Assembly: GCA_019359155.1 (NCBI GenBank)
Contig: JAHHHV010000090.1
Coordinates: forward strand, 1 to 64,000
DNA length: 64,000 nt
DNA from: Pegethrix bostrychoides GSE-TBD4-15B
GTDB taxonomy: Bacteria; Cyanobacteriota; Cyanobacteriia; Elainellales; Elainellaceae
Direction of reading: 5' to 3'
Shown here piece after piece: positions 1-64,000 of the stretch (the first letter of the stretch is position 1; each line of letters begins with the position of its first letter). The notes under the pieces were generated by a model. That model did not search any database. It worked only from the letters and a program-made list of their open reading frames with translations, and had not been told where the DNA came from. A program made the translations under genes and the position numbers.

Positions 1-183
1 GAACTGCTGAGAAATCCGCATGGCGATAGAGCGCAGGTTTGGATTGTGGGAAGCCGCGAGCAGGTCAACCACATCATCAGCGAAATGTACGTTAAGGAGA
101 TGATTAGCGACCGCAGCCAGTTCTCGCCGCTGATGCCAGCACCGTCTGCCAACGGACGCTACATGACGCTGCTGCTGCGGTAG
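1..183 (+). CDS. Small cyanobacterial hypothetical protein, 3' part only
   Basis: The frame is open from base 1 and reads about 60 residues to a TAG at 181-183, so the start lies outside the window. The visible protein contains GDRAQVWIVGSREQVNH and ends RYMTLLLR. A close paralogue lies on the minus strand at 56282-56482, and the two are also very similar at the nucleotide level, so this reading frame is real. I do not recognise a function. Small size, no signal peptide and no membrane segment suggest a soluble cytosolic protein. Confidence 0.7.
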   Translation, partial: ELLRNPHGDRAQVWIVGSREQVNHIISEMYVKEMISDRSQFSPLMPAPSANGRYMTLLLR

Positions 184-220
184 TTGTAGAGGGCGTGAGG
201 GGGCAGGCTTTGGGCTTAGA

Positions 221-466
221 CTAGCCTGCCACAGCCACCATTCTCTGACGAGTCGGGCGCTTGCGGTCAGACTTCTTCTTCAGCCCAATCGACTGCGCTT
301 CATCGCTGTCCGAGCCAAACTGCCCCTTCACCACTTCCTTCATCGCCAGCACCGCATTGTGAAACTCCCATTCTGCCAGCCGCGCCGCATCAGCCGCAGT
401 GCAACACCTCACAACAAGATGACAACGCATGACAATGGCATTGCCGCCGCCGCCGAGGAATTGCAA
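221..466 (-). pseudogene. Probable truncated hypothetical gene (C-terminal fragment)
   Basis: The last ~50 codons read as a plausible protein end with a charged tail (EVVKGQFGSDSDEAQ, then a basic LKKKSDRKRPTRQ segment). The first ~25 codons are glycine- and cysteine-rich and look unlike protein-coding sequence. I infer that only the 3' end of a once longer gene survives here, next to the broken Uma2 gene. The tail resembles ends of cyanobacterial hypothetical proteins from memory, but I cannot name the family. A short intact gene starting at one of the internal ATG codons remains possible. Confidence 0.35.
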
Positions 467-790
467 TCAGCGCAACTTGCTCTGTTAGCGTTTTAGCTAG
501 CGTTGCAGCAGCAATCGACGTCCGGTCAAAAGCGGTCTTGCCTGAGGACTTCTAGATTGTCAGAACTGGTCGGAGGGATTCGACCGGGCGTATATCAAGG
601 AGTCCAGTCTGTTCCTGTGATGTAGCTCTATCCGAAAATAAAACAGAGCCGGATATCTTGGTAGGTTCGCCGAAGAGTTGTCCGGCTCACTTGCTATATT
701 AGGAACACTCAATCGAAAACCGGATCGATGGGGGACATACATTGCCGAATTCTTCTGAGTGAACGAAAGACAAGCGCAGCGATAAATCCG
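467..790. other. Non-coding stretch, nothing recognised
   Basis: About 320 bases between the truncated fragment and the Uma2 pseudogene. I see no convincing ORF, hairpin-plus-T terminator or RNA gene. A 60-codon minus-strand frame in it has no protein-like composition. Confidence 0.5.
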
Positions 791-1350
791 ATGGTTTCCA
801 ACTCAATCCGCTGGACAACTCGTGATCTTGATGCCATGCCGGATGATGGCGGCTGGAAACGCTACGAAATTATTGATGGAGAACTGTTTGTGACCCGTGC
901 TCCGCATATTCGCCATCAGGGCACCGCAGGCAAACTGCATATGCGCTTAGAAGCCTGGTCTGAGGAACCGGACTAGGAAGTGCCTTTCAAGCCCCCGGCG
1001 TGATTTTCACCCCCACCGATGCCGTCATTCCCGATGTCGTTTGGATCAGCCAAGAGCGTCTTGCTAACGGCCTTGACGAAGCAGGGCACCTGACGATTGC
1101 CCCAGAATTAGTCATCGAAGTCCTCTCACCCGGCGAACTGAACGAGCAGCGAAACAAAGAAGTCAACCTCAAGCTCTACTCGCTGCATGGCGTTCAAGAA
1201 TACTGGATCGTTAACTGGCAGCTCAAAACCCTAGAAATTTATCGTCGTCAAGCCGCCCAACTCCAGCTCGTCGCCACCCTGCTTGAGCGCGACAGCATCA
1301 GTTCCCCCTTGCTACCAGGCTTTAGCAGCCCGATGACTCAGATTTTTTGA
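791..1350 (+). pseudogene. Uma2-family (DUF820) restriction-endonuclease-like gene, frameshifted
   Basis: The first half begins MVSNSIRWTTRDLDAMP and continues through RYEIIDGELFVTRAPH, typical of Uma2 proteins, but stops at 974-976. The second half continues one frame over from about 973 with the expected next segment (LGSAFQAPGVIF, then IPDVVWISQERL and ELVIEVLSPGE) and runs to 1350. The PD-(D/E)XK elements, the Asp of IPDVV and the Glu of VIEVLSP, are both in the second half. A one-base deletion or equivalent near 973 explains the break. Uma2 genes are abundant and often decayed in cyanobacteria, and their function is poorly known. The start at 791 was chosen because family members begin just before the RWT motif. 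Confidence 0.8.
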
Positions 1351-1392
1351 AAGTAAACTACTGCAAGTCACGGTCTTTGACCCGATGGACGA

Positions 1393-2865
1393 TCAGCTCA
1401 GCGCCCAGTTCACCAGCGTTCTGACCGGATAGCCCGTGCCGCCTGCGTTGTTGTAGCCGCTTTCCTTATCCGTCCAGACCGGGCCAGCCACATCCAAATG
1501 CGCCCAGGGCGTTTCTTTGACAAACTGCTTCAAGAACAGCGCGGCAGTAATGGCTCCCCCAGCACGCGGGCCCGTGTTTTTCATGTCAGCCACAACCGAC
1601 TTGAGTCCGTCAAAGTATTTCTCTTCCATCGGCATCCGCCAGAACTTTTCACCAGCGGCTTCAGCAGCCGTCATAATTTGCTCAGCCAAGCTGTCGTCGG
1701 CAGTCCAGAGTCCAGCCATACTGTCACCCAGCGCTACAATGCAGGCTCCGGTCAGCGTCGCCAAATCAACAATGGCATCTAAACCCAGCTTGTCAGCATA
1801 GACCAGCGCATCGGCCAAGGTGAGTCGCCCTTCCGCGTCAGTATTGTTCACCTCAATCGTTTTGCCGTTGGAGGCTGTCAAAATATCGCCGGGATGCATG
1901 GCATGACCGCTGATCATATTTTCAGTGACAGCGCTGATAAAATGCACCTCGACATCCGGCTTGAGTCCGCCAATTGCCTTAGCCGCACCCAGCATTGCCG
2001 CCGCGCCGCCCATGTCAGTCTTCATCATTTCGATGCCGCTGCCTGTGCCCTTAATATTCAGACCGCCGCTGTCAAACGTGAGTCCCTTGCCAACAATCGC
2101 CACTTTTTTGCGCGGCGTTTCGGCAGGTCGATAGATCAGGTGAATGAACTTGGGCGGCAGATCCGACGCTTGAGCCACGCCCAAAAAAGCGCCCATGCCC
2201 AGCTTTTCGCAGTCAGCCTGCTCCAAGATCTGAATCTCTAGGCCATATTCATTAGCAATCGCTTCGGCAGCTGCGGCCATCGTCAGCGGATTGACAATAT
2301 TGGCGGGCGCCGACACCAGCTCGCGAGCCAGCGTCACGCCGAGGCAAATTTGGCGGGCGCGGGTGATTGCAGCTTCCTGCCCGCCCACATTCAGCAGATC
2401 CACCCGCTCTAGCTTGCTGCCCTTGTCCTCGCTCTCCGACTTGAAGCGGCTATCTTGGTGCAGGGTTAGCTCAATGCCCTCCGTCAGCGCCTGAGCAGTG
2501 CTGGCCGCATCTTCCTGCCAGAGCGGCAGCGCCAAGCCCAGCGTTTTGGATTTTTCTTTTTTGGCGAGCCGAATCGCTGCTGCTGCCGCCCGTCGCAGGC
2601 CGTCTAGCTTTAGGGACTCCGACTTGCCCAGCCCCACGACAGCAATTTTGCGAATGCTGCTGCCGCCGCCGACTCTGGCCACAGCGCTGCTGCCCTCTTT
2701 GCCCTTAAACTCTGCTTCCTCAATTAGCTCAGCCAGCGTGCCCGCCAGCTGCTCGTCAAGTGCAGACCAGTCGCCGGTGAGTTCGACCGCATTTTCAAAT
2801 AGCCCAATCACCAAACAGTCGCCTGTCCAAGCCAAACTTGACGTTTCTATCCCTCGCAGATCCAT
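1393..2865 (-). CDS. pepA: Leucyl aminopeptidase, M17 family
   Basis: This 490-residue protein matches the usual length of cytosolic M17 aminopeptidases, hexameric two-metal enzymes that remove N-terminal residues from peptides. The C-terminal catalytic half carries the family signatures [24 protein letters not shown] and [14 protein letters not shown], which supply the metal ligands and the catalytic lysine and arginine. The N-terminal ~180 residues are the more variable macro-like domain. It begins [10 protein letters not shown] at an ATG and is transcribed away from the lytic transglycosylase gene, with 250 bases between the two starts. No operon partner is evident. Confidence 0.95.
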
Positions 2866-3006
2866 GTGACTTTCAGCCCAATCTTTTACAGTTAGCTTTT
2901 AGTATTGCGTAATTTGCTCAAAGCTGGCCGAAGAATCACGGGATTGCCGCCCATTTTTGCCGCCCATTTTTGAGCAGAGGCGGTATTATGCATAGCTGAA
3001 TCAATC

Positions 3007-3057
3007 GGTTCAGAATGTCGGTTCAGAATGTCGGTTTAGACTGTCGGTTTAGAATAC
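3007..3057. repeat. 13-bp tandem repeat, about 4 copies
   Basis: The unit GGTTCAGAATGTC occurs twice exactly at 3007-3032, then as GGTTTAGACTGTC and a partial fourth copy. It sits just upstream of the transglycosylase gene. It belongs to the same class of short tandem repeats seen elsewhere in the window. Confidence 0.85.
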
Positions 3058-3115
3058 AGGCTAGGGATGCGGCAGGTTTATATCAGGTTGCTGAGTGCGT
3101 TAGGTCAGGTTTACT

Positions 3116-5500
3116 ATGCCTTTGAAGAAGTCCTCTCAATCGGGTTCAAGACAGCAAGGTTCAAGACAGCTAGGCTCAAGACAGCAGGCGACGAGTTTGT
3201 CTGATGCCCCCAACCCTGATGCCCCCAACCCTGATGCCAATCGGCTCCCGACAGCAGCTCACCCAGTAGCCAAACGCGGCTCACACCCCCGACTCAATCG
3301 AGTGATGATCAAACGCAAGCGATTTTTCTGGCTGGCTTTGGTGCTGGCAACTGCTGCCTCAGTGCTGATTTTTAGCGGGCTATTGGGACAGCTGCCGCTG
3401 ATTGGCCAATGGTTTGCCCAGGAGGAGATCCCGGCAGACTTAAATCTGGCTCAGACCGACTCTCTGGTTGCACCGCTGGTCGATCTGCCCGCGAGCGAAC
3501 GCGCCGACCTGCTCCAAAATATTGTCAGTAGCGAGCAGGCGACAGATCGCGTCCGGGCGCGCTATCTGCTGGCAACCGACCTGATCAACCAAGATCATGG
3601 CGGTCAGGCGCTGCCCCTGCTCGCTGGACTCGAAACCGACTATCCAACGCTGGCTCCGCAGATCTTAGCCAAGCGAGCAGGGGCGCAAACCGCCAGCGGC
3701 GACGACCGAGCCGCTCAGAAAACCTGGCAGCATTTGCTGAAGCAGTATCCGCAGTCGCCCGTCAGCGCCGAAGCGCTCTATCAGCTGGGCAAGCAGGACA
3801 GCAAATCTTGGGATCAGGTGCTCGCTCAGTTTCCGGCACATCCTCGGTCGCTGCAAATTGCTCAGGCGCGCCTAGAGAAAAACCCCAAGCAGCTCGATCT
3901 GCTGCTGCTGCTATCTCGGCACGGCATCAACCTAGAGAATATTCCAGAGATTCTCAACCGGATCAAAAAAGACTACGGTTCGCAGCTGAAGCCAGAAAAC
4001 TGGCAGGACATTGGCTTTGCCTTCTGGGAAAACGGCTTTTATGGCAGCGCAGGCGATGCCTACAGCAAAGCGCCGCCCTCGGCCTTCAACCTCTACCGAG
4101 CAGCGAGAGGCGCGCAGCTTGGAGGACGGCTCGACGATGCTGAGCAGGGCTACCGGTCGCTGGTGCAGGCATTTCCCAAGGAAAAAGAGACGGGGCTGGC
4201 GCTGCTGCGGCTGGCTGATTTAGCCGACAAGCCAGAAGGAGCCTTCAGCAATCTTGACCAGGCGATTGAGCGCTTTCCAGAGCAGGCTCCCGAAGCGCTG
4301 CTGGCAAAGTCGAAAATTCTGCAAAAGCAAGGCGACCCCACTACCGCGCTGCAACTGCGCCAAACCGTGTTGGAGCAGCATGGCAAATCAGATACCGCAG
4401 CAGAAATCCGCTGGCAGCAGGCTGAGGTGCTCGACAAGCAGGGCGATCTCAACGGAGCCTGGGCTTGGGCAAAGCAGATTGTCGAGCAAAATCCTGACAG
4501 CGAGGTGGCTCCCCAGGCAGCTTTTTGGATTGGCAAATGGGCGGCAGCGCTCGAACAGCCGCCGCAGTCGCAGGATGCGTTCAAATATACGCTCAGCCGC
4601 TATCCGGACTCTTACTACGCATGGCGGGCGGCCTCGCTGCTGGACTGGGATGTGGGAGATTTTTCGACCATTCGCCAAAAGATGCCCAGTATTGTCACCC
4701 CCCAGAGCCGCTCCGATCTGCCAGCTGGCTCTGAGGCGCTGCGCGAACTCTACAAGCTGGGGCAGAACCAGGATGCCTGGGCGCTCTGGCAGGTAGAGTT
4801 TACCAATCGCCTTAAGCCAACGGTGGCCGAGCAGTTTACAGACGGGCTGCTGCGTCTGGGCATGGGAGATAATCTAGACGGCATTTTTATGCTCTCTAGC
4901 CTCTCCTGGCGCGAGCCTGCTGACGAGCAAGCCGCCTACAAAACGCTGCGGAAGCAGGCGAGCTACTGGCAGTCGCTCTATCCGTTCCCGTTTGTGCAAA
5001 CTATTGAGCAGTGGGCGCAAAAGCGCAGCCTCAACCCAATGCTGGTAACAGCGCTGATTCGCCAAGAGTCGCGATTTGAACCCAAGATTGAGTCCAGCGC
5101 AGGCGCGATGGGGCTGATGCAGGTGATCCCCGAAACAGCCGACTGGGTGGCAGGTCAAATTAACCTGAAGCAGTACGACCTGACGCAGCCAGAGGACAAC
5201 GTGAACCTCGGCACCTGGTATCTGGACTTTACGCATCGAGAGTATGACAACAACTCAGTCTTTGCGGTCGCGAGCTACAATGCGGGGCCGGCCAAGGTGG
5301 CTGAGTGGATTCAAAAGTACGATACCAGCGATATCGATCGCTTTGTGGAGCAGATTCCCTATCCAGAAACGCGCGGCTACGTTGAGTTTGTCTTGGGAAA
5401 CTACTGGAACTACCTGCGGATCTACAATCCGGCCATCTCGCAGAAGCTGGCTGAGCTATCGCCGGAGCAGGCTGCGATAGCCCTGGTTCAGATGCCCTGA
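3116..5500 (+). CDS. Soluble lytic murein transglycosylase (SLT-type) with TPR-like N-terminal domain
   Basis: The enzyme cleaves peptidoglycan glycan strands to leave 1,6-anhydro ends. The 794-residue protein has a low-complexity N terminus with GSRQQ- and DAPNP-type repeats, one hydrophobic segment near residues 68-90 that probably anchors it in the plasma membrane, a long helical repeat region (about 110-600) and a C-terminal SLT domain. The SLT motif ALIRQESRFEP contains the predicted catalytic Glu651 and is followed by SAGAMGLMQVIP and the VASYNAGP motif. This resembles E. coli Slt70 in architecture, with a membrane anchor instead of a cleaved signal. The N-terminal repeats are encoded by 15-bp DNA repeats, for example 3203-3232. 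It stands alone; a downstream BON-like gene converges on it. Confidence 0.92.
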   Translation: MPLKKSSQSGSRQQGSRQLGSRQQATSLSDAPNPDAPNPDANRLPTAAHPVAKRGSHPRLNRVMIKRKRFFWLALVLATAASVLIFSGLLGQLPLIGQWFAQEEIPADLNLAQTDSLVAPLVDLPASERADLLQNIVSSEQATDRVRARYLLATDLINQDHGGQALPLLAGLETDYPTLAPQILAKRAGAQTASGDDRAAQKTWQHLLKQYPQSPVSAEALYQLGKQDSKSWDQVLAQFPAHPRSLQIAQARLEKNPKQLDLLLLLSRHGINLENIPEILNRIKKDYGSQLKPENWQDIGFAFWENGFYGSAGDAYSKAPPSAFNLYRAARGAQLGGRLDDAEQGYRSLVQAFPKEKETGLALLRLADLADKPEGAFSNLDQAIERFPEQAPEALLAKSKILQKQGDPTTALQLRQTVLEQHGKSDTAAEIRWQQAEVLDKQGDLNGAWAWAKQIVEQNPDSEVAPQAAFWIGKWAAALEQPPQSQDAFKYTLSRYPDSYYAWRAASLLDWDVGDFSTIRQKMPSIVTPQSRSDLPAGSEALRELYKLGQNQDAWALWQVEFTNRLKPTVAEQFTDGLLRLGMGDNLDGIFMLSSLSWREPADEQAAYKTLRKQASYWQSLYPFPFVQTIEQWAQKRSLNPMLVTALIRQESRFEPKIESSAGAMGLMQVIPETADWVAGQINLKQYDLTQPEDNVNLGTWYLDFTHREYDNNSVFAVASYNAGPAKVAEWIQKYDTSDIDRFVEQIPYPETRGYVEFVLGNYWNYLRIYNPAISQKLAELSPEQAAIALVQMP

Positions 5501-5512
5501 GCTTAGCTCAGG
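5496..5512. terminator. Short stem-loop between two convergent genes
   Basis: CCTGAGC, loop TTA, then GCTCAGG form a perfect 7-bp stem that overlaps the transglycosylase stop codon. No T-run follows on either strand, so termination activity is uncertain. Confidence 0.3.
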
Positions 5513-5529
5513 CTCACCGGTCTAACTTC

Positions 5530-5937
5530 TCAAGACTCGACGAGCGGCTGGAGCTGAAGCAGCAAGTCCGGGCAGGGCTTGATCTCTAGGTAGCATTTGA
5601 GGCTGTCCCCAATGCTGACCCCGTTCACCTCAACATCTGCCGCTCCGGTCACAGACATCGCCAAGTTGACCAGCTTGATCAGCAGCCGCTGGTTTGCGAT
5701 TTTGCCTGTGAGCACCACAACGGCTCCACGTTGCGTAATGCGGAGACTGCCAGCCGTCTCCTCAGCGCAGTGCTGTCGAATGACCATACTGACCCGTTTG
5801 GCCAAGCCGTGATGGTCGTATTCACCCTGCAAGCCCATGCGCTCTGGCGGAATTGTTTGAAAGAGAGCGGTCTGAACAGATGCATATGAGCTGTGATTAC
5901 AGTCCTTGACATACTCGAAATCGACCTGAACAGTCAT
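5530..5937 (-). CDS. BON-like domain protein, function unknown
   Basis: The 135-residue protein starts MTVQVDFEYV. This start was preferred over an upstream in-frame ATG because an AGGAAGG Shine-Dalgarno-like stretch lies close before it and the extra codons look non-coding. The middle reads LRITQRGAVVVLTGKIANQRLL followed by GAADVEVNGVS, the alternating pattern and GAxxVxV ending of BON domains, which bind phospholipid or act as small adaptors. There is no signal peptide, so it is probably cytosolic. It converges with the transglycosylase gene. The family assignment rests on this pattern only. Confidence 0.6.
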   Translation of the reverse strand: MTVQVDFEYVKDCNHSSYASVQTALFQTIPPERMGLQGEYDHHGLAKRVSMVIRQHCAEETAGSLRITQRGAVVVLTGKIANQRLLIKLVNLAMSVTGAADVEVNGVSIGDSLKCYLEIKPCPDLLLQLQPLVES

Positions 5938-6364
5938 CTCCAGTTTCCTTCCTGATTCAACATAGATCCCGCATTGAGAGGGCAAGACAGGCAGCGCAGA
6001 TGTTTAGAGCAGATGTCTAGGTCAGCCGCTTGTAAGGTCTTCGTAACGTAAATATGAAGATACCGTACAGAATAGCATAAAAACTGTTGTGGATAATACA
6101 GAGATCAGGAAAATACTTAGAGCCTCTGCGAGCTGAATCTACCCATGCTGAGGCGTTAAGCAGAGCTAGATTTAGCGTAAACTCTTGTTCAAAGCGACAT
6201 TCAAAGGTTTTTTGAAGCTGAGCCAATCAGCGCAGAGGGGCGCAGCAGCCGATGAGGCTATAACACTCATCTAAACTTTTGACACTAAACTCTATAAAGC
6301 TTCGGTGTAATCACGTAGATTTGATTCCAAAAATCCAGTCTGAGCAAAGTTACCGCAAAATCAC
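5938..6364. other. Intergenic stretch, no gene supported
   Basis: Contains the 5' region of the BON-like gene. A 69-codon minus-strand frame (6017-6226) lacks protein-like composition and a ribosome binding site. I see no terminator or RNA structure that I can support. Confidence 0.5.
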
Positions 6365-7273
6365 CTAAGTATGAATCGAGCCATCGGGCATAACCAGGCC
6401 GGTTAGCTTCGCGCCCGTTAGCTTCACCATCAGCCGGTCAGAAACCCCGATGCGCGCGCCTTGCAGGTTGGCTCCCCGCAGATCTGCGCCGCTCAAATCG
6501 GCTCCAATTAGGTTGGCACCTTGCAGGTTGGCCTGGGCAAGATTGGCTTCTAGCAGATTGGCTCGAAACAGATTGGCTCCGCTGAGGTCGGCTCCTGAGA
6601 AGTTGACCTTGTGCAAAAAGGCATCGCTGAGATTGGCGTTGCTGAGGTTGGCGTTGCTCAAATTGCGGTTGGAGAGATCCTTCTCGTGCAGATCGGCTCC
6701 GCTCAGGTTTGTGCCGCTCATGTCCGGCTGGCTGCGGGGACTCACCGTTGGGGTGGGCGCGGCGGCTCGATAGCTCTCTGAGCGCCGCACCGAGCTATTT
6801 TCGCTGCTTCTCTCGCTCTGCCGATCGCTGGCTGAGTGGGGCGACTGATAGCTGCTGTAGCCGCCGTAGCTGCTGGAACTAGAACTGCTGTAGTTGCTAG
6901 CGTGGCGCGGCGGCGGCTGATAGCTCTGGTAGCGGGGTGGCGGCGTGCGATAGTCGGAGCTGCGATAGTCTGAACTAGCTGGGCGGGTTTCTGAACGAGA
7001 ATGCGGCTCACGGTTAGCTCTAGTGCTGGTGGCGCTGGTTTTAGCGTTAGTCTTAGCGGCGGGCGGGCTGCTCTGGAGCTTCCGCAGCCGATCACGAGCT
7101 TGGTTAAGCTCTTTTAATTTCTTCTGGGCTTTTTCCTGAAGGCGGAGATTATCCTTGGGCAAGCGGTCGGGATGCCAAACAAACGCCAAGTCCTTGTAAG
7201 CCTGGTTCACCTCTTCTAGCGAGGCACCAGGCTCTAAGTCAAGCACTCTATAGTCGTCATCGAGATTACTCAT
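6365..7273 (-). CDS. J-domain protein fused to C-terminal pentapeptide repeats
   Basis: Residues ~5-65 form a J-domain with the HPD tripeptide ([12 protein letters not shown]), the motif that stimulates Hsp70 (DnaK) ATPase activity. A serine-, tyrosine- and proline-rich linker follows (about 75-190). The C terminus holds roughly 17 pentapeptide units of the A(D/N)LSG type, which should fold as a right-handed quadrilateral beta-helix. There is no zinc-finger or substrate-binding domain, so this is a class C J-protein. I infer that the beta-helix acts as a targeting or spacer module that directs DnaK. The ATG at 7273 was chosen over an overlapping TTG at 7276. No operon neighbour. Confidence 0.88.
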
Positions 7274-7276
7274 CAA

Positions 7277-7962
7277 TGTCAGCGTTATTTCTTCTCATGC
7301 TACAGGCTAGATTGCACAGGATGCTCGCAACAGCAGGAAGATTTCCAATTGTGCCTGTCAATCGAGTCAGACGAGCCGCTGGCAAAGTACTCTTGGCGAA
7401 GCCGAGGGCTTGATCATTCTATGCTATGGCCTACCAAGGGGCTTGTTTGCACCATCTACTTAAATCTATAAATATAAAATATGTGCTGAGCAGGCAAGAT
7501 TCTGGTGCTAGCACAAACTATGCTGCCTTAATGCAGCCAAAATGCAGCTTAAATCTGTTAAAGAGTCTCGAAATTCAACGAAATTCAATGCAAACATCAA
7601 CCCAGGTCAGCCAAACTAGCCGCATCCAGCTCGACGTGAAAGAACTCGCCCTGTCTTGCCCTGCCTCTCAGGGACAGATAAGGCGCAGCAGTGCTGCGGT
7701 CGATGGCATATTGGGCAGGGCTAGTGGCTGACTTGAAAGAGCAGGAGAACTGGCGCAAAAACCCACCAAAAACCTACCGCGCTGAGTGATCTGGCTGAAG
7801 CGAATCGGCAGGTTGAACGCCTGCCTCAGCAGTTTTGTGATGGCTTGCTAGCTATGCGTTCCCGCAGCAGATTGGCGTTTAGATTTTTCCGCAGAGCGTT
7901 GAACCACTTGGGAGGCAATGTAGATTGTACAAACCTGCGGATCAAGAGTGGATAAAGCAGGG
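7277..7962. other. Long intergenic region downstream of the polysaccharide cluster
   Basis: About 690 bases with no supported gene. A 101-codon plus-strand frame (7426-7731) has no recognisable motif, and its composition is not protein-like. Short self-complementary pieces occur (for example around 7655-7705), but none is followed by a T-run. A small direct repeat GAAATTCAA occurs near 7570-7585. Confidence 0.5.
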
Positions 7963-9147
7963 TTACTCAGCCAGTCGATAGGGGATATGCTGTCCCGATT
8001 CTTTGCAGTGAAGCACTTGCTGTAAGAGGTATCTAACCTGTTGACGTATGGTATCGATATGAAACCGCTGACTCACTTCAACTTGAGCTTGATTGGCAAT
8101 CCTGGCAGACTGCTCTGGATGGTTGCGGCAGCTCATAATTAACTCTGCGAGTTTGCGGGAATCTTCAGGCGGGGACAGCCAGCCCGTTTTGCCATGTTTA
8201 ACAATTTCGACGACTCCGCCAGCCGCAGCGGCAATCACCGGGCGACGGCAGAGCATGGCCTCAACAATAATTCGCCCAAACGGTTCGGGTGAGGTAGAGG
8301 TGTGGGCAATCAGGTCGCTTGCCGACATTAACTCAGCCACATCCGAGCGAAAGCCCAGCGTTTGAACGCGATTGCCTAACTTCAGCTCGTTGATGCGCTG
8401 ATGTAATTGGTTAACATACTGGTCTTCACCAAACAGAGCGTCGCCAACGAGTATTGCCGTCACATCCTCCGAGCAATATTGCAGCGCCTCAATTAACACA
8501 TGCTGACCTTTCCAGGGAGATATCCGGCTGAAATGTCCTACTACAAATTGAGTATCCAAACCTAGCTGCTGTCTTAACTCAGAGCGATTAGCCGAACTAT
8601 ATTGATACAGCTCAGGCTGAAATCCGTTATAGACAACTTTAGTAATTTCCTGATGACCTCCAGCAGCCACAAATGCAGCTTGACTAGCCTGAGAGTTGGC
8701 AATGACCAGCGACGCAAAACGATTCGCCAGATTGATAATTAGACTACGATTGGTTGCACTAAAGTGATCAGGTGAAATGATATCTCGCAGATGGTAAATC
8801 AAAGGGCGGCGGCTCAGATAGCTAGCCATTGCCCCAATCACCAAAGCCTTCTGGGTATTGGCATAGATCAGATCAAAGCGGCGGCTCAGCTGAGCTGTCT
8901 GAGCAATCAGCGGCAGAAGCTGAAAGCTACTGCTGAGTCCCTGCAAAAAGCTGCTGTCTTTTGAAACCGATAGGGATCGGTTGGAGAGTATCTGTACTGA
9001 AACTTGATGCTGTTCTAACAGATCTTTGAATGGCCCATCTTTAAATAGAGCTACAAGGCAATCTGCTCTAAATGGTTTTAGAAGATCCAGCAGCGAAAGT
9101 TCAGCACCGCCAATCTGGCCTGTCTGGTCGAGGAATAGTATTTTCAT
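7963..9147 (-). CDS. Glycosyltransferase family 4 (second copy of cassette)
   Basis: The 394-residue GT-B fold enzyme transfers a sugar from a nucleotide donor during exopolysaccharide repeat-unit assembly at the cytoplasmic membrane face. The N terminus MKILFLDQTGQIGGAE has the glycine-rich acceptor loop of GT4. The C-terminal Rossmann domain holds the donor-binding region: GHFSRISPWKGQHVLIEAL and the E-x7-E-like stretch TSPEPFGRIIVEAMLCRRPVI. It is the last gene of the minus-strand cluster, 60 bases after a GT2 gene. Its paralogue at 10106-11245 lies in the same position of the neighbouring cassette; by eye the two agree at about half of their residues. Donor and acceptor sugars cannot be read from sequence. 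Confidence 0.9.
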   Translation of the reverse strand: MKILFLDQTGQIGGAELSLLDLLKPFRADCLVALFKDGPFKDLLEQHQVSVQILSNRSLSVSKDSSFLQGLSSSFQLLPLIAQTAQLSRRFDLIYANTQKALVIGAMASYLSRRPLIYHLRDIISPDHFSATNRSLIINLANRFASLVIANSQASQAAFVAAGGHQEITKVVYNGFQPELYQYSSANRSELRQQLGLDTQFVVGHFSRISPWKGQHVLIEALQYCSEDVTAILVGDALFGEDQYVNQLHQRINELKLGNRVQTLGFRSDVAELMSASDLIAHTSTSPEPFGRIIVEAMLCRRPVIAAAAGGVVEIVKHGKTGWLSPPEDSRKLAELIMSCRNHPEQSARIANQAQVEVSQRFHIDTIRQQVRYLLQQVLHCKESGQHIPYRLAE

Positions 9148-9207
9148 CGGTACAATATTTGTAAATTGGCCGGGTGGTGATGGTTAGATAAACTTAGAGG
9201 CGTTGAG

Positions 9208-10080
9208 CTAACCGTTCGCTTGTTCAGGTGGATGAATAATCGGCTGGGGAATATGCTCCATCTCCCAGAGCTTGGCATAGCGAACATACTCGCTAATGGC
9301 TCTGATCATGGAGTAGTTCAATCCCTGAATACCTTTGCGGAAGCAGCCCTTGGCGATGTAGCACCACAAAAATCGCAGGATCGGCCTCAAAATAATCGAC
9401 AGACTGTTCGCCCGATGTCCCTGATTGTAGAGCACCTCGGCTTCAATCGTGGCGTAGCGGTTGAGGGCAGAAATTTGGTCGTCAATTTTCCAGCCGCGCC
9501 AGTGCAGCAATATACCCGACAGCGGGATCGCTTTACCGGGAAAGCAGACTTCCTCATGCACTACCATCGTTGCATCGTAGGCGCTGTAGCAACGGTTAAA
9601 TAGGCGCACACAGTTGATCAACTTGCTGCGCCGTTTGACGTTGGGTAAGAGAACACCGTGAAAGTCATTGCGGCGATCGATTGCGTAGCCATCTTCGTTA
9701 TGGCGGGGCTGACACATGACCGTTTGAATTGCAGCCGCCAACTCAGGCGTGACAACTTCATCGGCCTCTAGGACAAACACCCAGTCATGCTGAGCCAGAG
9801 AAATTGCCTTGCTGCGCTGGGCAGACCAACCCAGCCATGCCTGCTCATGCACGTTGGCACCCAGCGCCGCCGCAATTTCTCTGGTGCGGTCACTGCTGCC
9901 GGAGTCGAGCACAATCTGCTCATCTGCCCAGCTAACGCTGGCTAAACAGCGCTCAATGAAAGCCTCTTCGTTCTTAGTTAAAATTACGACCGACAGTGGC
10001 AGCTTGGTTGCTTGAGAATTTGTTTGAGAAGTTGTTTGAGAACATGTGAAAGTATCAGTATCAGCGTGAACTAGAGACAT
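9208..10080 (-). CDS. Glycosyltransferase family 2, WaaE/KdtX-like (second copy of cassette)
   Basis: The 290-residue GT-A protein has the motif PLSVVILTKNEEAFIERCLASV followed by DEQIVLDSGSSDRT, typical of the WaaE-like branch of GT2. The place of the metal-binding DXD motif reads EADEV, whereas the paralogue at 11276-12142 has DVDEV. The C-terminal part has a hydrophobic, basic segment (about 225-250) that could lie on the membrane. AGGAGA precedes the ATG. By eye it is nearly 90 percent identical to its paralogue, far more similar than the two partner GT4 genes. It acts with its neighbours in polysaccharide repeat-unit assembly. Confidence 0.9.
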   Translation of the reverse strand: MSLVHADTDTFTCSQTTSQTNSQATKLPLSVVILTKNEEAFIERCLASVSWADEQIVLDSGSSDRTREIAAALGANVHEQAWLGWSAQRSKAISLAQHDWVFVLEADEVVTPELAAAIQTVMCQPRHNEDGYAIDRRNDFHGVLLPNVKRRSKLINCVRLFNRCYSAYDATMVVHEEVCFPGKAIPLSGILLHWRGWKIDDQISALNRYATIEAEVLYNQGHRANSLSIILRPILRFLWCYIAKGCFRKGIQGLNYSMIRAISEYVRYAKLWEMEHIPQPIIHPPEQANG

Positions 10081-10105
10081 TAGACAAATCTCCTAATGAA
10101 ATTAA

Positions 10106-11245
10106 TTAATATATTTGCTGCAAAATTTGCTGAATATTCTGCTGAAAATTGCTCAGATTAAACCGATCTGTCGCGTCGCGTTTGCCCTGTTGAGCAACGC
10201 TCTGCATTTGGTCTGGGGTTTCTACACAGTACTGAATCATCTCAGCTAGCCGCTGCGGATCGCTAGATGGAATCAGCCAGCCTGTTTCGCCATGCAGCAC
10301 CAGCTCATCTGAACCGCCGCCCTGCACCGTGACTAATGGCTTCCCCAACAGCAGCGACTCAACCAGCACGCGCGAGGCTGGTTCAGGCAAGATGGAAGTA
10401 TGCGTCACCAGATCGCAAGCCGACATTAGCTGCGGAACATCGTCGCGAAACCCTAAAAAATGCACCCGATCCTGTAGCCCGCACTCCGCCACCTGCCAGC
10501 GCAGCTGCACCTGATAGTCTTGCTCACCAAACAGAGCATCTCCCACCAGCAGCGCCACAACGTGATCAGGACATTGAGCCATCGCGTCAATCAGCACATG
10601 CTGACCTTTCCAAGGCGACAACCGACTAAAATGCCCCACTACAAAGCGATCCTCTAGTACCAGCGCCTTGCGGAGTCGCTCACGGTCAGCATCCTCAGCC
10701 TGATAGACCGCCGGGTCAAAGCCGTTGTAGACCACCTGCACTAGCGATGGATTGCCCCCTGCGGCAATAAAGGCTTTTGAGGTGGCTTCCGAGACGGCAA
10801 TCACCTGTGAAGCGAACTGATTGGCCAGCGACACCACTAGCCTGCGGTTGGCGGGACTGAAATGCTGGTCTGACAAAATATCGTGCAGATGAATCACCAG
10901 CGGCTTGCGGCTGAACAGACTGGCAATTGACGCAACTACGATTGCCTTGAGCGTATTGGCATAGACTAGATCATAGTCACGGCTCAGCTGCACCACGCGC
11001 TGAATCAGCGGCAGAAGCTGCCCCAAGCTAGCCATGCCTTGCAGCAGGCTGGCAGTTTTGCGGACTTGAAGCGGCTGCTGCGCCAAAACCTTAACTGGCA
11101 CGCCTTGATCGATGAGCCGCTGTCGAAGTGGCCCATCTTCAAATAGCCCAACGAGGCAGTTCTGACCGTAAAATCGTGCCAGATCAAACAGCACTAGCTC
11201 TGCCCCAGCAATTTTTCCAGTCTGGTCAAGGAATAGGATTTTCAT
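10106..11245 (-). CDS. Glycosyltransferase family 4 (first copy of cassette)
   Basis: A GT-B enzyme of about 379 residues beginning MKILFLDQTGKIAGAE, aligned to its paralogue at 7963-9147; an ATG three codons upstream (11254) is the alternative start. The donor-site region reads GHFSRLSPWKGQHVLIDAM and, near the C terminus, TSILPEPASRVLVESLLLGKPLV. In the second block the residue after PEP is Ala where the paralogue has Phe. It follows the GT2 gene at 11276-12142 closely and precedes another GT2, so the genes probably share one transcript. Likely role: sugar transfer during exopolysaccharide assembly. Confidence 0.9.
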   Translation of the reverse strand: MKILFLDQTGKIAGAELVLFDLARFYGQNCLVGLFEDGPLRQRLIDQGVPVKVLAQQPLQVRKTASLLQGMASLGQLLPLIQRVVQLSRDYDLVYANTLKAIVVASIASLFSRKPLVIHLHDILSDQHFSPANRRLVVSLANQFASQVIAVSEATSKAFIAAGGNPSLVQVVYNGFDPAVYQAEDADRERLRKALVLEDRFVVGHFSRLSPWKGQHVLIDAMAQCPDHVVALLVGDALFGEQDYQVQLRWQVAECGLQDRVHFLGFRDDVPQLMSACDLVTHTSILPEPASRVLVESLLLGKPLVTVQGGGSDELVLHGETGWLIPSSDPQRLAEMIQYCVETPDQMQSVAQQGKRDATDRFNLSNFQQNIQQILQQIY

Positions 11246-11275
11246 GAGCGCCATGTTTGTAGAGGGTATTGAGTA

Positions 11276-12142
11276 TCAGACCTTTACGTTTGACGGATAC
11301 ACTGATGCAGGTGGATGAATAATCGGCTGGGGAATATACTCCATCTCCCAAAGCTTGGCGTAGCGAACATATTCACCAATCGCTCTAACAATGGAGTAGT
11401 TGAGCCCCTGAATACCTTTGCGGAAGCAGCCCTTGGCGATGTAGCACCACAAAAATCGCAGGATCGGCCTCAAAATAATCGAGAGAGCGTTCGCACGATG
11501 TCCCTGGCTATAAAGCACCTCGGCTTCCACTGTTGCATAGCGGTTGAGCGAAGCGATCTGCTGGTCGATCGTCCAGCCGCGCCAGTGCAGCAGTACACCC
11601 GACAGTGGGATCGCTTTGCCGGTAAAGCGGACTTCCTCATGCACCACCATTGTTGAGTCATAGGTGCTATAGCGACGGTTAAATAAGCGTACACAGTTGA
11701 TTAGCTTGTCGCGTCGTCTAATGCTGGGAAGCAAGACACCATGAAAATCATCGCGACGATCAATTGAGTATCCGTCTTCGTTATAGCGAGGCTGACGCAT
11801 GACCGTTTGAATTGCAGCCGCTAGCTCAGGCGTAACGACTTCATCAACATCCATCACAAATACCCAGTCATGCTGAGCCAGCGAAATCGCTTTAGTGCGC
11901 TGGGCAGACCAACCTAGCCATGCTTCTTGCTCGTAGACCTTAGCACCTAGTGCCGCCGCAATTTCTCTAGTGCGGTCATGACTGCCGGAGTCGAGCACAA
12001 CCTGCTCATCCGCCCAGCTGACGCTGGCCAAACAGCGCGCAATGAAAGCCTCTTCGTTCTTGGTTAAGATCACGACCGACAGCGGCAGTTGGGGCGTTTG
12101 AGAATGTACTAGCGTATCTGAATCGACTTGAGTTGGGGACAT
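11276..12142 (-). CDS. Glycosyltransferase family 2, WaaE/KdtX-like (first copy of cassette)
   Basis: The 288-residue paralogue of the 9208-10080 gene. It has the GT2 N-terminal motif VVILTKNEEAFIARCLASV, LDSGSHDRTREIAAALGA and an intact DVDEV metal-binding motif. The downstream block HEEVRFTGKAIPLSG and the hydrophobic segment around LSIILRPILRFLWCYIAKG are almost unchanged between copies. A good AGGAG precedes the ATG. Together with the GT4 gene that follows, it forms one unit of a tandemly duplicated cassette. Confidence 0.9.
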   Translation of the reverse strand: MSPTQVDSDTLVHSQTPQLPLSVVILTKNEEAFIARCLASVSWADEQVVLDSGSHDRTREIAAALGAKVYEQEAWLGWSAQRTKAISLAQHDWVFVMDVDEVVTPELAAAIQTVMRQPRYNEDGYSIDRRDDFHGVLLPSIRRRDKLINCVRLFNRRYSTYDSTMVVHEEVRFTGKAIPLSGVLLHWRGWTIDQQIASLNRYATVEAEVLYSQGHRANALSIILRPILRFLWCYIAKGCFRKGIQGLNYSIVRAIGEYVRYAKLWEMEYIPQPIIHPPASVYPSNVKV

Positions 12143-12190
12143 GAGATCAATCTCCTAGCAGAAAGAGCAGAAAGAACAAGCTACGTAATG

Positions 12191-12754
12191 CTACGCCTCT
12201 AAAGCCTTGATGATTTTTGCAGGAATACCGCCAACGGTGACATTGGGCAAAACGCTCTGGGTGACGACTGCTCCAGCCGCCACAATCGCGCCTTTACCAA
12301 TCGATACACCCGGCAAAATCGTCGTATTTGCGCCAATCCACGCCCCGTCTTCAACGACAATTGAACGCCCCGAGACTTGACCTGCCCGCTTCTGCGAGCT
12401 GCCGATCTGATGCTCTGCTGTAATGAACGTTACGCCATGCCCCACGACAACATGATTGCCAAATGTGATGCGAGCCGTGAAATCAAAATAGCAGTCTCGG
12501 TTGATGTGGCAACCCACTCCCGTAGACAGCTTGCCGCCGTAGATATATCCACCTCCCTTAATGATGGTGCCCTGATCGAGTTTTGCACCCAGTAATGAAA
12601 TTAACCTGCCTCGAATTTTGCAGCTCAAAAAGTCATTACCTAGAATGTTAGACAACAAGTTTATGAAATGCACAAAAATCAGATAGACCTGTCTATTCAT
12701 TAAGCTAGGCTTTTGCTCGTAAACCACTGCGTTTGTCGATGCCGAATTAAGCAT
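12191..12754 (-). CDS. Hexapeptide-repeat acyltransferase (WbbJ/CysE-like)
   Basis: The protein of about 187 residues contains left-handed beta-helix hexapeptide repeats from ~45 on, with the family signature [32 protein letters not shown] near the end and the typical close GGIPAKIIK. Such trimeric enzymes O-acetylate sugars from acetyl-CoA, so a role in decorating the polysaccharide is likely. The start MLNSAST was chosen because AGGAGA lies just upstream; it overlaps the end of the polymerase gene by 8 bases, which suggests translational coupling. An upstream extension in the same frame is only the shadow of that gene's 12-bp repeats. Confidence 0.88.
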
Positions 12755-14189
12755 GATACTTCTCCTGTTCAGTAATTCGTTCAGTAATTTGTTCAGTAAT
12801 TTGCCTTGACAGCTCAAATTTTCGAGCTGCTAGCCCAATCCCCAGAAAACTCCACAGCACCATCCCCTGAAACCCCAGCATGACTGAACCTAACGGCAAC
12901 TGACAGATGATGCTCAGCGCGAGCGCCCGTGCCGCGTTTGCAAACGGATCGGAAATTTGGCTAGCCCCCAAAAATAATCGGATCACCAGGAGAGCTAAGC
13001 CGCTCATGTAAAACGCTGTGCCAAACCAGCCCAGAGAGAGCAGCAAATCTAGCACTGCGCTATCTAAAACCACACCTTCAGAGCGCGTAATTCCACCTGT
13101 TCCAGCCCCGACGATGCTCGTTGCGGCTCGACCAAACCAGTAGTCGTAAACAGCTTGACGCTCGATGGCGCTATGATCTCCCTCCAAATTTGAGAAGCTT
13201 TGGAAGCGCGAGTTCGCCACATCTGAGAAGGGTTTGATCGTCACCAAAGGCGTAATGCAGATGATCATCAGGCTGAGCGTAATCAGCAGACGCATTTGCA
13301 ATCGCTGCTTCAGGGACGGAAAAAGAATCAGTAAACCAACCGCCCAAACTAGCCAGCCAGATCGTCCCTGACAGAGCAAAAAGCTGAGATAGCCAAAGGT
13401 CGCTGTAATGGGTAAGAGAACGCCTGTATAGCTAAAGAGCAGCAGCAGGGCGGCTGCCATTGCAGATGCAAAAACCCCTGGCGCATGCATCGTACTCCAA
13501 ACTCGAATCATCAACGGTTCGGGTCTGCCAAACGAGAGTGACCCACTCGCAATCACGTTGGTGAGCCAGAAGCTATCCCATTCTGGAGCCACGATATATT
13601 GAAATACGCCATAGGCTCCGGCTAATAGAGCGAACCAGAGGAAGGCTTTCTGAATAGTCTGCTTGTACTCGATATATGAGCGCCAGTTAATATAAATGTG
13701 ATAGCCGAACGCGATGGGCGTGATCCATTCTAGGAGACTAATTGAAACAGAGATAGGCGCGGACTTAATCAAGCCGATTAAATAGCCATAGAGCACGCCT
13801 AAAACAGAAATCACAAACGGCAGGCTGCCCTCGCGCCTTGACTTTGGCAGGTGTCGCACAACTGTCCCCAGAGCTAGCAGGGCAACCAGATAAGGTGCTA
13901 GCAGAATCGGACTTGGATCTGTAAAAGCGCTGCGATAGTCCGCGAGTCTTCTGACTAAGGGAGCTAAAAACCACAGCCACCAGGTAAATCCAAGATAGAG
14001 AACTGGATAGCGAATATATAGCAGCAAGCCGACTAGAATAGCGCCTGCTGGAAAAGTCAGATTTAGCACCCTGCCTAGGCCAGTCACCAGACAGAATAAC
14101 GTCAGCGCAATCAGTCCTAAAATGCCAATCCAGGCGATTGCAGGCTGAAAAAGATGCGGAGCTTTCTTAAGGAAAATACTGCTATTCAT
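12747..14189 (-). CDS. O-antigen ligase/polymerase (Wzy-like) membrane protein
   Basis: A 480-residue polytopic protein with about ten hydrophobic segments and a long hydrophilic loop around residues 310-370, the layout of Wzy polymerases and the O-antigen ligase superfamily, which join lipid-linked repeat units on the periplasmic side. The loop holds the [18 protein letters not shown] segment followed by [13 protein letters not shown], similar to the loop of O-antigen ligase-like proteins. I chose the ATG of MNSSIFLKK; an upstream in-frame ATG at 14252 falls inside repeats at the end of the flippase gene. The C terminus [12 protein letters not shown] is encoded by three copies of a 12-bp DNA repeat. 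Confidence 0.82.
12766..12801. repeat. 12-bp tandem repeat, 3 copies, inside the polymerase C terminus
   Basis: The unit GTTCAGTAATTT (first copy ends TTC) is repeated at 12766, 12778 and 12790. In the minus-strand frame it encodes ITEQ-type repeats, so unit length keeps the reading frame. Confidence 0.9.
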
Positions 14190-14225
14190 GACGGATTTTA
14201 TGTCCTGAACAATCACCCAACCAAT

Positions 14226-14264
14226 ACTCTCTAGTTCAACTCTCCAGTTCAACTCTCTAGTTCA
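14226..14264. repeat. 13-bp tandem repeat, 3 copies
   Basis: ACTCTCTAGTTCA at 14226 and 14252, with ACTCTCCAGTTCA between them. It covers the last codons of the flippase gene and the gap to the polymerase gene. Confidence 0.9.
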
Positions 14265-15585
14265 ATAGCTTCTGTCTCAGGAAAATTAAATCCTGTTTGG
14301 TAATCAACAGAGCTGGCAGCGGCACTTTCAGTAGCAGCGGATAGCAGCTTAACGTAAATAGCAATCGTACGACTGTTGAGGCCAGCAGCGCCAAGCCAGC
14401 GCCAACTAAGCCAAATATAGGAATCAGCCAAATCATTAGCGGCACACTCAGCGCTAGCCCCGCACCCTGCAAAACGGTGACAACACCTGGATTTCCCAAT
14501 GCCATGAACGACTGAGCCAAAACTAATGCGGCTCCAGATATCACCGCTTCAATCACCAGGATATACAGCACCCTCGCAGCTTGAACAAACTCAGCACCAT
14601 AGAGCAACTCCAGCAGGAAGGGGCCAAGCGCAATGATGGCTAAGCCAACCGTAAACGTGAGCGCCGTGGTCAATCGAGCGGCCTGTCCGGTCAACGCAAT
14701 CACCTCGCTCATCGGACGGGCAGCGGCTCTGGGGAACAGCACAGCCGCAATCGCCATCTGAAAAACGTTGAGCATCCGAGATAAACTCAAAGCCACTACA
14801 TAAGTTCCCATTGAGGCCGGATCGAGAAAGCTAACGACCAGGACTTGATCAAGCTGCAATGATAAAGCTCCTAGCAGATCCACTCCATAGGAACGCAGCC
14901 CGTAATGCACCAACTGCTGCGCCGCGCTGGTAATTCCTTGCCATTGAGGTCGCAGCAATCGCCACAGCCGCGTCAACGTCCAGAAGAATATTGGCAGACC
15001 GTTGAGGGTATAGGCTAGCGAAGAGGTCAATGGCGTGATTGCGTCCGCTACAGCCAAGCTAATCAGCGCAACTAGCGTAATCAATGGAATGAGCAGCCGC
15101 AGCCGATTAGAGGCGGTAAAATCGCCCATCGCCTCTAGTGCCGCCAAAATCAATAGCTGAACCAAGGCAATTGGCGCATTGAGCATAAACCACTGGGCGG
15201 CTCGCACCACGTCCGGCGAATATTGCGAGAGCCACAGCGGTATCCAGATAATGCCAATGGCGCTGGCTACAAAACCCAGCCCTGTCCCCAGCAGTAGCGC
15301 CGCCGCAAACAGCTCCGACTTGCGCTGCGGATGTGCCTTGAAGTTGTAAATTACGGCGCTCGGCAACCCTAGCGTTACGGTGTTCGCTAAGAACATGGAC
15401 CAGAGGATCATCGCCGCCTGTTCGCCGCGTCCAGTCGCGCCTAGCGTCCGAGCGGTGATAATTCCGGTGGCTAGGTTCACCGCCAAAATCAGCACACGCG
15501 CCAGCAGGGTTTGAACTGCGGCAGCGGTTGAACTTTGCCCCTGCAAAACCCAGCTCAAGCGAGACTGCACAAACTTAATTGCCAT
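14257..15585 (-). CDS. Wzx-like oligosaccharide flippase
   Basis: A 442-residue protein with 12 or more predicted membrane helices and no long soluble domain, the layout of the MOP/MATE-like polysaccharide exporters that flip lipid-linked repeat units across the plasma membrane. The N-terminal region (VLILAVNLATGIITARTLGATGRGEQ) has the conserved ARxLGxxGxGxxA-like pattern of the family. It lies between the sugar transferase and the Wzy-like polymerase, the expected order for a Wzx/Wzy pathway. The MITE at 15663-15872 separates it from the sugar transferase gene and may interrupt co-transcription. Confidence 0.87.
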   Translation of the reverse strand: MAIKFVQSRLSWVLQGQSSTAAAVQTLLARVLILAVNLATGIITARTLGATGRGEQAAMILWSMFLANTVTLGLPSAVIYNFKAHPQRKSELFAAALLLGTGLGFVASAIGIIWIPLWLSQYSPDVVRAAQWFMLNAPIALVQLLILAALEAMGDFTASNRLRLLIPLITLVALISLAVADAITPLTSSLAYTLNGLPIFFWTLTRLWRLLRPQWQGITSAAQQLVHYGLRSYGVDLLGALSLQLDQVLVVSFLDPASMGTYVVALSLSRMLNVFQMAIAAVLFPRAAARPMSEVIALTGQAARLTTALTFTVGLAIIALGPFLLELLYGAEFVQAARVLYILVIEAVISGAALVLAQSFMALGNPGVVTVLQGAGLALSVPLMIWLIPIFGLVGAGLALLASTVVRLLFTLSCYPLLLKVPLPALLITKQDLIFLRQKLLN

Positions 15586-15594
15586 GGTTAATTG

Positions 15595-15624
15595 CCGTAA
15601 TTAGCCGTAATTAGCCGTAATTAG
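15595..15624. repeat. 10-bp tandem repeat, 3 exact copies
   Basis: CCGTAATTAG is repeated three times without mismatch immediately upstream of the flippase start codon, and therefore within its likely leader. Confidence 0.9.
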
Positions 15625-15662
15625 CTTTGAGCTAGCGTGATGAGCCCTGATTAGATTACTTA

Positions 15663-15872
15663 GGCGTTGCTGAACTAAGGTATGAATCCACCTGAGTTGC
15701 AAGTCTCCTTGCCCCCTTTTCTTGCTTGCCGCAGGCGCTAAGCCCCCCTTTCTTGAATGCCGCAGGCTATATTCTGGGGGACTTTGAGGAATCCGGCTCC
15801 CCCTTTCTTCGATGCCCGCAGGGCTATGAATTGGGGGTGGGGGGCGAATTCATGCCGCTATTCAGCAACGCC
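15663..15872. mobile_element. 210-bp MITE with terminal inverted repeats and target-site duplication
   Basis: The left end GGCGTTGCTGAA (15663-15674) is exactly complementary to the right end TTCAGCAACGCC (15861-15872), and the similarity continues inward (AGGTATGAAT against CGGCATGAAT). The flanks are ATTACTTA on the left and ATTACTTG on the right, an 8-bp duplication with one mismatch. No ORF lies inside, so the element is non-autonomous. The interior holds three degenerate CCCCCTTTCTT...GCCGCAGG...GGGGG units that can fold into hairpins. From memory the ends resemble those of transposons common in cyanobacteria, but I cannot name the family. Confidence 0.85.
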
Positions 15873-15900
15873 ATTACTTGCTCCTAGGTGCTACCCACGG

Positions 15901-16749
15901 CTAGCTCAAAGCTACAGCCCCTAGAACTCGAATGGCGGTTGTCAGTAGCCGCAGATCTTGACCCAGCGACCAGTGCCGCAGATAATCCCGATCTAGGCTG
16001 TGCAGTTGAAACTTTCCCGATGAGCGCCGCTTCAGCGGCCAAACGCCCGTGATTCCAGGCAGCGCGTTCAGGCAGGGCTGGTCAGGATGGCGCAGCGCGT
16101 CAGCAGGTTTCCAGGGGCGCGGCCCCACCAAGCTCATCTCGCCTGCTAGCACATTCAGCAGCTGCGGCATATGCTCCAGATAGCTGCGCTGTATCCAGAA
16201 CCCAGACGGCGGCACACGAAACTTCAGCATTTGGAACAGCTTACCGCGCCGCCCAACTCGCCACTGCGAGTCTAAAACTGGCTTAGATGAGTGAGTCAGT
16301 ATCCACAGCGCCAGCGCCAGCCACAGCGGACTTAGCCCAATCAGCAGCAGCAGCGCACCGCACCAGTCGGCCAAGCGCTTCAGCCGCCAGTCAATTGGGC
16401 TTTGGCGTTCAGGAAAAACAGAGCGGCAAAAAATAGAGCGGCTTGAGAGGCGCAGAAAGACAGGCTTGTTCGTCTCGGTGCAGGCAATTAACCAACGTTC
16501 TAGATCAAGCTGGCTGATACTAGAGTCCAGGCAGACAGCCTCAATCCGCGAGTGGCGCAGGCAGTCTTGCAGCCAGATTGAATGCGTCACCGCAGGGAGT
16601 CGGACGGCGCTTGCGTCATCTAGAGCTTTCACCCAGAGCCTGTTCTGCTTCCATCTCAGGCCGCAGCTGCTGAGATCAAACGGCTGAGAATTAGCGAGAT
16701 CTAAGATAGAAACTTTAGTGGTGATGAGTCGAAGTCTGGAAGTAATCAT
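15901..16749 (-). CDS. HepC-like sugar transferase (bacterial sugar transferase family, altered active site)
   Basis: The 282-residue protein has a non-conserved N-terminal domain (1-125), a membrane-associated hydrophobic segment (about 130-155, GALLLLIGLSPLWLALALWIL) and the C-terminal part of a bacterial sugar transferase domain ending NVLAGEMSLVGPRPW, then LPGITGVWPL. The N-terminal domain and overall length recall HepC of heterocyst polysaccharide synthesis, from memory. The stretch between KFR and PQLLNVL is only about 15 residues long, shorter than in WcaJ/PglC-type enzymes, and the catalytic Asp-Glu pair of LDELPQL reads LEHMPQL. It may initiate polysaccharide synthesis on undecaprenyl phosphate or act otherwise. 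Confidence 0.8.
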   Translation of the reverse strand: MITSRLRLITTKVSILDLANSQPFDLSSCGLRWKQNRLWVKALDDASAVRLPAVTHSIWLQDCLRHSRIEAVCLDSSISQLDLERWLIACTETNKPVFLRLSSRSIFCRSVFPERQSPIDWRLKRLADWCGALLLLIGLSPLWLALALWILTHSSKPVLDSQWRVGRRGKLFQMLKFRVPPSGFWIQRSYLEHMPQLLNVLAGEMSLVGPRPWKPADALRHPDQPCLNALPGITGVWPLKRRSSGKFQLHSLDRDYLRHWSLGQDLRLLTTAIRVLGAVALS

Positions 16750-16784
16750 GAGATATTACCCAAGTAAGAACTGCATTGAGAAAT

Positions 16785-16823
16785 CCTAAGCGTAGAGCCT
16801 AAGCGTAGGGCCTAAGCGCAGAG
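16785..16823. repeat. 13-bp tandem repeat, 3 copies
   Basis: CCTAAGCGTAGAG, CCTAAGCGTAGGG and CCTAAGCGCAGAG follow one another between the sugar transferase and co-polymerase genes. Confidence 0.9.
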
Positions 16824-16870
16824 ATGAATGGTCAACTCAAGCATCACCAATTGAGAGTTAGAGACAGGCG

Positions 16871-19165
16871 CTATTGGTCGGAGGATGCTGAATTGGAGTT
16901 TGAATTGGAGCTTGAATTGGAGCCTGAATAGCCAGACAGCGAGCTAGGAACTTCAAGCTGCATGTCTGGTCGCTCGGCTGGATGCACCTGCACCGGAATT
17001 TTGACTTCTGGCGCTGAGAGATTTGCCGCAAGGCGCGTACCGTTCACCACTAGCCCCACCAAATTCAGCGGCTGCAACAGGGCGAGCGCTTGACTCAACG
17101 CTTGCCGATTCGCCTGATTTAGCTGCGTCACCAGCAAAACTCCATCGCAGCAAGAGGCCGTTTGCAGGGCATCTGCGCTACCCAAGAGCGCCACTGTATC
17201 GACTAGCACGAGGTCATAGTCAGATTCATAGTGACGCAGCAATTGATGCATCTGGGGTGAACTTAAGATCTGCATGGGGTCAGATACAGCAGAGCCAGCT
17301 GTGAGTAAATCAACCCGGACATTCCCCCAAGCCAGCTCCAACGGCACTGGCAGGTCGCCGCTCCTGAGCGCTCCTGACAGCCCTTGCGTATTGGCCAACA
17401 TAAACTGCTGGTGTAGATGAGGCTGGCGCAAATTGCCATCAATCAGCAGCACCCGCTGATGGGCACGCGCCGCGCTCAAGGCCAGCCCCAGCGCCACCAG
17501 TGATTTACCCTCGCCCTGACCTGCCGAGGTGATCACCAAAGACTTTAGCGATGATTTTAGCGGTAGTTTATGACGCAGAAATTCCATGTTTTTGTAGATT
17601 AAGTCTAAGCTTTCTCGACATTGCCCTGATTGAATCGCCATCAGCGTTGTCAAATCTTGTCGATGATGCGGTAACTTCGGAATTACACCCAAGATTGATA
17701 GAGTCTGATAGCTGTCATGCCGCCGAAGCTCCTGCTGCAATTCCTCAACTGAGCGCAGGCTATCATCCATACTCTCTCGTAAAAAGGCCGCTACTCCGCC
17801 CAAAAATAGACCGATCACCGTGCCCAAAACCAAGTTCACCAGCAGCTTTGGCCCGACGAATTCACCCAGCTTGGCTGGCTCAACAATCTGCCAGTTAAAC
17901 CCACCGCCTGCTAGCTCTGCGCTCACCTTCTGGCGCTGCTCTATGAGAGCTTGCAGCACGCCGCGCTTGGTTTCCACATCGGGTTCTAGGCGGTCGTAGT
18001 TGGCAATTAGCGTCGGGAATCGCTGAAGCTGCGCCTGAAGCTGTCTCTCAGTTTGCGTCAGGCTCTGAAGGCGGGCGCTGAGGCCAAACAGGCTGGTACG
18101 CAGCTCCACAAACGTTTCAATCTGCTTTACGTCTGTGGCGCTGAGCTGCCCGGCGCGTAAGATCTGGCTGCCCGTTGGCACGGCCTCAACCACGCGCCCC
18201 ATTTCCTGTTGCAGCAGCGCAATCTGACCTTGACGCTGCTCAACTAACTTGACCACAGGTTGAGCGGTATCGGTGTAGGTAAGGCGCGTTTGCTCTAGTT
18301 CTAGCTCGGTTTTTTGCAGCTCTTCAAACAGGGACTGAATCCGAGGCGACTGGGTTAATCGCGAGGCTGCTAGAGCCGTCTGTGCCGACATGCCCATTTC
18401 GCGCTGGAGCTGGCTGTAGCGGGCTGAGGCATCGCGATATTCTGTCTCGGCGGTCTGGCGCTCCTGCTTGATGTTGTTCAGCGATGCAGCGGCGGTAGTC
18501 GCCTCTTCTTTAGGATCAATGAGCCGCTGCTGCTGGCGAAATGCCTCCAGATCTCTCTGCGAACTATACAGATCCTTTTGCACAGCAGCAATCTGCTCGT
18601 CTATAAACTTTAAGCCTTTTTCTAGACGTAGCTTTTGCTGTTCTAAATTGTAGTCTTGATAGACTTTTTGGATAGAGTTCAGGATTTGCTGAACTTTCAC
18701 CGGATCACTATCTGCATAGCTAATCTCAAAAATCTTCGTCCCGACTTTATCTTCAGTGAGTTGCGTTAGCTTTAGCTGCTCTTGCACGGTGTCAACCTCT
18801 AGATCAGGATATTCTGACTGAAGGGGCTTTAGGGCACGCTCGATGAATACAACGCTTCGCATCAGGTTGAGCTGCGTCGCGTAGTCTACTTCATCTTCTC
18901 GATCGGTTCGCGGTGTTATATTGGCCGTACTATCTGTTTTAGTTTTTTCTTGATAGTTGGGTTCCACTAAAAGCTGCATTGAGCTTTCATAGGTGGGTGG
19001 CTTGATTGCGGTGTAGAGCATTGCCGCTGAAAGGCTAGCAGTCAGAGCTGCCAACATCCAGGGCAATCGCCGTAGCAAAATTCTGAGTAACTGTCCGTAG
19101 CCAAATTCGATCTCTGGCGATGCATTAGTTTGCAAATGAGAACTGCTAGTCATGGTAGTCATCAT
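16871..19165 (-). CDS. Polysaccharide co-polymerase, Wzc/GumC type with kinase-like domain
   Basis: The 764-residue protein has a first membrane helix near 35-55, a Wzz-like domain, a long periplasmic coiled coil (about 180-410), a second helix near 440-460 and a cytoplasmic ATPase domain. The Walker A motif SAGQGEGKS is intact. The Walker A' motif, normally DxDxR in bacterial tyrosine kinases, reads DGNLR, and the Walker B reads VLVDTVALLG without the usual proline. The tail is a serine/asparagine run with a single tyrosine, so an autophosphorylated tyrosine cluster is absent. It should control chain length and export with the Wzx and Wzy proteins. Kinase activity is doubtful. Confidence 0.9.
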   Translation of the reverse strand: MMTTMTSSSHLQTNASPEIEFGYGQLLRILLRRLPWMLAALTASLSAAMLYTAIKPPTYESSMQLLVEPNYQEKTKTDSTANITPRTDREDEVDYATQLNLMRSVVFIERALKPLQSEYPDLEVDTVQEQLKLTQLTEDKVGTKIFEISYADSDPVKVQQILNSIQKVYQDYNLEQQKLRLEKGLKFIDEQIAAVQKDLYSSQRDLEAFRQQQRLIDPKEEATTAAASLNNIKQERQTAETEYRDASARYSQLQREMGMSAQTALAASRLTQSPRIQSLFEELQKTELELEQTRLTYTDTAQPVVKLVEQRQGQIALLQQEMGRVVEAVPTGSQILRAGQLSATDVKQIETFVELRTSLFGLSARLQSLTQTERQLQAQLQRFPTLIANYDRLEPDVETKRGVLQALIEQRQKVSAELAGGGFNWQIVEPAKLGEFVGPKLLVNLVLGTVIGLFLGGVAAFLRESMDDSLRSVEELQQELRRHDSYQTLSILGVIPKLPHHRQDLTTLMAIQSGQCRESLDLIYKNMEFLRHKLPLKSSLKSLVITSAGQGEGKSLVALGLALSAARAHQRVLLIDGNLRQPHLHQQFMLANTQGLSGALRSGDLPVPLELAWGNVRVDLLTAGSAVSDPMQILSSPQMHQLLRHYESDYDLVLVDTVALLGSADALQTASCCDGVLLVTQLNQANRQALSQALALLQPLNLVGLVVNGTRLAANLSAPEVKIPVQVHPAERPDMQLEVPSSLSGYSGSNSSSNSNSNSASSDQ
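16889..16924. repeat. 12-bp tandem repeat, 3 copies, in the co-polymerase tail
   Basis: TGAATTGGAGTT, TGAATTGGAGCT and TGAATTGGAGCC encode the SNSNSNS tail on the minus strand and preserve the frame. Confidence 0.88.
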
Positions 19166-19232
19166 AACCTCAGTAAACTCTGAAAAACCATCTAGGTCGC
19201 GATCTCTGGCGATCTGTCATGATCTCCATTAA

Positions 19233-19260
19233 TCTATACTGCTCTATCTATACTGCTCTA
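19233..19260. repeat. 14-bp tandem repeat, 2 exact copies
   Basis: TCTATACTGCTCTA occurs twice between the first GT4 gene and the co-polymerase gene. Confidence 0.85.
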
Positions 19261-20364
19261 TACAGTTTCAATTAAAAAACTGGACTGACAAACTTGATCA
19301 ATCAGCCGATCTACCTGTTCAAAAAAGACGGCTTCGGTAAAGTGATTCAGCGCATGTTCTCGAATTTGCCTGGGCTGCCAGGGGATTGTCGCAGCCTCTA
19401 GCAAAGCCTGGTGCAGCGCGTCAGGTGTCTGCTGCCCAAAGAACACTCCAGTCAGGCCAGGAACTTGCGTGTCGAGCGCTCCGCCTGCCCCGTAGCTGAC
19501 CACGGGCGTACCGCTAAAGTTGGCCTCAATTGGTACCAGCCCATAGTCTTCTAGTGCCGCGACAACGACCATCTTGGCTCGAGCCAGCAGCGCCATCCGC
19601 TCGGCGTCACTGACATGCCCCAAAAACTGAATATTGCTCATCGCCTGCTTTTCCAACCGCTGCCGCTCTGGCCCATCGCCCATAATCACCAGCGGCCAGC
19701 CCAGCCAGTTAAACGCTTCGACAATAATATCGACTCGTTTATAGCTGAGCAGGCGACAGGAAACCAGGTAAAAATCATCTTTTTGCTCTGAAAATACAAA
19801 CTGGCTGTCGTCAATTGGATAATGCACGGTAGTCGCGGGTCGGCTGTAGATTTGCTCAATCCGTCGCGCCACAGTTGTAGAGTTAGCAATATACAGATCT
19901 GGCTCTTGGGCATAGTTGATATCCCACTGTCGCAGCCTGTGAAACACCATTTCCAGCAGCGGCGAAATGGCCTGATATTCGCGGTAGCCGCGCAGATAGG
20001 TTTTAGTGTCCCACAAGAATCGGGTGACGTTGTGACAAAAGCAGATGTGACGCGCATCCGGTCGCTTTTGCACGGATTTGGCAAAGGCTGAAGTGCTGCT
20101 CAAAATCAAATCGTAATTTTGCAGATCGAGCGAGCGAAAGGCCGGATAGTAAAACGGAGCCAGCAGCCGAAAATAGCGCCCAGAACCCGGCAGATTTTGC
20201 AAATAGGTGGCATGAACCGGGCGTTTTCCCAGATTTATAGTATTTCCGGGACTATAGACTGACGTGAACAGATCGGCAGATGGAAACCGACGGCAGAGCA
20301 TCTCAAAAACGCGCTCTGCTCCACCTCGCTGCGTCAAGTAATCATGAACGAGTGCAATTTGCAT
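19258..20364 (-). CDS. Glycosyltransferase family 4, first gene of the polysaccharide cluster
   Basis: A 368-residue GT-B enzyme starting MQIALVHDYLTQRGGAERV, the conserved start of a GT4 branch that includes mannosyltransferase-like WbaZ proteins. The donor-binding half carries LVSCRLLSYKRVDIIVEAF, VIMGDGPERQRL and the motif EDYGLVPIEANFSGTPVVSYGAGG, with the E-x7-E-type acidic pair. It opens the minus-strand cluster that runs to 7963, and the 660-base region before it probably holds the main promoter. The 92 bases to the next gene contain a 14-bp tandem duplication. Confidence 0.92.
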   Translation of the reverse strand: MQIALVHDYLTQRGGAERVFEMLCRRFPSADLFTSVYSPGNTINLGKRPVHATYLQNLPGSGRYFRLLAPFYYPAFRSLDLQNYDLILSSTSAFAKSVQKRPDARHICFCHNVTRFLWDTKTYLRGYREYQAISPLLEMVFHRLRQWDINYAQEPDLYIANSTTVARRIEQIYSRPATTVHYPIDDSQFVFSEQKDDFYLVSCRLLSYKRVDIIVEAFNWLGWPLVIMGDGPERQRLEKQAMSNIQFLGHVSDAERMALLARAKMVVVAALEDYGLVPIEANFSGTPVVSYGAGGALDTQVPGLTGVFFGQQTPDALHQALLEAATIPWQPRQIREHALNHFTEAVFFEQVDRLIDQVCQSSFLIETV

Positions 20365-21026
20365 AATACCAATCCCTGAATCTGATCGAGACAGATGGGC
20401 AAGCTGCGGCGAACAGTCTGTACCCAGAACTAGTCTGAACAGGTGAGCATTGCAGGTAAATTTGTGTGCCGAAATTGACGAACGACTTGATAAACAAGCT
20501 TAGGAATTCGCAGAGGCTAGGTCATCAAACTTAGAAGCAACCTGAGCCTCAAGCCGAGCATGTAGGGAACAGATGTAATCAATCGCGATATCTCAACTGA
20601 GCGTTGATTCAATCTCTAGTAAAGGGCTTAGCCTTCGCGTAAAGGATTGATGAACATCGACTCACTCACTTTAATCATCGCTATTTAGAATAAACCGGGA
20701 AATCATCTATCCTTTACAGTTTCTTCAAAATTGGAAGATTAGCGGTTAAATCACCTGAATTCATCTGAACTCACCTGAACTCACTTGAACTGCTCTAAAC
20801 TGCCCCGAACTGCCCTGAACTGCCTGCACAAACTCAAGCGCATCACCAGAGCATACGCCAGTTTTTTTCCAGCAGCCCACAGCCCACTAGATTATCCTTT
20901 ACACGGTGTTCGGTACTTCAAAACATCACGATTTGCTCATAGACTGCACCCATGCGACGATAGGGATTATCCTGGCTACAATCTGCCTGAACCTGTATGC
21001 CTGAACCTGTAGCCCAAACTTGCACT
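20365..21026. promoter_or_regulatory. Divergent intergenic region upstream of polysaccharide cluster and DUF1823 gene
   Basis: About 660 bases between divergent genes, so promoters for both must lie here, though I cannot place them confidently. The DNA is AT-rich around 20640-20760. A run of degenerate 10-mers of the type TGAACTCACC spans roughly 20752-20822. A 75-codon plus-strand frame over that run is simple sequence, not a gene. Confidence 0.5.
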
Positions 21027-21434
21027 ATGTCCGAATTACTCCCGCCGCTCACCGATGACACCCTCTGGCAAATCCTCAACGAGCAGCTTGACGACACGGT
21101 TGTAAATCAGCTGGTTTGGTTCTATCTTGGCTACCGTCCAGCCCAGACAGACTCAGCCCAGACAGACTCAGCCCAGACAGACTCAGCTCAGACAGGCTGG
21201 GATCTGGCAGCGGTCAGCCCCGACTGGGCACAAGATTACCCGGAACCCCCTGATTTTATTGCCAGCCGTCCAGCCACCGTTAAGCTCACCCGCTCGATTC
21301 CGAAAGAGCACAAGCAGCTTTTAAAAGAAGAGCTAGGCTTCGCGGGCTACAAAATTAACGAGCTAGTGCCCCGCAAAACCCGTCGTGCCACAATGGTCAA
21401 CTGGCTGCTGAGCTACCGCCAAGGCCAGCCATAA
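21027..21434 (+). CDS. DUF1823 family protein
   Basis: This 135-residue protein belongs to a family found throughout cyanobacteria. Its start MSELLPPLTDDTLWQILNEQ and its middle DYPEPPDFIASRPATVKLTRSIP and end TRRATMVNWLLSY are the conserved parts. The function is unknown; the protein has no signal peptide or membrane segment. I chose the ATG at 21027 because conserved sequence begins there, not at the upstream in-frame ATG. Residues ~40-58 are an AQTDS repeat insertion encoded by a 15-bp DNA repeat, which looks lineage-specific. A hairpin terminator follows at 21518. Confidence 0.88.
   Translation: MSELLPPLTDDTLWQILNEQLDDTVVNQLVWFYLGYRPAQTDSAQTDSAQTDSAQTGWDLAAVSPDWAQDYPEPPDFIASRPATVKLTRSIPKEHKQLLKEELGFAGYKINELVPRKTRRATMVNWLLSYRQGQP
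21141..21196. repeat. 15-bp tandem repeat, about 3.7 copies, inside the DUF1823 gene
   Basis: GCCCAGACAGACTCA occurs three times exactly from 21141 to 21185, then a partial copy beginning GCTCAGACAG. It is in frame and encodes AQTDS units. Confidence 0.92.
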
Positions 21435-21517
21435 AGCAGACGCTCCAAAAAGCGGCACAGAAGGCGCAATCTTCAGAGGCCACTTTCGCATACTGAAATC
21501 AGCGTTTAACTGTCTTT

Positions 21518-21547
21518 GCCCTGCAATCCCTGCGGGGCATTTATTTT
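21518..21547 (+). terminator. Intrinsic terminator of the DUF1823 gene
   Basis: GCCCTGC (21518-21524), a 7-base loop and GCGGGGC (21532-21538) pair with one T-G wobble and are followed by ATTTATTTT. It overlaps the end of the convergent membrane-protein gene. Confidence 0.5.
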
Positions 21548-21981
21548 GCTGGTTGGGAAAAGCTTTGCCGAATCGCTAATCTAGCCATCGAGGCAACCGG
21601 CTGCCGATCCTCAGGTTCTCTATGGCTGTCTTGCCCATAGCCGTCTCGCCCATAGCCGCCTCGTCTGCGACTGTATAGAACAGCAGATAGATTAATCGCC
21701 AGACAGAGGCTGCCTAGAAACATCAAAATGAAGGTCGGAGCCATGACTACCCCAATCGCAAACCAGGTGAAGACATGCAGCAGCAGCAGCAGCGCGTAGC
21801 AGCCCGCAACGCCAGCCGTCAACTGCACCTGAGCCAGCGGACGACGCAGCCAGACCCAGAGCATCGTCTGCGAGGTGACCAGCAGATTGGCTGGAACCAG
21901 CGTCGCACAGATGGCGACACAGTGGCTCCGCGAAAATTCGAACAAAGATTCAAACGGTAGATTGAAGTCAAACATCAGCAT
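21541..21981 (-). CDS. Small integral membrane protein, unknown function
   Basis: The 146-residue protein has three hydrophobic segments: about 20-45 (VAICATLVPANLLVTSQTMLWVW), 55-80 (LTAGVAGCYALLLLLHVFTWFAIG) and 80-108 (VVMAPTFILMFLGSLCLAINLSAVLYS). A basic SRRRGGYGRDGYGQDSH tail follows, which probably lies in the cytoplasm. I do not recognise the family. An alternative ATG lies two codons in, at 21975. It converges on the DUF1823 gene. Confidence 0.7.
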   Translation of the reverse strand: MLMFDFNLPFESLFEFSRSHCVAICATLVPANLLVTSQTMLWVWLRRPLAQVQLTAGVAGCYALLLLLHVFTWFAIGVVMAPTFILMFLGSLCLAINLSAVLYSRRRGGYGRDGYGQDSHREPEDRQPVASMARLAIRQSFSQPAK

Positions 21982-22419
21982 TCACCATTCGATGAGCCAG
22001 CCAGTTGAGTCGCTTCGATTGAGTCGCCCAGTCGGCTAGCTTAGCCTCTCCAGGATAAAGGCTGAATCCGCAGTTTTACGGGTTGGGCTGCCGGGGCTTC
22101 ATGTAAATTCAAGAATTTCTCATTTCATTTCTCATTTAATTTCTTATCTCTGCGTGGAGCAGGAGCCTCGGCCAGTTTCGTATCCTAGACCACCAGAATT
22201 AGACGGCAATCTGGGTTTTTCGGCCAAAGGAATAAAGAAAACCTTTCATAAACCTGCCTATCCTCAACAATTGTCTACTCTGTTAAGTGCAAACCAGTGC
22301 GAACCTAGTCAGTTGAGTAGGCAAGCATACAGGTCTAAACCCAAAACGCAAGGTACTCTAGCCTGATGCAGGCGGAATGCTACAGCGTTATCCAGAGAAA
22401 GCAGAGAGAGCAGAGTCTT
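21982..22419. promoter_or_regulatory. Divergent intergenic region upstream of gnd
   Basis: About 440 bases that must include the gnd promoter. A short repeat of the type ATTTCTCATTTC lies near 22116-22146. A 70-codon plus-strand frame (22154-22366) is not supported by composition or by any motif. I cannot place promoter boxes with confidence. Confidence 0.45.
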
Positions 22420-23835
22420 ATGGCACAAAGTTTTGGTCTGATCGGTCTAGCCGTGATGGGAGAAAACCTGGCGCTCAACGTTGAGCGTAACGGGTTCCCA
22501 ATTACCGTATACAACCGCACGGAAGCTGTGACCCAAAGGTTCATGGCAGATCGGGCAGCGGGCAAAAATGTCCATGCCGCGCTCAGCCTGCCGGAATTTG
22601 TCGAGTCGCTGGAACGTCCGCGCAAAATCATGATCATGGTGAAAGCGGGTGCGCCCGTCGATGCCGTGATGGATCAGCTGAAGCCGCTGCTGCAAGAGGG
22701 CGACATGATCATCGATGGCGGCAACTCGCTCTACAGCGACACTGAGCGCCGGGTCAAGGATATGGAGGCGCTCAACTTCCGGTTTGTGGGCATGGGAGTC
22801 AGCGGCGGCGAAGAAGGAGCGCTGAACGGCCCTAGCCTGATGCCGGGGGGCACCGAAGCCGCCTATCAAGAGATTGAGCCAATCGTCACCAAAATTGCGG
22901 CACAGGTGGACGACGGCCCCTGCGTCACTTACATTGGCCCCGGCGGCGCAGGTCACTACGTCAAGATGGTGCATAACGGCATTGAATATGGCGACATGCA
23001 GCTGATTGCCGAAGCCTACGATCTGCTGAAAAATGCGGCGGGGCTTGACGCCGCACAGCTCCACGAGGTGTTTTCAGAATGGAACACCACCGATGAACTC
23101 AACTCGTTCTTGATCGAAATCACGGCCAGCATCTTCACCAAAATGGACGACGAGACGGGCTTGCCCCTCGTGGACGTGATTCTGGATGCAGCCGGACAGA
23201 AGGGCACAGGCCGCTGGACAGTCGAAACCGCCCTAGAGCTAGGCGTGGCCATCCCGACGATTATCGCGGCGGTCAACGCCCGGATCATGTCTTCGATCAA
23301 AGAGGAGCGGGTGGCGGCTTCGCAGATGTTGACGGGGCCGAGTGGCAAGTATGACGGCGACACCAAGGCTTTTATTGGCAAGGTGCGGGACGCGCTCTAC
23401 TGCTCCAAGATTTGCTCCTACGCTCAAGGCATGGCGCTGATTGGCAAAGCTTCCAAAGAGATGTACAACTCGCAGGTGGATCTGGGCGAATGCGCCCGGA
23501 TTTGGAAAGGCGGCTGCATTATTCGGGCGGGCTTCCTGGGTCGGATCAAACATGCCTTTGACGAAAACCCTACCCTGCCCAACCTGCTGCTGGCTCCCGA
23601 ATTCAAGCAAACCATCCTGGACAGACAGCAGGCCTGGCGCGAAGTGCTGATGACCGCTGCCCAGCTCGGCATTCCGGTTCCCGCCTTCAGCGCCTCGCTC
23701 GACTACTTCGACAGCTACCGCCGCGCTAACCTGCCCCAAAACCTGACGCAGGCGCAGCGCGACTACTTCGGTGCTCACACCTACGAGCGCACCGACAAAC
23801 CCAGAGGCGAAGCCTTCCACGCCGCCTGGTTCTAG
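22420..23835 (+). CDS. gnd: 6-phosphogluconate dehydrogenase (decarboxylating)
   Basis: The enzyme oxidises 6-phosphogluconate to ribulose 5-phosphate, CO2 and NADPH in the oxidative pentose phosphate pathway, the main night-time NADPH source in cyanobacteria. The 471-residue length is typical. The N-terminal NADP fold reads FGLIGLAVMGENLALNVERNG, with MIIDGGNS, GMGVSGGEEGA and GAGHYVKMVHNGIEYGDMQ carrying substrate and catalytic residues (the Lys and Asn of KMVHNG). The end GEAFHAAWF is conserved. I chose MAQSFG at 22420 because the family begins there; the upstream in-frame codons look non-coding. An intrinsic terminator follows. Confidence 0.96.
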   Translation: MAQSFGLIGLAVMGENLALNVERNGFPITVYNRTEAVTQRFMADRAAGKNVHAALSLPEFVESLERPRKIMIMVKAGAPVDAVMDQLKPLLQEGDMIIDGGNSLYSDTERRVKDMEALNFRFVGMGVSGGEEGALNGPSLMPGGTEAAYQEIEPIVTKIAAQVDDGPCVTYIGPGGAGHYVKMVHNGIEYGDMQLIAEAYDLLKNAAGLDAAQLHEVFSEWNTTDELNSFLIEITASIFTKMDDETGLPLVDVILDAAGQKGTGRWTVETALELGVAIPTIIAAVNARIMSSIKEERVAASQMLTGPSGKYDGDTKAFIGKVRDALYCSKICSYAQGMALIGKASKEMYNSQVDLGECARIWKGGCIIRAGFLGRIKHAFDENPTLPNLLLAPEFKQTILDRQQAWREVLMTAAQLGIPVPAFSASLDYFDSYRRANLPQNLTQAQRDYFGAHTYERTDKPRGEAFHAAWF

Positions 23836-23858
23836 ATTTCGATTTTTAATTTTTGCGC

Positions 23859-23889
23859 GGCGGTGGGTTCTGAACCTACCGCCTTTTTT
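23859..23889 (+). terminator. Intrinsic terminator of gnd
   Basis: GGCGGTGGGTT pairs with AACCTACCGCC (one G-T wobble) around a 3-base loop, followed by six T. It lies 23 bases past the gnd stop. Confidence 0.9.
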
Positions 23890-23895
23890 AGACGC

Positions 23896-23918
23896 AAAAA
23901 ACCCCGGACTAGCCGGGG
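23896..23918 (-). terminator. Intrinsic terminator of psbH
   Basis: On the minus strand CCCCGG, a 5-base loop and CCGGGG are followed by TTTTTT. It sits just downstream of psbH and back-to-back with the gnd terminator. Confidence 0.88.
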
Positions 23919-23946
23919 CAATTGTGATTGGGTACGCGCTGAGCGA

Positions 23947-24150
23947 TTAGCCGCCCAGGCTTGTCCAGTCGGCACTGACGCCATTAAGAATCAGCGAGGA
24001 GTTGTAGATCTGCAAGATGATGAGCAGGAAGACGAGAAACAGCCCCATAAAAACACCCATCAAGGCCGTGGTGCCCCAGCCGGGAGCGACCTTGCCATAT
24101 TCTGAGTTAAGGGGTTTGAGGATATCTCCTAAGCGAGTCCGCTGTGCCAT
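23947..24150 (-). CDS. psbH: Photosystem II protein PsbH
   Basis: The 67-residue protein matches cyanobacterial PsbH: a hydrophilic N terminus [26 protein letters not shown], one membrane helix (about 29-50, [22 protein letters not shown]) and a short lumenal tail. PsbH stabilises bicarbonate/QB-side function and assembly of photosystem II in the thylakoid. The long N-terminal threonine-containing extension of plants, the site of phosphorylation, is absent, as usual in cyanobacteria. It is divergent from psbN, 81 bases away, the common cyanobacterial arrangement, and ends in a terminator. Confidence 0.96.
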
Positions 24151-24231
24151 GAGTAACCTTCTAGTAATCTCTAAAGTTTTTAATGATCCGTAATATCATA
24201 AGAATAATACTATTTATGAACCTTACTGAAC

Positions 24232-24402
24232 ATGCAGCTTGCACTCGCAACAGTTTTTAGCATTCAGGATCTAGAGCCAGCCACCGCCGCCGTCGTCACC
24301 ATTGGGGTCTTCGTGGTCGCTATCACTGGGCTGGCGGTCTATACGTCGTTTGGGCCACCCTCCAACGAGCTGGCCGATCCGTTTGAGGATCACGAAGATT
24401 AG
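24232..24402 (+). CDS. psbN: PsbN, photosystem II assembly-related protein, with longer N terminus
   Basis: The 56-residue ORF ends [26 protein letters not shown], the signature C terminus of PsbN, and has one membrane helix before it. PsbN is needed for assembly and repair of photosystem II and is not a stable subunit. Family members of about 43-46 residues normally begin MEPAT; here that position is LEPAT with a CTA codon (24271), so initiation must lie upstream. The ATG at 24232 adds 13 residues. No clear Shine-Dalgarno sequence is visible. It is divergent from psbH and is followed by a terminator at 24424. Confidence 0.88.
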
Positions 24403-24423
24403 GGCCGGAGATTTTCAGCTAGA

Positions 24424-24449
24424 TGGAGGCAGTTCTGCCTCCAATTTTT
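24424..24449 (+). terminator. Intrinsic terminator of psbN
   Basis: TGGAGGCA, loop GTTC, then TGCCTCCA form an 8-bp perfect stem followed by ATTTTTA. A 14-bp degenerate repeat, TTTTATTTCTAGGC, continues after it to about 24485. Confidence 0.8.
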
Positions 24450-24527
24450 ATTTCTAGGCTTTTATTTCTAGGCTTTATTACTAGGCGATTATGATTTCGT
24501 GTGTCTGTAATATGATGCAGCACTGCG

Positions 24528-24887
24528 TTATGTGGCCAAGCTGCGAGGAATACTCTCGACGGCTTCTTCCTCAGTGTCAAAGATTTCAAATACGGAATCC
24601 ATCATGGTGACTTCAAACACCAGCTTGGCCTCAGGATGTACGTGACAGATCCGGAAGCTACCCTTGATCTTGTCAGCATCGCGCATTCCAGCCACCAGCG
24701 AGGTCAAGCCTGAGCTGTCAATGAAATTGACCTGACCTAAATTGACGACCACATGCGGACTGGTCTTAGAGATACATTCTTGTAGCTTCAGACGAAACTG
24801 CCAAGCTGTCGTGATGTCGAGCCGCCCGGTCGGGGTAAGTACAACTACGGTTCTGCCGGTTTGAGCTGTACGGATTGTCTGCTCCAT
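24528..24887 (-). CDS. STAS-domain anti-sigma factor antagonist
   Basis: The 119-residue protein is a stand-alone STAS domain. It has the start TVVVLTPTGRLDITTAWQFRLKL and the core VVVNLGQVNFIDSSGLTSLVAGM, in which the first Ser of IDSSG is the phosphorylation site in SpoIIAA/RsbV relatives. Such proteins release sigma factors or other partners by binding a serine kinase/anti-sigma factor according to phosphorylation state. No partner kinase gene lies nearby, so the controlled pathway is unknown. It is monocistronic, convergent with psbN and downstream of hemF. Confidence 0.9.
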   Translation of the reverse strand: MEQTIRTAQTGRTVVVLTPTGRLDITTAWQFRLKLQECISKTSPHVVVNLGQVNFIDSSGLTSLVAGMRDADKIKGSFRICHVHPEAKLVFEVTMMDSVFEIFDTEEEAVESIPRSLAT

Positions 24888-24980
24888 TGGGATGTCTGAC
24901 CTGCCTGAGGACGTAAGAATATCTTAAGCCAGTCCTGAGAATCTGTAAGGCTTATAGACTCATGAATCTATATAGCCCAG

Positions 24981-25030
24981 AAAAACAGTAAAAACAGCGA
25001 TCCGCTCAAGAGATTATCTCTTGGCGGATC
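24981..25030 (-). terminator. Intrinsic terminator of hemF
   Basis: On the minus strand GATCCGCCAAGAGAT pairs with ATCTCTTGAGCGGATC (one bulged base, single-base loop; 24999-25030), followed by GCTGTTTTTACTGTTTTT. It lies about 45 bases beyond the hemF stop. Confidence 0.8.
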
Positions 25031-25075
25031 AGATTTGGCAAATTATTTGAGCTAGCCCCTGAGCCAGCGCCGGAG

Positions 25076-26116
25076 CTAGGACTCAATTCCTAGCCAGTCT
25101 TGCGGCTTTAAGAAAGTCTCGTAGAGCTGCGCTTCGGGCGTGTTGGATTCAGGCGCGTAGCCATATTCCCAGCGCACCATCGGCGGCAGCGACATCAGCA
25201 CCGACTCGATCCGGCCTTTGGTTTGGAGGCCAAAAATCGTGCCTCGGTCGTAGACCAAGTTAAACTCCACGTAGCGACCACGTCGGTAGAGCTGAAAATC
25301 GCGCTCTTGCTCGCCCCAAGCGGTATCTCGGCGGCGCTCGGCAATCGGCACGTAGGCGGGCAGAAAAGCGTTACCGCAGTCCTGGACAAAGGCAAAGATG
25401 TCTTCCCAACTCCGCGAGAGCGCCCCAACCGACTCACTGGACGCGGCTGCCGCTCCGGTAGGGTCTGGGCCTTGATAGAGCTTGCTGGCTCCATCCTGAT
25501 AGTCGAAGAAAATACCGCCCACCCCGCGCGTCTCCTGACGGTGCTTCAGATAGAAATATTCGTCGCACCAGCGCTTGAAGGTCGGGTAATATTCCGGGTG
25601 GTGCGGGTCACAGGCAGTTTTAAGGGTCTGGTGGAAATGCTTGACATCTTCTAAGAAGGGATAGTAGGGCGTCAGGTCAATACCGCCGCCAAACCACCAG
25701 ACTGGCCCGGCCTCAAAGTAGCGGTAGTTGAGGTGGACAGTCGGAATGTACGGGCTGTGGGGATGCAGCACCATTGACGTGCCGGTGGCGTAGAAGCCAT
25801 GTCCGGCTGCTTCAGGACGCTGCACCAAAATCGAAGGCGGCAGGTCTTTGCCCCAGACTTCTGAGAAGTTGACACCGCCCTGCTCCAGCAGATTGCCCGC
25901 CTTCATCACCCGCGAGCGTCCGCCGCCGCCTTCCTCGCGCTCCCAGCTATCTTCGTGGAAGCTCTTGCCGCCGTCAAGCTGCTCTAGCCCCTCACAGATG
26001 CTGTCTTGCAGACCTTTGAGGAAGCTGCCGACGCGCTGACGGGAATCGCTAGGCGGTGCTGAATGGTTCTCTGAATCGGTAGTGGTATTAGTCGGGTTTG
26101 AAGCGGTATTCACCAT
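25076..26116 (-). CDS. hemF: Oxygen-dependent coproporphyrinogen III oxidase
   Basis: The enzyme converts coproporphyrinogen III to protoporphyrinogen IX with O2, a step shared by haem and chlorophyll synthesis. The 346-residue protein carries the family blocks [67 protein letters not shown] and the end [14 protein letters not shown] chose the ATG at 26116 (MVNTASN) over an in-frame TTG six codons upstream. The N-terminal ~30 residues are a Thr/Asn/Ser-rich extension. It ends in a strong terminator and is divergent from the ABM-domain gene. Confidence 0.96.
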
Positions 26117-26224
26117 AGTCTTGGGTGCTGTCAAGATTGAATTAACAAAACGGCTGTGATATGGTCATGCTGAACTTAGCCTATACCGAATCGGGTCTCG
26201 TTCACTATTAATGAATGTAACGGA

Positions 26225-26818
26225 ATGAATCAGCCCAGCGACCCGTCTAGCGCTCCATCTGGCGCTCCATCTGGCAATCAGCCTGTCACGGTAGATGTGA
26301 TCCAGCGCGTCAAAGCAGGCTGTGAGGCTGAGTTTGAGCAGGTCTTGGGGGAGCTGATTCAGGCGGCTGAAGCATTTGACGGGCATTTGGGCGTAAATAT
26401 TTTTCGGCCATCAGGGCAGAGCCACGAATACCGCGTTCTGTTCAAGTTTGATCGCCTCAGCCATTTGCGCCAGTGGGAAGCGTCGCCGATTCGTCATCGG
26501 TTGCTAAAACGCGCTCGCCGTCTGACGCTGGATACTGGCCAGTTTCAGATTTTGACTGGACTCGAAACCTGGTTTACGCTGCCCGCTCAGGGAGCAATCA
26601 CGCCGCCGCCACGCTACAAAATGCTGCTGCTGAGCTTGATGGTTATCTTCCCGCTCAGCAACTTACTGAATTTAGGATTACAGCCGCCCCTGCGCGCATT
26701 GCCGCCCCTGCTGCAGAGTTTACTCATCTCAGTGCTGATGCTGCTGCTCACCACCTACGTCGTCATGCCGCGCGTGACTCGGCTGTTCGCAGGCTGGCTT
26801 TATCCCAAACAGAACTGA
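26225..26818 (+). CDS. ABM-like domain protein with C-terminal membrane segments
   Basis: In this 197-residue protein residues ~20-115 resemble antibiotic biosynthesis monooxygenase (ABM) ferredoxin-like domains: VTVDVIQRVKAGCEAEFEQVL, then LGVNIFRP and YRVLFKFDRLSHLRQWEAS. Two hydrophobic segments follow (about 133-150 and 160-182), so the soluble domain probably sits at the cytoplasmic face of a membrane. Similar ABM-plus-membrane proteins occur in cyanobacteria; the substrate is unknown. The first codons hold a small APSGAPSG repeat. The next gene begins 25 bases later and may be co-transcribed. Confidence 0.75.
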   Translation: MNQPSDPSSAPSGAPSGNQPVTVDVIQRVKAGCEAEFEQVLGELIQAAEAFDGHLGVNIFRPSGQSHEYRVLFKFDRLSHLRQWEASPIRHRLLKRARRLTLDTGQFQILTGLETWFTLPAQGAITPPPRYKMLLLSLMVIFPLSNLLNLGLQPPLRALPPLLQSLLISVLMLLLTTYVVMPRVTRLFAGWLYPKQN

Positions 26819-26843
26819 ATCAGGAACCTAATTAGAAAGCTTT

Positions 26844-27743
26844 ATGGCAAATCAACTTCCAGCTATTTTCGCACAGACTCCCGTAGCAACTGTTCCGGCT
26901 CGAACAATCGCTGAGTTCCCGGTGAATACGTTCCTGGAAAACATTGTAGTTAACTCGATCGGAACGCTATTTGTCACAAGCTATGAGGAGGGAAAAATAT
27001 ATGTGGTCACACCGGATGGGCAGACAGCAGAATTTGCGAAGGTAGAGGGCTTAACAGCCGGAATTGCGCTAGAGCCGTCGGGTTGTTTGCTAGTGTCTGG
27101 TGTGGCATCCGGCGTTCCGGCTATCTTTCGGATCGCTCCAGATGGCGTAGCTGAAATCCTCGTCACGCTGCCGGACGCGATCTTTCTCAACGGCATGACT
27201 GCCGCTCCCAACGGCTGCTACTGGGTCGCTGACTCTTACAAGGGCGCAATCTGGGAAATCGATGCCGCCGCCAAAACCGCCCGGATCTGGCTTCAAGACG
27301 AGCGCTTGGCTCGTTCAAACCCTGACAACCCCTTTCCAGCCGTCAACGGCATTAAGCTCTACCAGAACGCGCTCTACGCCTCCAACACCGAGCGCCAGCA
27401 GTTAATCAAAATTCCGCTCGCCCCAGATTTCTCGCCCGGAGCGCCGCAGGTAATTTTGGAGCCTGTCAACCTCGATGACTTTGCATTCGATGCCGCAGGC
27501 AATCTCTACGGCACCACTCACGTTTACAACAGCGTCGTGCGAGTCTCACCTGAGCTGCAAGTTACGATTCTCGCCACAGCCGCAGAGGGCATGACGGGCA
27601 GCACGGCGCTGGCCTTTGGGCGCAGCCCGTCTGACTCAACCAGCCTCTATGTCGTCACAAATGGCGGCATGTCGCTGCCTCCAGAAACGGGCGTTGGCAA
27701 TGCGCAGGTCGTGCGGCTAGAGGTAGGCGCAGCAGGCGTTTGA
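26844..27743 (+). CDS. SMP-30/gluconolactonase-like beta-propeller protein
   Basis: The 299-residue protein has repeated beta-propeller strands of the type GTLFVTSYEEGKIYVVTPDG, GCLLVSG and GNLYGTTHVYNSVVRVSP, as in SMP-30/strictosidine-synthase-like six-bladed propellers. The metal-site Asn/Asp of the blade containing LNGMTAAPNGCYWVADS is in place. Family members hydrolyse sugar lactones or are of unknown function. No signal peptide is evident. It follows the ABM-domain gene by 25 bases, which suggests a two-gene operon. Confidence 0.78.
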   Translation: MANQLPAIFAQTPVATVPARTIAEFPVNTFLENIVVNSIGTLFVTSYEEGKIYVVTPDGQTAEFAKVEGLTAGIALEPSGCLLVSGVASGVPAIFRIAPDGVAEILVTLPDAIFLNGMTAAPNGCYWVADSYKGAIWEIDAAAKTARIWLQDERLARSNPDNPFPAVNGIKLYQNALYASNTERQQLIKIPLAPDFSPGAPQVILEPVNLDDFAFDAAGNLYGTTHVYNSVVRVSPELQVTILATAAEGMTGSTALAFGRSPSDSTSLYVVTNGGMSLPPETGVGNAQVVRLEVGAAGV

Positions 27744-27749
27744 CTTCAG

Positions 27750-28160
27750 CTAGACCCTGGCTTGCAGCAGCATCTCCACCCGCCACAGACCCGATCGACA
27801 GATTGGGGGGCAGTGCTGGCGCAGCAAATCCTGCTGCTGAACAGTGGGAAGCTGCCGCATCGCGTCGTATTTAGCAATCAGGCGAGCGAGTCGGCGAGCT
27901 GGATCTGGTGTTACGCCTGCCTTGAGCAGCCTGCGCCAGTAAACTGCCATCAGCTGCTTGGCCAATATTTGAGCTGACATTTGGGTTGCAGCATCTTCCT
28001 CAGGCATCGGCACAGCCAAGGTGTTCAGGTTATGCCAGTCTAGGGCGGCGAGCTGCTCAGCTGACGGCTGAGCGAAATCGAGTTCGGGGTTGAAAGGTGA
28101 ATCTGAATAGCGTGAATCTGAATAGCGCGAATCTGGGGGGCATGAAATGCTGACAATCAT
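27750..28160 (-). CDS. Hypothetical protein with N-terminal DSRYS repeats
   Basis: The 136-residue ORF has a low-complexity start PPDSRYSDSRYSDSPFN, encoded by 15-bp repeats, then a helical, arginine-rich body (ILAKQLMAVYWRRLLKAGVTPDPARRLARLIAKYDAM). No membrane segment or known motif. It converges with the propeller gene. I do not recognise it; its composition is consistent with a real protein. Confidence 0.55.
   Translation of the reverse strand: MIVSISCPPDSRYSDSRYSDSPFNPELDFAQPSAEQLAALDWHNLNTLAVPMPEEDAATQMSAQILAKQLMAVYWRRLLKAGVTPDPARRLARLIAKYDAMRQLPTVQQQDLLRQHCPPICRSGLWRVEMLLQARV
28097..28135. repeat. 15-bp tandem repeat, about 2.6 copies
   Basis: GTGAATCTGAATAGC occurs twice exactly and then degenerates. 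It lies in frame at the N terminus of the hypothetical gene 27750-28160. A further CTACTGGTTGCTT repeat lies just upstream at about 28199-28240. Confidence 0.9.
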
Positions 28161-28533
28161 AGTTTGAAGCCGGGGCGAAGGAACACGAGGCTGCTTGACT
28201 ACTGGTTGCTTCTACTGGTTGCTTACCTACTGGCTGCTTCACTTACAAATAGAGAACTTCCAAACTTTTTCCAGTGACAGCGAACACCAACAGGCGTGAC
28301 ATCTTGCCGCTGACATAGGCACATGAGTCACTGCACTAGATTCAGCCTTTAGATCTACCCAGAGACCTACTCAGCTTGGCAAAAACCAGAAAGTTTTCAG
28401 GCGCAGGCAAATCTAGTCGATCTGTCAGGGATAATAGGTTAGGCCACAAGACTATCGTTTTGCTGATTTGGCGACCGATTCGCAGCCGATATTCGACCGC
28501 CAGACAAGCTAAGTTAGGGTTTGATGACAAGCT
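28161..28533. promoter_or_regulatory. Divergent intergenic region upstream of ccmP
   Basis: About 370 bases between the hypothetical gene and ccmP. It includes the 13-bp CTACTGGTTGCTT-type repeats near its start. Short frames on both strands look spurious. The ccmP promoter must lie here or be shared through the SD-less leader; I cannot place it. Confidence 0.45.
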
Positions 28534-29175
28534 TTGGGTATTGATCTTCGCAGCTACGTATATTTAGACAGCTTACAGCCGCAGCACGCCGCTTACTTAG
28601 GCACTCAGGCACTTGGCTTTTTGCCGCTGCCTGCCGACTCCTCGCTCTGGATTGAAATCTCACCCGGCATTGAGATCAATCGGCTGATGGATATTGCGCT
28701 CAAGTCAGCAGCTGTGCGTCCGGGGGTACTAGTCATTGAGCGACTCTATGGCCTGCTGGAAGTGCATTCTAGCCGCCAGAGCGATACGCAGGCCGCCGGA
28801 CGCGCCATCTTGAGCGCTATGGGAGCCGAGCGCCGCGACAGCCTCAAACCTAAAATTATCTCTAGCCAAATTATTCGTAACGTGGACGCGCACCATACGC
28901 AGCTAATCAACCGCACCCGCAAGGGCAATATGCTGCTTACCGGGGAAACGCTCTACGTGCTGGAAGTTGAGCCTGCGGCCTATGCGGCTTTGGCTGCCAA
29001 CGAAGCTGAAAAAGCAGCGCTGATCAACATTCTGCATGTCTCAGCAGTCGGCAGCTTTGGGCGACTTTACCTGGGCGGTCAGGAGCGCGACATTCTGGCC
29101 GGGTCACGGGCGGCGATAGATGCGATTGAAAGCGTGGCGGGTCGAACCGATCAAATCATAGGGCGCAAAGAGTGA
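28534..29175 (+). CDS. ccmP: Carboxysome shell protein CcmP, tandem BMC domains
   Basis: The product is 213 residues, the same length as CcmP of Synechococcus elongatus as I remember it, and begins [19 protein letters not shown]. Two BMC domains are present (about 1-105 and 106-205), with the second containing [35 protein letters not shown]. CcmP trimers stack into a gated double layer with a large pore, thought to pass bulky metabolites such as RuBP or 3-PGA through the beta-carboxysome shell. The start is a TTG, the only codon that gives the conserved N terminus. A pentapeptide gene follows 1 base after the stop. The main ccm operon is not in this window. Confidence 0.93.
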
Positions 29176-29176
29176 G

Positions 29177-30130
29177 GTGGCGACCGTGATTGACCAACCC
29201 TCAGCCTCTACCCGCTCACCCGCTAGCCCGCCTGCTCGCCAGCCCGCCAGCCCAGCCCAACGCCGACTCAAGCTGTACCGGAGTTCGGATGACTGGCAAG
29301 ACCAGCCCAGAAACGGCAGCAGAGCCGAACAAGTACCGCCAGTACCGCCAGATCTGAGTGGAGCCGACTTGCGGAAACAAGATTTCAGCGGACGCAACTG
29401 GCAGGGCATCAACCTCAGCCGTGCCTATCTCTCTGGCGCAAATCTCAGCGCAGCTCAACTCAAAGCCGCGACGCTGATTCAAGCCAATCTCTATGAAGCT
29501 AACCTGCGGGATGCGGACTTGGCGGAAGCTAACCTCACCGACGCGCACTTGATTGGTGCAGACTTCACTGGAGCCGATTTACCCAGCGCTATCCTGCGGG
29601 CTGCTGATCTGCGCGAGGCTATCCTGGTCAAAGCCAACCTCAACCATGCCGATCTGATTGGAGCCGACCTGCGCGCTGCTAACCTCAGCCTTGCCGACCT
29701 CTCAGAAGCTAACCTGATGCGCGCCAACCTCAGCCGCGCCAACCTCAGCAAAATCAGCGCCTATGCAGCCAACTTCAGCCGCGCCCAGCTCTGGCAGGCC
29801 GATTTGATTGCCGCCCAGCTCGCCAAAGCCAGCCTCTACTGTGCAAATTTGAGCGGGGCTAATTTGATTCGAGCCGTGCTGACGGGCAGTACGCTGGTGG
29901 AAGCCCGATTTGAGCGAGCAAACCTGAGCTATGCCGATCTAAGCCGTGCCAATCTCAGCGGAGCCAACCTGCGGAGCGCTAATCTGCGGGGCGCCAACCT
30001 CAGCCGCGCCAGCCTCAAGCAGGCTGATTTGAGCAATGCCAACCTGACGGGCGCAATTTTGTTTAAAGCTGATCTGACGGGCGCAATTTTGACGGGCGCA
30101 ATTTTGCCCAAAGCAACTTGCTCCGAGTAA
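29177..30130 (+). CDS. Pentapeptide-repeat protein, coupled to ccmP
   Basis: The 317-residue protein starts at a GTG one base after the ccmP stop, so translation is probably coupled. Residues 1-55 are low-complexity (SPASPPARQPASP). From ~57 to the end it consists of about 50 A(D/N)LxxA-type pentapeptides, which should form one long right-handed beta-helix. No catalytic domain is visible. Pentapeptide proteins are very common in cyanobacteria and mostly of unknown role. Adjacency to ccmP suggests, without proof, a link to carboxysomes. The mirrored reading frame is a shadow. Confidence 0.85.
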   Translation: MATVIDQPSASTRSPASPPARQPASPAQRRLKLYRSSDDWQDQPRNGSRAEQVPPVPPDLSGADLRKQDFSGRNWQGINLSRAYLSGANLSAAQLKAATLIQANLYEANLRDADLAEANLTDAHLIGADFTGADLPSAILRAADLREAILVKANLNHADLIGADLRAANLSLADLSEANLMRANLSRANLSKISAYAANFSRAQLWQADLIAAQLAKASLYCANLSGANLIRAVLTGSTLVEARFERANLSYADLSRANLSGANLRSANLRGANLSRASLKQADLSNANLTGAILFKADLTGAILTGAILPKATCSE

Positions 30131-30152
30131 CTGCTCAGTTACTGCTCAGTTA
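30131..30152. repeat. 11-bp tandem repeat, 2 copies, after the pentapeptide gene
   Basis: CTGCTCAGTTA is repeated exactly just past the stop codon of the pentapeptide gene and is followed by CTGCT. Confidence 0.85.
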
Positions 30153-30273
30153 CTGCTGGGCTATCTCTCAGCAATCTGGTCAATATGGCGGTTTTCGCCC
30201 GATTAAAGTGCAGGTTTCCGGTCTGTCTCAGTCTGCGGATCTGCGCTAGCGTCAAAGGAGAGATAATCAGGCT

Positions 30274-30306
30274 CAGAGCAGATTCAGAGCAGATTCAGAG
30301 CAGATT
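30274..30306. repeat. 11-bp tandem repeat, 3 exact copies
   Basis: CAGAGCAGATT occurs three times about 40 bases before the SLH lipoprotein start codon, therefore near its promoter or leader. Confidence 0.92.
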
Positions 30307-30345
30307 CAAAATTTAAGATGTCAAGCTTTGTAGGGGGACGGGCCA

Positions 30346-31656
30346 ATGTTGCGGCTTAAGCAGTTTATCTTTCTGGGCATGGCGACTGTAGCGCTCCTGC
30401 CGCTTGGCTCCTGTAGCAACAGTCCCTGGGCTAGCCAACTCGAAAATTCGTTGGCTGCCGACCCGCGACTTCAGGGGACTAATTCAGAAGCCAGTTCAGA
30501 AGCGAGTCCAGAGATTAGCCCAGGAATTAGCCCGGAAACTAGCCCAGACAGCACAGCCGAACTGCCCGGAAACTTTCCAGCAGAAATCCCGCGCTATCCT
30601 AACGCCCAACTCGTTGCCGTCACCGAAGCAGACGAGGCGGGCGCTGCTTTGGGCAGCAGTTCCTCCGTCCAGACGAAATGGGAAACCGCTGATCCGGCGG
30701 CTGAGGTGCAGCAGTTCTACCGAGAAACGCTTCAGGCAGCTGGCTGGCAGCTGGCGACCGCTGCCGGAGCTGACGAGCCCCTGCGCGCCACGAAAGACGG
30801 TCTAGAGCTGTCAGTTGCGGCTCAGAGTCAAGCAGGCAGCACCCAGCTCTCGCTAGATTACAAGCTCGGTGACATTGCAGCTGCCAGTCCAGATGTCAGT
30901 CCAGATGTCAGTCCGGCAGAGGGCGGTTTCATTGGCCCAATGCCCCAAAATTCTGGTAGTTCGGCTGAGAATCCTGCTGGCGGCTCAGCTGCCAATTTTA
31001 CAGATCTCAACCAGGCTCCGGCTGAGCTGCAATCTTACCTGGCCGATCTGGCAAAGCTCGGCGTATTTTCAACGCAGAGCCGTGAATTTAAGCCCAATGC
31101 TGAAATCTCACGCCGCGAATATGCCCGATGGCTGGTGAGCGCCAATAATTCAATCTATGCCAATCAGCCTGCCCGAAAAGTCCGTCTGGCTGCGGCCACC
31201 GACAAAGCGGCCTTCCAAGATATATCCAGCACCGATCCCGACTTTGGGGCAATCCAGGGCTTGGCAGATGCGGGGGTTATTCCCAGTCCGCTGTCCGGTG
31301 ATGCAAGTCCACTGTTTCGTCCTGATGCGCCTTTAACGCGCGAAGAGCTCATCCTCTGGAAAGTGCCAATGGATCTGCGGCAGACGCTGCCCTCCGCCTC
31401 GATTGAGACGATCCAGCAAACCTGGGGCTTCCAAGACACGACTAAAATTGACCCTCTAGCGATGCGAGCCGTCCTGGCCGACTACCAAAACGGCGATCTG
31501 GCCAACATCCGCCGCGCATTTGGCTACACCAGGCTATTTCAACCTAAAAAGAGCGTTAGTCGGGCGGAGGCGGCCTCAGTGCTCTGGCAGTTTGGCTCAC
31601 AGGACAACAGCCTAAACGCTAAAGACGCGCTCCAGTTCAAGCCTACTGCCCAATAG
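30346..31656 (+). CDS. SLH-domain lipoprotein
   Basis: The 436-residue protein starts with a lipoprotein signal MLRLKQFIFLGMATVALLPLGSC, with lipobox LGSC, so it is exported and lipid-anchored. A Ser/Glu/Pro-rich segment with SPE-type repeats follows (about 40-75), then a domain of unknown function (about 75-180), a second SPDVSPDVSP linker and SLH-like sequence from ~215 on (FTDLNQAPAELQSYLADLAKLGVF, then FKPNAEISRREYARWL). SLH domains bind wall polymers, so the protein probably links the outer membrane or periplasm to peptidoglycan. Its last codons overlap the convergent EcsC-like gene by 14 bases. Confidence 0.85.
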   Translation: MLRLKQFIFLGMATVALLPLGSCSNSPWASQLENSLAADPRLQGTNSEASSEASPEISPGISPETSPDSTAELPGNFPAEIPRYPNAQLVAVTEADEAGAALGSSSSVQTKWETADPAAEVQQFYRETLQAAGWQLATAAGADEPLRATKDGLELSVAAQSQAGSTQLSLDYKLGDIAAASPDVSPDVSPAEGGFIGPMPQNSGSSAENPAGGSAANFTDLNQAPAELQSYLADLAKLGVFSTQSREFKPNAEISRREYARWLVSANNSIYANQPARKVRLAAATDKAAFQDISSTDPDFGAIQGLADAGVIPSPLSGDASPLFRPDAPLTREELILWKVPMDLRQTLPSASIETIQQTWGFQDTTKIDPLAMRAVLADYQNGDLANIRRAFGYTRLFQPKKSVSRAEAASVLWQFGSQDNSLNAKDALQFKPTAQ

Positions 31657-32353
31657 TCTGGGCTGAAGTCTGAGCTGAAGTCTGGGCTACTAGCTTGGCC
31701 TCATAAAACTGGACTGCCACGTAGCCTAACGAATAGAGCAGCGCGGAATTGCTGGCAATTCCGATCCCAGTCCCCAGCACCGGAATTGCTTCGACAAGAC
31801 TCAACCCCGCCTTAATGACTCCGCTCCCGCCCATTGAGAGTCCCCAGAGCGCTAGGATCTCGCCACGCCGAGTCGGGTCGGTGAGCGAAAAGCCATAGAG
31901 TGCCGCAATCCGATAGACCATTTCAGCCTGCAAAGCCGTTACTGCGGCAATATCCACCGCCAGCAGCCCAATTGCAAACGGAGGTGCAAAGTTGGTAATC
32001 AGACCAATTCCGGCAGCTTTGAAAGCGGTTTCACTGATGATCCGCTGCGCTAACTCCTGCGGCGTTGCAGCAGGATACTGCCGCTGCAGTTCAGCCACAT
32101 CTTGCTCTGCCTTTTGGACGTTGACCTGCCCCAAGGCTGACAGGAGCCAGCGCACACCCGGAATCTGAGTGGCATATTGCACCAGCGGGTTCTCGGCAAT
32201 TGGCGTTGCGACTCGACCCACGGTTTCTGTGCTGCGCTCGACTAGCTCAAGCAATGCGGGTGTGAAGGCGCTGCCCATCGCGGTTGCTGCCGCAATCAAA
32301 TCGTTGAGCTGCGTAAAGGGACTGAAGCTACTGGAATTACTGTCGCTTGACAT
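31643..32353 (-). CDS. EcsC-like family protein
   Basis: In this 236-residue protein the body (ERSTETVGRVATPIAENP, LVQYATQIPGVRWLLS, then glycine-rich hydrophobic helices such as FAPPFAIGLLAVDIAAVTALQAEMVYRIAALYGF) resembles the EcsC family. These are poorly understood membrane-associated proteins. I chose the ATG at 32353; twelve extra upstream codons are possible. It converges with the SLH gene. A 12-bp inverted repeat lies just before it. Confidence 0.7.
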   Translation of the reverse strand: MSSDSNSSSFSPFTQLNDLIAAATAMGSAFTPALLELVERSTETVGRVATPIAENPLVQYATQIPGVRWLLSALGQVNVQKAEQDVAELQRQYPAATPQELAQRIISETAFKAAGIGLITNFAPPFAIGLLAVDIAAVTALQAEMVYRIAALYGFSLTDPTRRGEILALWGLSMGGSGVIKAGLSLVEAIPVLGTGIGIASNSALLYSLGYVAVQFYEAKLVAQTSAQTSAQTIGQ

Positions 32354-32392
32354 GGTGGCACTCAGGTAATGACTGTTCAATGACTTCAAGGA

Positions 32393-32438
32393 CTATTCTG
32401 GGATGTTCTTAGAGATGTTAAAGATGATCCCAGAATAG
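32393..32438. promoter_or_regulatory. 12-bp perfect inverted repeat between asnS and the EcsC-like gene
   Basis: CTATTCTGGGAT (32393-32404) is exactly complementary to ATCCCAGAATAG (32427-32438), with a 22-base spacer. No T-run follows on the minus strand, the direction of both flanking genes, so it does not look like an ordinary terminator. It could be an operator of the EcsC-like gene. Confidence 0.6.
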
Positions 32439-32497
32439 AAAAACTTTAGTCTACGCGAAAGTTGATTCCCATACGCTCTGCCTTTGGGTAGTCAAAG

Positions 32498-33898
32498 TCA
32501 AAACTCGGCGTTGAGCGGGCTGCGCGGAAACGGAATCACGTCGCGGATGTTGGTCATGCCCGTCATAAACTGGACGACGCGCTCAAAGCCTAGCCCAAAG
32601 CCTGCGTGCGGCACGGTGCCATAGCGGCGCAGGTCGAGATACCACCAGAGTTCTTCTAAGGGCAGTCCGGCCTGCTGGATTCGCTTCTCTAGCTGGTCTA
32701 GCCGCTCTTCGCGCTGGGAGCCGCCGACAATTTCGCCAATTTTGGGCGCCAGGATATCCATAGCGCGCACGGTTTTGCGGTCGTCTGGTTCGCCATCGTT
32801 TTGGCGCATATAGAACGCTTTGATGGCGCTGGGATAGTCTGTGACAATCAGGGGCTTTTGAAACAGCTCCTCGGCCAGATAGCGCTCATGTTCAGATTGC
32901 AGATCCAACCCCCAAGCGACCGGATACTCAAACTGACGGTCGGCTTTTTCCAGCAGCGCAATCGCCTCCGTGTAGGTAATGCGCGGAAATTCGCTGCTGA
33001 TGATATTTTCGGCAGTTGCCAGGACGGTATTGTCAATCCGCTGGTTGAAGAACTCCATGTCTTCAGGGCAGGACTCCAGCACCGATTTGAAAATATGCTT
33101 CAAAAAGGCTTCAGCCAAGTCCATGTTGCCGTCTAGGTTGCAGAAGGCCATTTCCGGCTCAATCATCCAAAACTCGGCCAGGTGGCGCGAGGTGTTGGAA
33201 TTTTCGGCGCGGAAGGTGGGGCCAAAGGTATAGACATTGCTGAAGGCCATCGCCAGGATTTCGGCTTCGAGCTGACCGCTAACGGTCAGAAAGGCGCGTC
33301 TCCCAAAGAAGTCCTGGCTGTAGTCGATCTCTTGATCCGAGGTTTTGGGGATGTTTTTGAGATCGAGCGCCGTGACGGTAAACAGCTCTCCGGCTCCTTC
33401 GCAATCGTTGGCGCTGATAATCGGCGTATGCACCCAGAGAAAGCCGCGCGCCTGGAAAAAGTCATGCACGGCGTTGGCGCAGGCATTACGAACCCGAAAC
33501 ACCGCTCCAATCGTGTTGGTGCGGGCGCGCAGGTGGGCGATTTCGCGCAGAAACTCAAACGAATGTCGCTTTTTTTGCAGCGGGTAAGTTTCGGGGTTGG
33601 CCTCGCCATGAATGGTCAGCTGGCTGGCTTTCAGCTCGATCCGCTGACCTTTGGCGGGTGATTCAACCAAGCTGCCAGAAATTTCTACCGACGCACCCGT
33701 GCTCAGCTTTTTAAGCTGCTCAGCATAGTCAGGTAAATCAGCGCTGAGAATCGCTTGTAGCCCCACCAGCGAGGAGCCATCGTTGACTTCCACAAAGCAG
33801 AATTCTTTTTGCTCGCGCTTGGTGCGAACCCAGCCGCGAATCGTGACGGTTTGGGCGGGTTGGCCAGTGCGAAGCAGGTCAATAATGCGGCTGGTCAT
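32498..33898 (-). CDS. asnS: Asparaginyl-tRNA synthetase
   Basis: A class IIb synthetase of 466 residues that charges tRNA-Asn. The N-terminal OB fold reads [26 protein letters not shown]. Motif 2-type sequence [25 protein letters not shown] and motif 3 [28 protein letters not shown] are present, and the latter ends as AsnRS proteins do (PRSPLNAEF). An Asp-type enzyme is excluded by motif 3. It is followed 36 bases upstream by the start of the minC-D-E direction genes and has no obvious operon partner. Confidence 0.96.
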
Positions 33899-33935
33899 GG
33901 CAGGCTTAGGGTACGGGCTTTTCTTGAGCTAGCGT

Positions 33936-34451
33936 TCACTCAGCAGTCTGGTTCTCCGGCTGGCTTTGGGCGGGCTGATTTTGGGCAGGCTGATTTTGTG
34001 TAGTCTGGCTTTTCGCGGCTGGTTCGACCGCCAGCGTTGCAACGCCTTGGCTGGGCAGCGGAAAATCCAGCTCGTCCGTCGGGAACTCGCCCGAATCGAG
34101 CGAAATATCGAGTAGATCATTCGGCGACTCAGCCACAGGCCTCAAGGGCACGAGCGTCTCAACATCCACCGTGTCGTTCTTGCCATCTTTTACCTTGCGA
34201 ATCGGCAGGTTGGCAATCAGCGCAGTGGTTCGCTGGTCGCTCTCTAGAGCAAACTCTGACTCCTCTGGATCAATCTCCACATAGCGCGACACGACCTCTA
34301 GGATTTCCTGCCGCATCTTTTCAACAACAGCGGGCGACAGGTCCGTTCGGTCATGAGCCAGCACGAGCTGTAGTCGCCGCTTGGCCGAAGCGCGGCTGTT
34401 GTTAGCTTTTTTATTGCGAGAGAAAATCCGGTCGAGCAGTTCGCTTAACAT
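33936..34451 (-). CDS. minE: Cell division topological specificity factor MinE, with long C-terminal tail
   Basis: The first ~100 residues match Min[15 protein letters not shown] (membrane-targeting helix), [22 protein letters not shown] (MinD-binding anti-MinCD segment) and the topological domain [21 protein letters not shown]. MinE displaces MinCD and lets it oscillate or gradient away from the mid-cell. Typical cyanobacterial MinE is about 90-100 residues; this one has 171, with an acidic then Q/N/P-repeat tail ([13 protein letters not shown]). It is the last gene of minCDE, 133 bases after minD. Confidence 0.93.
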
Positions 34452-34584
34452 GGCGCACCGTTATGAAAGATTGAGGGAGGAAAAATCGAGGAAGACAAGT
34501 TGGAAAAGGCAAGATCGCGAAAATCTGAGCAAGCCGCAGGGAAACTGAATCCTAAATAATTCTAGATAGTTTAGATAGTAAGAA

Positions 34585-35391
34585 TTATGGCTTCTGTCCG
34601 AAAAATCGACGCATTCGGCTCAGAAAGTCTTCGGGGGGCGGGGTCAAGTCAAGAAAAGGCACCTTCTCCCCTTCCAAGCGTCGCACAATATTTGCAAAGG
34701 CTGTCGAAGCCAGCGACTGAGTTTCGGTGGAGAGCACCAGCGGCTCGCCGCGATTGGTCGAAACCACCACCTTCTCATCATCCGGCACTACACCCAGCAG
34801 CGGAATCGCCAAAATATCCTGCACGTCCTTCACCGACATCATCATGTCTTTTTCGACCATCGCGGGCTTCAGCCGATTGATTACCAAATACATTCGCTTA
34901 ATGTCGTTGGCTTCTAGCAAACCCACCACGCGGTCAGCGTCCCGGACGGCAGCGACTTCGGGAGTGGTGACGACGATAGCCTCACGCGCCGCCACTACCG
35001 CATTTTGGAACCCCATCTCAATCCCGGCAGGGCAGTCAATCAGAATAAAGTGAAAGGCTTTGGTCAGCGCCCCAATCAGCTTTTTCATCTGCTCCGGCGT
35101 GACGGCATCTTTCGTGCGGTTTTGAGCCGCAGGCAAGAGCGCTAAATTCGGCTGGCGTTTATCTCTAACTAGCGCCTGATCGAGCCGACATTCGCCTGCC
35201 AAAACCTCAACCGCCGTATAGACGATCCGGTTCTCCAAACCCAGCAGCAAATCTAGGTTGCGCAAACCAAAATCAGCATCGACCACCGCTACTTTATGTC
35301 CGCGCTGGGCCAGCGCCATGCCTAAATTGGCAGTCGTGGTGGTTTTGCCCACACCACCTTTCCCCGATGTAACAACAATAATCCGACTCAT
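34585..35391 (-). CDS. minD: Septum site-determining ATPase MinD
   Basis: The 268-residue protein is a deviant Walker A ATPase: SGKGGVGKTTTTANLG holds the signature and catalytic lysines, with VVDADFGLRNLDLLLGLENR and HFILIDCPAGIE as switch regions. The C terminus FLSRMRRFFGQKP is the amphipathic membrane-targeting helix. MinD-ATP dimers bind the membrane and recruit MinC, and MinE stimulates ATP hydrolysis. It is the middle gene of minC-D-E on the minus strand. Confidence 0.97.
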   Translation of the reverse strand: MSRIIVVTSGKGGVGKTTTTANLGMALAQRGHKVAVVDADFGLRNLDLLLGLENRIVYTAVEVLAGECRLDQALVRDKRQPNLALLPAAQNRTKDAVTPEQMKKLIGALTKAFHFILIDCPAGIEMGFQNAVVAAREAIVVTTPEVAAVRDADRVVGLLEANDIKRMYLVINRLKPAMVEKDMMMSVKDVQDILAIPLLGVVPDDEKVVVSTNRGEPLVLSTETQSLASTAFANIVRRLEGEKVPFLDLTPPPEDFLSRMRRFFGQKP

Positions 35392-35489
35392 GGCGCTGAA
35401 TTAGGTAAGAACAACGAAGTAAACTCAGTATAGAAGACCCCACTCAGAGCGGACGCATTCAGCCAGCAGATGTATCGGGTTTTGCCAGC

Positions 35490-36251
35490 TCAACTCTCTG
35501 GCGGAAATAGTCGATCTTTAGAAAAATCGGCAGCTCTAGCAATCCGAATTCCCTCTAACGCCACATAGGCCACCTCAGGGATGTACTGATCGGGCGGCTG
35601 CTCAGGGGCACGCGCCATGAAGTCCGCAATCCGAATTTGGGTAGGCTCTAGACGCAGCGCCATGATGACGCAGCGGAGGTTGCCCTTTGCTCCCGCCTGC
35701 GCCACCCCCCGCAAAGCCCCCCAGACCAACACATCGCCATCCGCAATAATTGAGCTGCCCGGATTCACATCGCCCAGCACGACAACGCTACCCGCGTGAC
35801 GGACTTCTACGCCCGAACGCACAGTCGTCTCTAGATAGAGCGGTTCAGCCAGCGCTTTGCCCGCTTCAAAGCCCTGTGCCGGAGACTGCTGCTCCACCGA
35901 AAAGCCCGTTGTTGCCGCAGCCACAGCAGTCTGGCGGCGGCTGGTATAAACTCGCTTCAGGTACAGCTGCGCGTCACTCAAGGCATCAGCAATGGCTTGG
36001 AGCTGTCGTCCGTCCAGCAGCCGATCTCGCGCCACCAGGTAGACCGGCGTATGAGCTTGCCAAAACCGCTCGTTAGCGTTCAGCCGCTGCTTAAACTGCT
36101 GCCACAGATCAGCCCAGCTGGTAGCCGCTGCTTCGCTCTCCAGCGGCAGCAGCAGCAGTAGCCTGTCGCCTTCGCTCTTAAATCGCACCTGGGGCACGGC
36201 TTGCTCCACGATGGGAGTTCCAGCTGCCGAGATGAAGGGATCAGAAGTCAT
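35490..36251 (-). CDS. minC: Septum site-determining protein MinC
   Basis: This 253-residue protein blocks FtsZ ring formation away from mid-cell when recruited by MinD. The C-terminal dimer domain is clear: SGVEVRHAGSVVVLGDVNPGSSIIADGDVLVWGALRG, then IMALRLEPTQIRIADF. The N-terminal half (about 20-110) is more variable, as is usual for cyanobacterial MinC, with a linker around 110-135. It opens the minCDE operon, 98 bases before minD. Confidence 0.95.
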   Translation of the reverse strand: MTSDPFISAAGTPIVEQAVPQVRFKSEGDRLLLLLPLESEAAATSWADLWQQFKQRLNANERFWQAHTPVYLVARDRLLDGRQLQAIADALSDAQLYLKRVYTSRRQTAVAAATTGFSVEQQSPAQGFEAGKALAEPLYLETTVRSGVEVRHAGSVVVLGDVNPGSSIIADGDVLVWGALRGVAQAGAKGNLRCVIMALRLEPTQIRIADFMARAPEQPPDQYIPEVAYVALEGIRIARAADFSKDRLFPPES

Positions 36252-36480
36252 AAGAGCAAGGCGTATGGAATAGCTCCAGACTATCAGGATTCAATTTAAC
36301 TTTCCATCTTGCAACGCTTTTATCTAGTTTATCTAGAAGCTGCGGCGACTGAAGTCGAGGCTGTGCAGCGGCTCAGGGCTATTAAAACTCGAATTGCCAG
36401 CGGAAAATCCGTGACCAAGATCACAGGAATCCGCTGATCTAGATCGCGACTATGCCAAAGCGCTGAGGCATACTTAAGAG
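36252..36480. other. Spacer between minC and the small RNA array
   Basis: No gene is supported. The last ~50 bases contain GATCTAGATCGCGACT...GAGGCATACTTAA, whose pieces recur upstream of the other two RNA copies, so it probably holds the promoter of copy 1. Confidence 0.5.
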
Positions 36481-36557
36481 GACTCAACTCTAGCCGAGTC
36501 ATCAACAGGGAACACACGACTTGCCGACAGCGACCTCACGGAAACTGTCGGTTTTTT
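36481..36557 (+). ncRNA. Small RNA copy 1 of three, candidate Yfr2-family
   Basis: A 5' hairpin GACTC...GAGTC (36481-36500) is followed by a conserved single-stranded segment containing AACAGGGAACACACGACTTG, then a terminator hairpin CCGACAG (36524-36530) / CTGTCGG (36545-36551) and six T. The same sequence with few changes recurs twice downstream. No ORF fits. I infer an independently transcribed small RNA. The GGGAACACA core and ACTTGCCG-terminator layout recall the Yfr2 family of cyanobacterial RNAs from memory. The exact 5' end is not known. Confidence 0.75.
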
Positions 36558-36657
36558 ATTGGCCATCTTTACTATTAGCCACTTTACGGCTGGTTCTAGC
36601 TGCCTGTTTCGGCTCAGCCAATTCGATTTAGCCTGCCGTACTATAAATTCCAAAACG

Positions 36658-36733
36658 AGTCAATAGAGTAGATCACGATAGCAGGATGATCTAGATTGCA
36701 ACTGAGAAATCAGCGCCGAGGCATATTGAAGAG
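36658..36733 (+). promoter_or_regulatory. Conserved upstream element of small RNA copy 2
   Basis: The block from GTCAATAGAGTAGATCAC through GATGATCTAGATTGCAACTGAG to GAGGCATATTGAA is almost identical to 37012-37078 before copy 3, and shares short blocks with the region before copy 1. Conservation up to, but not beyond, about 75 bases before the RNA suggests a shared promoter. TATTGA is the most likely -10; no good -35 fits at normal spacing. Confidence 0.55.
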
Positions 36734-36812
36734 GACTCAACTCTAGCCGAGTCATCAACAGGGAACACACGACTTGCCGATAGCGACCTTACGGAAGCTG
36801 TCGGTTTTTTTT
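36734..36812 (+). ncRNA. Small RNA copy 2 of three, candidate Yfr2-family
   Basis: Same architecture as copy 1. The terminator stem is CCGATAGC / GCTGTCGG with eight pairs including one T-G, followed by eight T. The central segment is identical to copy 1 over the 5' hairpin and the GGGAACACACGACTTGCCG block. Transcription on the plus strand is inferred from the T-run. Confidence 0.75.
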
Positions 36813-37011
36813 GCTTTGATTTTTCTGTCAGCTTTGCGTTAGCTATTAGCTATCACTACGGATCTGATTCAAAATTCAATGCCTGCCCAGAACTGCTTAA
36901 CCGACTGCCTGAAACCTAGACCGAACCTAGTCAAAACTTTAAAACTGCTGCTATCGGAGCTGATGTGCTATCAAAGCTGACGATTGAGGGAACTGTCAGA
37001 TTAGTCAATAG

Positions 37012-37078
37012 AGTAGATCACAGCAACAGGATGATCTAGATTGCAACTGAGAAATCAGCGCCGAGGCATATTGAAAAG
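37012..37078 (+). promoter_or_regulatory. Conserved upstream element of small RNA copy 3
   Basis: Near-identical to the 36658-36733 element, including GATCTAGATTGCAACTGAG and GAGGCATATTGAAAAG. The similarity ends sharply at its left edge, so the duplicated unit of copies 2 and 3 is about 145-155 bases long. Confidence 0.55.
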
Positions 37079-37155
37079 GACTCAACTCTAGCCGAGTCAT
37101 CAACAGGGAACACACGACTTGCCGGTAGCGACCTTACGGAAGCTATCGGTTTTTT
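37079..37155 (+). ncRNA. Small RNA copy 3 of three, candidate Yfr2-family
   Basis: Same architecture. The terminator stem is CCGGTAGC / GCTATCGG, followed by six T. Compared with copies 1 and 2, the stem differs at two positions on either arm, and pairing is preserved: the pair C-G of copy 1 is T-G in copy 2 and T-A here. This compensatory change is direct sequence evidence for a selected RNA structure. Confidence 0.78.
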
Positions 37156-37403
37156 GTCGGAATGCTTCACTGGTGGAATCATAAAACGCTCCACCCAATC
37201 GCTACATCCGAGACAACACCGAAGTCAGTCACTCTAGTTGATGCTCACATAGCCATTTAGCTATCCATAGATCAATCAACCTACGTCCCTAGTCTTACCT
37301 TAGCCCGAGTTTGATCGGACGGAATCTCTCTGAAGGTTAGTGCATTGAACGGGCTGAAATGCTCTACCATACAAGCCTATGCAGGTTTTGAGCGCAAACG
37401 ACT

Positions 37404-38123
37404 ATGGCTCCTGATGATCATCAGATGGATCTATTTAACTCAGCGGCAGTCACTCAGCCCAGCGAGCCAGTAGAGCCTGAGCTGATTCCAACTAGCGCCA
37501 GAGTGCCTGTTCCCCCCGGCACCTATGCCTCAATGGAGAAAATGTCAGAGCACTGCAATCGGTGCCATCGCTGCGGATTAGGGGCAACGCGCATCAAAGC
37601 GGTCGTGGGTCGGGGCAACCCGCAGGCCAAGATATTGATTGTTGGAGAAGGGCCAGGGCAGAATGAAGATGAGACGGGGCTGCCGTTTGTGGGCAAGGCG
37701 GGACAGCTGCTCGACAAGATTTTGGAGTCGGTGGGACTGAGCGACGCAGATGTATTCATTGGCAATATTGTCAAATGCCGCCCGCCCGATAACCGTACTC
37801 CCACGCAGGAAGAGATGGATGCCTGCCGTCCCTATTTGCTAGAGCAGATTCGCATGGTCGATCCAGGCATTATCTTGCTGACGGGCGCTTCGGCGGTCAA
37901 AGGGCTAGTGGGCGACAAGCGCGGCATTACTAAAATTCGGGGGGAGTGGATTGAGTGGGAAGGGCGACTCTGTATGCCCGTGTTCCATCCTGCCTATCTG
38001 CTGCGCAACCAGTCACGCGACAAGGGCAGTCCCAAATGGCTGATGTGGCAAGATATGAAGTCGGTGCGAGCCAAGCTCGACGAGCTGAGAGCTGAGTCAG
38101 AATCTGCCCCGCAAAAGATCTAG
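37404..38123 (+). CDS. Uracil-DNA glycosylase, family 4 (iron-sulphur)
   Basis: The 239-residue enzyme removes uracil from DNA in base excision repair. The N-terminal variable part (1-50) is followed by HCNRCHRCGLGATR (cluster cysteines), the uracil-binding motif VGEGPGQNEDETGLPFVGKAGQLLD, KCRPPDNRTP (two more cluster cysteines near here and in DACRPYL) and the motif PVFHPAYLLRN with the catalytic-loop His. These fit family 4 UDG, often found in cyanobacteria. It stands alone after the small RNA array. Confidence 0.9.
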   Translation: MAPDDHQMDLFNSAAVTQPSEPVEPELIPTSARVPVPPGTYASMEKMSEHCNRCHRCGLGATRIKAVVGRGNPQAKILIVGEGPGQNEDETGLPFVGKAGQLLDKILESVGLSDADVFIGNIVKCRPPDNRTPTQEEMDACRPYLLEQIRMVDPGIILLTGASAVKGLVGDKRGITKIRGEWIEWEGRLCMPVFHPAYLLRNQSRDKGSPKWLMWQDMKSVRAKLDELRAESESAPQKI

Positions 38124-38456
38124 CGTAGATCTAGGTAGATCTAACGAGACGCGAGCGCTAGAGCTGTTTGGCGGCAAATTGCAGACAAATTGCGGGCAAG
38201 ACGGGCGAAATGACGCGGTGGATCAGTACGCTGTGACCAGAATTAATGCGGCTTCCCGTAGAAATACGCAAAGCATCTAAAACTCACGCTTGACCAATCA
38301 AATTTGAGCCAGTTTTAAGCTAGATCTCCAGCGTATTGGAGTGCTAACGAAACCCTAGATTGGCAGTTTAATAAGAGAGCAGTCTAGTTTCAGATAGCAC
38401 CTGCAAATCTGGATGACTCGGACTATGATGCTCTGAATGGTGTGAGGAAGCGTGAC
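38124..38456. other. Intergenic region before the Omp85 gene
   Basis: About 330 bases. Three AGATCT palindromes spaced by 4-5 bases lie at 38117-38143, at the very end of the glycosylase gene. No ORF or RNA structure beyond that is supported. Confidence 0.45.
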
Positions 38457-40268
38457 ATGAATTTAAGACAAGGTGCCTGCTACGGTGCGTTTCAAGTTGG
38501 CCTGCTCAGCAGCAGCCTGCTCGCTGGACTTGGGTTTGCTGAACTGAGACTCGCTGGAGTCAGTTGGGGAATGCCTTTGCCTGAGGAGATATCTGGAGAA
38601 ATCTCTGGAGCAGCATCTGCGCCCCTAGATTCTCTTCCAGTGAACTCCGAGCATCTGACCAGTGGCTCAACTGGCGATATAGCTGGCGATATAGCTGGCG
38701 ACCTAACTAGCGATATAACCAGCGTCGCCCAGCCTGACGTGACTGCCTCAACTCAAGCCGCAGACCTGCTCAAGCCGCCAGCAGATACCGCTGTTGCCCA
38801 GGTTCAGCCCGAAATCGAACGTCAGCAGGATGCTCAAGATACTGAAGATCTGCGCGTGCCGACGGGTCAGGGCGAGACCATCGCTGAGATTGAGCTGCGC
38901 TATGTAGACAGAGATGGGCAGCCGATAGAGGGCAACACTCGACCGGAGATTATCACGCGCAATTTTGATTTGCAACCCGGCGACCGCTACGATCCAGTTT
39001 TAGCCGAGGCCGATTTGGCGCGTGTCGTCGCGCTGACCGCCATTCAAGATGCCAGTATCCAGCTCGAACCCGCAGCTGACCCGGCGCAGGTCGTGATGGT
39101 ATATCAGCTGCGGGAAGCCAGCACCATTACCTTTTATCCCGGCAACGAGGTGGCGCTACCTTCGGTGCTGCGCGGCATTACGTTGCCCCCTCCGGTGCGA
39201 ACTGTTCCCCTGCGCCTCAATGGGATTCAGCTTCCGGGGAGCGTTCAGTTGCGTAACATTGGCGGCATCGATCAGTCGCTCACCTTAGGCGTGCTGCTTG
39301 GCGATCAGGCTGACGGCTTTGACCTGACGTTTGCTAACCCCTGGATCCTCGGAACCGATCACTTTAGCTATGCCCTTAACTTTCAAGGCATCGGCTATCT
39401 CAACCCTACCTTCAATGCGGGCGACGAAGTCGAACTGCCAACCGGCAACACAGATTTCTGGGAGCGGCGAGTGGGCGGCGGCATTCAGATTGTCCAGAAT
39501 CCAACTCCCGAACTCGGCTGGGCGGCAGGTCTCTCCTACGAGCAGATTTCAATGCGCGAGGCACTGACGGGCAGTCGATTGTTTACCAGAGATCGCGAGG
39601 GCAATCGACTGGTGCTCAGCGATGACGGGATTGACAGTCTGCTGACGATCAACGCCACCCTCAACTACGACAGCCGCAACGATGTTGGGTTTCCCACGGC
39701 GGGCAACCGGGTTCAGCTCGGCCTAGATCAGAGCATTCCGATCGGGGATGCCAGCATTCTTTACACCCGTCCGACCGCCAACTTCGTCCAGTATTTGCCG
39801 CTCAGCTTCATTACGGTGGACGGCACGCCCAGTACACTGCTGTTAAACCTGCAAGGCGGCACGCTGCTAGGCGATACGCCGCCCTACGAAGCCTTTGTGC
39901 TGGGTGGCTCTAGCTCAGTGCGGGGCTTTGGCACGGGCGAGTTGGGCAGTCCACAGACCTATTTGCAGGCCAGCCTGGAATATCGTGCTCCGTTTGCGGC
40001 GCTGCGGATTGAACCAGTGCTGCTGCAAGAAGCCTTAGGCGACCGGGTGCTGTTTGCGGCGAATGCGTTTGTGGATTACGGAACGGGCTTTGGCACCCAA
40101 ACGTTCATCACAGGCGAACCCGGAGTTGTGCGCGACAAGCCTGGGTCGGGGTTTGGGTTTGGCCTGGGGCTGCTAGCCACCTCAAATGTGGGCTTAATGC
40201 GGCTAGAGGCAGGAATCAGCGACCGAGGTGATTTCTCGGCCTACTTCACGATTGGCGATCGGTTCTAG
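38457..40268 (+). CDS. Omp85-type outer-membrane protein with one POTRA domain
   Basis: The protein of about 603 residues has an N-terminal signal-like segment, then a low-complexity linker with a GDIAGDI repeat (about 65-85), one POTRA-like domain (about 145-225, EIELRYVDRDGQPIEGNT and ITRNFDLQPGDRYD) and a 16-strand barrel region. The Omp85 signature SSSVRGFGTGELGS lies near residue 490, and the last residue is Phe. Omp85 proteins insert or translocate polypeptides across the outer membrane. One POTRA is fewer than in BamA (five) or cyanobacterial Omp85 (three), so this is a smaller paralogue, possibly TamA/FhaC-like. GAGGA precedes the ATG chosen at 38457. Confidence 0.85.
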   Translation: MNLRQGACYGAFQVGLLSSSLLAGLGFAELRLAGVSWGMPLPEEISGEISGAASAPLDSLPVNSEHLTSGSTGDIAGDIAGDLTSDITSVAQPDVTASTQAADLLKPPADTAVAQVQPEIERQQDAQDTEDLRVPTGQGETIAEIELRYVDRDGQPIEGNTRPEIITRNFDLQPGDRYDPVLAEADLARVVALTAIQDASIQLEPAADPAQVVMVYQLREASTITFYPGNEVALPSVLRGITLPPPVRTVPLRLNGIQLPGSVQLRNIGGIDQSLTLGVLLGDQADGFDLTFANPWILGTDHFSYALNFQGIGYLNPTFNAGDEVELPTGNTDFWERRVGGGIQIVQNPTPELGWAAGLSYEQISMREALTGSRLFTRDREGNRLVLSDDGIDSLLTINATLNYDSRNDVGFPTAGNRVQLGLDQSIPIGDASILYTRPTANFVQYLPLSFITVDGTPSTLLLNLQGGTLLGDTPPYEAFVLGGSSSVRGFGTGELGSPQTYLQASLEYRAPFAALRIEPVLLQEALGDRVLFAANAFVDYGTGFGTQTFITGEPGVVRDKPGSGFGFGLGLLATSNVGLMRLEAGISDRGDFSAYFTIGDRF

Positions 40269-40974
40269 GCGCGGCTGGTGAAATCTGCTGCGGGATTTCT
40301 GGCAGCTCAGAGGGCAGCTCAGAGGGCGCAGCAATACTGCCGGCCTCACAGTCGCGTAGCCAAAGCCGAATCGCCTGAGCGATCACGCCTTGGCTGCTAT
40401 CACGCGGCGGCGAAGGCGGTTCGTCGGCCTGTGCGCCCTTGCGCTGGTTGCCAATGCTGGAGAGCATCAGCACAAGCTGCCAGCCCGTCTGGGTGGGAGT
40501 GAGAAATAGCCAGTGATAATGCTGCAACTCAAAGGCTTGGTCTGAAAAATACTGGCGCTCTAGCGTGGTAAAAAACACCTGCGGCACTTCAGTTTCACTA
40601 GGCGAGCGGTATTCACCCCCAGCCAAACTCAGCGGTCGATAGTCAGGGTTGCCCGCCAACAGCAGATAGCCCGGAATCACGGCAGGATCGGCGGCGGTTG
40701 CCCGAAAGCGGTCAGGGTAGGCGCGTTGGCTGACTCGATTGGCATAGCTGGGCAGATCGCGCAGCAGCAGTGGCATCAGGGCTTCGAGCTGACTGGGGCA
40801 CTGGGCCGTCCGGCGGATATGGCTGGGAGCAGGCGGACGACGCGAGGCCAATCGATGCGAGCCTGATTGTGAGCCTGCTGCCACTGCTGGGAGCCGTAGC
40901 GCCCAGAGCATTCCCAACAGTGGCAGCAGTCCCAGCGGTATCCAGACCCTCGCGTTGATCAAATTTTTGACCAC
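40246..40974 (-). CDS. Conserved hypothetical protein with N-terminal hydrophobic anchor
   Basis: A protein of about 242 residues with a hydrophobic stretch near its start (VWIPLGLLPLLGMLWAL) that is probably a signal peptide or anchor, and a proline- and arginine-rich linker after it. The remaining ~180 residues are globular (LLLRDLPSYANRVSQRAYPD, LLLAGNPDYRPLSLAGGEY, WLFLTPTQTGWQLVLMLSSIG). I do not recognise a domain. I chose the GTG at 40974 because AGGAG lies 8 bases before it and it avoids a 31-base overlap with pyrF. It overlaps the convergent Omp85 gene by 23 bases and follows pyrF. Confidence 0.65.
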   Translation of the reverse strand: MVKNLINARVWIPLGLLPLLGMLWALRLPAVAAGSQSGSHRLASRRPPAPSHIRRTAQCPSQLEALMPLLLRDLPSYANRVSQRAYPDRFRATAADPAVIPGYLLLAGNPDYRPLSLAGGEYRSPSETEVPQVFFTTLERQYFSDQAFELQHYHWLFLTPTQTGWQLVLMLSSIGNQRKGAQADEPPSPPRDSSQGVIAQAIRLWLRDCEAGSIAAPSELPSELPEIPQQISPAAPRTDRQS

Positions 40975-40985
40975 AACATCAGCTC

Positions 40986-41723
40986 CTAGCGCAGCGCTTG
41001 CTCCAGCTCTTGGCAAACGCGCCCAAAGGCGGCAGCCGGATCAGGCGCAGCGGTAATCGGTCGGCCAATCACTAGATAGCTCGCGCCCGCTTGGAGGGCG
41101 GCAGCCGGAGTCATCGCCCGCTGCTGATCGCCTGCTTCAGCCCAGGTTGGCCGCACGCCAGGACAGACCAGCAAAAACTGTTCGCCGCAAATTTCGCGCA
41201 GCTGAGCAACTTCTTGGGGCGAACAAACCGCCCCGGCCAAACCGCTCTCCTGCGCCAGAAGCGCCATTTGCAGGGCGTAGTCTGCGAGTTCGAGCGGAAT
41301 TTTCAGCTCAAAGGCTAGCGAACGGGCATTGAGGCTGGTCAGCAGCGTGATCGCAATCAGATTGGGCGGCGGCAGGTTGAGGGCGCTAGCTTCCGCAACG
41401 GCAGCAGCTTGAGCAGCTTCCAGCGCGACTCGCCCTGCGGCGGCATGAACCGTGAGCAGGTCAACACCATAGCGAGCCGCCGAGCGACAGGCTCCAGCCA
41501 TTGTGTTGGGGATATCGTGAAACTTCAGATCGAGGAAGATCTTTTTCTGCTGTGCCTTCAGATGCTCTAGAACTGAGCCGCCCGCCACAAATAGCTCTAG
41601 GCCAACCTTCCAAAAGGTCACCTGCGGCAGCCGCTCAACTAGCGAGAGCGCCGCTGCTGGAGTTGCGACATCCAGCGGCACGATAATTCTGTCAGCTAAA
41701 TTCTGAGGTGGCGGTAAATTCAA
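40986..41723 (-). CDS. pyrF: Orotidine 5'-phosphate decarboxylase
   Basis: The 245-residue enzyme makes UMP from OMP in pyrimidine synthesis. The beta-barrel motifs [22 protein letters not shown] (catalytic Lys/Asp) and [17 protein letters not shown] and [11 protein letters not shown] are present. A TTG start gives the conserved N terminus; I see no better ATG. The hypothetical gene 40246-40974 follows 11 bases downstream and may be co-transcribed. Confidence 0.94.
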
Positions 41724-41919
41724 GATCGGTTGCGAGGGGTGAAGTTAGCCAGTCGAGCAGCCATAACCCTATATAGACAGAGGCTTAGGGGGAGAGGAGC
41801 AGGCAGGATGGCTCAGTAGAATTATCAGCAGATTCCTTTGCAGAGGGCGCCAAATTTGTATTGTTTTGATAAAGCCCCCGGTTGCGGCCTTGTTTGTACG
41901 GATGGCGGTTGACTAGGAT

Positions 41920-42122
41920 GTGAGCAATCTCACTCCGATACTTTAACTCTTAAGGAACCTCTTAAGGAGTCTTGCAGATTTTTGAGCTATGGCTCTTGGT
42001 CTAAGGCTTCTGGCTCAAAGGCTTTTAGTTCTACAGCTAGCCTGACAGCCAGCGCCCTAAGTTTCATCGGTTTAGGATCATAGGTCAGAACGAGGACATC
42101 TAGCGTGGATGTCCTTTTTTTT
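41920..42122 (+). ncRNA. Candidate small RNA ending at the orphan terminator
   Basis: The only strong landmark is the terminator at its 3' end. The 5' end is a guess placed at the GTGAG...CTCAC hairpin. Inside lie the direct repeat CTCTTAAGGA and hairpins such as GAGCTATGGCTC. No ORF of useful size fits. I do not recognise a family; 6S RNA was considered, but no long rod-like pairing is evident. Confidence 0.4.
42093..42122 (+). terminator. Intrinsic terminator without an upstream gene
   Basis: AGGACATC (42093-42100), a 7-base loop and GATGTCCT (42108-42115) form an 8-bp stem continuous with a T-run of eight. Very strong by sequence; pyrF lies on the other strand and pilM 270 bases downstream. 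Confidence 0.85.
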
Positions 42123-42393
42123 GCCTGTTTTTCTCTTATTCTTTGCCTGTTTTGATCAGGTTTCTGGTCAGGTTTTCTGGCGAGTTTGTATCCTAAGATC
42201 TAGAAAGTGTGATCAGTGGCTAGATTTAGTAGATAAATCTAAAGATAGGCAGAATTTAGTTGCGGCTGAATGTTCCAACTCAGTCTGAATTAGCTATCCT
42301 AAATTATCAGGATTTTCATCTGACGGAAGTTTAAACGTCGTAGCCCCAGGTTGGCTCTGGCAGGTTCTTTTTACTCATACACGGACAAGAACT

Positions 42394-43518
42394 GTGGTTA
42401 GTGGTCTCAAAAACGTATTCGCTAAAAAGACAAAGGGTGTCGGCGTCGAGCTGACTCCTGATCGGGTTAACGTGTCTCGATTGAAAAAGAAAGGTCAGGG
42501 GTTTCAGCTGGTGACGCTGGCTTCGGCTGAAGTGCCGGAAGGCATTTTTCAAGAAGGCCAGATTGTCGATCCGGGGGCGATGGCCGAGATCATTCAGGCC
42601 ATTTTGACTGAGAGCAAGCTGAAGGTCAAACATGCGGCCACCGCAATTCCCAGCGGTCGAGACACGGTGACGCGGATTATTCCGGTGCCTGCCGAACTCG
42701 ACGACCGGGAGCTGCGTGAGATGGTGCTCAATCAGGAGGCAGGTCTGTATTTGCCCTTCCCGCGGGAAGAGGCCGACGTAGACTACCAGAAGCTCGGCTT
42801 TTTTGTAGATGAAGACGGGATCGAAAAAGTGCAGGTGCTGCTGGTGGCCACCCGGCGAGAGGTGACAGATACCTATATGGAAACCTTTCGGCAGGCGGGG
42901 CTGGCGGTAGATGTCCTGGAGATTAGCAGCTTCTCGCTGATTCGGACGATCCGGCAGCAGCTGCGGCAGTTTACGCCTCAGGAAGCTGCGGCCATTGTCG
43001 ATATTCAGTTTGAAAATACTGAGATTTCGATTGTGGTGGACGGCGTACCTCAGTTTTCGCGCACCGTGCCGATTGGCACCTATCAAGTACAGACGGCTCT
43101 CAGCCGCGCCATGAACCTGCCGCCCTCGCGCAATACTGACCTGCTGCAAGGCATGACCATTCCAATCATCCCGATGGACAGCATGGGCACAATGCCCACT
43201 AATCCAACGCGGGGGGGCGTTAATCCCGGCACGGCAGCAATGCTGCGGGTGCTAGGGGAGCTAGCCGACGAGCTGCGGCGCTCGATTGATTTCTACCACA
43301 ACCAGGGTGAAAACATGGAGGTCGCGCAGCTGTTGCTGGCTGGCCCAGGCGGGGCGATTGGCCAGCTTGACGAATTTTTCTCTCAGCGGTTGGCGCTGCC
43401 AGCCAGCCAGGTTGATCCGGTGGCGGCGATGTCGCTAGAGGTCGATCAAGATCTGTCACCGGCTCAGCGGGCAGGGCTGGGAGTGGTGTTGGGACTCGGA
43501 TTGCGGGAGGCATGGTGA
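42394..43518 (+). CDS. pilM: Type IV pilus assembly ATPase-like protein PilM
   Basis: The 374-residue actin-like (FtsA-related) protein polymerises on the cytoplasmic side and binds the PilN N terminus. It begins with a GTG (MVSGLKNVFAKKTKGVGVELTPD) and contains ATAIPSGRDTVTRIIPVPAELDD, EMVLNQEAGLYLPFP and the actin-fold phosphate loops AIVDIQFENTEISIVVDG and LLLAGPGGAIGQLDEFF. It starts the pilMNOQ operon; pilN begins one base after the stop. Type IV pili drive motility and natural competence. Confidence 0.95.
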   Translation: MVSGLKNVFAKKTKGVGVELTPDRVNVSRLKKKGQGFQLVTLASAEVPEGIFQEGQIVDPGAMAEIIQAILTESKLKVKHAATAIPSGRDTVTRIIPVPAELDDRELREMVLNQEAGLYLPFPREEADVDYQKLGFFVDEDGIEKVQVLLVATRREVTDTYMETFRQAGLAVDVLEISSFSLIRTIRQQLRQFTPQEAAAIVDIQFENTEISIVVDGVPQFSRTVPIGTYQVQTALSRAMNLPPSRNTDLLQGMTIPIIPMDSMGTMPTNPTRGGVNPGTAAMLRVLGELADELRRSIDFYHNQGENMEVAQLLLAGPGGAIGQLDEFFSQRLALPASQVDPVAAMSLEVDQDLSPAQRAGLGVVLGLGLREAW

Positions 43519-43519
43519 G

Positions 43520-44374
43520 ATGTATAGCTTAGACATTAATTTTCTCAATGATCGAACCGAGCGACCGACTGAGGCAGGTTTAGCCAAAGGTCGAGGGGGG
43601 AGAGTCGCCAGCGGTGACCCGCGTGCCTACTACATCGGCGCAGCGCTGGCCATTGCTCTACCGGCACTGGTGGCTGGCTTCTGGCTGTTTTTGCAAAACC
43701 AGAACAGCCAGCTAGAGACACGACAGGCTGAGCTAGATAGCCAGCTGGTGGCGCTTCAGGCACAGCTGGCCGAGGTGTCCAACATCAATACCCAGGTGCA
43801 GAATATTGAGGCAGAGAACCAGGCACTGGCCTCGGTCTTTGACTTTATCAAGCCCTGGTCGGCGATTTTGCAAGACGTGCGCGCCAGAGTGCCGAGCGGG
43901 GTGCAGATAGCCAAAATTGAGCAGCTAGAGCCAGAGCCGCTGCCGCCACCGCCACCCAGCCCTAGCCCCAGTCCTGAGGCGAGTCCAAGCCCCGGCGCTG
44001 CAGCTGCCCCCGCGCCTGTGGAGGTGACGCCGCCGCCCAATCCCTCGCGGGTAGCGATTTCGGGCGTGGCGCGCTCGTTCAACGACGCAAACGATTTTGT
44101 TTTGACCTTGCAGCGGTCGCCTTTTTTGAAGGGAGACGAAATCAAGCTGGTCAGCTCTAAGCTGATCGACAACCCGACAACCGTTGAGTTTTCTGAGCAG
44201 AACGCGGGCGGCAACATTGAGGTGCAGCTGCCCCAGGTGGTCGAATATCGGATTGAAGGAAGCCTCACCAACCTGCCGGCTTCTGACCTGCTGCAAGACC
44301 TAGAGCGCACCCTGTCGGTCGGACTCGCCTCGCGTATTCAAGCCCTTCGCGATAGAGGAGTATTGCAGCCATGA
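43520..44374 (+). CDS. pilN: Type IV pilus assembly protein PilN, with proline-rich insertion
   Basis: The 284-residue protein has the short conserved cytoplasmic N terminus MYSLDINFLNDR that docks into PilM, one membrane helix (about 38-60, AALAIALPALVAGFWLFLQ), a coiled coil (about 62-105) and a periplasmic ferredoxin-like domain. Between ~133 and 175 lies a P/S/A-rich insertion (PPPPPSPSPSPEASPSPG) not typical of the family. It starts one base after pilM and overlaps pilO by 4 bases (ATGA). Confidence 0.92.
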   Translation: MYSLDINFLNDRTERPTEAGLAKGRGGRVASGDPRAYYIGAALAIALPALVAGFWLFLQNQNSQLETRQAELDSQLVALQAQLAEVSNINTQVQNIEAENQALASVFDFIKPWSAILQDVRARVPSGVQIAKIEQLEPEPLPPPPPSPSPSPEASPSPGAAAAPAPVEVTPPPNPSRVAISGVARSFNDANDFVLTLQRSPFLKGDEIKLVSSKLIDNPTTVEFSEQNAGGNIEVQLPQVVEYRIEGSLTNLPASDLLQDLERTLSVGLASRIQALRDRGVLQP

Positions 44375-45120
44375 CGATTGGTGGAGATTTTATGCCCAAT
44401 GAGGGCGAAGAAGAGGTTGTTGGGTATCCGAAGCTGTTTGGCCTGACGATTACCCCAGTCATTGGTGCAATTGCGCTGACGCTGCTGGGGGCACTGGCTG
44501 CCTATCTGCTTTGGTCAAACCTGGTGCAGGGGACGCTGACGCGCAATCAGGAGCTGAAAACCGATATTGAGGCGAAAGAAGCACAGCTGGCAAACCAGGC
44601 CGATACGCAGAAGCAAATCGCAGAGGCCAAAGTCAGGCTTCAATCTGCCAAACAGCTCCAGGCCGATGTCCGCAGCCTGTTTGCCACTGAAGACAGCCTG
44701 AACACGCTGCTGCTAGATGTGAATGAGCGCGTCCAGTCGGTGAATGCAGGCATTACCGATCCGGCTAGGCGAGCCAGTCTGGCGCAGTTTGACCTAAATA
44801 CAGAAGCCTCTGGGGTAATTTCAGACAGCAGCCTGGGAACGGAGGTGAACGGCAAGCTAGAGCGGCGCGTCTATGACGTGCAGATCAAAGGTTCTTTCCC
44901 CCAAACCCAGTCGATTATCCGTAACATTGAGCGCCTTCAGCCCCTGCTGGTGGTGAGCGATCTGGTGTCCGATCTAGACTCGGAAACCCAGAAGATCCTG
45001 CTGGACGACAGAGGCCGGATCACGCCGACTGGCCAGCCGAATACGCAGATCATCACCAGCTTCAAGCTCTCGGCGCTGCTGCCTGCTGATCCAAACCAGC
45101 CCGCGCCCGCTACCCCCTAG
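44371..45120 (+). CDS. pilO: Type IV pilus assembly protein PilO
   Basis: In this 249-residue protein one membrane helix (about 30-50, VIGAIALTLLGALAAYLLWSN) follows a short cytoplasmic part, then a coiled coil (about 60-100) and a periplasmic domain (RRVYDVQIKGSFPQTQSIIRNIERLQPLLVVSDL). PilN and PilO form the periplasmic alignment complex. The ATG overlaps the pilN stop (ATGA). A structured element follows before pilQ. No pilP-like gene lies between pilO and pilQ. Confidence 0.92.
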   Translation: MTIGGDFMPNEGEEEVVGYPKLFGLTITPVIGAIALTLLGALAAYLLWSNLVQGTLTRNQELKTDIEAKEAQLANQADTQKQIAEAKVRLQSAKQLQADVRSLFATEDSLNTLLLDVNERVQSVNAGITDPARRASLAQFDLNTEASGVISDSSLGTEVNGKLERRVYDVQIKGSFPQTQSIIRNIERLQPLLVVSDLVSDLDSETQKILLDDRGRITPTGQPNTQIITSFKLSALLPADPNQPAPATP

Positions 45121-45458
45121 CTAGCTCATCCCTCTCATCTCATTCCCCCCATATTCGCGGCGCTTAGAGATCCAAAACCGCGTCTGTGGGGTATTTTTAT
45201 GGGCTTTAGGAGTTTTGAGATTAGATCCAGATAGATCGGGTAGATCGGGGCAAATCCAGTAACGTTTTCTCAATTTCTCCGAATTCTCTTCCCCAAATGT
45301 ATATTTAAAAGGGAAATGCGCTATATATGGCGAATGAATATAAAATTCAGGGATGAAAACGCTACATAGCAGGTAGGCTCAGCAAATAGACTGAACCGCC
45401 ATGCACCCGCTCAAGCTTGGGTTAACCCGATTTCGATCGTTATAAGGAGGAGTGAACC
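45121..45458. promoter_or_regulatory. pilO-pilQ intergenic region, possible attenuator or promoter
   Basis: About 340 bases. The element 45146-45197 can pair CCCC(CA) with TGTGGGG around an inner CGCGG/CCGCG stem, ending in TATTTTT, which suggests a partial terminator. Further on, AT-rich sequence (about 45300-45350) precedes TAAGGAGGAG, a very strong Shine-Dalgarno sequence immediately before the pilQ GTG. Confidence 0.5.
45146..45197 (+). terminator. Possible terminator or attenuator after pilO
   Basis: See the pairing of CGCGG (45156-45160) with CCGCG (45178-45182) and flanking CCCC/GGGG, followed by TATTTTT. The loop is long and the stem interrupted. Confidence 0.4.
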
Positions 45459-47882
45459 GTGAAACGGCGTCTTGGATTTGGTAATTTAATTGGCAACGCG
45501 ACAGTTGGCAGCGCCGTCTTGGGTAGCGCAGTGATAATGCTGACGGCTCAGGCGGCTCAAGCTGCCGCAACGCAGATCAAGGATGTAAAGGTCAACCCGG
45601 CGGGCAGCGGATTTGAGGTGGTTCTGTCAACCAACGAAGGCGAGCGTCCGCAGGTCTTCACGGTGAATCGGGGCAACTCGCTGATTGCAGATCTGGTGAA
45701 TACTGAGCTTCAACTCCCAGATGGCAAAGGATTTGAAAAGAGCAACCCGGCTCCAGGCATCCGCTCCATCACCGTCGCTCAGCTAGACGATAACAGCGTC
45801 CGCGTCACGGTCGATGGCGGCAACAACTCGCCAGTTGGCCAGGTGAGTCAGGGCGATAGCGGGATTGTGCTGAACGTGAGTCAGGCGACAGCAGCTAGCC
45901 CAACGACTAGTTCAGCCGCTAGTTCAGCAGGCAGACCTGCCCAGGTCGCTCAGGTCAATCGCAACGACGTGCTGGTGCCCAACCCGCAGCTCACGATTGA
46001 CGGTGTTCCGGCAGTCACCACTACACCGGCATATACGCCGCCGCTGGCTCCCCGCGCCATTGCCCCGCCATTGGGCGATATTTCGGTATCCAACGTCGAG
46101 TCCTCAGCGTCAGAAGTTGGGCTTGGCTCTGACGAAGTGGTGCCGCGACTCGTGCTCAGAGATGCGCCAGCGCGAGATGTGCTGTCGCTCTTGGCTCGCG
46201 CTGCTGGTATGAACGTGGCCTATATCAACGCCGACGTGGGTGCTGCTGCCGGAGCAGAGCAAGCTGACCCGGCAGCAGCAGCAGGCGCAGTGCAGAGCAA
46301 CGATGTCAGAATCTCGCTAGATATTGAAAATGAGCCGGTGCAAAACGTCTTTAACTACGTGCTGCGAGTCGCCGGACTCGAAGCCAATCGGGTGGGGCGC
46401 ACGATTTTTGTGGGGCCACGACTGCCGGACTCGGCTCGCAACTACATCACGCGCACGCTACGGGTCAACCAGGTTTCGGCAGCTTCGGCTTCCACCTACC
46501 TGGCAACGCTGGGAGCCGAGACGCGCCAGTTTATCCCAGAGCGCACCCGCACAGAGTCGATTACCGAGGGCGGCGTGACCCGCACCACTGACCAGATTGA
46601 TCCAGCTGAAATCCAGACGTTTTCGGTGCCGCCCGGTTCTGGCCCCTCGCCGCTCAGCGGTTTGACGGTAGCTGCCGACGCGCGACTCAACTCTGTGACG
46701 CTGGTGGGTGAACCCCGTAAGATTCAGATGGCCGAGACGATGCTGGCTCAGCTGGATCTGCGGCAGCGGCAGGTGGCAATCAACGTCAAGATTGTGGATA
46801 TCAACCTGCAAGCCACCGAAGACTTCAACACTAGCTTCTCCTGGGGGGAAGGCGACTTCTTTGGTGTGGTTGACAGAGGCGCAGCAGCGATTAACCTGGG
46901 TCGCTATCGGCCTCCCACGGCGGCTGAGGTGAACGGGAGTCTGACCGGCACCCCAATCATTGGCAGCCCCTACACTGGCAACGCCCCGTTCTTTGACCCC
47001 AACCAAAGCCTGAACGTACCGGGCAGCGGCACCAACTTGCCCAACGGCACGTTTGTGCCCAATACGGGTACGGTGCTGAATCCGGTTGCCCCCTTGGGTA
47101 GCAACGGCAATCCGCTGAATCCCGGCATCACCGAATTCACCCAGGGGGATGCCACGACGATTACCCGCGACCCGACGACGGGGCAGCTAACGATTTCGCC
47201 GGGAACGCAGTCTGAGATCACCTCGGCCCTGCCCAGCCTGTTCCAGTTCCCACAGCGATTCTTGGCTCGCCTCCAGGCACAGATCGTCAACAACAATGCC
47301 AAAGTGCTCACCGATCCAACGCTGGTGGTGCAGGAAGGCGAAACGGCCAATGTCAACCTGGGGCAAGAGGTGCTTTCCAGGGTTGAGACTGAGACTGAGA
47401 CTACGGCTGCTGGCGTACTGACTACGAGCAATCCTGAAAAAGTGGTGGCGGGCTTGCAGATGGCGGTGGCCGTCGAGCGGATTGACGACAATGGCTTCGT
47501 GACCGTGCGGATTCAGCCGACGGTGACTGCCCCAATTCAGCAGGTCACGACCGACAATGACGGTGGATTTGTGACGCTTCTCTCGGTGCGGCAGGTGCAG
47601 TCGGGTCGGGTGAGGCTGCGAGATGGTCAGACTTTGATTCTGTCGGGGATTATTCAGGAGACTGATCGCTCTCAGGTGAACAAGGTGCCGATCTTGGGCG
47701 ATATCCCGATTCTAGGAGCCTTGTTTAGAAGCACATCCAACGAGAATACTCGCCAGGAAGTTGTGGCGCTGGTGACTCCGAACATCCTGGATGATTCTGA
47801 TTTCTCCAACTTTGGCTACCGCTATGCGCCCAGCCGCGAGGCGCAGGAAATCTTGCAGAAGCGCGGCGTACAGCTGCCGTAG
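45459..47882 (+). CDS. pilQ: Type IV pilus secretin PilQ
   Basis: The 807-residue protein has a signal peptide, a peptidoglycan-binding AMIN domain (about 38-135), an STN/secretin N0-like domain (about 225-300, RDAPARDVLSLLARAAGMNV), N1 domains (about 340-450) and the C-terminal secretin core ending in VPILGDIPILGALFRST and VALVTPNIL. Secretins form the outer-membrane gate through which the pilus passes. The start is a GTG behind TAAGGAGGAG. It ends the pilMNOQ operon. A G/C-rich hairpin follows. Confidence 0.95.
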   Translation: MKRRLGFGNLIGNATVGSAVLGSAVIMLTAQAAQAAATQIKDVKVNPAGSGFEVVLSTNEGERPQVFTVNRGNSLIADLVNTELQLPDGKGFEKSNPAPGIRSITVAQLDDNSVRVTVDGGNNSPVGQVSQGDSGIVLNVSQATAASPTTSSAASSAGRPAQVAQVNRNDVLVPNPQLTIDGVPAVTTTPAYTPPLAPRAIAPPLGDISVSNVESSASEVGLGSDEVVPRLVLRDAPARDVLSLLARAAGMNVAYINADVGAAAGAEQADPAAAAGAVQSNDVRISLDIENEPVQNVFNYVLRVAGLEANRVGRTIFVGPRLPDSARNYITRTLRVNQVSAASASTYLATLGAETRQFIPERTRTESITEGGVTRTTDQIDPAEIQTFSVPPGSGPSPLSGLTVAADARLNSVTLVGEPRKIQMAETMLAQLDLRQRQVAINVKIVDINLQATEDFNTSFSWGEGDFFGVVDRGAAAINLGRYRPPTAAEVNGSLTGTPIIGSPYTGNAPFFDPNQSLNVPGSGTNLPNGTFVPNTGTVLNPVAPLGSNGNPLNPGITEFTQGDATTITRDPTTGQLTISPGTQSEITSALPSLFQFPQRFLARLQAQIVNNNAKVLTDPTLVVQEGETANVNLGQEVLSRVETETETTAAGVLTTSNPEKVVAGLQMAVAVERIDDNGFVTVRIQPTVTAPIQQVTTDNDGGFVTLLSVRQVQSGRVRLRDGQTLILSGIIQETDRSQVNKVPILGDIPILGALFRSTSNENTRQEVVALVTPNILDDSDFSNFGYRYAPSREAQEILQKRGVQLP

Positions 47883-48528
47883 CTGCTTAGCAATGGGGGG
47901 CGAGCCTGCCCCCCAACCGATTGGGATGGTGCTTGTAGGGAGAGAAAGGTTGAGCAATGGTTCACCTGTCTGTCCCTACTTTTATTTTAAGGAGAATATT
48001 TTAGAGAAAAGATCGCTTTGAGAAATCTATCATCTGGAAAATGCAGAAAAGACGGGTGAGAGAACAGAGCGATTTACAGGGTGACTTACAGGTTGACTTA
48101 CAGGGAAATTTACAGAGCACTCACAGGTCATCGATGCTGAATCGACGCTGAAAAGATTAAATCAGGATGCCCAATTCGGCCTGCATACCTCAACTTCAGC
48201 ACTAGCCAACTCGACCGCTAGATGCAGCGATACTCGAAACAATTCGCAATACTGAAGCGTTCAATTCAGCGCTTTTGCTGAGTAAAACTGCTCAATTGGC
48301 CACTTTTTTTGCTAAAAAACCTTGAGAACTATATCAATTCACGGTTTCACCGATCCGCTTTGCTGAGCTTAGCTCTAGAATAAAACATTGAAAATTCGAG
48401 TTTCACTGGGTTTCAGCCCTTAGCGGCAGTCTTACAGTTTGAACTTGAAATTTTAGGCCATTCAGATCTCAAAACACAGATCTGAAAACCACTCCGAATC
48501 TATACTCGTTTTGTTAAGGAGATTGCTG
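47883..48528. other. Intergenic region between pilQ and the HU gene
   Basis: About 650 bases. A GGGGGGC/GCCCCCC stem with a 6-base loop (47895-47914) follows the pilQ stop by 12 bases but has no T-run. Imperfect repeats of GACTTACAGG lie around 48060-48120. AT-rich sequence with T-runs lies near 48300-48320. I cannot place the HU promoter. Confidence 0.5.
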
Positions 48529-48804
48529 ATGAATAAAGGTGAACTAGTCGATAAGGTGGCTGAGAAAGCGAACGTCACTAAAAAGCAGGCAGATGCCGTC
48601 CTGTCCGCCACTATCGATTCAATTATGGATGCCGTTTCGCAGGGTGATAAAGTAACGCTAGTGGGCTTTGGTTCTTTTGAGCCACGCGATCGTAAAGAGC
48701 GCGAAGGCCGCAATCCCAAAACCGGCGAAGCCATGCAGATTCCGGCCACGAAAGTCCCGGCTTTCTCCGCAGGCAAGCAGTTCAAAGAAATGGTGGCGAA
48801 GTAG
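48529..48804 (+). CDS. hup: HU family histone-like DNA-binding protein
   Basis: The 91-residue protein has the HU start MNKGELVDKVAEKANVTKKQADAVLSA and the DNA-binding arm GFGSFEPRDRKEREGRNPKTGEAMQIPATKVPAFSAGKQFKEMV. HU dimers bend and compact DNA. The start at 48529 lies 7 bases after AAGGAG; the in-frame upstream codons look non-coding. Monocistronic, with no visible terminator. Confidence 0.93.
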   Translation: MNKGELVDKVAEKANVTKKQADAVLSATIDSIMDAVSQGDKVTLVGFGSFEPRDRKEREGRNPKTGEAMQIPATKVPAFSAGKQFKEMVAK

Positions 48805-48819
48805 CGCCAGAGGATCTTG

Positions 48820-49947
48820 GTGCAATCACGACCCACGCCAGCAAGACCAACCACAAGACCGACGCAACCAAGACCGACACATGGGGGAAACCTGACTTGG
48901 GCCGCGTCCCTGGCGGGCTGTCCCCCAGCCGATATTCTCGATTTTTCGGCCAGCATCAACCCGCTGGGGTTGCCTCAGTCTGCCGTCAGCGCCATTCAGG
49001 CCAATCTGGGGGCGCTGCGCGACTACCCTGACCCAGACTATCTGACGCTGCGACAGGCGCTCAGCCAGCAGCATGATTTGCCAATCGAGTGGATTCTGCC
49101 CGGTAACGGCGCCGCCGAGCTGTTGACCTGGGCGGGTCGCGAGCTCGCCAAGCTGACCGCCACCTATCTGCTCACCCCCAGCTTTAGCGACTATCTGCGC
49201 GCGCTGAGCAGCTTCGGAGCGAAAATTGTTCGCCAGCCGCTGAAGCTAGATCCCAGTCTCGCTCAGCCGCACCTGCTAATTCCCGCACCGCCCGGATCTG
49301 GCCTGCTGCTCAATAATCCCCACAACCCGACTGGGCGGCTGTTCTCGGCTAAGGCAGTTTTGCCACTGCTCTACCAATTTGCGCTCGTGGTAATTGACGA
49401 AGCCTTCATGGATTTTTTGCCGCCCGCCGAGCAGCAGAGCTTAATTCATCTGGTGCCCAAATACCCCAACCTAGTCATTCTGCGCTCGCTGACCAAATTC
49501 TATAGCCTGCCCGGTCTGCGGCTGGGCTACGCGATTGCTCACCCCGACCGGCTCAACCGCTGGCAGACTTGGCGCGATCCCTGGTCGGTGAATCTGCTGG
49601 CGGCTGAAGCGGGTGTTGCGGTCTTGCAGGATCGCGCCTTTCAGCAGCAGACCTGGGACTGGTTGCCCCCGGCGCGGCAGCAGCTCTTTGAGGGACTAGC
49701 GCAGCTGCCGGGATTGCAGCCCTTCCCCGGCAGCGCCAACTTTTTGCTGGTGCAGTCGCAGGTGGCAGCCTCAGCCCTGCAACAGCGGCTGCTCTGCCAG
49801 GATCAGATCTTGATCCGCGACTGCCTGAGCTTCCCCGAACTGGGCGAAGCCTATTTCCGAGTGGCGGTGCGGCGGCTCTCTGAGAATCAGCGGCTCCTAG
49901 AAGCGCTAGCCGACAGCCTGCCGCATCTCCCCCCGCGCAACGCATGA
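48820..49947 (+). CDS. cobD: Threonine-phosphate decarboxylase-like aminotransferase (CobD-like)
   Basis: A PLP-dependent protein of about 375 residues. The order GGNLTWAASLAGCPPADILDFSASINPLGLP, the aspartate/asparagine pair NNPHNPTG, VIDEAFMDF and the Schiff-base motif SLTKFYSLPGLRLGY matches CobD, which makes aminopropanol phosphate for adenosylcobalamin, and its histidinol-phosphate aminotransferase relatives. The assignment to CobD rests on memory of these motifs. A GTG start is supported by AGGA five bases earlier. The following oxidoreductase gene overlaps it by 4 bases (ATGA). Confidence 0.72.
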   Translation: MQSRPTPARPTTRPTQPRPTHGGNLTWAASLAGCPPADILDFSASINPLGLPQSAVSAIQANLGALRDYPDPDYLTLRQALSQQHDLPIEWILPGNGAAELLTWAGRELAKLTATYLLTPSFSDYLRALSSFGAKIVRQPLKLDPSLAQPHLLIPAPPGSGLLLNNPHNPTGRLFSAKAVLPLLYQFALVVIDEAFMDFLPPAEQQSLIHLVPKYPNLVILRSLTKFYSLPGLRLGYAIAHPDRLNRWQTWRDPWSVNLLAAEAGVAVLQDRAFQQQTWDWLPPARQQLFEGLAQLPGLQPFPGSANFLLVQSQVAASALQQRLLCQDQILIRDCLSFPELGEAYFRVAVRRLSENQRLLEALADSLPHLPPRNA

Positions 49948-51377
49948 CGGTTGACTACGATTTGATTATTTTAGGCGGGGCACCAGCGGGGCGATACGCG
50001 GCGCTGCGGGCCTGCAAGCTGGGAGCGCGGGTGGCGTTGATTGAGCCAGCAGCCTCGGCTTCGGCCTTGCCGGACTGCTTGAGCCAGGTGAATCGCCTGC
50101 TTCAGTCGCAGGCTTGGCTGGAGCAATTTGCGCCTGATGCTGCTAGTCTGCCTGCTGGCCTGCCTGCTGATCTGCCTCCTACCCCAACCCGCCTGCCCGA
50201 CTGGGAGAATCTGCGGCGCTGGTCTGAGCGCATCTCACGGCATCTGGCGGCTTCGATGGCGCTGCCGCACAGCCTACCGCATTTAATGAGCGCTGGAGTT
50301 GAGGTGATTGTTGCCGCTGCCGCCTTCCAGCAGCCCAATCCACGACTGCGGCTAGCTGTAGCGGTTGCCGATCGGCTACTGCGAGGGCGTTCGTATCTGC
50401 TGGCTCCGGCAACTCAACCCGCTACTCTGCCGGGAGTCGATCTCGCACCCTGGACAGACTGGCCGCGTCTGCCTGCTCAGATTGCAATTTTGGGTCGCGA
50501 TCCAGATGGCGTTTGGCTGGCTCAGGTGCTGAATCGGCTGGGCGCGACGGTGAGCCTGATTCGCAGCGGCGGCTTTCTGCCCCAGGCTGATCCAGAGGTA
50601 GCGCGCTTGCTCCAGCTCCAGCTTGAGGCGGAGGGCGTGACGGTACTCACCCAGGCCGAGGCGACGCAGCTGCGCCAGATTGAGCGGCAGATCTGGGTGC
50701 AGGTAGGCGACCGGGCGATTGAGGCCGACGCGGTCTTGCTAGCGGACGCGCATCTGGAGCTGGCATCGCTGAATCTGGAGGCGGTGGGCGTGAAGTGGCA
50801 GCCTGAGCAGATTTTAGTCAACCGCAAGCTGCAAACCACTCAGCCGCGCATCTATGCTTGCAGTGCGGGATCTGGCTGGGGATCTGGTTGGGGATTTGGG
50901 CTAAACCACTGGGCGGAAGCCGATATTGCAGTCCACAACGCGCTGGGATTCCCGGCCAAGTCGCTGCCGGATCTGCGGGTCTGGTCGCTGCCAACCGACC
51001 CGGAGGTGGTGCGGATGGGGATGAGTGAATCGCAGGCGGTGCGGCGCTACGGAGCGGCGGTTCAAATCGGCAAGCTGCCGCTGAGGCTAGCGGGATCGGC
51101 TCAGCGGCGCGGCGACACTGGATTTGTGAAGCTGATTGCCCATGCCAACGGCAAAATCCTGGGGGCCGATGCGGTGGGAGCTGGGGCAAGCGACTGGATG
51201 GGCGAAGTGGCGCTGGCGATGCAGCACCTGACGCTGAAGGCACTGGTCGCTAGCCCTGCGCTCTCGCCCATCAGCCAGCTGATTCGCCAGATCGCTGCCG
51301 AAATGCAGGTGCAGCAGCGCCCGAACTGGCAGAAGACGCTGCTGGAAACCTGGTTTGACTTTCGCCGCTCTCGCTAG
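49944..51377 (+). CDS. FAD/NAD(P)-dependent oxidoreductase, class I disulfide-reductase family without redox Cys
   Basis: The 477-residue protein has the FAD loop IILGGAPAGRYAALRACKLGARVALIEP and a C-terminal dimerisation domain (LGADAVGAGASDWMGEVALAMQHLTLKAL). The redox-active CxxxxC after the FAD loop is missing: a single Cys is found near residue 44. The second Rossmann glycine motif is degenerate (GRDPDG), and the catalytic HP of the dimer domain is absent (ASPALSPIS). It may bind FAD without disulfide chemistry, or be a sensor. It is coupled to the CobD-like gene by an ATGA overlap. Confidence 0.8.
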   Translation: MTVDYDLIILGGAPAGRYAALRACKLGARVALIEPAASASALPDCLSQVNRLLQSQAWLEQFAPDAASLPAGLPADLPPTPTRLPDWENLRRWSERISRHLAASMALPHSLPHLMSAGVEVIVAAAAFQQPNPRLRLAVAVADRLLRGRSYLLAPATQPATLPGVDLAPWTDWPRLPAQIAILGRDPDGVWLAQVLNRLGATVSLIRSGGFLPQADPEVARLLQLQLEAEGVTVLTQAEATQLRQIERQIWVQVGDRAIEADAVLLADAHLELASLNLEAVGVKWQPEQILVNRKLQTTQPRIYACSAGSGWGSGWGFGLNHWAEADIAVHNALGFPAKSLPDLRVWSLPTDPEVVRMGMSESQAVRRYGAAVQIGKLPLRLAGSAQRRGDTGFVKLIAHANGKILGADAVGAGASDWMGEVALAMQHLTLKALVASPALSPISQLIRQIAAEMQVQQRPNWQKTLLETWFDFRRSR

Positions 51378-51385
51378 ATCTGGGT

Positions 51386-51985
51386 TTAGACCTTAGCCAG
51401 CGTTACCTGCTCCGCCTGATCTTGGTATTTGCCGCGCCGCGTCTCATAGCTAACTTCGCAGGGCATCCCCTCTAAAAACAGAAGTTGCACGACTCCTTCG
51501 TTGGCATAGATCCGGCAGTCAGCGCTTGATGAGTTGGAGAACTCCAGGGTGAGGTGACCGCGCCAGCCGGCCTCAGCCGGGGTCAGGTTGGCGATCAGGC
51601 CAATCCGGGCGTAGGTGCTTTTGCCAATGCAGATGACCGTCACGTTTTCGGGCACCTGCAAGCGCTCTAGCGCCACGCCGAGGCCATAGGAATGCGCCGG
51701 AATCACGAAATAGTCGCCGTCTTCATCGGACTGCAACGAGACTGGCTCTAGGTTATGCGGATTGAACCGCTTCGGGTTGACGACCGTACCGGGCACATGC
51801 CGAAACACCAGAAACTCCGCAGGCGAGAGCCGAATATCGTAGCCATAGGATGACAGCCCGTAGCTGACCACCGGACGCTTCAGCCCGTTGCCATCGACCG
51901 AGACTGAGCGAATCAGGCTTGGCTCAAATGGGGCAATCATCCCGGTTTCTGCCTGCTCAATAATCCAGCGATCGTTTTTAATCAT
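51386..51985 (-). CDS. dcd: dCTP deaminase
   Basis: The 199-residue enzyme deaminates dCTP to dUTP on the route to dTTP. The motif AEAGWRGHLTLEFSNSS contains the catalytic Glu, and IGKSTYARIGL, SYGLSSYGYDIRLSP and the C-terminal YQDQ segment are in place. It belongs to the dUTPase-like trimer family. The start at an ATG is supported by the family N terminus MIKNDRWI. It converges with the oxidoreductase gene. Confidence 0.95.
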   Translation of the reverse strand: MIKNDRWIIEQAETGMIAPFEPSLIRSVSVDGNGLKRPVVSYGLSSYGYDIRLSPAEFLVFRHVPGTVVNPKRFNPHNLEPVSLQSDEDGDYFVIPAHSYGLGVALERLQVPENVTVICIGKSTYARIGLIANLTPAEAGWRGHLTLEFSNSSSADCRIYANEGVVQLLFLEGMPCEVSYETRRGKYQDQAEQVTLAKV

Positions 51986-52128
51986 GATAGTGATCTCTCA
52001 AAATGCTTTTCGCCTACCAAAGTCTTGAAGGATAGCTCACGTTCTCTGGAAATAACCTGAACTCGGTAAACTCTTTCTGTATAGGTTCTCTATAGGTCAC
52101 GCCGCTTTGCGGGTTGCGGCAGCGCATC

Positions 52129-52839
52129 TCAATTGATCGTATTCATCGCCACTCGCTGCTGAAGCTTGAGCGAATTCTGCGCCAGCGTTTCCTGCATTAA
52201 GTTGAGCTGACGCAATTGCTCTTCCCACTGCGCCAGATCTTTTTTGGCGCTCACCTTGCGCTCTAGTGCCCGCCGCGCCAAGTCCTCTCGATCTCGCCGC
52301 AGTGCCTCTTGCGCCACCCGATTCCAGCTCTCAATATCAGCTTGCGCTTGCTTAATTCGAGTCTGCAACTGCCCCCGCGCCACCGCCGCGCTGTCAAACG
52401 CTTTGGCAAATAGCTCCATCGCCTCCACCGGATTGCCGCTCTCTGTGGCAGTATTCACCATGCGGCGCGAGTCAAACGGGTTCACCGTGCCCAGCCCCAC
52501 ACCGTAATCTTCGAGCTGCTGGCTGATGTTTTTGCCCGTCTTAGACCAGGAGGCGAAATGCTCGCAGTTATTGGTGAGCAGATTGTACTGCTGTTCGCCC
52601 AGCCGACTCTCCGCCCGCTCAATTACGACATCTGGCACAAACGATACCGGACGCGGTTTCACCCGCACAATGTTGCCCCGCGCAAAGGTTTCAAAGCTGG
52701 TGCGCGCCACAGTCGGAATCTGACCGCCCTTATAGTAATGAATCACCGTACCGTCACCGCAATCTATGCCGTGATGTTCATATACGCCATCCATATTCAT
52801 CAGCGGGCGCATTACATAAATCTGATCTCCGCGTGCCAT
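52129..52839 (-). CDS. LRAT-like (NC-domain) protein
   Basis: The 236-residue protein has the NlpC/P60-related LRAT fold: QIYVMRPLMNMDGVYEHHGIDCGDGTVIHYY (first and second His) and the catalytic LLTNNCEHFASW, the conserved Cys block. LRAT-like proteins transfer acyl groups from phospholipids. The C-terminal ~100 residues (about 130-236) are helical and coiled-coil (QTRIKQAQADIESWNRVAQEALRRDREDLARR). The ATG at 52839 was chosen over an upstream in-frame ATG. The substrate is unknown. Confidence 0.85.
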   Translation of the reverse strand: MARGDQIYVMRPLMNMDGVYEHHGIDCGDGTVIHYYKGGQIPTVARTSFETFARGNIVRVKPRPVSFVPDVVIERAESRLGEQQYNLLTNNCEHFASWSKTGKNISQQLEDYGVGLGTVNPFDSRRMVNTATESGNPVEAMELFAKAFDSAAVARGQLQTRIKQAQADIESWNRVAQEALRRDREDLARRALERKVSAKKDLAQWEEQLRQLNLMQETLAQNSLKLQQRVAMNTIN

Positions 52840-52903
52840 TTGCCAGTTCCTATGAGCGCTAAGCAATCTGCCAACCCTACTCTATACTCTATCGCCCCCA
52901 ACC

Positions 52904-55270
52904 CTACAGTTCCAGGAATACCGCCCAGATTGCCATTGCCCGCAAATAGTGGCTGGCGCGAAAGGTGCCGGCGGCGGTAATTGCTTCGGGGGTGCGAAAT
53001 TGCAGGCCGTTGTCGTAGATCTGCCGCACTACGGCTTCGGTAATTCGCATTGCCTCCGGTCGCAGTCCCATTTGCAACAGAAAAGCCGCCAGCCCAAAGT
53101 TGATGCCCGTCCAGACTTCCAGCGGATGCGTATCTTTTGGGTTGAGGGGCGAACCGTCCGGCAACAGACCATTGGCCGCCCCAAACTGTCCGTCGTGGAA
53201 CTTTAGGAAACAGGCTGTGTAGATGGTTCGCAGCGCCGACTCGGTGTATTCGGGAGCCACCACGTCCGGCAGGTTCAGCAGCCTTGCATAATATTGGCCG
53301 CAGAGCTGATCTGCCATCACCACTGCCGAGCCGCTGCCGCTGTCAAGCCGATAGTAACTGCCGTTCCAGAGCGTGCTGTGATAGACCGCGCGCGACTGCG
53401 CCAGCCAGCCTTGCCACTGCGCCACTGCCGCTGCTGAATCAATCCCCTGCGCTGCTAAAACTTGCCCAATTGCAATGGCCGCTTCCAGTGCCGCAATCCA
53501 GAGGCCGCCGCAGTAAGCGCTGATGCCTTGCAGTCGCCAGTCGTCGAAGGTTTGGTCGGGCGCGCCGGAATTTTCAGGGATACCGTCGCCGTCGAGATCA
53601 AAGCCTTTGAGGTAGTCAAGCGCGGTAACTACGGCTTCCCAGCAGTCGCGCAAAAACTCAAAGTCATCGCTGCCCGTCATCACAAAATCGCGGTAGACCA
53701 GCAGCACAAAATCGCTGCCCAGATCTTTCCAGAGGTTGCAGTCTTGATAGCTGGTGTAGTTGGTTTTCTCCCAGACATGCTCGTTGGGCGCACCCAAATC
53801 GTGCGGCGTGGCGTTTTTGGCTTTGCGAAGCGCCTCTGGGCTGGGCTTGCCAATCGTGTAGTAGTAGCCAATCATCCGCTGGCGGCTGTCTTCGGTGGGG
53901 ATGGCACGCGCAAAAGCCCGCATGATCGCCTTATCGAGATCAGGAAATAAATGCAGCAGCCCAAACGAGCCGTAGAGTCGTACATCTAGGCTTTCATACC
54001 AGCGGTAGTCGAGGCATTCCAGCACGGCAAATTGCCCCACCGGATCCCGTAAACTGGCCGCGCTCCAGAGGCTGCCGCCGCTGCACAGGTCATAGAGTTC
54101 GTTGAACAGCGCCATTTTGAACCAGTTGGGCAAGTCTGCTCGTTCCAAAATCGGCTGCTGCCACTGCTGGATCTGGGTCTGCCAGCTCGCGTAGTTTTCT
54201 AGTCCAGTCTGGGCAATTTGCAGGGCGTTGTCGCCTGTCCGGCCAAAAAAGTCGGTGTAGCGGCGGAAATACTGCACGCCCTCGGCAAATTCGGTGACGG
54301 GCAAATCCCAGGCCAAGACAAACGGAATCTGCTGCGTCTCGCCCGGAGCCAGTCGCAACCGCACTGCCAGCGCCACGCCAATCTGCTCGGTTGCATTCGC
54401 AGGCGTTTCGTCGGCCAGATTCGGCAGCGAGCCGTCCTGAGCAAAGCTGTTCCAGAGATCTGATCCGTCGCCGTTGGGGTTCCAGCGCGTCTGGTAAAAG
54501 CTCTCTAAGTTGGGATCAGTGATCATTGCCCAGCTGCCTTCACCTTCGGCCACCGGGCTAGAGCGCCGCCCCTCCATGACGCAGCCTGCCTCGACGCGGC
54601 GGTTGAAGCTGCCTTCGCTGTTCAGGTGCGGCTGATACTCATAGACCGGACTGCCGTCATCGCGGACTTTCACCTCTGGTGACTTCAGCGTATTCGTAAA
54701 CCAGCCCACCATATTCTGCCAGGACAGCATGATGCTTAGTGTCAGCGGGCGATCGGTAGGGTTATGCACTGTCCAGAGAAACACGGCCAGCGGATAGCTG
54801 GTCTCGCGGTAGTTCTGCGGCAAAATTGGCGAAAACTGCTCGCAGGTTAGATCAGCCTGGAAGACCTCCCGGTATTGAAACCAGCTTCTGGGATAGAGCG
54901 CGTGATAGTCACCGCCGCCGGGATAGGCTGGCCATGCTGCCAATGTGTCTTCGGTACAGAGCGCGTAAGCCTGAGATCCACCGTCACTCGCCTCAAACAG
55001 ACTAAACTGACAGGCCGGAATGCTGCGGTAAAAATGCTCGCCGCCATCCAGATGCCAGAGGTTGAAGTCGCCCCGATGCGAGCGCCCAATGCAGCCCGCC
55101 CCAAATCCACCCAGCGGCATCCCGTGCCAAGGCCCATCGTCAATGTTGCTGGCATACCGGACGCGGTAGGGCTGCTCCCAGCCTTGGCCAATGGCGCGGC
55201 TCCAGGCGGCGTTAGGAATCTGGGGGAAAGCTGCGGAATGTGAATTTGGGGGGGTGGAGTGATTTGTCAT
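52904..55270 (-). CDS. GH116 family beta-glucosidase (GBA2-like)
   Basis: A protein of about 788 residues with the N-terminal beta-sandwich (MPLGGFGAGCIGRSHRGDFNLWHL) and the C-terminal (alpha/alpha)6 barrel. The nucleophile Glu lies in KMALFNELYDLCSGGSLW. The acid/base Asp is expected in PDQTFDDWRLQGISAYCGGLW. GH116 enzymes hydrolyse glucosylceramide-like and beta-1,3/1,4 glucosides. There is no signal peptide, so it is probably cytosolic. The ATG at 55270 is preferred over a TTG six bases upstream. It stands alone. Confidence 0.92.
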   Translation of the reverse strand: MTNHSTPPNSHSAAFPQIPNAAWSRAIGQGWEQPYRVRYASNIDDGPWHGMPLGGFGAGCIGRSHRGDFNLWHLDGGEHFYRSIPACQFSLFEASDGGSQAYALCTEDTLAAWPAYPGGGDYHALYPRSWFQYREVFQADLTCEQFSPILPQNYRETSYPLAVFLWTVHNPTDRPLTLSIMLSWQNMVGWFTNTLKSPEVKVRDDGSPVYEYQPHLNSEGSFNRRVEAGCVMEGRRSSPVAEGEGSWAMITDPNLESFYQTRWNPNGDGSDLWNSFAQDGSLPNLADETPANATEQIGVALAVRLRLAPGETQQIPFVLAWDLPVTEFAEGVQYFRRYTDFFGRTGDNALQIAQTGLENYASWQTQIQQWQQPILERADLPNWFKMALFNELYDLCSGGSLWSAASLRDPVGQFAVLECLDYRWYESLDVRLYGSFGLLHLFPDLDKAIMRAFARAIPTEDSRQRMIGYYYTIGKPSPEALRKAKNATPHDLGAPNEHVWEKTNYTSYQDCNLWKDLGSDFVLLVYRDFVMTGSDDFEFLRDCWEAVVTALDYLKGFDLDGDGIPENSGAPDQTFDDWRLQGISAYCGGLWIAALEAAIAIGQVLAAQGIDSAAAVAQWQGWLAQSRAVYHSTLWNGSYYRLDSGSGSAVVMADQLCGQYYARLLNLPDVVAPEYTESALRTIYTACFLKFHDGQFGAANGLLPDGSPLNPKDTHPLEVWTGINFGLAAFLLQMGLRPEAMRITEAVVRQIYDNGLQFRTPEAITAAGTFRASHYLRAMAIWAVFLEL

Positions 55271-55317
55271 CTCCAAATTTTACAGGTCAGCGAGGGCGAA
55301 CATAGCCTTTGATGCAG

Positions 55318-55339
55318 ACGAAACGGAGGTGATCAGTGG
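55318..55339. repeat. Left copy of 22-bp direct repeat flanking a toxin-antitoxin pair
   Basis: ACGAAACGGAGGTGATCAGTGG matches ACGAAACGGAGGTTGTCGGTGG at 56169-56190 at 19 of 22 positions. The copies lie either side of the 55410-56143 module. Confidence 0.6.
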
Positions 55340-55409
55340 AAGTTTGAGGCGTCGGCCTAATTTCTGACTTCTCAGGGCTAGAATATTAGGGCGTATTCTC
55401 AAAAGACAT

Positions 55410-55694
55410 ATGACACTAACGCTTGACCTAGCACCAGAGATAGAGCAATATCTCTTGCAGCAAGCCAATCAACGTGGGCTTTCAGTAGAAGCGTTGGCAT
55501 TGCAGCTTTTGGCAGACTCTATTTTATTGGAGCAAAAGCAAATTGGAGCGGTTAACTTACTTCAGTCTTGGATTGATGATGAGGATCTGGAAGAGCAGCA
55601 AGAGACAGGTCAGTATTTGATTCAAGCCTTGGACGAGGATCGCTTATCCGAGCGCAAGCTGTTTCCACCTGAGATGAAGGGTGTAACTTGGTGA
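55410..55694 (+). CDS. Antitoxin-like protein of a VapBC-type pair
   Basis: The 94-residue protein has an N-terminal MTLTLDLAPEIEQYLLQQANQRGLSVEALALQLLADS, as in ribbon-helix-helix/VapB-like antitoxins, then an acidic tail (DDEDLEEQQETG). Its gene overlaps the PIN-domain gene by 4 bases (GTGA), the typical toxin-antitoxin arrangement. It should neutralise the PIN nuclease and repress the promoter. Confidence 0.78.
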   Translation: MTLTLDLAPEIEQYLLQQANQRGLSVEALALQLLADSILLEQKQIGAVNLLQSWIDDEDLEEQQETGQYLIQALDEDRLSERKLFPPEMKGVTW

Positions 55695-56143
55695 GCCGAA
55701 CCATTATTTTAGATACTGGCCCGCTTGGTCTAGTCACGAATCCGAGGTTATCTGCTGAAAGTGTCGCTTCTGCCCGATGGCTTCAGACTCACGTTACAGC
55801 GGGCAATCGTGTCATTGTCCCAGAAATTGCAGATTACGAGGTTCGACGTGAGCTGTTACGAGCAAACAAGACAAAGGGTATTGATCGCCTTGATGAGCTG
55901 GCCAAGTTTCTTGAGTATCTACCAATTACAACGACTGCAATGCGTCAAGCTGCGCGGCTTTGGGCACAAGCTCGCCAGCAAGGACAACCCACAGCCGGTG
56001 ATAAAACAATTGATGGTGATATGGTTTTAGTGGCTCAAGCAATGACTCTCGGAGTTCCAGATGTTGTCATTGCAACAACGAATGTGGGGCACTTGTCGAG
56101 ATTTGTTGCAGCCAAACTGTGGCAGAGCATCCCTTCAAATTGA
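55691..56143 (+). CDS. PIN-domain toxin, VapC-like
   Basis: The protein of about 150 residues begins MSRTIILDTGPLGLVTNPRLS, with the first catalytic Asp; PEIADYEVRREL provides the Glu, and DGDMVLVAQAMTLGVPDVVIATTNVGHLSRF the remaining acidic residues and the closing element. PIN toxins are Mg-dependent ribonucleases, often cleaving tRNA or rRNA. The start is a GTG that overlaps the antitoxin stop; a TTG three bases before is an alternative. Confidence 0.85.
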   Translation: MSRTIILDTGPLGLVTNPRLSAESVASARWLQTHVTAGNRVIVPEIADYEVRRELLRANKTKGIDRLDELAKFLEYLPITTTAMRQAARLWAQARQQGQPTAGDKTIDGDMVLVAQAMTLGVPDVVIATTNVGHLSRFVAAKLWQSIPSN

Positions 56144-56168
56144 TCGTCACCTAACGCTGCTGTTGCCT

Positions 56169-56190
56169 ACGAAACGGAGGTTGTCGGTGG
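56169..56190. repeat. Right copy of 22-bp direct repeat
   Basis: See 55318-55339. It lies 26 bases past the PIN gene stop. Confidence 0.6.
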
Positions 56191-56281
56191 GGGTGCGCTG
56201 CGTCTAATCACCCTCTGTCCCAGCTCGGCCTATCGTTTGGGGCAGAGAGCCGAGCTGGAAACTGGAGTTTGGGAGATGGAG

Positions 56282-56482
56282 CTATCGAATCAGCACGCTC
56301 ATGTATTTGCCCTGAGCAAAGGGCGAGGGAACGAGCGGCGAGAATTGGCTGCGCTCAGCGATCATCTCTTTGACGTACATTTCGCTGATAATGTGGTTCA
56401 CCTGCTCGCGGCTTCCCACAATCCAAATCTGCGCTCTATCGCCATGCGAATTGGCCAGCCGGTCGTTGAACTCTGTAGACAT
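56282..56482 (-). CDS. Small cyanobacterial hypothetical protein, full-length paralogue of 1-183
   Basis: The 66-residue protein starts MSTEFNDRLANSHGDRAQ and contains IWIVGSREQVNHIISEMYVKEMI. GAGG lies just before the ATG at 56482, so I prefer this start to the longer in-frame one. The core is almost identical to the gene cut by the left edge of the window. Function unknown. Confidence 0.75.
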   Translation of the reverse strand: MSTEFNDRLANSHGDRAQIWIVGSREQVNHIISEMYVKEMIAERSQFSPLVPSPFAQGKYMSVLIR

Positions 56483-57223
56483 AATATTCGCCTCATTTTT
56501 GTAGTTTGGTCTGAGGAAAGACCCAAGGCGACAGCTTCTCAAGCTGCTTGTGTTGCGGAGGCGTGCCCTATAATCGACACAGCCCTACCTGCTGGGATTA
56601 ACAGCCGGTTGGGTTAGCTGGCTAGTTGTGTTGACTGCACTTCTAGCTAGCGACCTCGCCTCGAATCTCTAACCTCCCTGGCTGCTCTTCGTTCAACCAG
56701 TTGCAAAATCATAAACCGAAATTTGTTGCTCTGCAAGTGGGGATAGTCGATTATTTTTAGCGAGCGGTATCATCAGGTGAAGATGCAGAAGGTGCTTGAA
56801 CGCCGACGTATTAAAGAGCACTAAACGCTTCCGTATTTTGACAAAGAAACTGTGAAGTTATCCGGATAAAACCTATATGAGGGGTTAACATCTAGACATC
56901 AGTCTGTGCGAATTGCTTTGTGAAGGATCTTAGACAGATCTCAATCTGCATAAGCTCCCCATAAGGAAGTTCATACAGAGTTGGATATGGATAACATCCA
57001 TTTGAGGCGGTTATACAGAGTAGAGATCTGTATAAGATTCTGTGTAGGGTGATTCGCACAGACCAAGATCTGCATAACGCCCCAGAAATGAGATCTTAGG
57101 CAGATTGAGGTTCCTGGGATCAGTCTAATAGAGAGTTAGCTTGCGGTACTTACCTAACAGTCTTTAATGAAAACTTTTCCATAGAAGTTAATATTGAATA
57201 AAAGTGGTTATAGAAGCTATATT
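56483..57223. other. Long intergenic region with an unusual motif array
   Basis: About 740 bases without a supported gene. The first part is unremarkable; a 20-codon tail-like frame (LERRRIKEH, about 56770-56820) may be a scar. From about 56900 to 57115 it holds a 12-bp inverted repeat and repeated ATCTGCATAA-type motifs, listed separately. Confidence 0.5.
56902..57115. repeat. Inverted-repeat and motif array upstream of the AT-rich gene
   Basis: GTCTGTGCGAAT (56902-56913) and ATTCGCACAGAC (57052-57063) form a perfect 12-bp inverted repeat 138 bases apart. Between and beside them are ATCTGCATAA at 56944 and 57068, ATCTGTATAA at 57026, the inverse TTATACAGAG at 57011, TCATACAGAG at 56972, and CTCAATCTGCATAAG (about 56940) against its inverse with one mismatch near 57090-57110. 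So six or seven copies of a 10-bp motif occur in both orientations. Confidence 0.75.
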
Positions 57224-57988
57224 ATGGCAGTAGAACTTAGCCTGCTTAAACAAGTGCTGGAAGAGTATTGTAGGTTGACAATATTCCAAAATCAAGAATT
57301 TCGCACTTTTGCTAAATTAAATTGGAATTGTAGTTTTAGCTCTATCCAAGTTAAAGATGAAATTTATACTTCCCATTCTGATGCTCTTAGAGCTGGTATA
57401 GGGATATATTTTGGTTTTGGTTTTACTTTAAGTCCATGGCCTTCGAAAGAAGGTTATGAAGAAATCATTCGTAATTTAACTCCCATTGAAAGAGAGGATA
57501 GATACAGAGCAAAGGTATTGATACGAAAAGTTTATTTAGAAAGAGATGGCTGCAATCTAAAACAAGCTCTTCTGGAACTTGTAAATTTTGATGCAACTGC
57601 AAGCAATGATGCAATTAGGTGGGCATTCATGACTAGCAATGAGCAGTCCATTTACACACCATTAAACCTGCTTTTAGAGGAGGAGAGGCTTCCTGACAAC
57701 TTTCTGATTGCTAAACTGAACGACAAAAAGAATCTTAATAAATCGCATATTGTCCAGAATGGAGTTGGTCCTGGAGACCTTCTTCAACTTTTTCTCTATA
57801 GTGGTGATTTACATCTAGATAAGGACAAGAAATTCTTGTTCGACGTGTTAAAAGAACAATTCGGTTCGTTTGTCGATGCCTTACTGGATATGTATTTAGT
57901 GATTTTGATGGAATTAAGTAGTAATTTAATTACTCCACTTATTGATGGATACAATCGCAATCGTCTTAACCCTCTAGACAAGAGCTAA
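57224..57988 (+). CDS. AT-rich orphan protein, unknown function
   Basis: This 254-residue protein starts MAVELSLLKQVLEEYCRLTIFQNQEFRTFAKLNWNC and ends DGYNRNRLNPLDKS. One hydrophobic helix may lie near the C terminus (ALLDMYLVILMELSSNLITPLI). I recognise no domain or catalytic motif. Codons are strongly A/T-ending: in places the gene is near 30 percent GC, against roughly 55-60 percent in neighbouring genes. This suggests recent transfer. The ATG at 57224 lacks a good Shine-Dalgarno sequence. It lies in an island of toxin-antitoxin pairs, so a defence or mobile-element role is possible but unproven. Confidence 0.65.
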   Translation: MAVELSLLKQVLEEYCRLTIFQNQEFRTFAKLNWNCSFSSIQVKDEIYTSHSDALRAGIGIYFGFGFTLSPWPSKEGYEEIIRNLTPIEREDRYRAKVLIRKVYLERDGCNLKQALLELVNFDATASNDAIRWAFMTSNEQSIYTPLNLLLEEERLPDNFLIAKLNDKKNLNKSHIVQNGVGPGDLLQLFLYSGDLHLDKDKKFLFDVLKEQFGSFVDALLDMYLVILMELSSNLITPLIDGYNRNRLNPLDKS

Positions 57989-58278
57989 GTGTAATTGCTG
58001 ATTCCGCAGGTCGGATTGAGGCACGAAACCCAACATCCACAGGCTTTAGCCAGCACTAACTAATCTCTACTCATAGGTAACAGACACCAGCTAAAACACT
58101 CTGAGGCGGACGGAGTCAAGTAGGGTCTGAAAACTTGCTGTTCATTAAATCTCGTTCTTATCAACTGCTCAAGTCAACTTAAATTATGATGGATTGACCA
58201 TTTGCAAATAGTTGCTCTATCATAAAGACACTATTCTTATTTATGTTGTCTTTATTTTACTTTAATTTAGCCATTAGC
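57989..58278. other. AT-rich intergenic region with a cyanobacterial repeat-like segment
   Basis: About 290 bases. The segment 58006-58035 (GCAGGTCGGATTGAGGCACGAAACCCAACA) resembles an intergenic repeat frequent in cyanobacterial genomes from memory. The rest has no ORF of use. Confidence 0.45.
58006..58035. repeat. Cyanobacterial intergenic repeat-like segment
   Basis: Reads GCAGGTCGGATTGAG followed by GCACGAAACCCAACA, close to the GTAGGTTGGGTTGAGGAACGAAACCCAAC-type repeat I remember from many cyanobacteria. Confidence 0.4.
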
Positions 58279-58487
58279 GTGATCGAAATTAGCAACCGCA
58301 ATGGTAAACCCCTATGTACATAGCTTTTGAATACGGTCTATGAAGTGCTTGAGTACCTGGCTTCCGAAATGACCGAAGCAGAGTTCTCAACGATTTCCCC
58401 GATCTGACGCGAGGAGATTTACAAGCTTGCATTGCTGATGCTGTTGGCTTGCAAGGTATTATGGAGAAACCCATCGGGGAAGCGTAG
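58279..58487 (+). pseudogene. DUF433 antitoxin-like gene, stop and frameshift
   Basis: The plus strand reads ISNRNGKPLCT, then a stop, then TVYEVLEYLASEMTEAE; one frame over, VLNDFPDLTRGDLQACIADAVGLQG continues to a TAG at 58485-58487. The joined product has the GKP...VLEYLASGMTEAEVLNDFPDLTxxDLQAC pattern of DUF433 (VapB-like) antitoxins. A missing base near GAAGCAGAG explains the frameshift. Two lesions make it a relic. Confidence 0.8.
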
Positions 58488-58567
58488 CAAGCGGGAGTCA
58501 GCATACGCAAAGTTAGGCCTCTGAGCTAAAATGCTGATCATACAGATGCTGTGCGTGAGGTTCATAG

Positions 58568-58798
58568 ATGAATTTATCAGCCACCTTAGCCGAGATCAAA
58601 ACGCTAAGTATCGACGATAGAATTCGCTTGGTTCAAGCAATCTGGGACAGCATTGGGGCTGAATCACAGCAGCTCACGCTAACTGAACCACAGAAACAGG
58701 AGCTATCGCGCCGCATGGCAGACCACAAGACTAATCCCAACGCCGTGATCGCTTGGGAAACAGTCAAATCGCAGGCACGAGCAAGAATCCGTCGATGA
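58568..58798 (+). CDS. Addiction module antitoxin, RelB/ParD-like
   Basis: This 76-residue protein with MNLSATLAEIKTLSIDDRIRLVQAIWDSIG matches the addiction-module antitoxin family (TIGR02574-type). The basic C terminus RARIRR is probably DNA- or toxin-contacting. Its stop overlaps the toxin ATG (ATGA at 58795), so translation is coupled. Confidence 0.85.
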   Translation: MNLSATLAEIKTLSIDDRIRLVQAIWDSIGAESQQLTLTEPQKQELSRRMADHKTNPNAVIAWETVKSQARARIRR

Positions 58799-59088
58799 GC
58801 TTGCCCATTGTTTTTCGGCTTGAAGCCCAGACAGAGTTTGACGAAGCAATCGACTGGTACGAGCAGCAAGCAGAGCTTGGGTTAGAGTTCTTAGACTATG
58901 TTGCCGATACCCTAGCTCAAATTCAGGCAATGCCAAAATCATACGAGACGGTATTTGAAGATGTGAGGCGGGCGGTGGTACAGCGGTTTCCTTACTCCGT
59001 GTTTTACCAAGTTGAGACACAGAAAATCGTTGTGTTAGCAGTATTTCACAGCAAGCGAAACCCGAAAATCTGGCAAGCGAGGGTTTAA
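58795..59088 (+). CDS. RelE/ParE-type toxin
   Basis: The 97-residue protein has the RelE/ParE fold signature FRLEAQTEFDEAIDWYEQQ, PKSYETVFEDVRRAVVQRFPYSVFYQVETQKIVVLAVFHSKRNP. Such toxins cut mRNA on ribosomes or inhibit gyrase; which is not decided by sequence. It pairs with the antitoxin 58568-58798. The start was chosen by overlap and conservation; an upstream in-frame ATG would add 14 codons. Confidence 0.85.
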   Translation: MSLPIVFRLEAQTEFDEAIDWYEQQAELGLEFLDYVADTLAQIQAMPKSYETVFEDVRRAVVQRFPYSVFYQVETQKIVVLAVFHSKRNPKIWQARV

Positions 59089-59150
59089 CAGGTTCTCTTG
59101 TATGTTGAGGGGCAGTCAGTGCAGGCTGATGACTTGGGAGTAGAGCTGAT

Positions 59151-59480
59151 ATGACGATTGCAGTCGAGCTACCGATGGAGAAAATAGCTGAGTTCTGCCA
59201 GCAGTGGCAGGTGACGGAATTTGCCCTTTTTGGCTCCGTCCTACGCGACGACTTTCGCCCCGATAGCGACATTGACGTAATGGTGCAATTTCATCCAGAA
59301 GCTCACCCCACATTCAGCACCTTAGACGAGATGGAAGCCGAGCTAAAAACCATTTTCGGGCGAGACGTTGATCTGATTACTCGTCAGGGCATTGCCACTA
59401 GCCGCAACTACCTACGTCGTCACGAAATTCTCTCCTCCGCTCAGGTAATTTATGCAACGGGATCTTCAGTTCCTGCTTGA
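59151..59480 (+). CDS. mntA: MNT-type nucleotidyltransferase antitoxin
   Basis: The 109-residue protein has the minimal nucleotidyltransferase motif GSVLRDDFRPDSDIDVMV (GSx10DxD) and the later DVDLIT acidic strand. MntA antitoxins inactivate their HEPN partner by adding AMP to a Tyr. The next gene overlaps by 29 bases. Confidence 0.9.
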   Translation: MTIAVELPMEKIAEFCQQWQVTEFALFGSVLRDDFRPDSDIDVMVQFHPEAHPTFSTLDEMEAELKTIFGRDVDLITRQGIATSRNYLRRHEILSSAQVIYATGSSVPA

Positions 59481-59790
59481 TATGCTGCAATCCGCAGAGC
59501 TAATCGCGACCTACACAGCTCAACGCTCGCAAGCTGAGTTCGTTGAAAATGTGCAGCTTCAAGACTCAGTAATTCGACGGCTTTTAGTGATTGCCGAAGC
59601 CGCAAGACGAGTTTCAGAAGCAACCCGACAGAGATTGCCAAATATCTCTTGGCAGGAAATTAACGGAATGCGAAATCGGTTAGTGCATGAATATAATGCT
59701 GTTAACCTCGACATCGTTTGGGATGTAGTTCAATCGAAGATACCACCTTTGATCGAGGAACTGAAGTTGCAGATTCCTCCTGAACGCTAG
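59452..59790 (+). CDS. hepT: HEPN-domain (DUF86) ribonuclease toxin
   Basis: The 112-residue protein carries the HEPN active site RNRLVHEY (Rx4H, with the Tyr that MntA modifies) and the DUF86 sequence pattern VIRRLLVIAEAARRVSEATR, ISWQEINGMRNRLVHEY. It forms a HEPN/MNT type VII-like toxin-antitoxin pair with the upstream gene. The ATG at 59452 lies inside the antitoxin gene. Confidence 0.9.
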   Translation: MQRDLQFLLDMLQSAELIATYTAQRSQAEFVENVQLQDSVIRRLLVIAEAARRVSEATRQRLPNISWQEINGMRNRLVHEYNAVNLDIVWDVVQSKIPPLIEELKLQIPPER

Positions 59791-59841
59791 GGCAGGCACT
59801 GTAAGCTGATGATAGAACCGTCTGAGCGATCTTTATTAAAC

Positions 59842-59930
59842 TCATCGAAGCACAAGCAGCGCGTCTAGTTTGTTCTGCAAATCCGGCGATACCGTCAACG
59901 GTCTGTAAACCTCACCTTCATAGAGCTGCC
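59842..59930 (-). pseudogene. Remnant of an unknown gene
   Basis: The minus strand reads SVWQLYEGEVYRPLTVSPDLQNKLDALLVLR and then a stop (59842-59844). It looks protein-like, but an upstream stop cuts it, and the flank in another frame reads ISRDEIYSRLRAVFG. I infer a decayed gene end; family not recognised. Confidence 0.35.
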
Positions 59931-60004
59931 AAACACTGCGCGTAAGCGACTATAGATCTCGTCCCGACTAATTGTGAGTTTCTGGAGACTGGTCTCACTC
60001 AAGG

Positions 60005-60625
60005 GAATTGCCTCAGCACCGTCATCATGGCTACCAATCTACCCCTACCTTTGAGCGGTTATGCAAATCCTCTGGCCTACAGCGAGCTAGTGGCGTTCCC
60101 ACCGACCAGCTCGAACTCACTCGCCAGCAGGAACTCGCTGGACTGCAAGCCATCGCAGACGATCCGGGTTCGCTGGCGGCTCAGCTCTTTCAGCAGACGG
60201 TCTACCCCAACGGCCACCCCTACCAGCAGTTCCCGACCGAAGCCTCGCTGAAAGCCATCACGCAGGCTGACGTGATCAAGTTCTACCGCAGCCACGACCA
60301 GCCCAAATCGACGGTGATTTCACTGGTCGGGCACTTTGAGCCTGCCGCTGCTGAAGCGCTGCTGAAACGGGAGCTAGGCCAATGGCAACCGAACGCTAGC
60401 GCCGCCAGCCTGCAATTTCCGAAAGTGACGCCCCAGCCCGATCGCCTCAGTCGGTCGCTTCCGGCAAGGCGCAGTCCGTCACCTAGCTCGGCTATTGTGA
60501 GAGACCCGGCAGTTTCCGCAGCAGATTGAGGTCATTACGCCTGAGCAGGTGCAGCAAGCCGTGCAGGACTTGATTCGTCTAGAGGATCTGATCATCGTTA
60601 CGGTTGCCCCCGGATTCGAGCGGCC
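60005..60625 (+). pseudogene. M16 peptidase relic, several lesions
   Basis: Residues read PTDQLELTRQQELAGLQAIADDPGSLAAQLFQQTVYPNGHPYQQFPTEASLKAITQADVIKFYRSHDQPKSTVISLVGHFEPAAAEALLKRELGQW, a piece of M16 (insulinase) protease-type proteins. The reading frame is then lost. In other frames follow QQIEVITPEQVQQAVQDLIRLEDLIIVTVAP, the normal end region. The N-terminal HxxEH zinc motif domain is missing. Several indels make it a pseudogene. Confidence 0.75.
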
Positions 60626-60729
60626 AATCTCGCAAAGATTTGGCAAAATAGTATATAAGTACTATTCTGTTGGGATGCAATTTAATCTATCCTCCCCCAA
60701 AGCCCAGATTAATTGGTTTAATCAGTGGA

Positions 60730-61128
60730 CTAATCAGCGGGCAGCAGCGCCACGATTTGGTTCACAAACTGCTGATGATCGACGACCGGCTTGGAGATAT
60801 AGTCATCGGCTCCGCTCTGCTGCAAGAAGTTCTCGCGGTCGCCTTCCATCGCGTGGGCGGTCACCAGAATGATGGGCAGGTTGGCCGTCTGGGGATCGGC
60901 CTTCAAGATCTGAGTGATTTTGATGCCGTCTACAGGCTTGCCCTGATACATGCTGTGCGACAGCGAGACATCCATCAAAATGATGTCGGCCTCTCTGGCG
61001 TAGGCAATTTTCATCACCTCGTCAACATTTTCGGTATGTTTAACCTCTAGCCCCCCTCGCTTAGTCAAGATTTTGGAGAACACCCGCGCGTTAATCAAAT
61101 CATCTTCAACGATTAAAACCGTTTTCAT
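60730..61128 (-). CDS. Stand-alone response regulator (REC domain)
   Basis: The 132-residue protein is a single receiver domain: MKTVLIVEDDLINARVFSKIL (acidic pair), ADIILMDVSLS (phospho-Asp), ILVTAHAM (Thr switch) and DDYISKPV (Lys). The loop after the phospho-Asp is a few residues longer than usual. Similar to DivK/CheY-like regulators; cognate kinase not nearby. No output domain, so it acts through protein contacts. Confidence 0.92.
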   Translation of the reverse strand: MKTVLIVEDDLINARVFSKILTKRGGLEVKHTENVDEVMKIAYAREADIILMDVSLSHSMYQGKPVDGIKITQILKADPQTANLPIILVTAHAMEGDRENFLQQSGADDYISKPVVDHQQFVNQIVALLPAD

Positions 61129-61434
61129 AGCTACTTAACCTATCTGCCTCGTCTTAGGATAGACACTGTTCATGTCTAGTTGGTTTATATCTTATTGTCT
61201 CTATCATGCTTTGCGATTAGATGATTTTGCGAGCCTATCAGGAAAATATCTGAAAAATGCAGGAAACCCACCTTAGTGGCAGCGACAACCCAGATTTTTA
61301 GAATAAAACTTGAATAGAGAAGCGGCTGGCACGATTGCGCTAGGATATTCAACGCTTGATCGCCGCCCGATTTTTAGCTTCAATCTACACCCCCAACCCG
61401 CTTTGCTTCGACTCAATCAAAAGGAACCGAACTC
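61129..61434. promoter_or_regulatory. Divergent region upstream of the response regulator and gyrase A genes
   Basis: About 300 bases between divergent genes; both promoters must lie here. AAGGAACCGAACTC stands before the gyrase ATG, with AAGGA as the likely Shine-Dalgarno sequence. No hairpin or repeat seen. Confidence 0.45.
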
Positions 61435-63930
61435 ATGGCTGAACAACTGAGCATCCTCTCGGTGGGGCAGGTGATTCCCACCGCGCTGCATACCGAAGTG
61501 CAGCAGTCCTACCTGGAATATGCCATGAGCGTGATTGTTGGGCGAGCGCTACCCGACGTGCGCGACGGCCTCAAACCCGTGCATCGCCGCATTCTCTACG
61601 CCATGCATGAGCTGGGCCTCACGCCCGACCGCCCCTATCGCAAATGCGCCCGCGTCGTCGGGGACGTGCTGGGCAAATATCACCCGCATGGCGATCAGTC
61701 AGTCTATGATGCGCTGGTGCGGATGGTACAGGATTTTTCGAGCCGCTATCCGCTGCTGCAAGGCCACGGCAACTTCGGCTCAGTAGACGACGACCCGCCT
61801 GCGGCCATGCGCTACACTGAAACCCGCCTCGCACCCATCGGCAACGAAGGGTTGCTGAGCGAAATTGGCGAGGCCACAGTAGACTTCATCGGCAACTTTG
61901 ACAACTCGCAGCAGGAGCCGATGGTGCTGCCTGCTCAGCTGCCCTACCTGCTGCTGAACGGCTGCTCTGGGATTGCGGTCGGCATGGCCACCAATATTCC
62001 GCCCCACAACGCGGGCGAAGTCATTGACGGCCTGATTGCCCTGATCGACCGCCCCGATCTGTCGGATGATGAGCTGATCAAGCTGATTCCGGCTCCCGAT
62101 TTTCCAACCGGCGGCGAAATAATCAGCAGCTCCGGCATTCGGGATGCCTACAGCACCGGGCGCGGCAGCATTGCAGTCAGGGGAGTCACCCGCCTCGAAG
62201 AAATCGACTTAGGGCGAGGTCGCCAGCGCCGCACAGCGATCATTGTGACAGAGCTGCCGTTTCAGGTGAATAAGGCAAGCTGGATTGAAAAAATCGCCGA
62301 GCTGGTCAACCTGGGCAAAATCGAAGGCATTGCCGATATCCGCGATGAGAGCGACCGGGACGGAATGCGCGTCGTGATTGAGCTACGCCGTGACACTCAG
62401 CCGGATCGAGTCCTGGAGCGGCTCTACAAGCTCACCCCCTTACAGACCAACTTTGGGGCGATCATGCTGGCGATTTCGGACGGCCAGCCCCGCCAGATGC
62501 CGCTGCGCGAGATTTTGCAGCAGTTTTTGGCCTTCCGCGAAGCAACGCTGACTCGGCAGTATCGCCACGAGCTAGAAAAAACCGAAGCCCGCGCGCATGT
62601 GCTGGAAGGGCTGCTGCTGGCGCTGGATGAGCTAGATGCGATGATTGCGATTCTGCGACGCTCCCCCGATGGCGCTACGGCACGACTAGCGCTGCAAGAT
62701 GAGTTTAGCTTCAGCGAGCGCCAAGCCAGCGCCATTTTGTCGATGCCGCTGAGCCGTCTGACGGGTTTGGAGCGCCAGAAGCTGCAAGAGGAATTTGCCG
62801 AACTCACCGCCCGGATGGCTGAGCTGCACCGGCTGCTGGATAACCGCAAAGAGCTGCTCAAATCGCTGAAAAAAGATCTGCGCAGCCTCAAAAAGAAGTT
62901 TGCCGATCCGCGCCGCACCCGACTGCTGAGTCAGGAAGAACGCGCTGAAGAAACCGCCAAGCTAGCCGAAATTATTGAGGAAGAGGCAATTGGCCAGGAG
63001 CTGGTGCTGGAGTTCACGCATAAGGGCTACGTGCGGCGCTACACGCCCAAAGCCTTTCAAAAGCGGCAGCAGGCTGAGCCGGAGGAGGCGCTAGAGGATT
63101 TTGCAATTCAGGTGGAGGAGGCCACCACCGGGCAGGAGCTACTGCTGCTCACCCGCAGCGGCAAGGCGTTTACAACTAGCATCAGCGAAATTCCGGTGAC
63201 GGTGCGCCAGATGAAAGGCACGCCGCTGATTAGTTTGCTGCCGCTGGCCATGCAGGCGGACGAGACGGTGATGGCGCAGTTTGTGCTAGGTGAAGACACA
63301 CCTGACCTAGACCTAATCATGCTGACCCAGCAAGGTCGGCTCAAGCGCCTGCCCCTGAGCGAATTCCAAAACCTGAGTGGACGCGGCCTCACCGCTCTGA
63401 AGCTGAAAGACGACGACCTGCTGCGGTTTGCCGCTCTCGCTGTACCCGACGAGCAGCTCGTGATTGCCACCTCAACCGGACGGATTCTGAAATTTGCAGT
63501 CAACGACGAAAAGCTGCCGGTGATGGGACGCGCCGCGCAGGGTCAGCAGGTGCTGCGGGTGGGTCGCCAAGAAAGCATTGTCAGCTGTCTGGTGCTCAAC
63601 CCCACAGATGAGCTGTTTTTGCTAACGGCCCAGGGCTATGCCAAGCGGATGCAGCTGCGGCTGCTGCGGGCGACCGGGCGCGGCGAGATGGGCACCTACG
63701 CCATGCAGTTTGCGCTCAAAACCGATCAGCTTGTGGGGGCTGCGCCTGCTCTGCCGGGGTCTGAGCTGACGGTGATGACCGATGCCGAACGGCTGCTGCG
63801 GATCGAAGTTGAGCGGGTGAAAGTGCATGGCAAAGATGGAGCGGGCGACCGAGCGGCGAAGCTGAATAAAAAAGAGAAAATCGTCGAAATTTGCAGTCTA
63901 GAGCTGCGAGAAGAGATTGCTGAAGCCTAA
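61435..63930 (+). CDS. gyrA: DNA gyrase subunit A (type IIA topoisomerase)
   Basis: The 831-residue protein cuts and passes DNA to supercoil or relax it. The breakage-reunion domain has [42 protein letters not shown] and the catalytic Tyr127 in AMRYTETRL. The C-terminal half (about 520-810) has six pinwheel blades. The canonical GyrA box QRRGGKG reads QNLSGRG near residue 645, so it may be a gyrA paralogue or ParC-like subunit. The QRDR Ser83 equivalent is Gln, which I recall as usual in cyanobacteria. The start was chosen at the ATG after AAGGA. Confidence 0.9.
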
Positions 63931-64000
63931 GCAGATGGCTTCATACAGGCTGCGTTAGCGCTGCGCTGCGGCTGGGCATTCTAGCCGTAGGAAAGTCGTC

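Follow-up and report, generated by a model that had tools for sequence, protein, structure and literature searches.

The window analysed here is a stretch of 64,000 nucleotides, and on its plus strand, at positions 36481-37155, it carries three copies of one unit of about 77 nt, starting at 36481, 36734 and 37079. Position 37155 is the end of the poly-T of copy 3. The initial annotation had placed the array between minC and a uracil-DNA glycosylase gene, and both of these genes indeed score above their NCBIfam cut-offs. The features of the locus are listed below, with the scores of the units in two covariance models (R1 and R2) that we built for the family.

35490..36251, minus strand: minC, divergent flanking gene (NCBIfam NF001778, 345.7 bits, cut-off 315)
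36481..36557, plus strand: predicted small RNA (sRNA) copy 1, from predicted 5' end to poly-T (R1 99.6 bits, R2 96.7 bits)
36734..36812, plus strand: predicted sRNA copy 2 (R1 95.2 bits, R2 90.4 bits)
37079..37155, plus strand: predicted sRNA copy 3 (R1 89.9 bits, R2 89.8 bits)
36481..36500, 36734-36753 and 37079-37098, plus strand: predicted 5' hairpin, same sequence in all copies
36501..36523, 36754-36776 and 37099-37121, plus strand: conserved, presumably single-stranded core, from the conservation of AGGGAACACA
36524..36557, 36777-36812 and 37122-37155, plus strand: predicted intrinsic terminator, from reading, folding and the family alignment
37404..38123, plus strand: family-4 uracil-DNA glycosylase gene, flanking (NCBIfam TIGR00758, 181.2 bits, cut-off 125.3)

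Reading and alignment confirmed that the three copies have the 5' hairpin, the core and the intrinsic terminator in common. The first 43 nt, which comprise the hairpin GACTC...GAGTC and the core ATCAACAGGGAACACACGACTTG, are 100% identical in the alignment of copies 1, 2 and 3. Between copies 2 and 3 the identity is 95% across 153 nt, so that the upstream sequence shared by them, previously put at about 70 bases, amounts to about 76 nt, whereas copies 1 and 2 are only 65% identical across the equivalent 153-nt stretch. The most recent duplication is therefore probably the one that gave rise to copies 2 and 3. With up to three mismatches the core 16-mer occurs at three places in the window, all of them in the units, and three matches were obtained in 1 of 100 shuffles. 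A DNA search of the whole genome (5.72 Mb) found the unit three times.

In the terminator stem one pair is C-G, T-G and T-A in copies 1, 2 and 3, respectively, and a neighbouring pair is A-T, A-T and G-T, exactly as the initial annotation had it. These compensatory changes had been taken as a sign of selection on an RNA. Pairing is indeed kept, but since every intrinsic terminator preserves its pairing, the changes support termination and not a regulatory function. A simple terminator scanner flagged none of the three unit terminators; its sole call (shuffle mean 0.9) fell on the opposite strand, at the 5' hairpin of copy 3. The folding energies of copies 1, 2 and 3 are better than the mean of shuffled sequences but not extreme (z of -1.55, -2.55 and -2.98), with 17, 0 and 2 of 200 shuffles folding at least as well.

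Among 52 sequences of the family 96.4% of the cells of the terminator helix are paired, and double changes occur at four of its seven pairs. The whole structure of 12 pairs has four double-change pairs in this set compared to 0.9 in shuffles, although several controls with a slid structure equal or exceed the true one in double-change cells. The control slid by +3 even reached a covariation score of 0.127 against 0.087 for the true structure, and 21 double-change cells against 5, but only 46% of its cells are paired. The 5' hairpin showed no double change among the 52 sequences. In a set of 79 distinct rows its outer pairs fail to form in 44 and 46, Nostoc-type sequences being an example. An inner, shorter stem (ACTC/GAGT) could form in 97.8% of cells; it hardly varies and shows no covariation, in rows mostly fetched by a pattern that itself fixes GAGTC. 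One of the copies at L090 has a wholly different 5' stem with pairing retained, and changed 5' stems were also read in the copies at L272. Both exceptions speak for a hairpin. The predicted 5' hairpin is likely to exist, though these comparisons test it weakly.

We determined the distribution of the unit by sequence and by covariance search. A blastn search with copy 1 gave matches in 45 of 60 related genomes, the own genome counted. R1 was built from 32 sequences, and its terminator structure string is offset by one column; R2 was built from 52 more diverse sequences, and for R2 and for the pair counts the right string was used. Both models found the unit in the same 48 genomes of a phylum sample of 386, which is a lower bound given the stricter filters of large searches. 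The weakest listed match scored 44.0 bits with R1 and 59.4 bits with R2. All window copies fit the model of hairpin, core and terminator (about 80 positions) with 89.8 bits or more in R2, copies 1 and 3 having been used to train R2, and all three copies to train R1. A scan with a 21-nt pattern gave at least 114 stretches, and 79 of the 80 named loci listed contain the unit according to the model. Genera with the unit among the matches listed are Nostoc, Calothrix, Fischerella, Leptolyngbya, Nodosilinea and Adonisia. A pattern match in an Acidimicrobiaceae MAG (L091) was rejected, as it matches neither R1 nor R2. No match to the unit was found on plasmids at E 1e-5, and 58 viral stretches with a 17-mer pattern reached 23.7 bits at best (E 0.037) and were dismissed as chance.

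Since the 21-nt pattern spans the core, conservation of the core was scored on rows that had not been fetched by it. In the sets A3 and A4, 90 of 93 and 42 of 52 rows, respectively, come from exact-pattern loci covering GAGTC and the core, so that conservation of hairpin and core is partly built in there. AGGGAACACA is intact in all 32 rows found by blastn (A2), in all 28 loci found by the models (L036-L063) and in 23 of 27 further units. It is altered in both copies at L272 and in L273 and L287, which makes the core nearly but not absolutely invariant. Start codons are few in the unit, and none is common between units. The earlier reading of three tandem small RNA genes is thus supported, as a prediction, by conservation of the unit in many genera, by its conserved promoter and terminator and by the absence of a common reading frame. 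Judged by sequence, the unit is a member of a widespread and deeply conserved family of putative cyanobacterial sRNAs that is distinct from Yfr2.

Membership in the Yfr2 family had been proposed on the basis of core and terminator. Like Yfr2, which we take to be the RNA that Rfam names Cyano-1 (RF01701), the unit is short, ends in a Rho-independent terminator, can be present in multiple copies per cyanobacterial genome and contains an A/C-rich GAA-ACAC motif. The assignment was not borne out by the Rfam search that the initial annotation had suggested as a check. Rfam 15 matched no family in the whole window at gathering score, RF01701 (gathering score 41 bits) giving 0 matches, and between 36252 and 37403 RF01701 was absent up to E = 10, where four matches to unrelated families appeared below threshold, the best at E = 0.14. 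The true Cyano-1 genes of the genome lie on other contigs (C78:36078-36150, minus strand, and C66:54112-54179, plus strand) and score 52.2 and 45.2 bits, above the Rfam cut-off. Rfam searches of ten other loci, eight of them with the unit, returned only these two genes and one tRNA, all in L004 and L005, the loci of the two genes. The loop of both genes reads CGAAACACGGAAAG, which loosely resembles GGGAACACACGAC, and this likeness may explain the earlier assignment to Yfr2.

The architecture differs as well. Yfr2 is described with a 5' end that is unpaired and conserved, and with a 12-nt loop, likewise conserved, on a long bulged stem (PMC2662882); the predicted folds of the units, however, begin with a hairpin and place the conserved motif between this hairpin and the terminator instead of in a hairpin loop. 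That the units are Yfr2 RNAs is thus extremely improbable. Yfr1 is similar in that it is widespread in cyanobacteria and has a presumably unpaired, fully conserved motif (PMC4734099) sited between two stem loops (PMC6778093), but by reading the unpaired Yfr1 motif CACUCCUCACACC is not present in the units.

The sequences upstream of the units contain a conserved palindrome. We analyzed 137 of the 149 collected units, all distinct and with at least 100 nt of upstream sequence; the units dropped were duplicates or had less than 100 nt upstream, and L052 was left out. The sequence TGTGA-N6-TCACA, with at most one mismatch in its ten defined positions, is found in 119 of the 137 promoters, and with at most two mismatches in 127, compared to about 1.5 of 137 in mononucleotide shuffles at the latter threshold. 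The best sites are centred between -75 and -52 from the unit start, mostly at -63.5 or -64.5. Sites with at most one mismatch occur in 82 of 88 promoters of pattern-fetched units and in 37 of 49 others. After the upstream sequences had been merged into 70 clusters by single linkage at 70% identity or more, such sites remained in 57 of the 70 cluster representatives, compared to 0.26% of dinucleotide shuffles. A second, weaker site is located near -42, and in several genomes a third near -86.5, giving a spacing of about 22 nt. In four f36 genomes (L044-L046, L049) a perfect palindrome is found at -43.5 instead. Many relatives have CATACT or CATAAT at the place of a -10 element. The corresponding elements of the window are:

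36410..36425, plus strand: CRP-type site 1 of copy 1, CGTGACCAAGATCACA, centred at -63.5 and differing from TGTGAN6TCACA at one position
36433..36448, plus strand: weaker site 2 of copy 1, GCTGATCTAGATCGCG, centre -40.5, 4 mismatches
36469..36474, plus strand: predicted -10 element CATACT of copy 1, with a counterpart in relatives suggesting its role
36662..36677, plus strand: site 1 of copy 2 in degenerate form, AATAGAGTAGATCACG, with its right half retained and 5 mismatches
36685..36700, plus strand: site 2 of copy 2, GATGATCTAGATTGCA, centre -41.5, 4 mismatches
36722-36727 and 37067-37072, plus strand: predicted -10 element CATATT of copies 2 and 3
37007..37022, plus strand: degenerate site 1 of copy 3, AATAGAGTAGATCACA, 4 mismatches
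37030..37045, plus strand: site 2 of copy 3, GATGATCTAGATTGCA, centre -41.5, 4 mismatches

Copy 1 thus has a consensus site for the cAMP receptor protein (CRP), spaced from the -10 box as expected for activation. In copies 2 and 3 only the right half of site 1 is left, the other half having been lost, together with site 2, which is kept. A sigma-70-type scan called no promoter and was uninformative, shuffles averaging 1.2 calls. Enterobacterial sRNAs under CRP control include CyaR and Spot 42, to which the unit can be likened by its promoter, with TGTGA-N6-TCACA sites at activating distances. In cyanobacteria CRP sites of the form TGTGAN6TCACA have been described about 22 bp upstream of a TAN3T -10 box (PMC2633013). 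Three second copies (L014, L286 and L287 in the genomes G041, G030 and G022) are without a near-consensus site and another copy in each of these genomes has one; control has possibly changed after duplication.

The genome of the window encodes a CRP-like protein with the recognition helix ARETVTR, which matched E. coli CRP chains at an E-value of about 7e-18; its score of 81 bits is below the NCBIfam CRP cut-off of 266. We searched this protein in the phylum sample and found it in 127 of 386 genomes at E <= 1e-35 and in 109 at E < 1e-70, with a gap in the E-values between about 1e-76 and 1e-47. At E < 1e-70 it is present in 47 of the 48 genomes that carry the RNA, compared to 62 of the 338 RNA-free ones (p about 9e-29 in a Fisher test without correction for phylogeny). 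Genomes with the RNA are thus, with one exception, a subset of those with CRP, and since 62 of the 109 CRP-bearing genomes are without the RNA, the presence of CRP is not enough to predict it. The exception, G155, has the RNA and a one-mismatch site, with only a weak CRP match. Six genomes (G117, G204, G247, G293, G299 and G332), which we take to be Nostocaceae, contain the CRP protein and no detected copy of the RNA, and appear to have lost it.

Control of the promoter by another protein of the CRP/FNR family, such as NtcA, a PtrA-like protein or a second CRP-like protein, instead of cAMP-CRP has to be weighed, given that the genome encodes NtcA (387.5 bits, above the cut-off of 244.95) and several further members of this family. 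NtcA sites have moreover been redefined as GTN10AC (PMC6166021), which the motif also fits. The half-sites of the best sites, however, are GTG/CAC in 128 of 137 promoters, as in CRP sites, and not GTA/TAC as in the NtcA consensus GTAN8TAC (PMC3898017). According to the same source NtcA is universal in cyanobacteria, yet 47 of the 48 RNA-bearing genomes are found among the 109 with CRP. We therefore regard another regulator as unlikely and CRP as the most likely one.

The genomic neighbourhood was surveyed for the two nearest genes on each side in 79 named loci among the matches listed, and the neighbour families were named by assigning one example of each. An allophycocyanin-like gene, presumably apcD, is located near the unit in 44 of the 79 loci, a gene for an RlmD-type 23S rRNA methyltransferase in 30, while purL was found in 20 and the window's glycosylase neighbour in 3. 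In 53 of 82 further loci, those of the own genome included, minC, the glycosylase or the allophycocyanin-like gene lies nearby. The neighbourhood thus changes between lineages while the RNA persists, which favours action in trans. If the units instead acted in cis, as leaders or attenuators of the gene downstream, as the vicinity of the glycosylase gene in the window and in several relatives might suggest, one would have to account for the allophycocyanin-like neighbour, which is the next downstream gene and convergent in 34 of the 44 loci with it, and for the terminator at the end of each unit. We consider a function in cis very unlikely.

Two to three copies within a short stretch were found in 6 of the 79 named loci among the matches listed (L067, L087, L090, L127, L129 and L136), and G224 and G343 likewise contain several nearby copies of the unit. 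The threefold array in Calothrix, with purL and apcD as its context, and the array of the window, in the context of minC and the glycosylase gene, are most likely of separate origin. Tandem repeats of an sRNA are also known for NsiR1 of heterocystous cyanobacteria. NsiR1 differs in its location upstream of hetF (PMC3610870) and in its dependence on HetR (PMC9045159), whereas the unit has CRP-type sites and occurs outside heterocystous genera too.

Taken together, the window probably contains three tandem genes for a CRP-activated, trans-acting sRNA of about 77 nt that belongs to a family other than Yfr2. Each copy would be transcribed from its own promoter, where a protein of the CRP/FNR family, most likely CRP, would bind TGTGA-N6-TCACA near -64 and usually also the weaker site near -42. 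From there it would recruit RNA polymerase to the -10 box, as happens at class I/II CRP promoters. The predicted transcript would fold into the 5' hairpin and the terminator, exposing the nearly invariant core around AGGGAACACA between them. We infer that this core has its effect in trans, for which pairing with mRNAs is the most likely way.

Complementary sites of the core were searched in the own genome. Complements of the 17-mer core with up to three mismatches occur at 6 non-self sites (two to three mismatches), compared to 3 for a reversed control, and exact complements of a 10-mer at 2 non-self sites, as many as for the reversed control. Pairing with the two Yfr2 RNAs of the genome was not significant, since 68% and 12% of shuffled cores paired as well. 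A membrane protein gene in L191 and L324 was discarded as a candidate target, its conservation being limited to two genomes. At L290 the core has an exact 10-nt complement, located some 25 nt ahead of a candidate start codon; the gene is presumably CRISPR-associated (DUF1887-like).

A near-complement of the core (17-mer, two mismatches) is located upstream of an hpsA-like gene of the own genome, whose product scores 258.7 bits with NF038301 over a part of 650 residues, against a cut-off of 400 for the whole protein. A second site with identical letters lies elsewhere in the genome. In close relatives the complement is seemingly strongly conserved, with up to 18/19 matches to the own genome's core. 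We scored 100 upstream regions of hpsA-like genes, leaving out for example G303, G045 and extra copies in G038, and obtained p <= 0.05 for 18 of 65 RNA-bearing rows compared to 2 of 35 other rows as labelled; the labels are imperfect, in that the RNA-bearing genomes G007, G042, G044 and G076 were scored among the others with the own genome's core. Without these four the second group consists of 31 rows with one match (G003). Of the 18 positive rows, 13 come from the window's own family.

In L294 and its relatives a conserved, promoter-like element of two blocks is found about 165-350 nt upstream of hpsA-like genes. It consists of TCGTRNTTTCYCTGTTGAT followed at near-fixed spacing by GTTGTTAAGACAGT in the family of the window, and of TCAGTATTTTCC followed by GATATAAC in Nostocaceae, where it is also present in genomes without detected RNA (G247, G299). 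The block resembles the J-Box, with its consensus GGGaAtacT (PMC6495340), only in reversed orientation. It would be part of a promoter and hence lie outside the mRNA, and the first block probably nearly complements the sRNA core by chance. As a demonstrated target hpsA was accordingly rejected: it fails across the phylum and represents a chance best match in a conserved promoter-like element.

That no conserved mRNA complement was found in these searches would fit an RNA that binds or titrates a protein, similar to the sponges CsrB and RsmZ, instead of pairing with mRNAs. So would the long, nearly invariant sequence and the repeated tandem amplification, by which extra copies would raise the dose. 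Each transcript, however, contains a single core and not many repeated motifs, no protein partner is known, and homologues of RsmA/RsmE are described as not identifiable in cyanobacteria (PMC2662882). We hold such a sponge to be the main rival to pairing with mRNAs, though an unlikely one.

Neither Rfam 15 nor the literature searched provided a name for this sRNA family, and no CRP-controlled cyanobacterial sRNA was reported in that literature. In the main texts of openly licensed papers the strings of the core, the hairpin and their reverse complements occurred only in papers on other organisms by title, and none of the papers listed there combined one of the presumed Nostoc locus tags with the word sRNA. 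Enterobacterial CRP works partly via sRNAs, and we see about even chances that the family constitutes a corresponding RNA arm of the cyanobacterial cAMP-CRP regulon. This would be an ancient sRNA, controlled directly by CRP in genera ranging from Thermosynechococcus to Nostoc, which would pass a cAMP signal on to mRNAs via its core and whose dose would have been raised by several independent tandem amplifications. The cyanobacterial CRP regulon has been described as highly diversified between species (PMC2633013). An sRNA whose promoter has near-perfect CRP sites in distant lineages would provide cAMP signalling with a defined and conserved output that could be deleted and measured, and the family is one missing from Rfam 15. 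The Nostoc sRNA list of PMC4734099 may include the RNA as an unnamed row.
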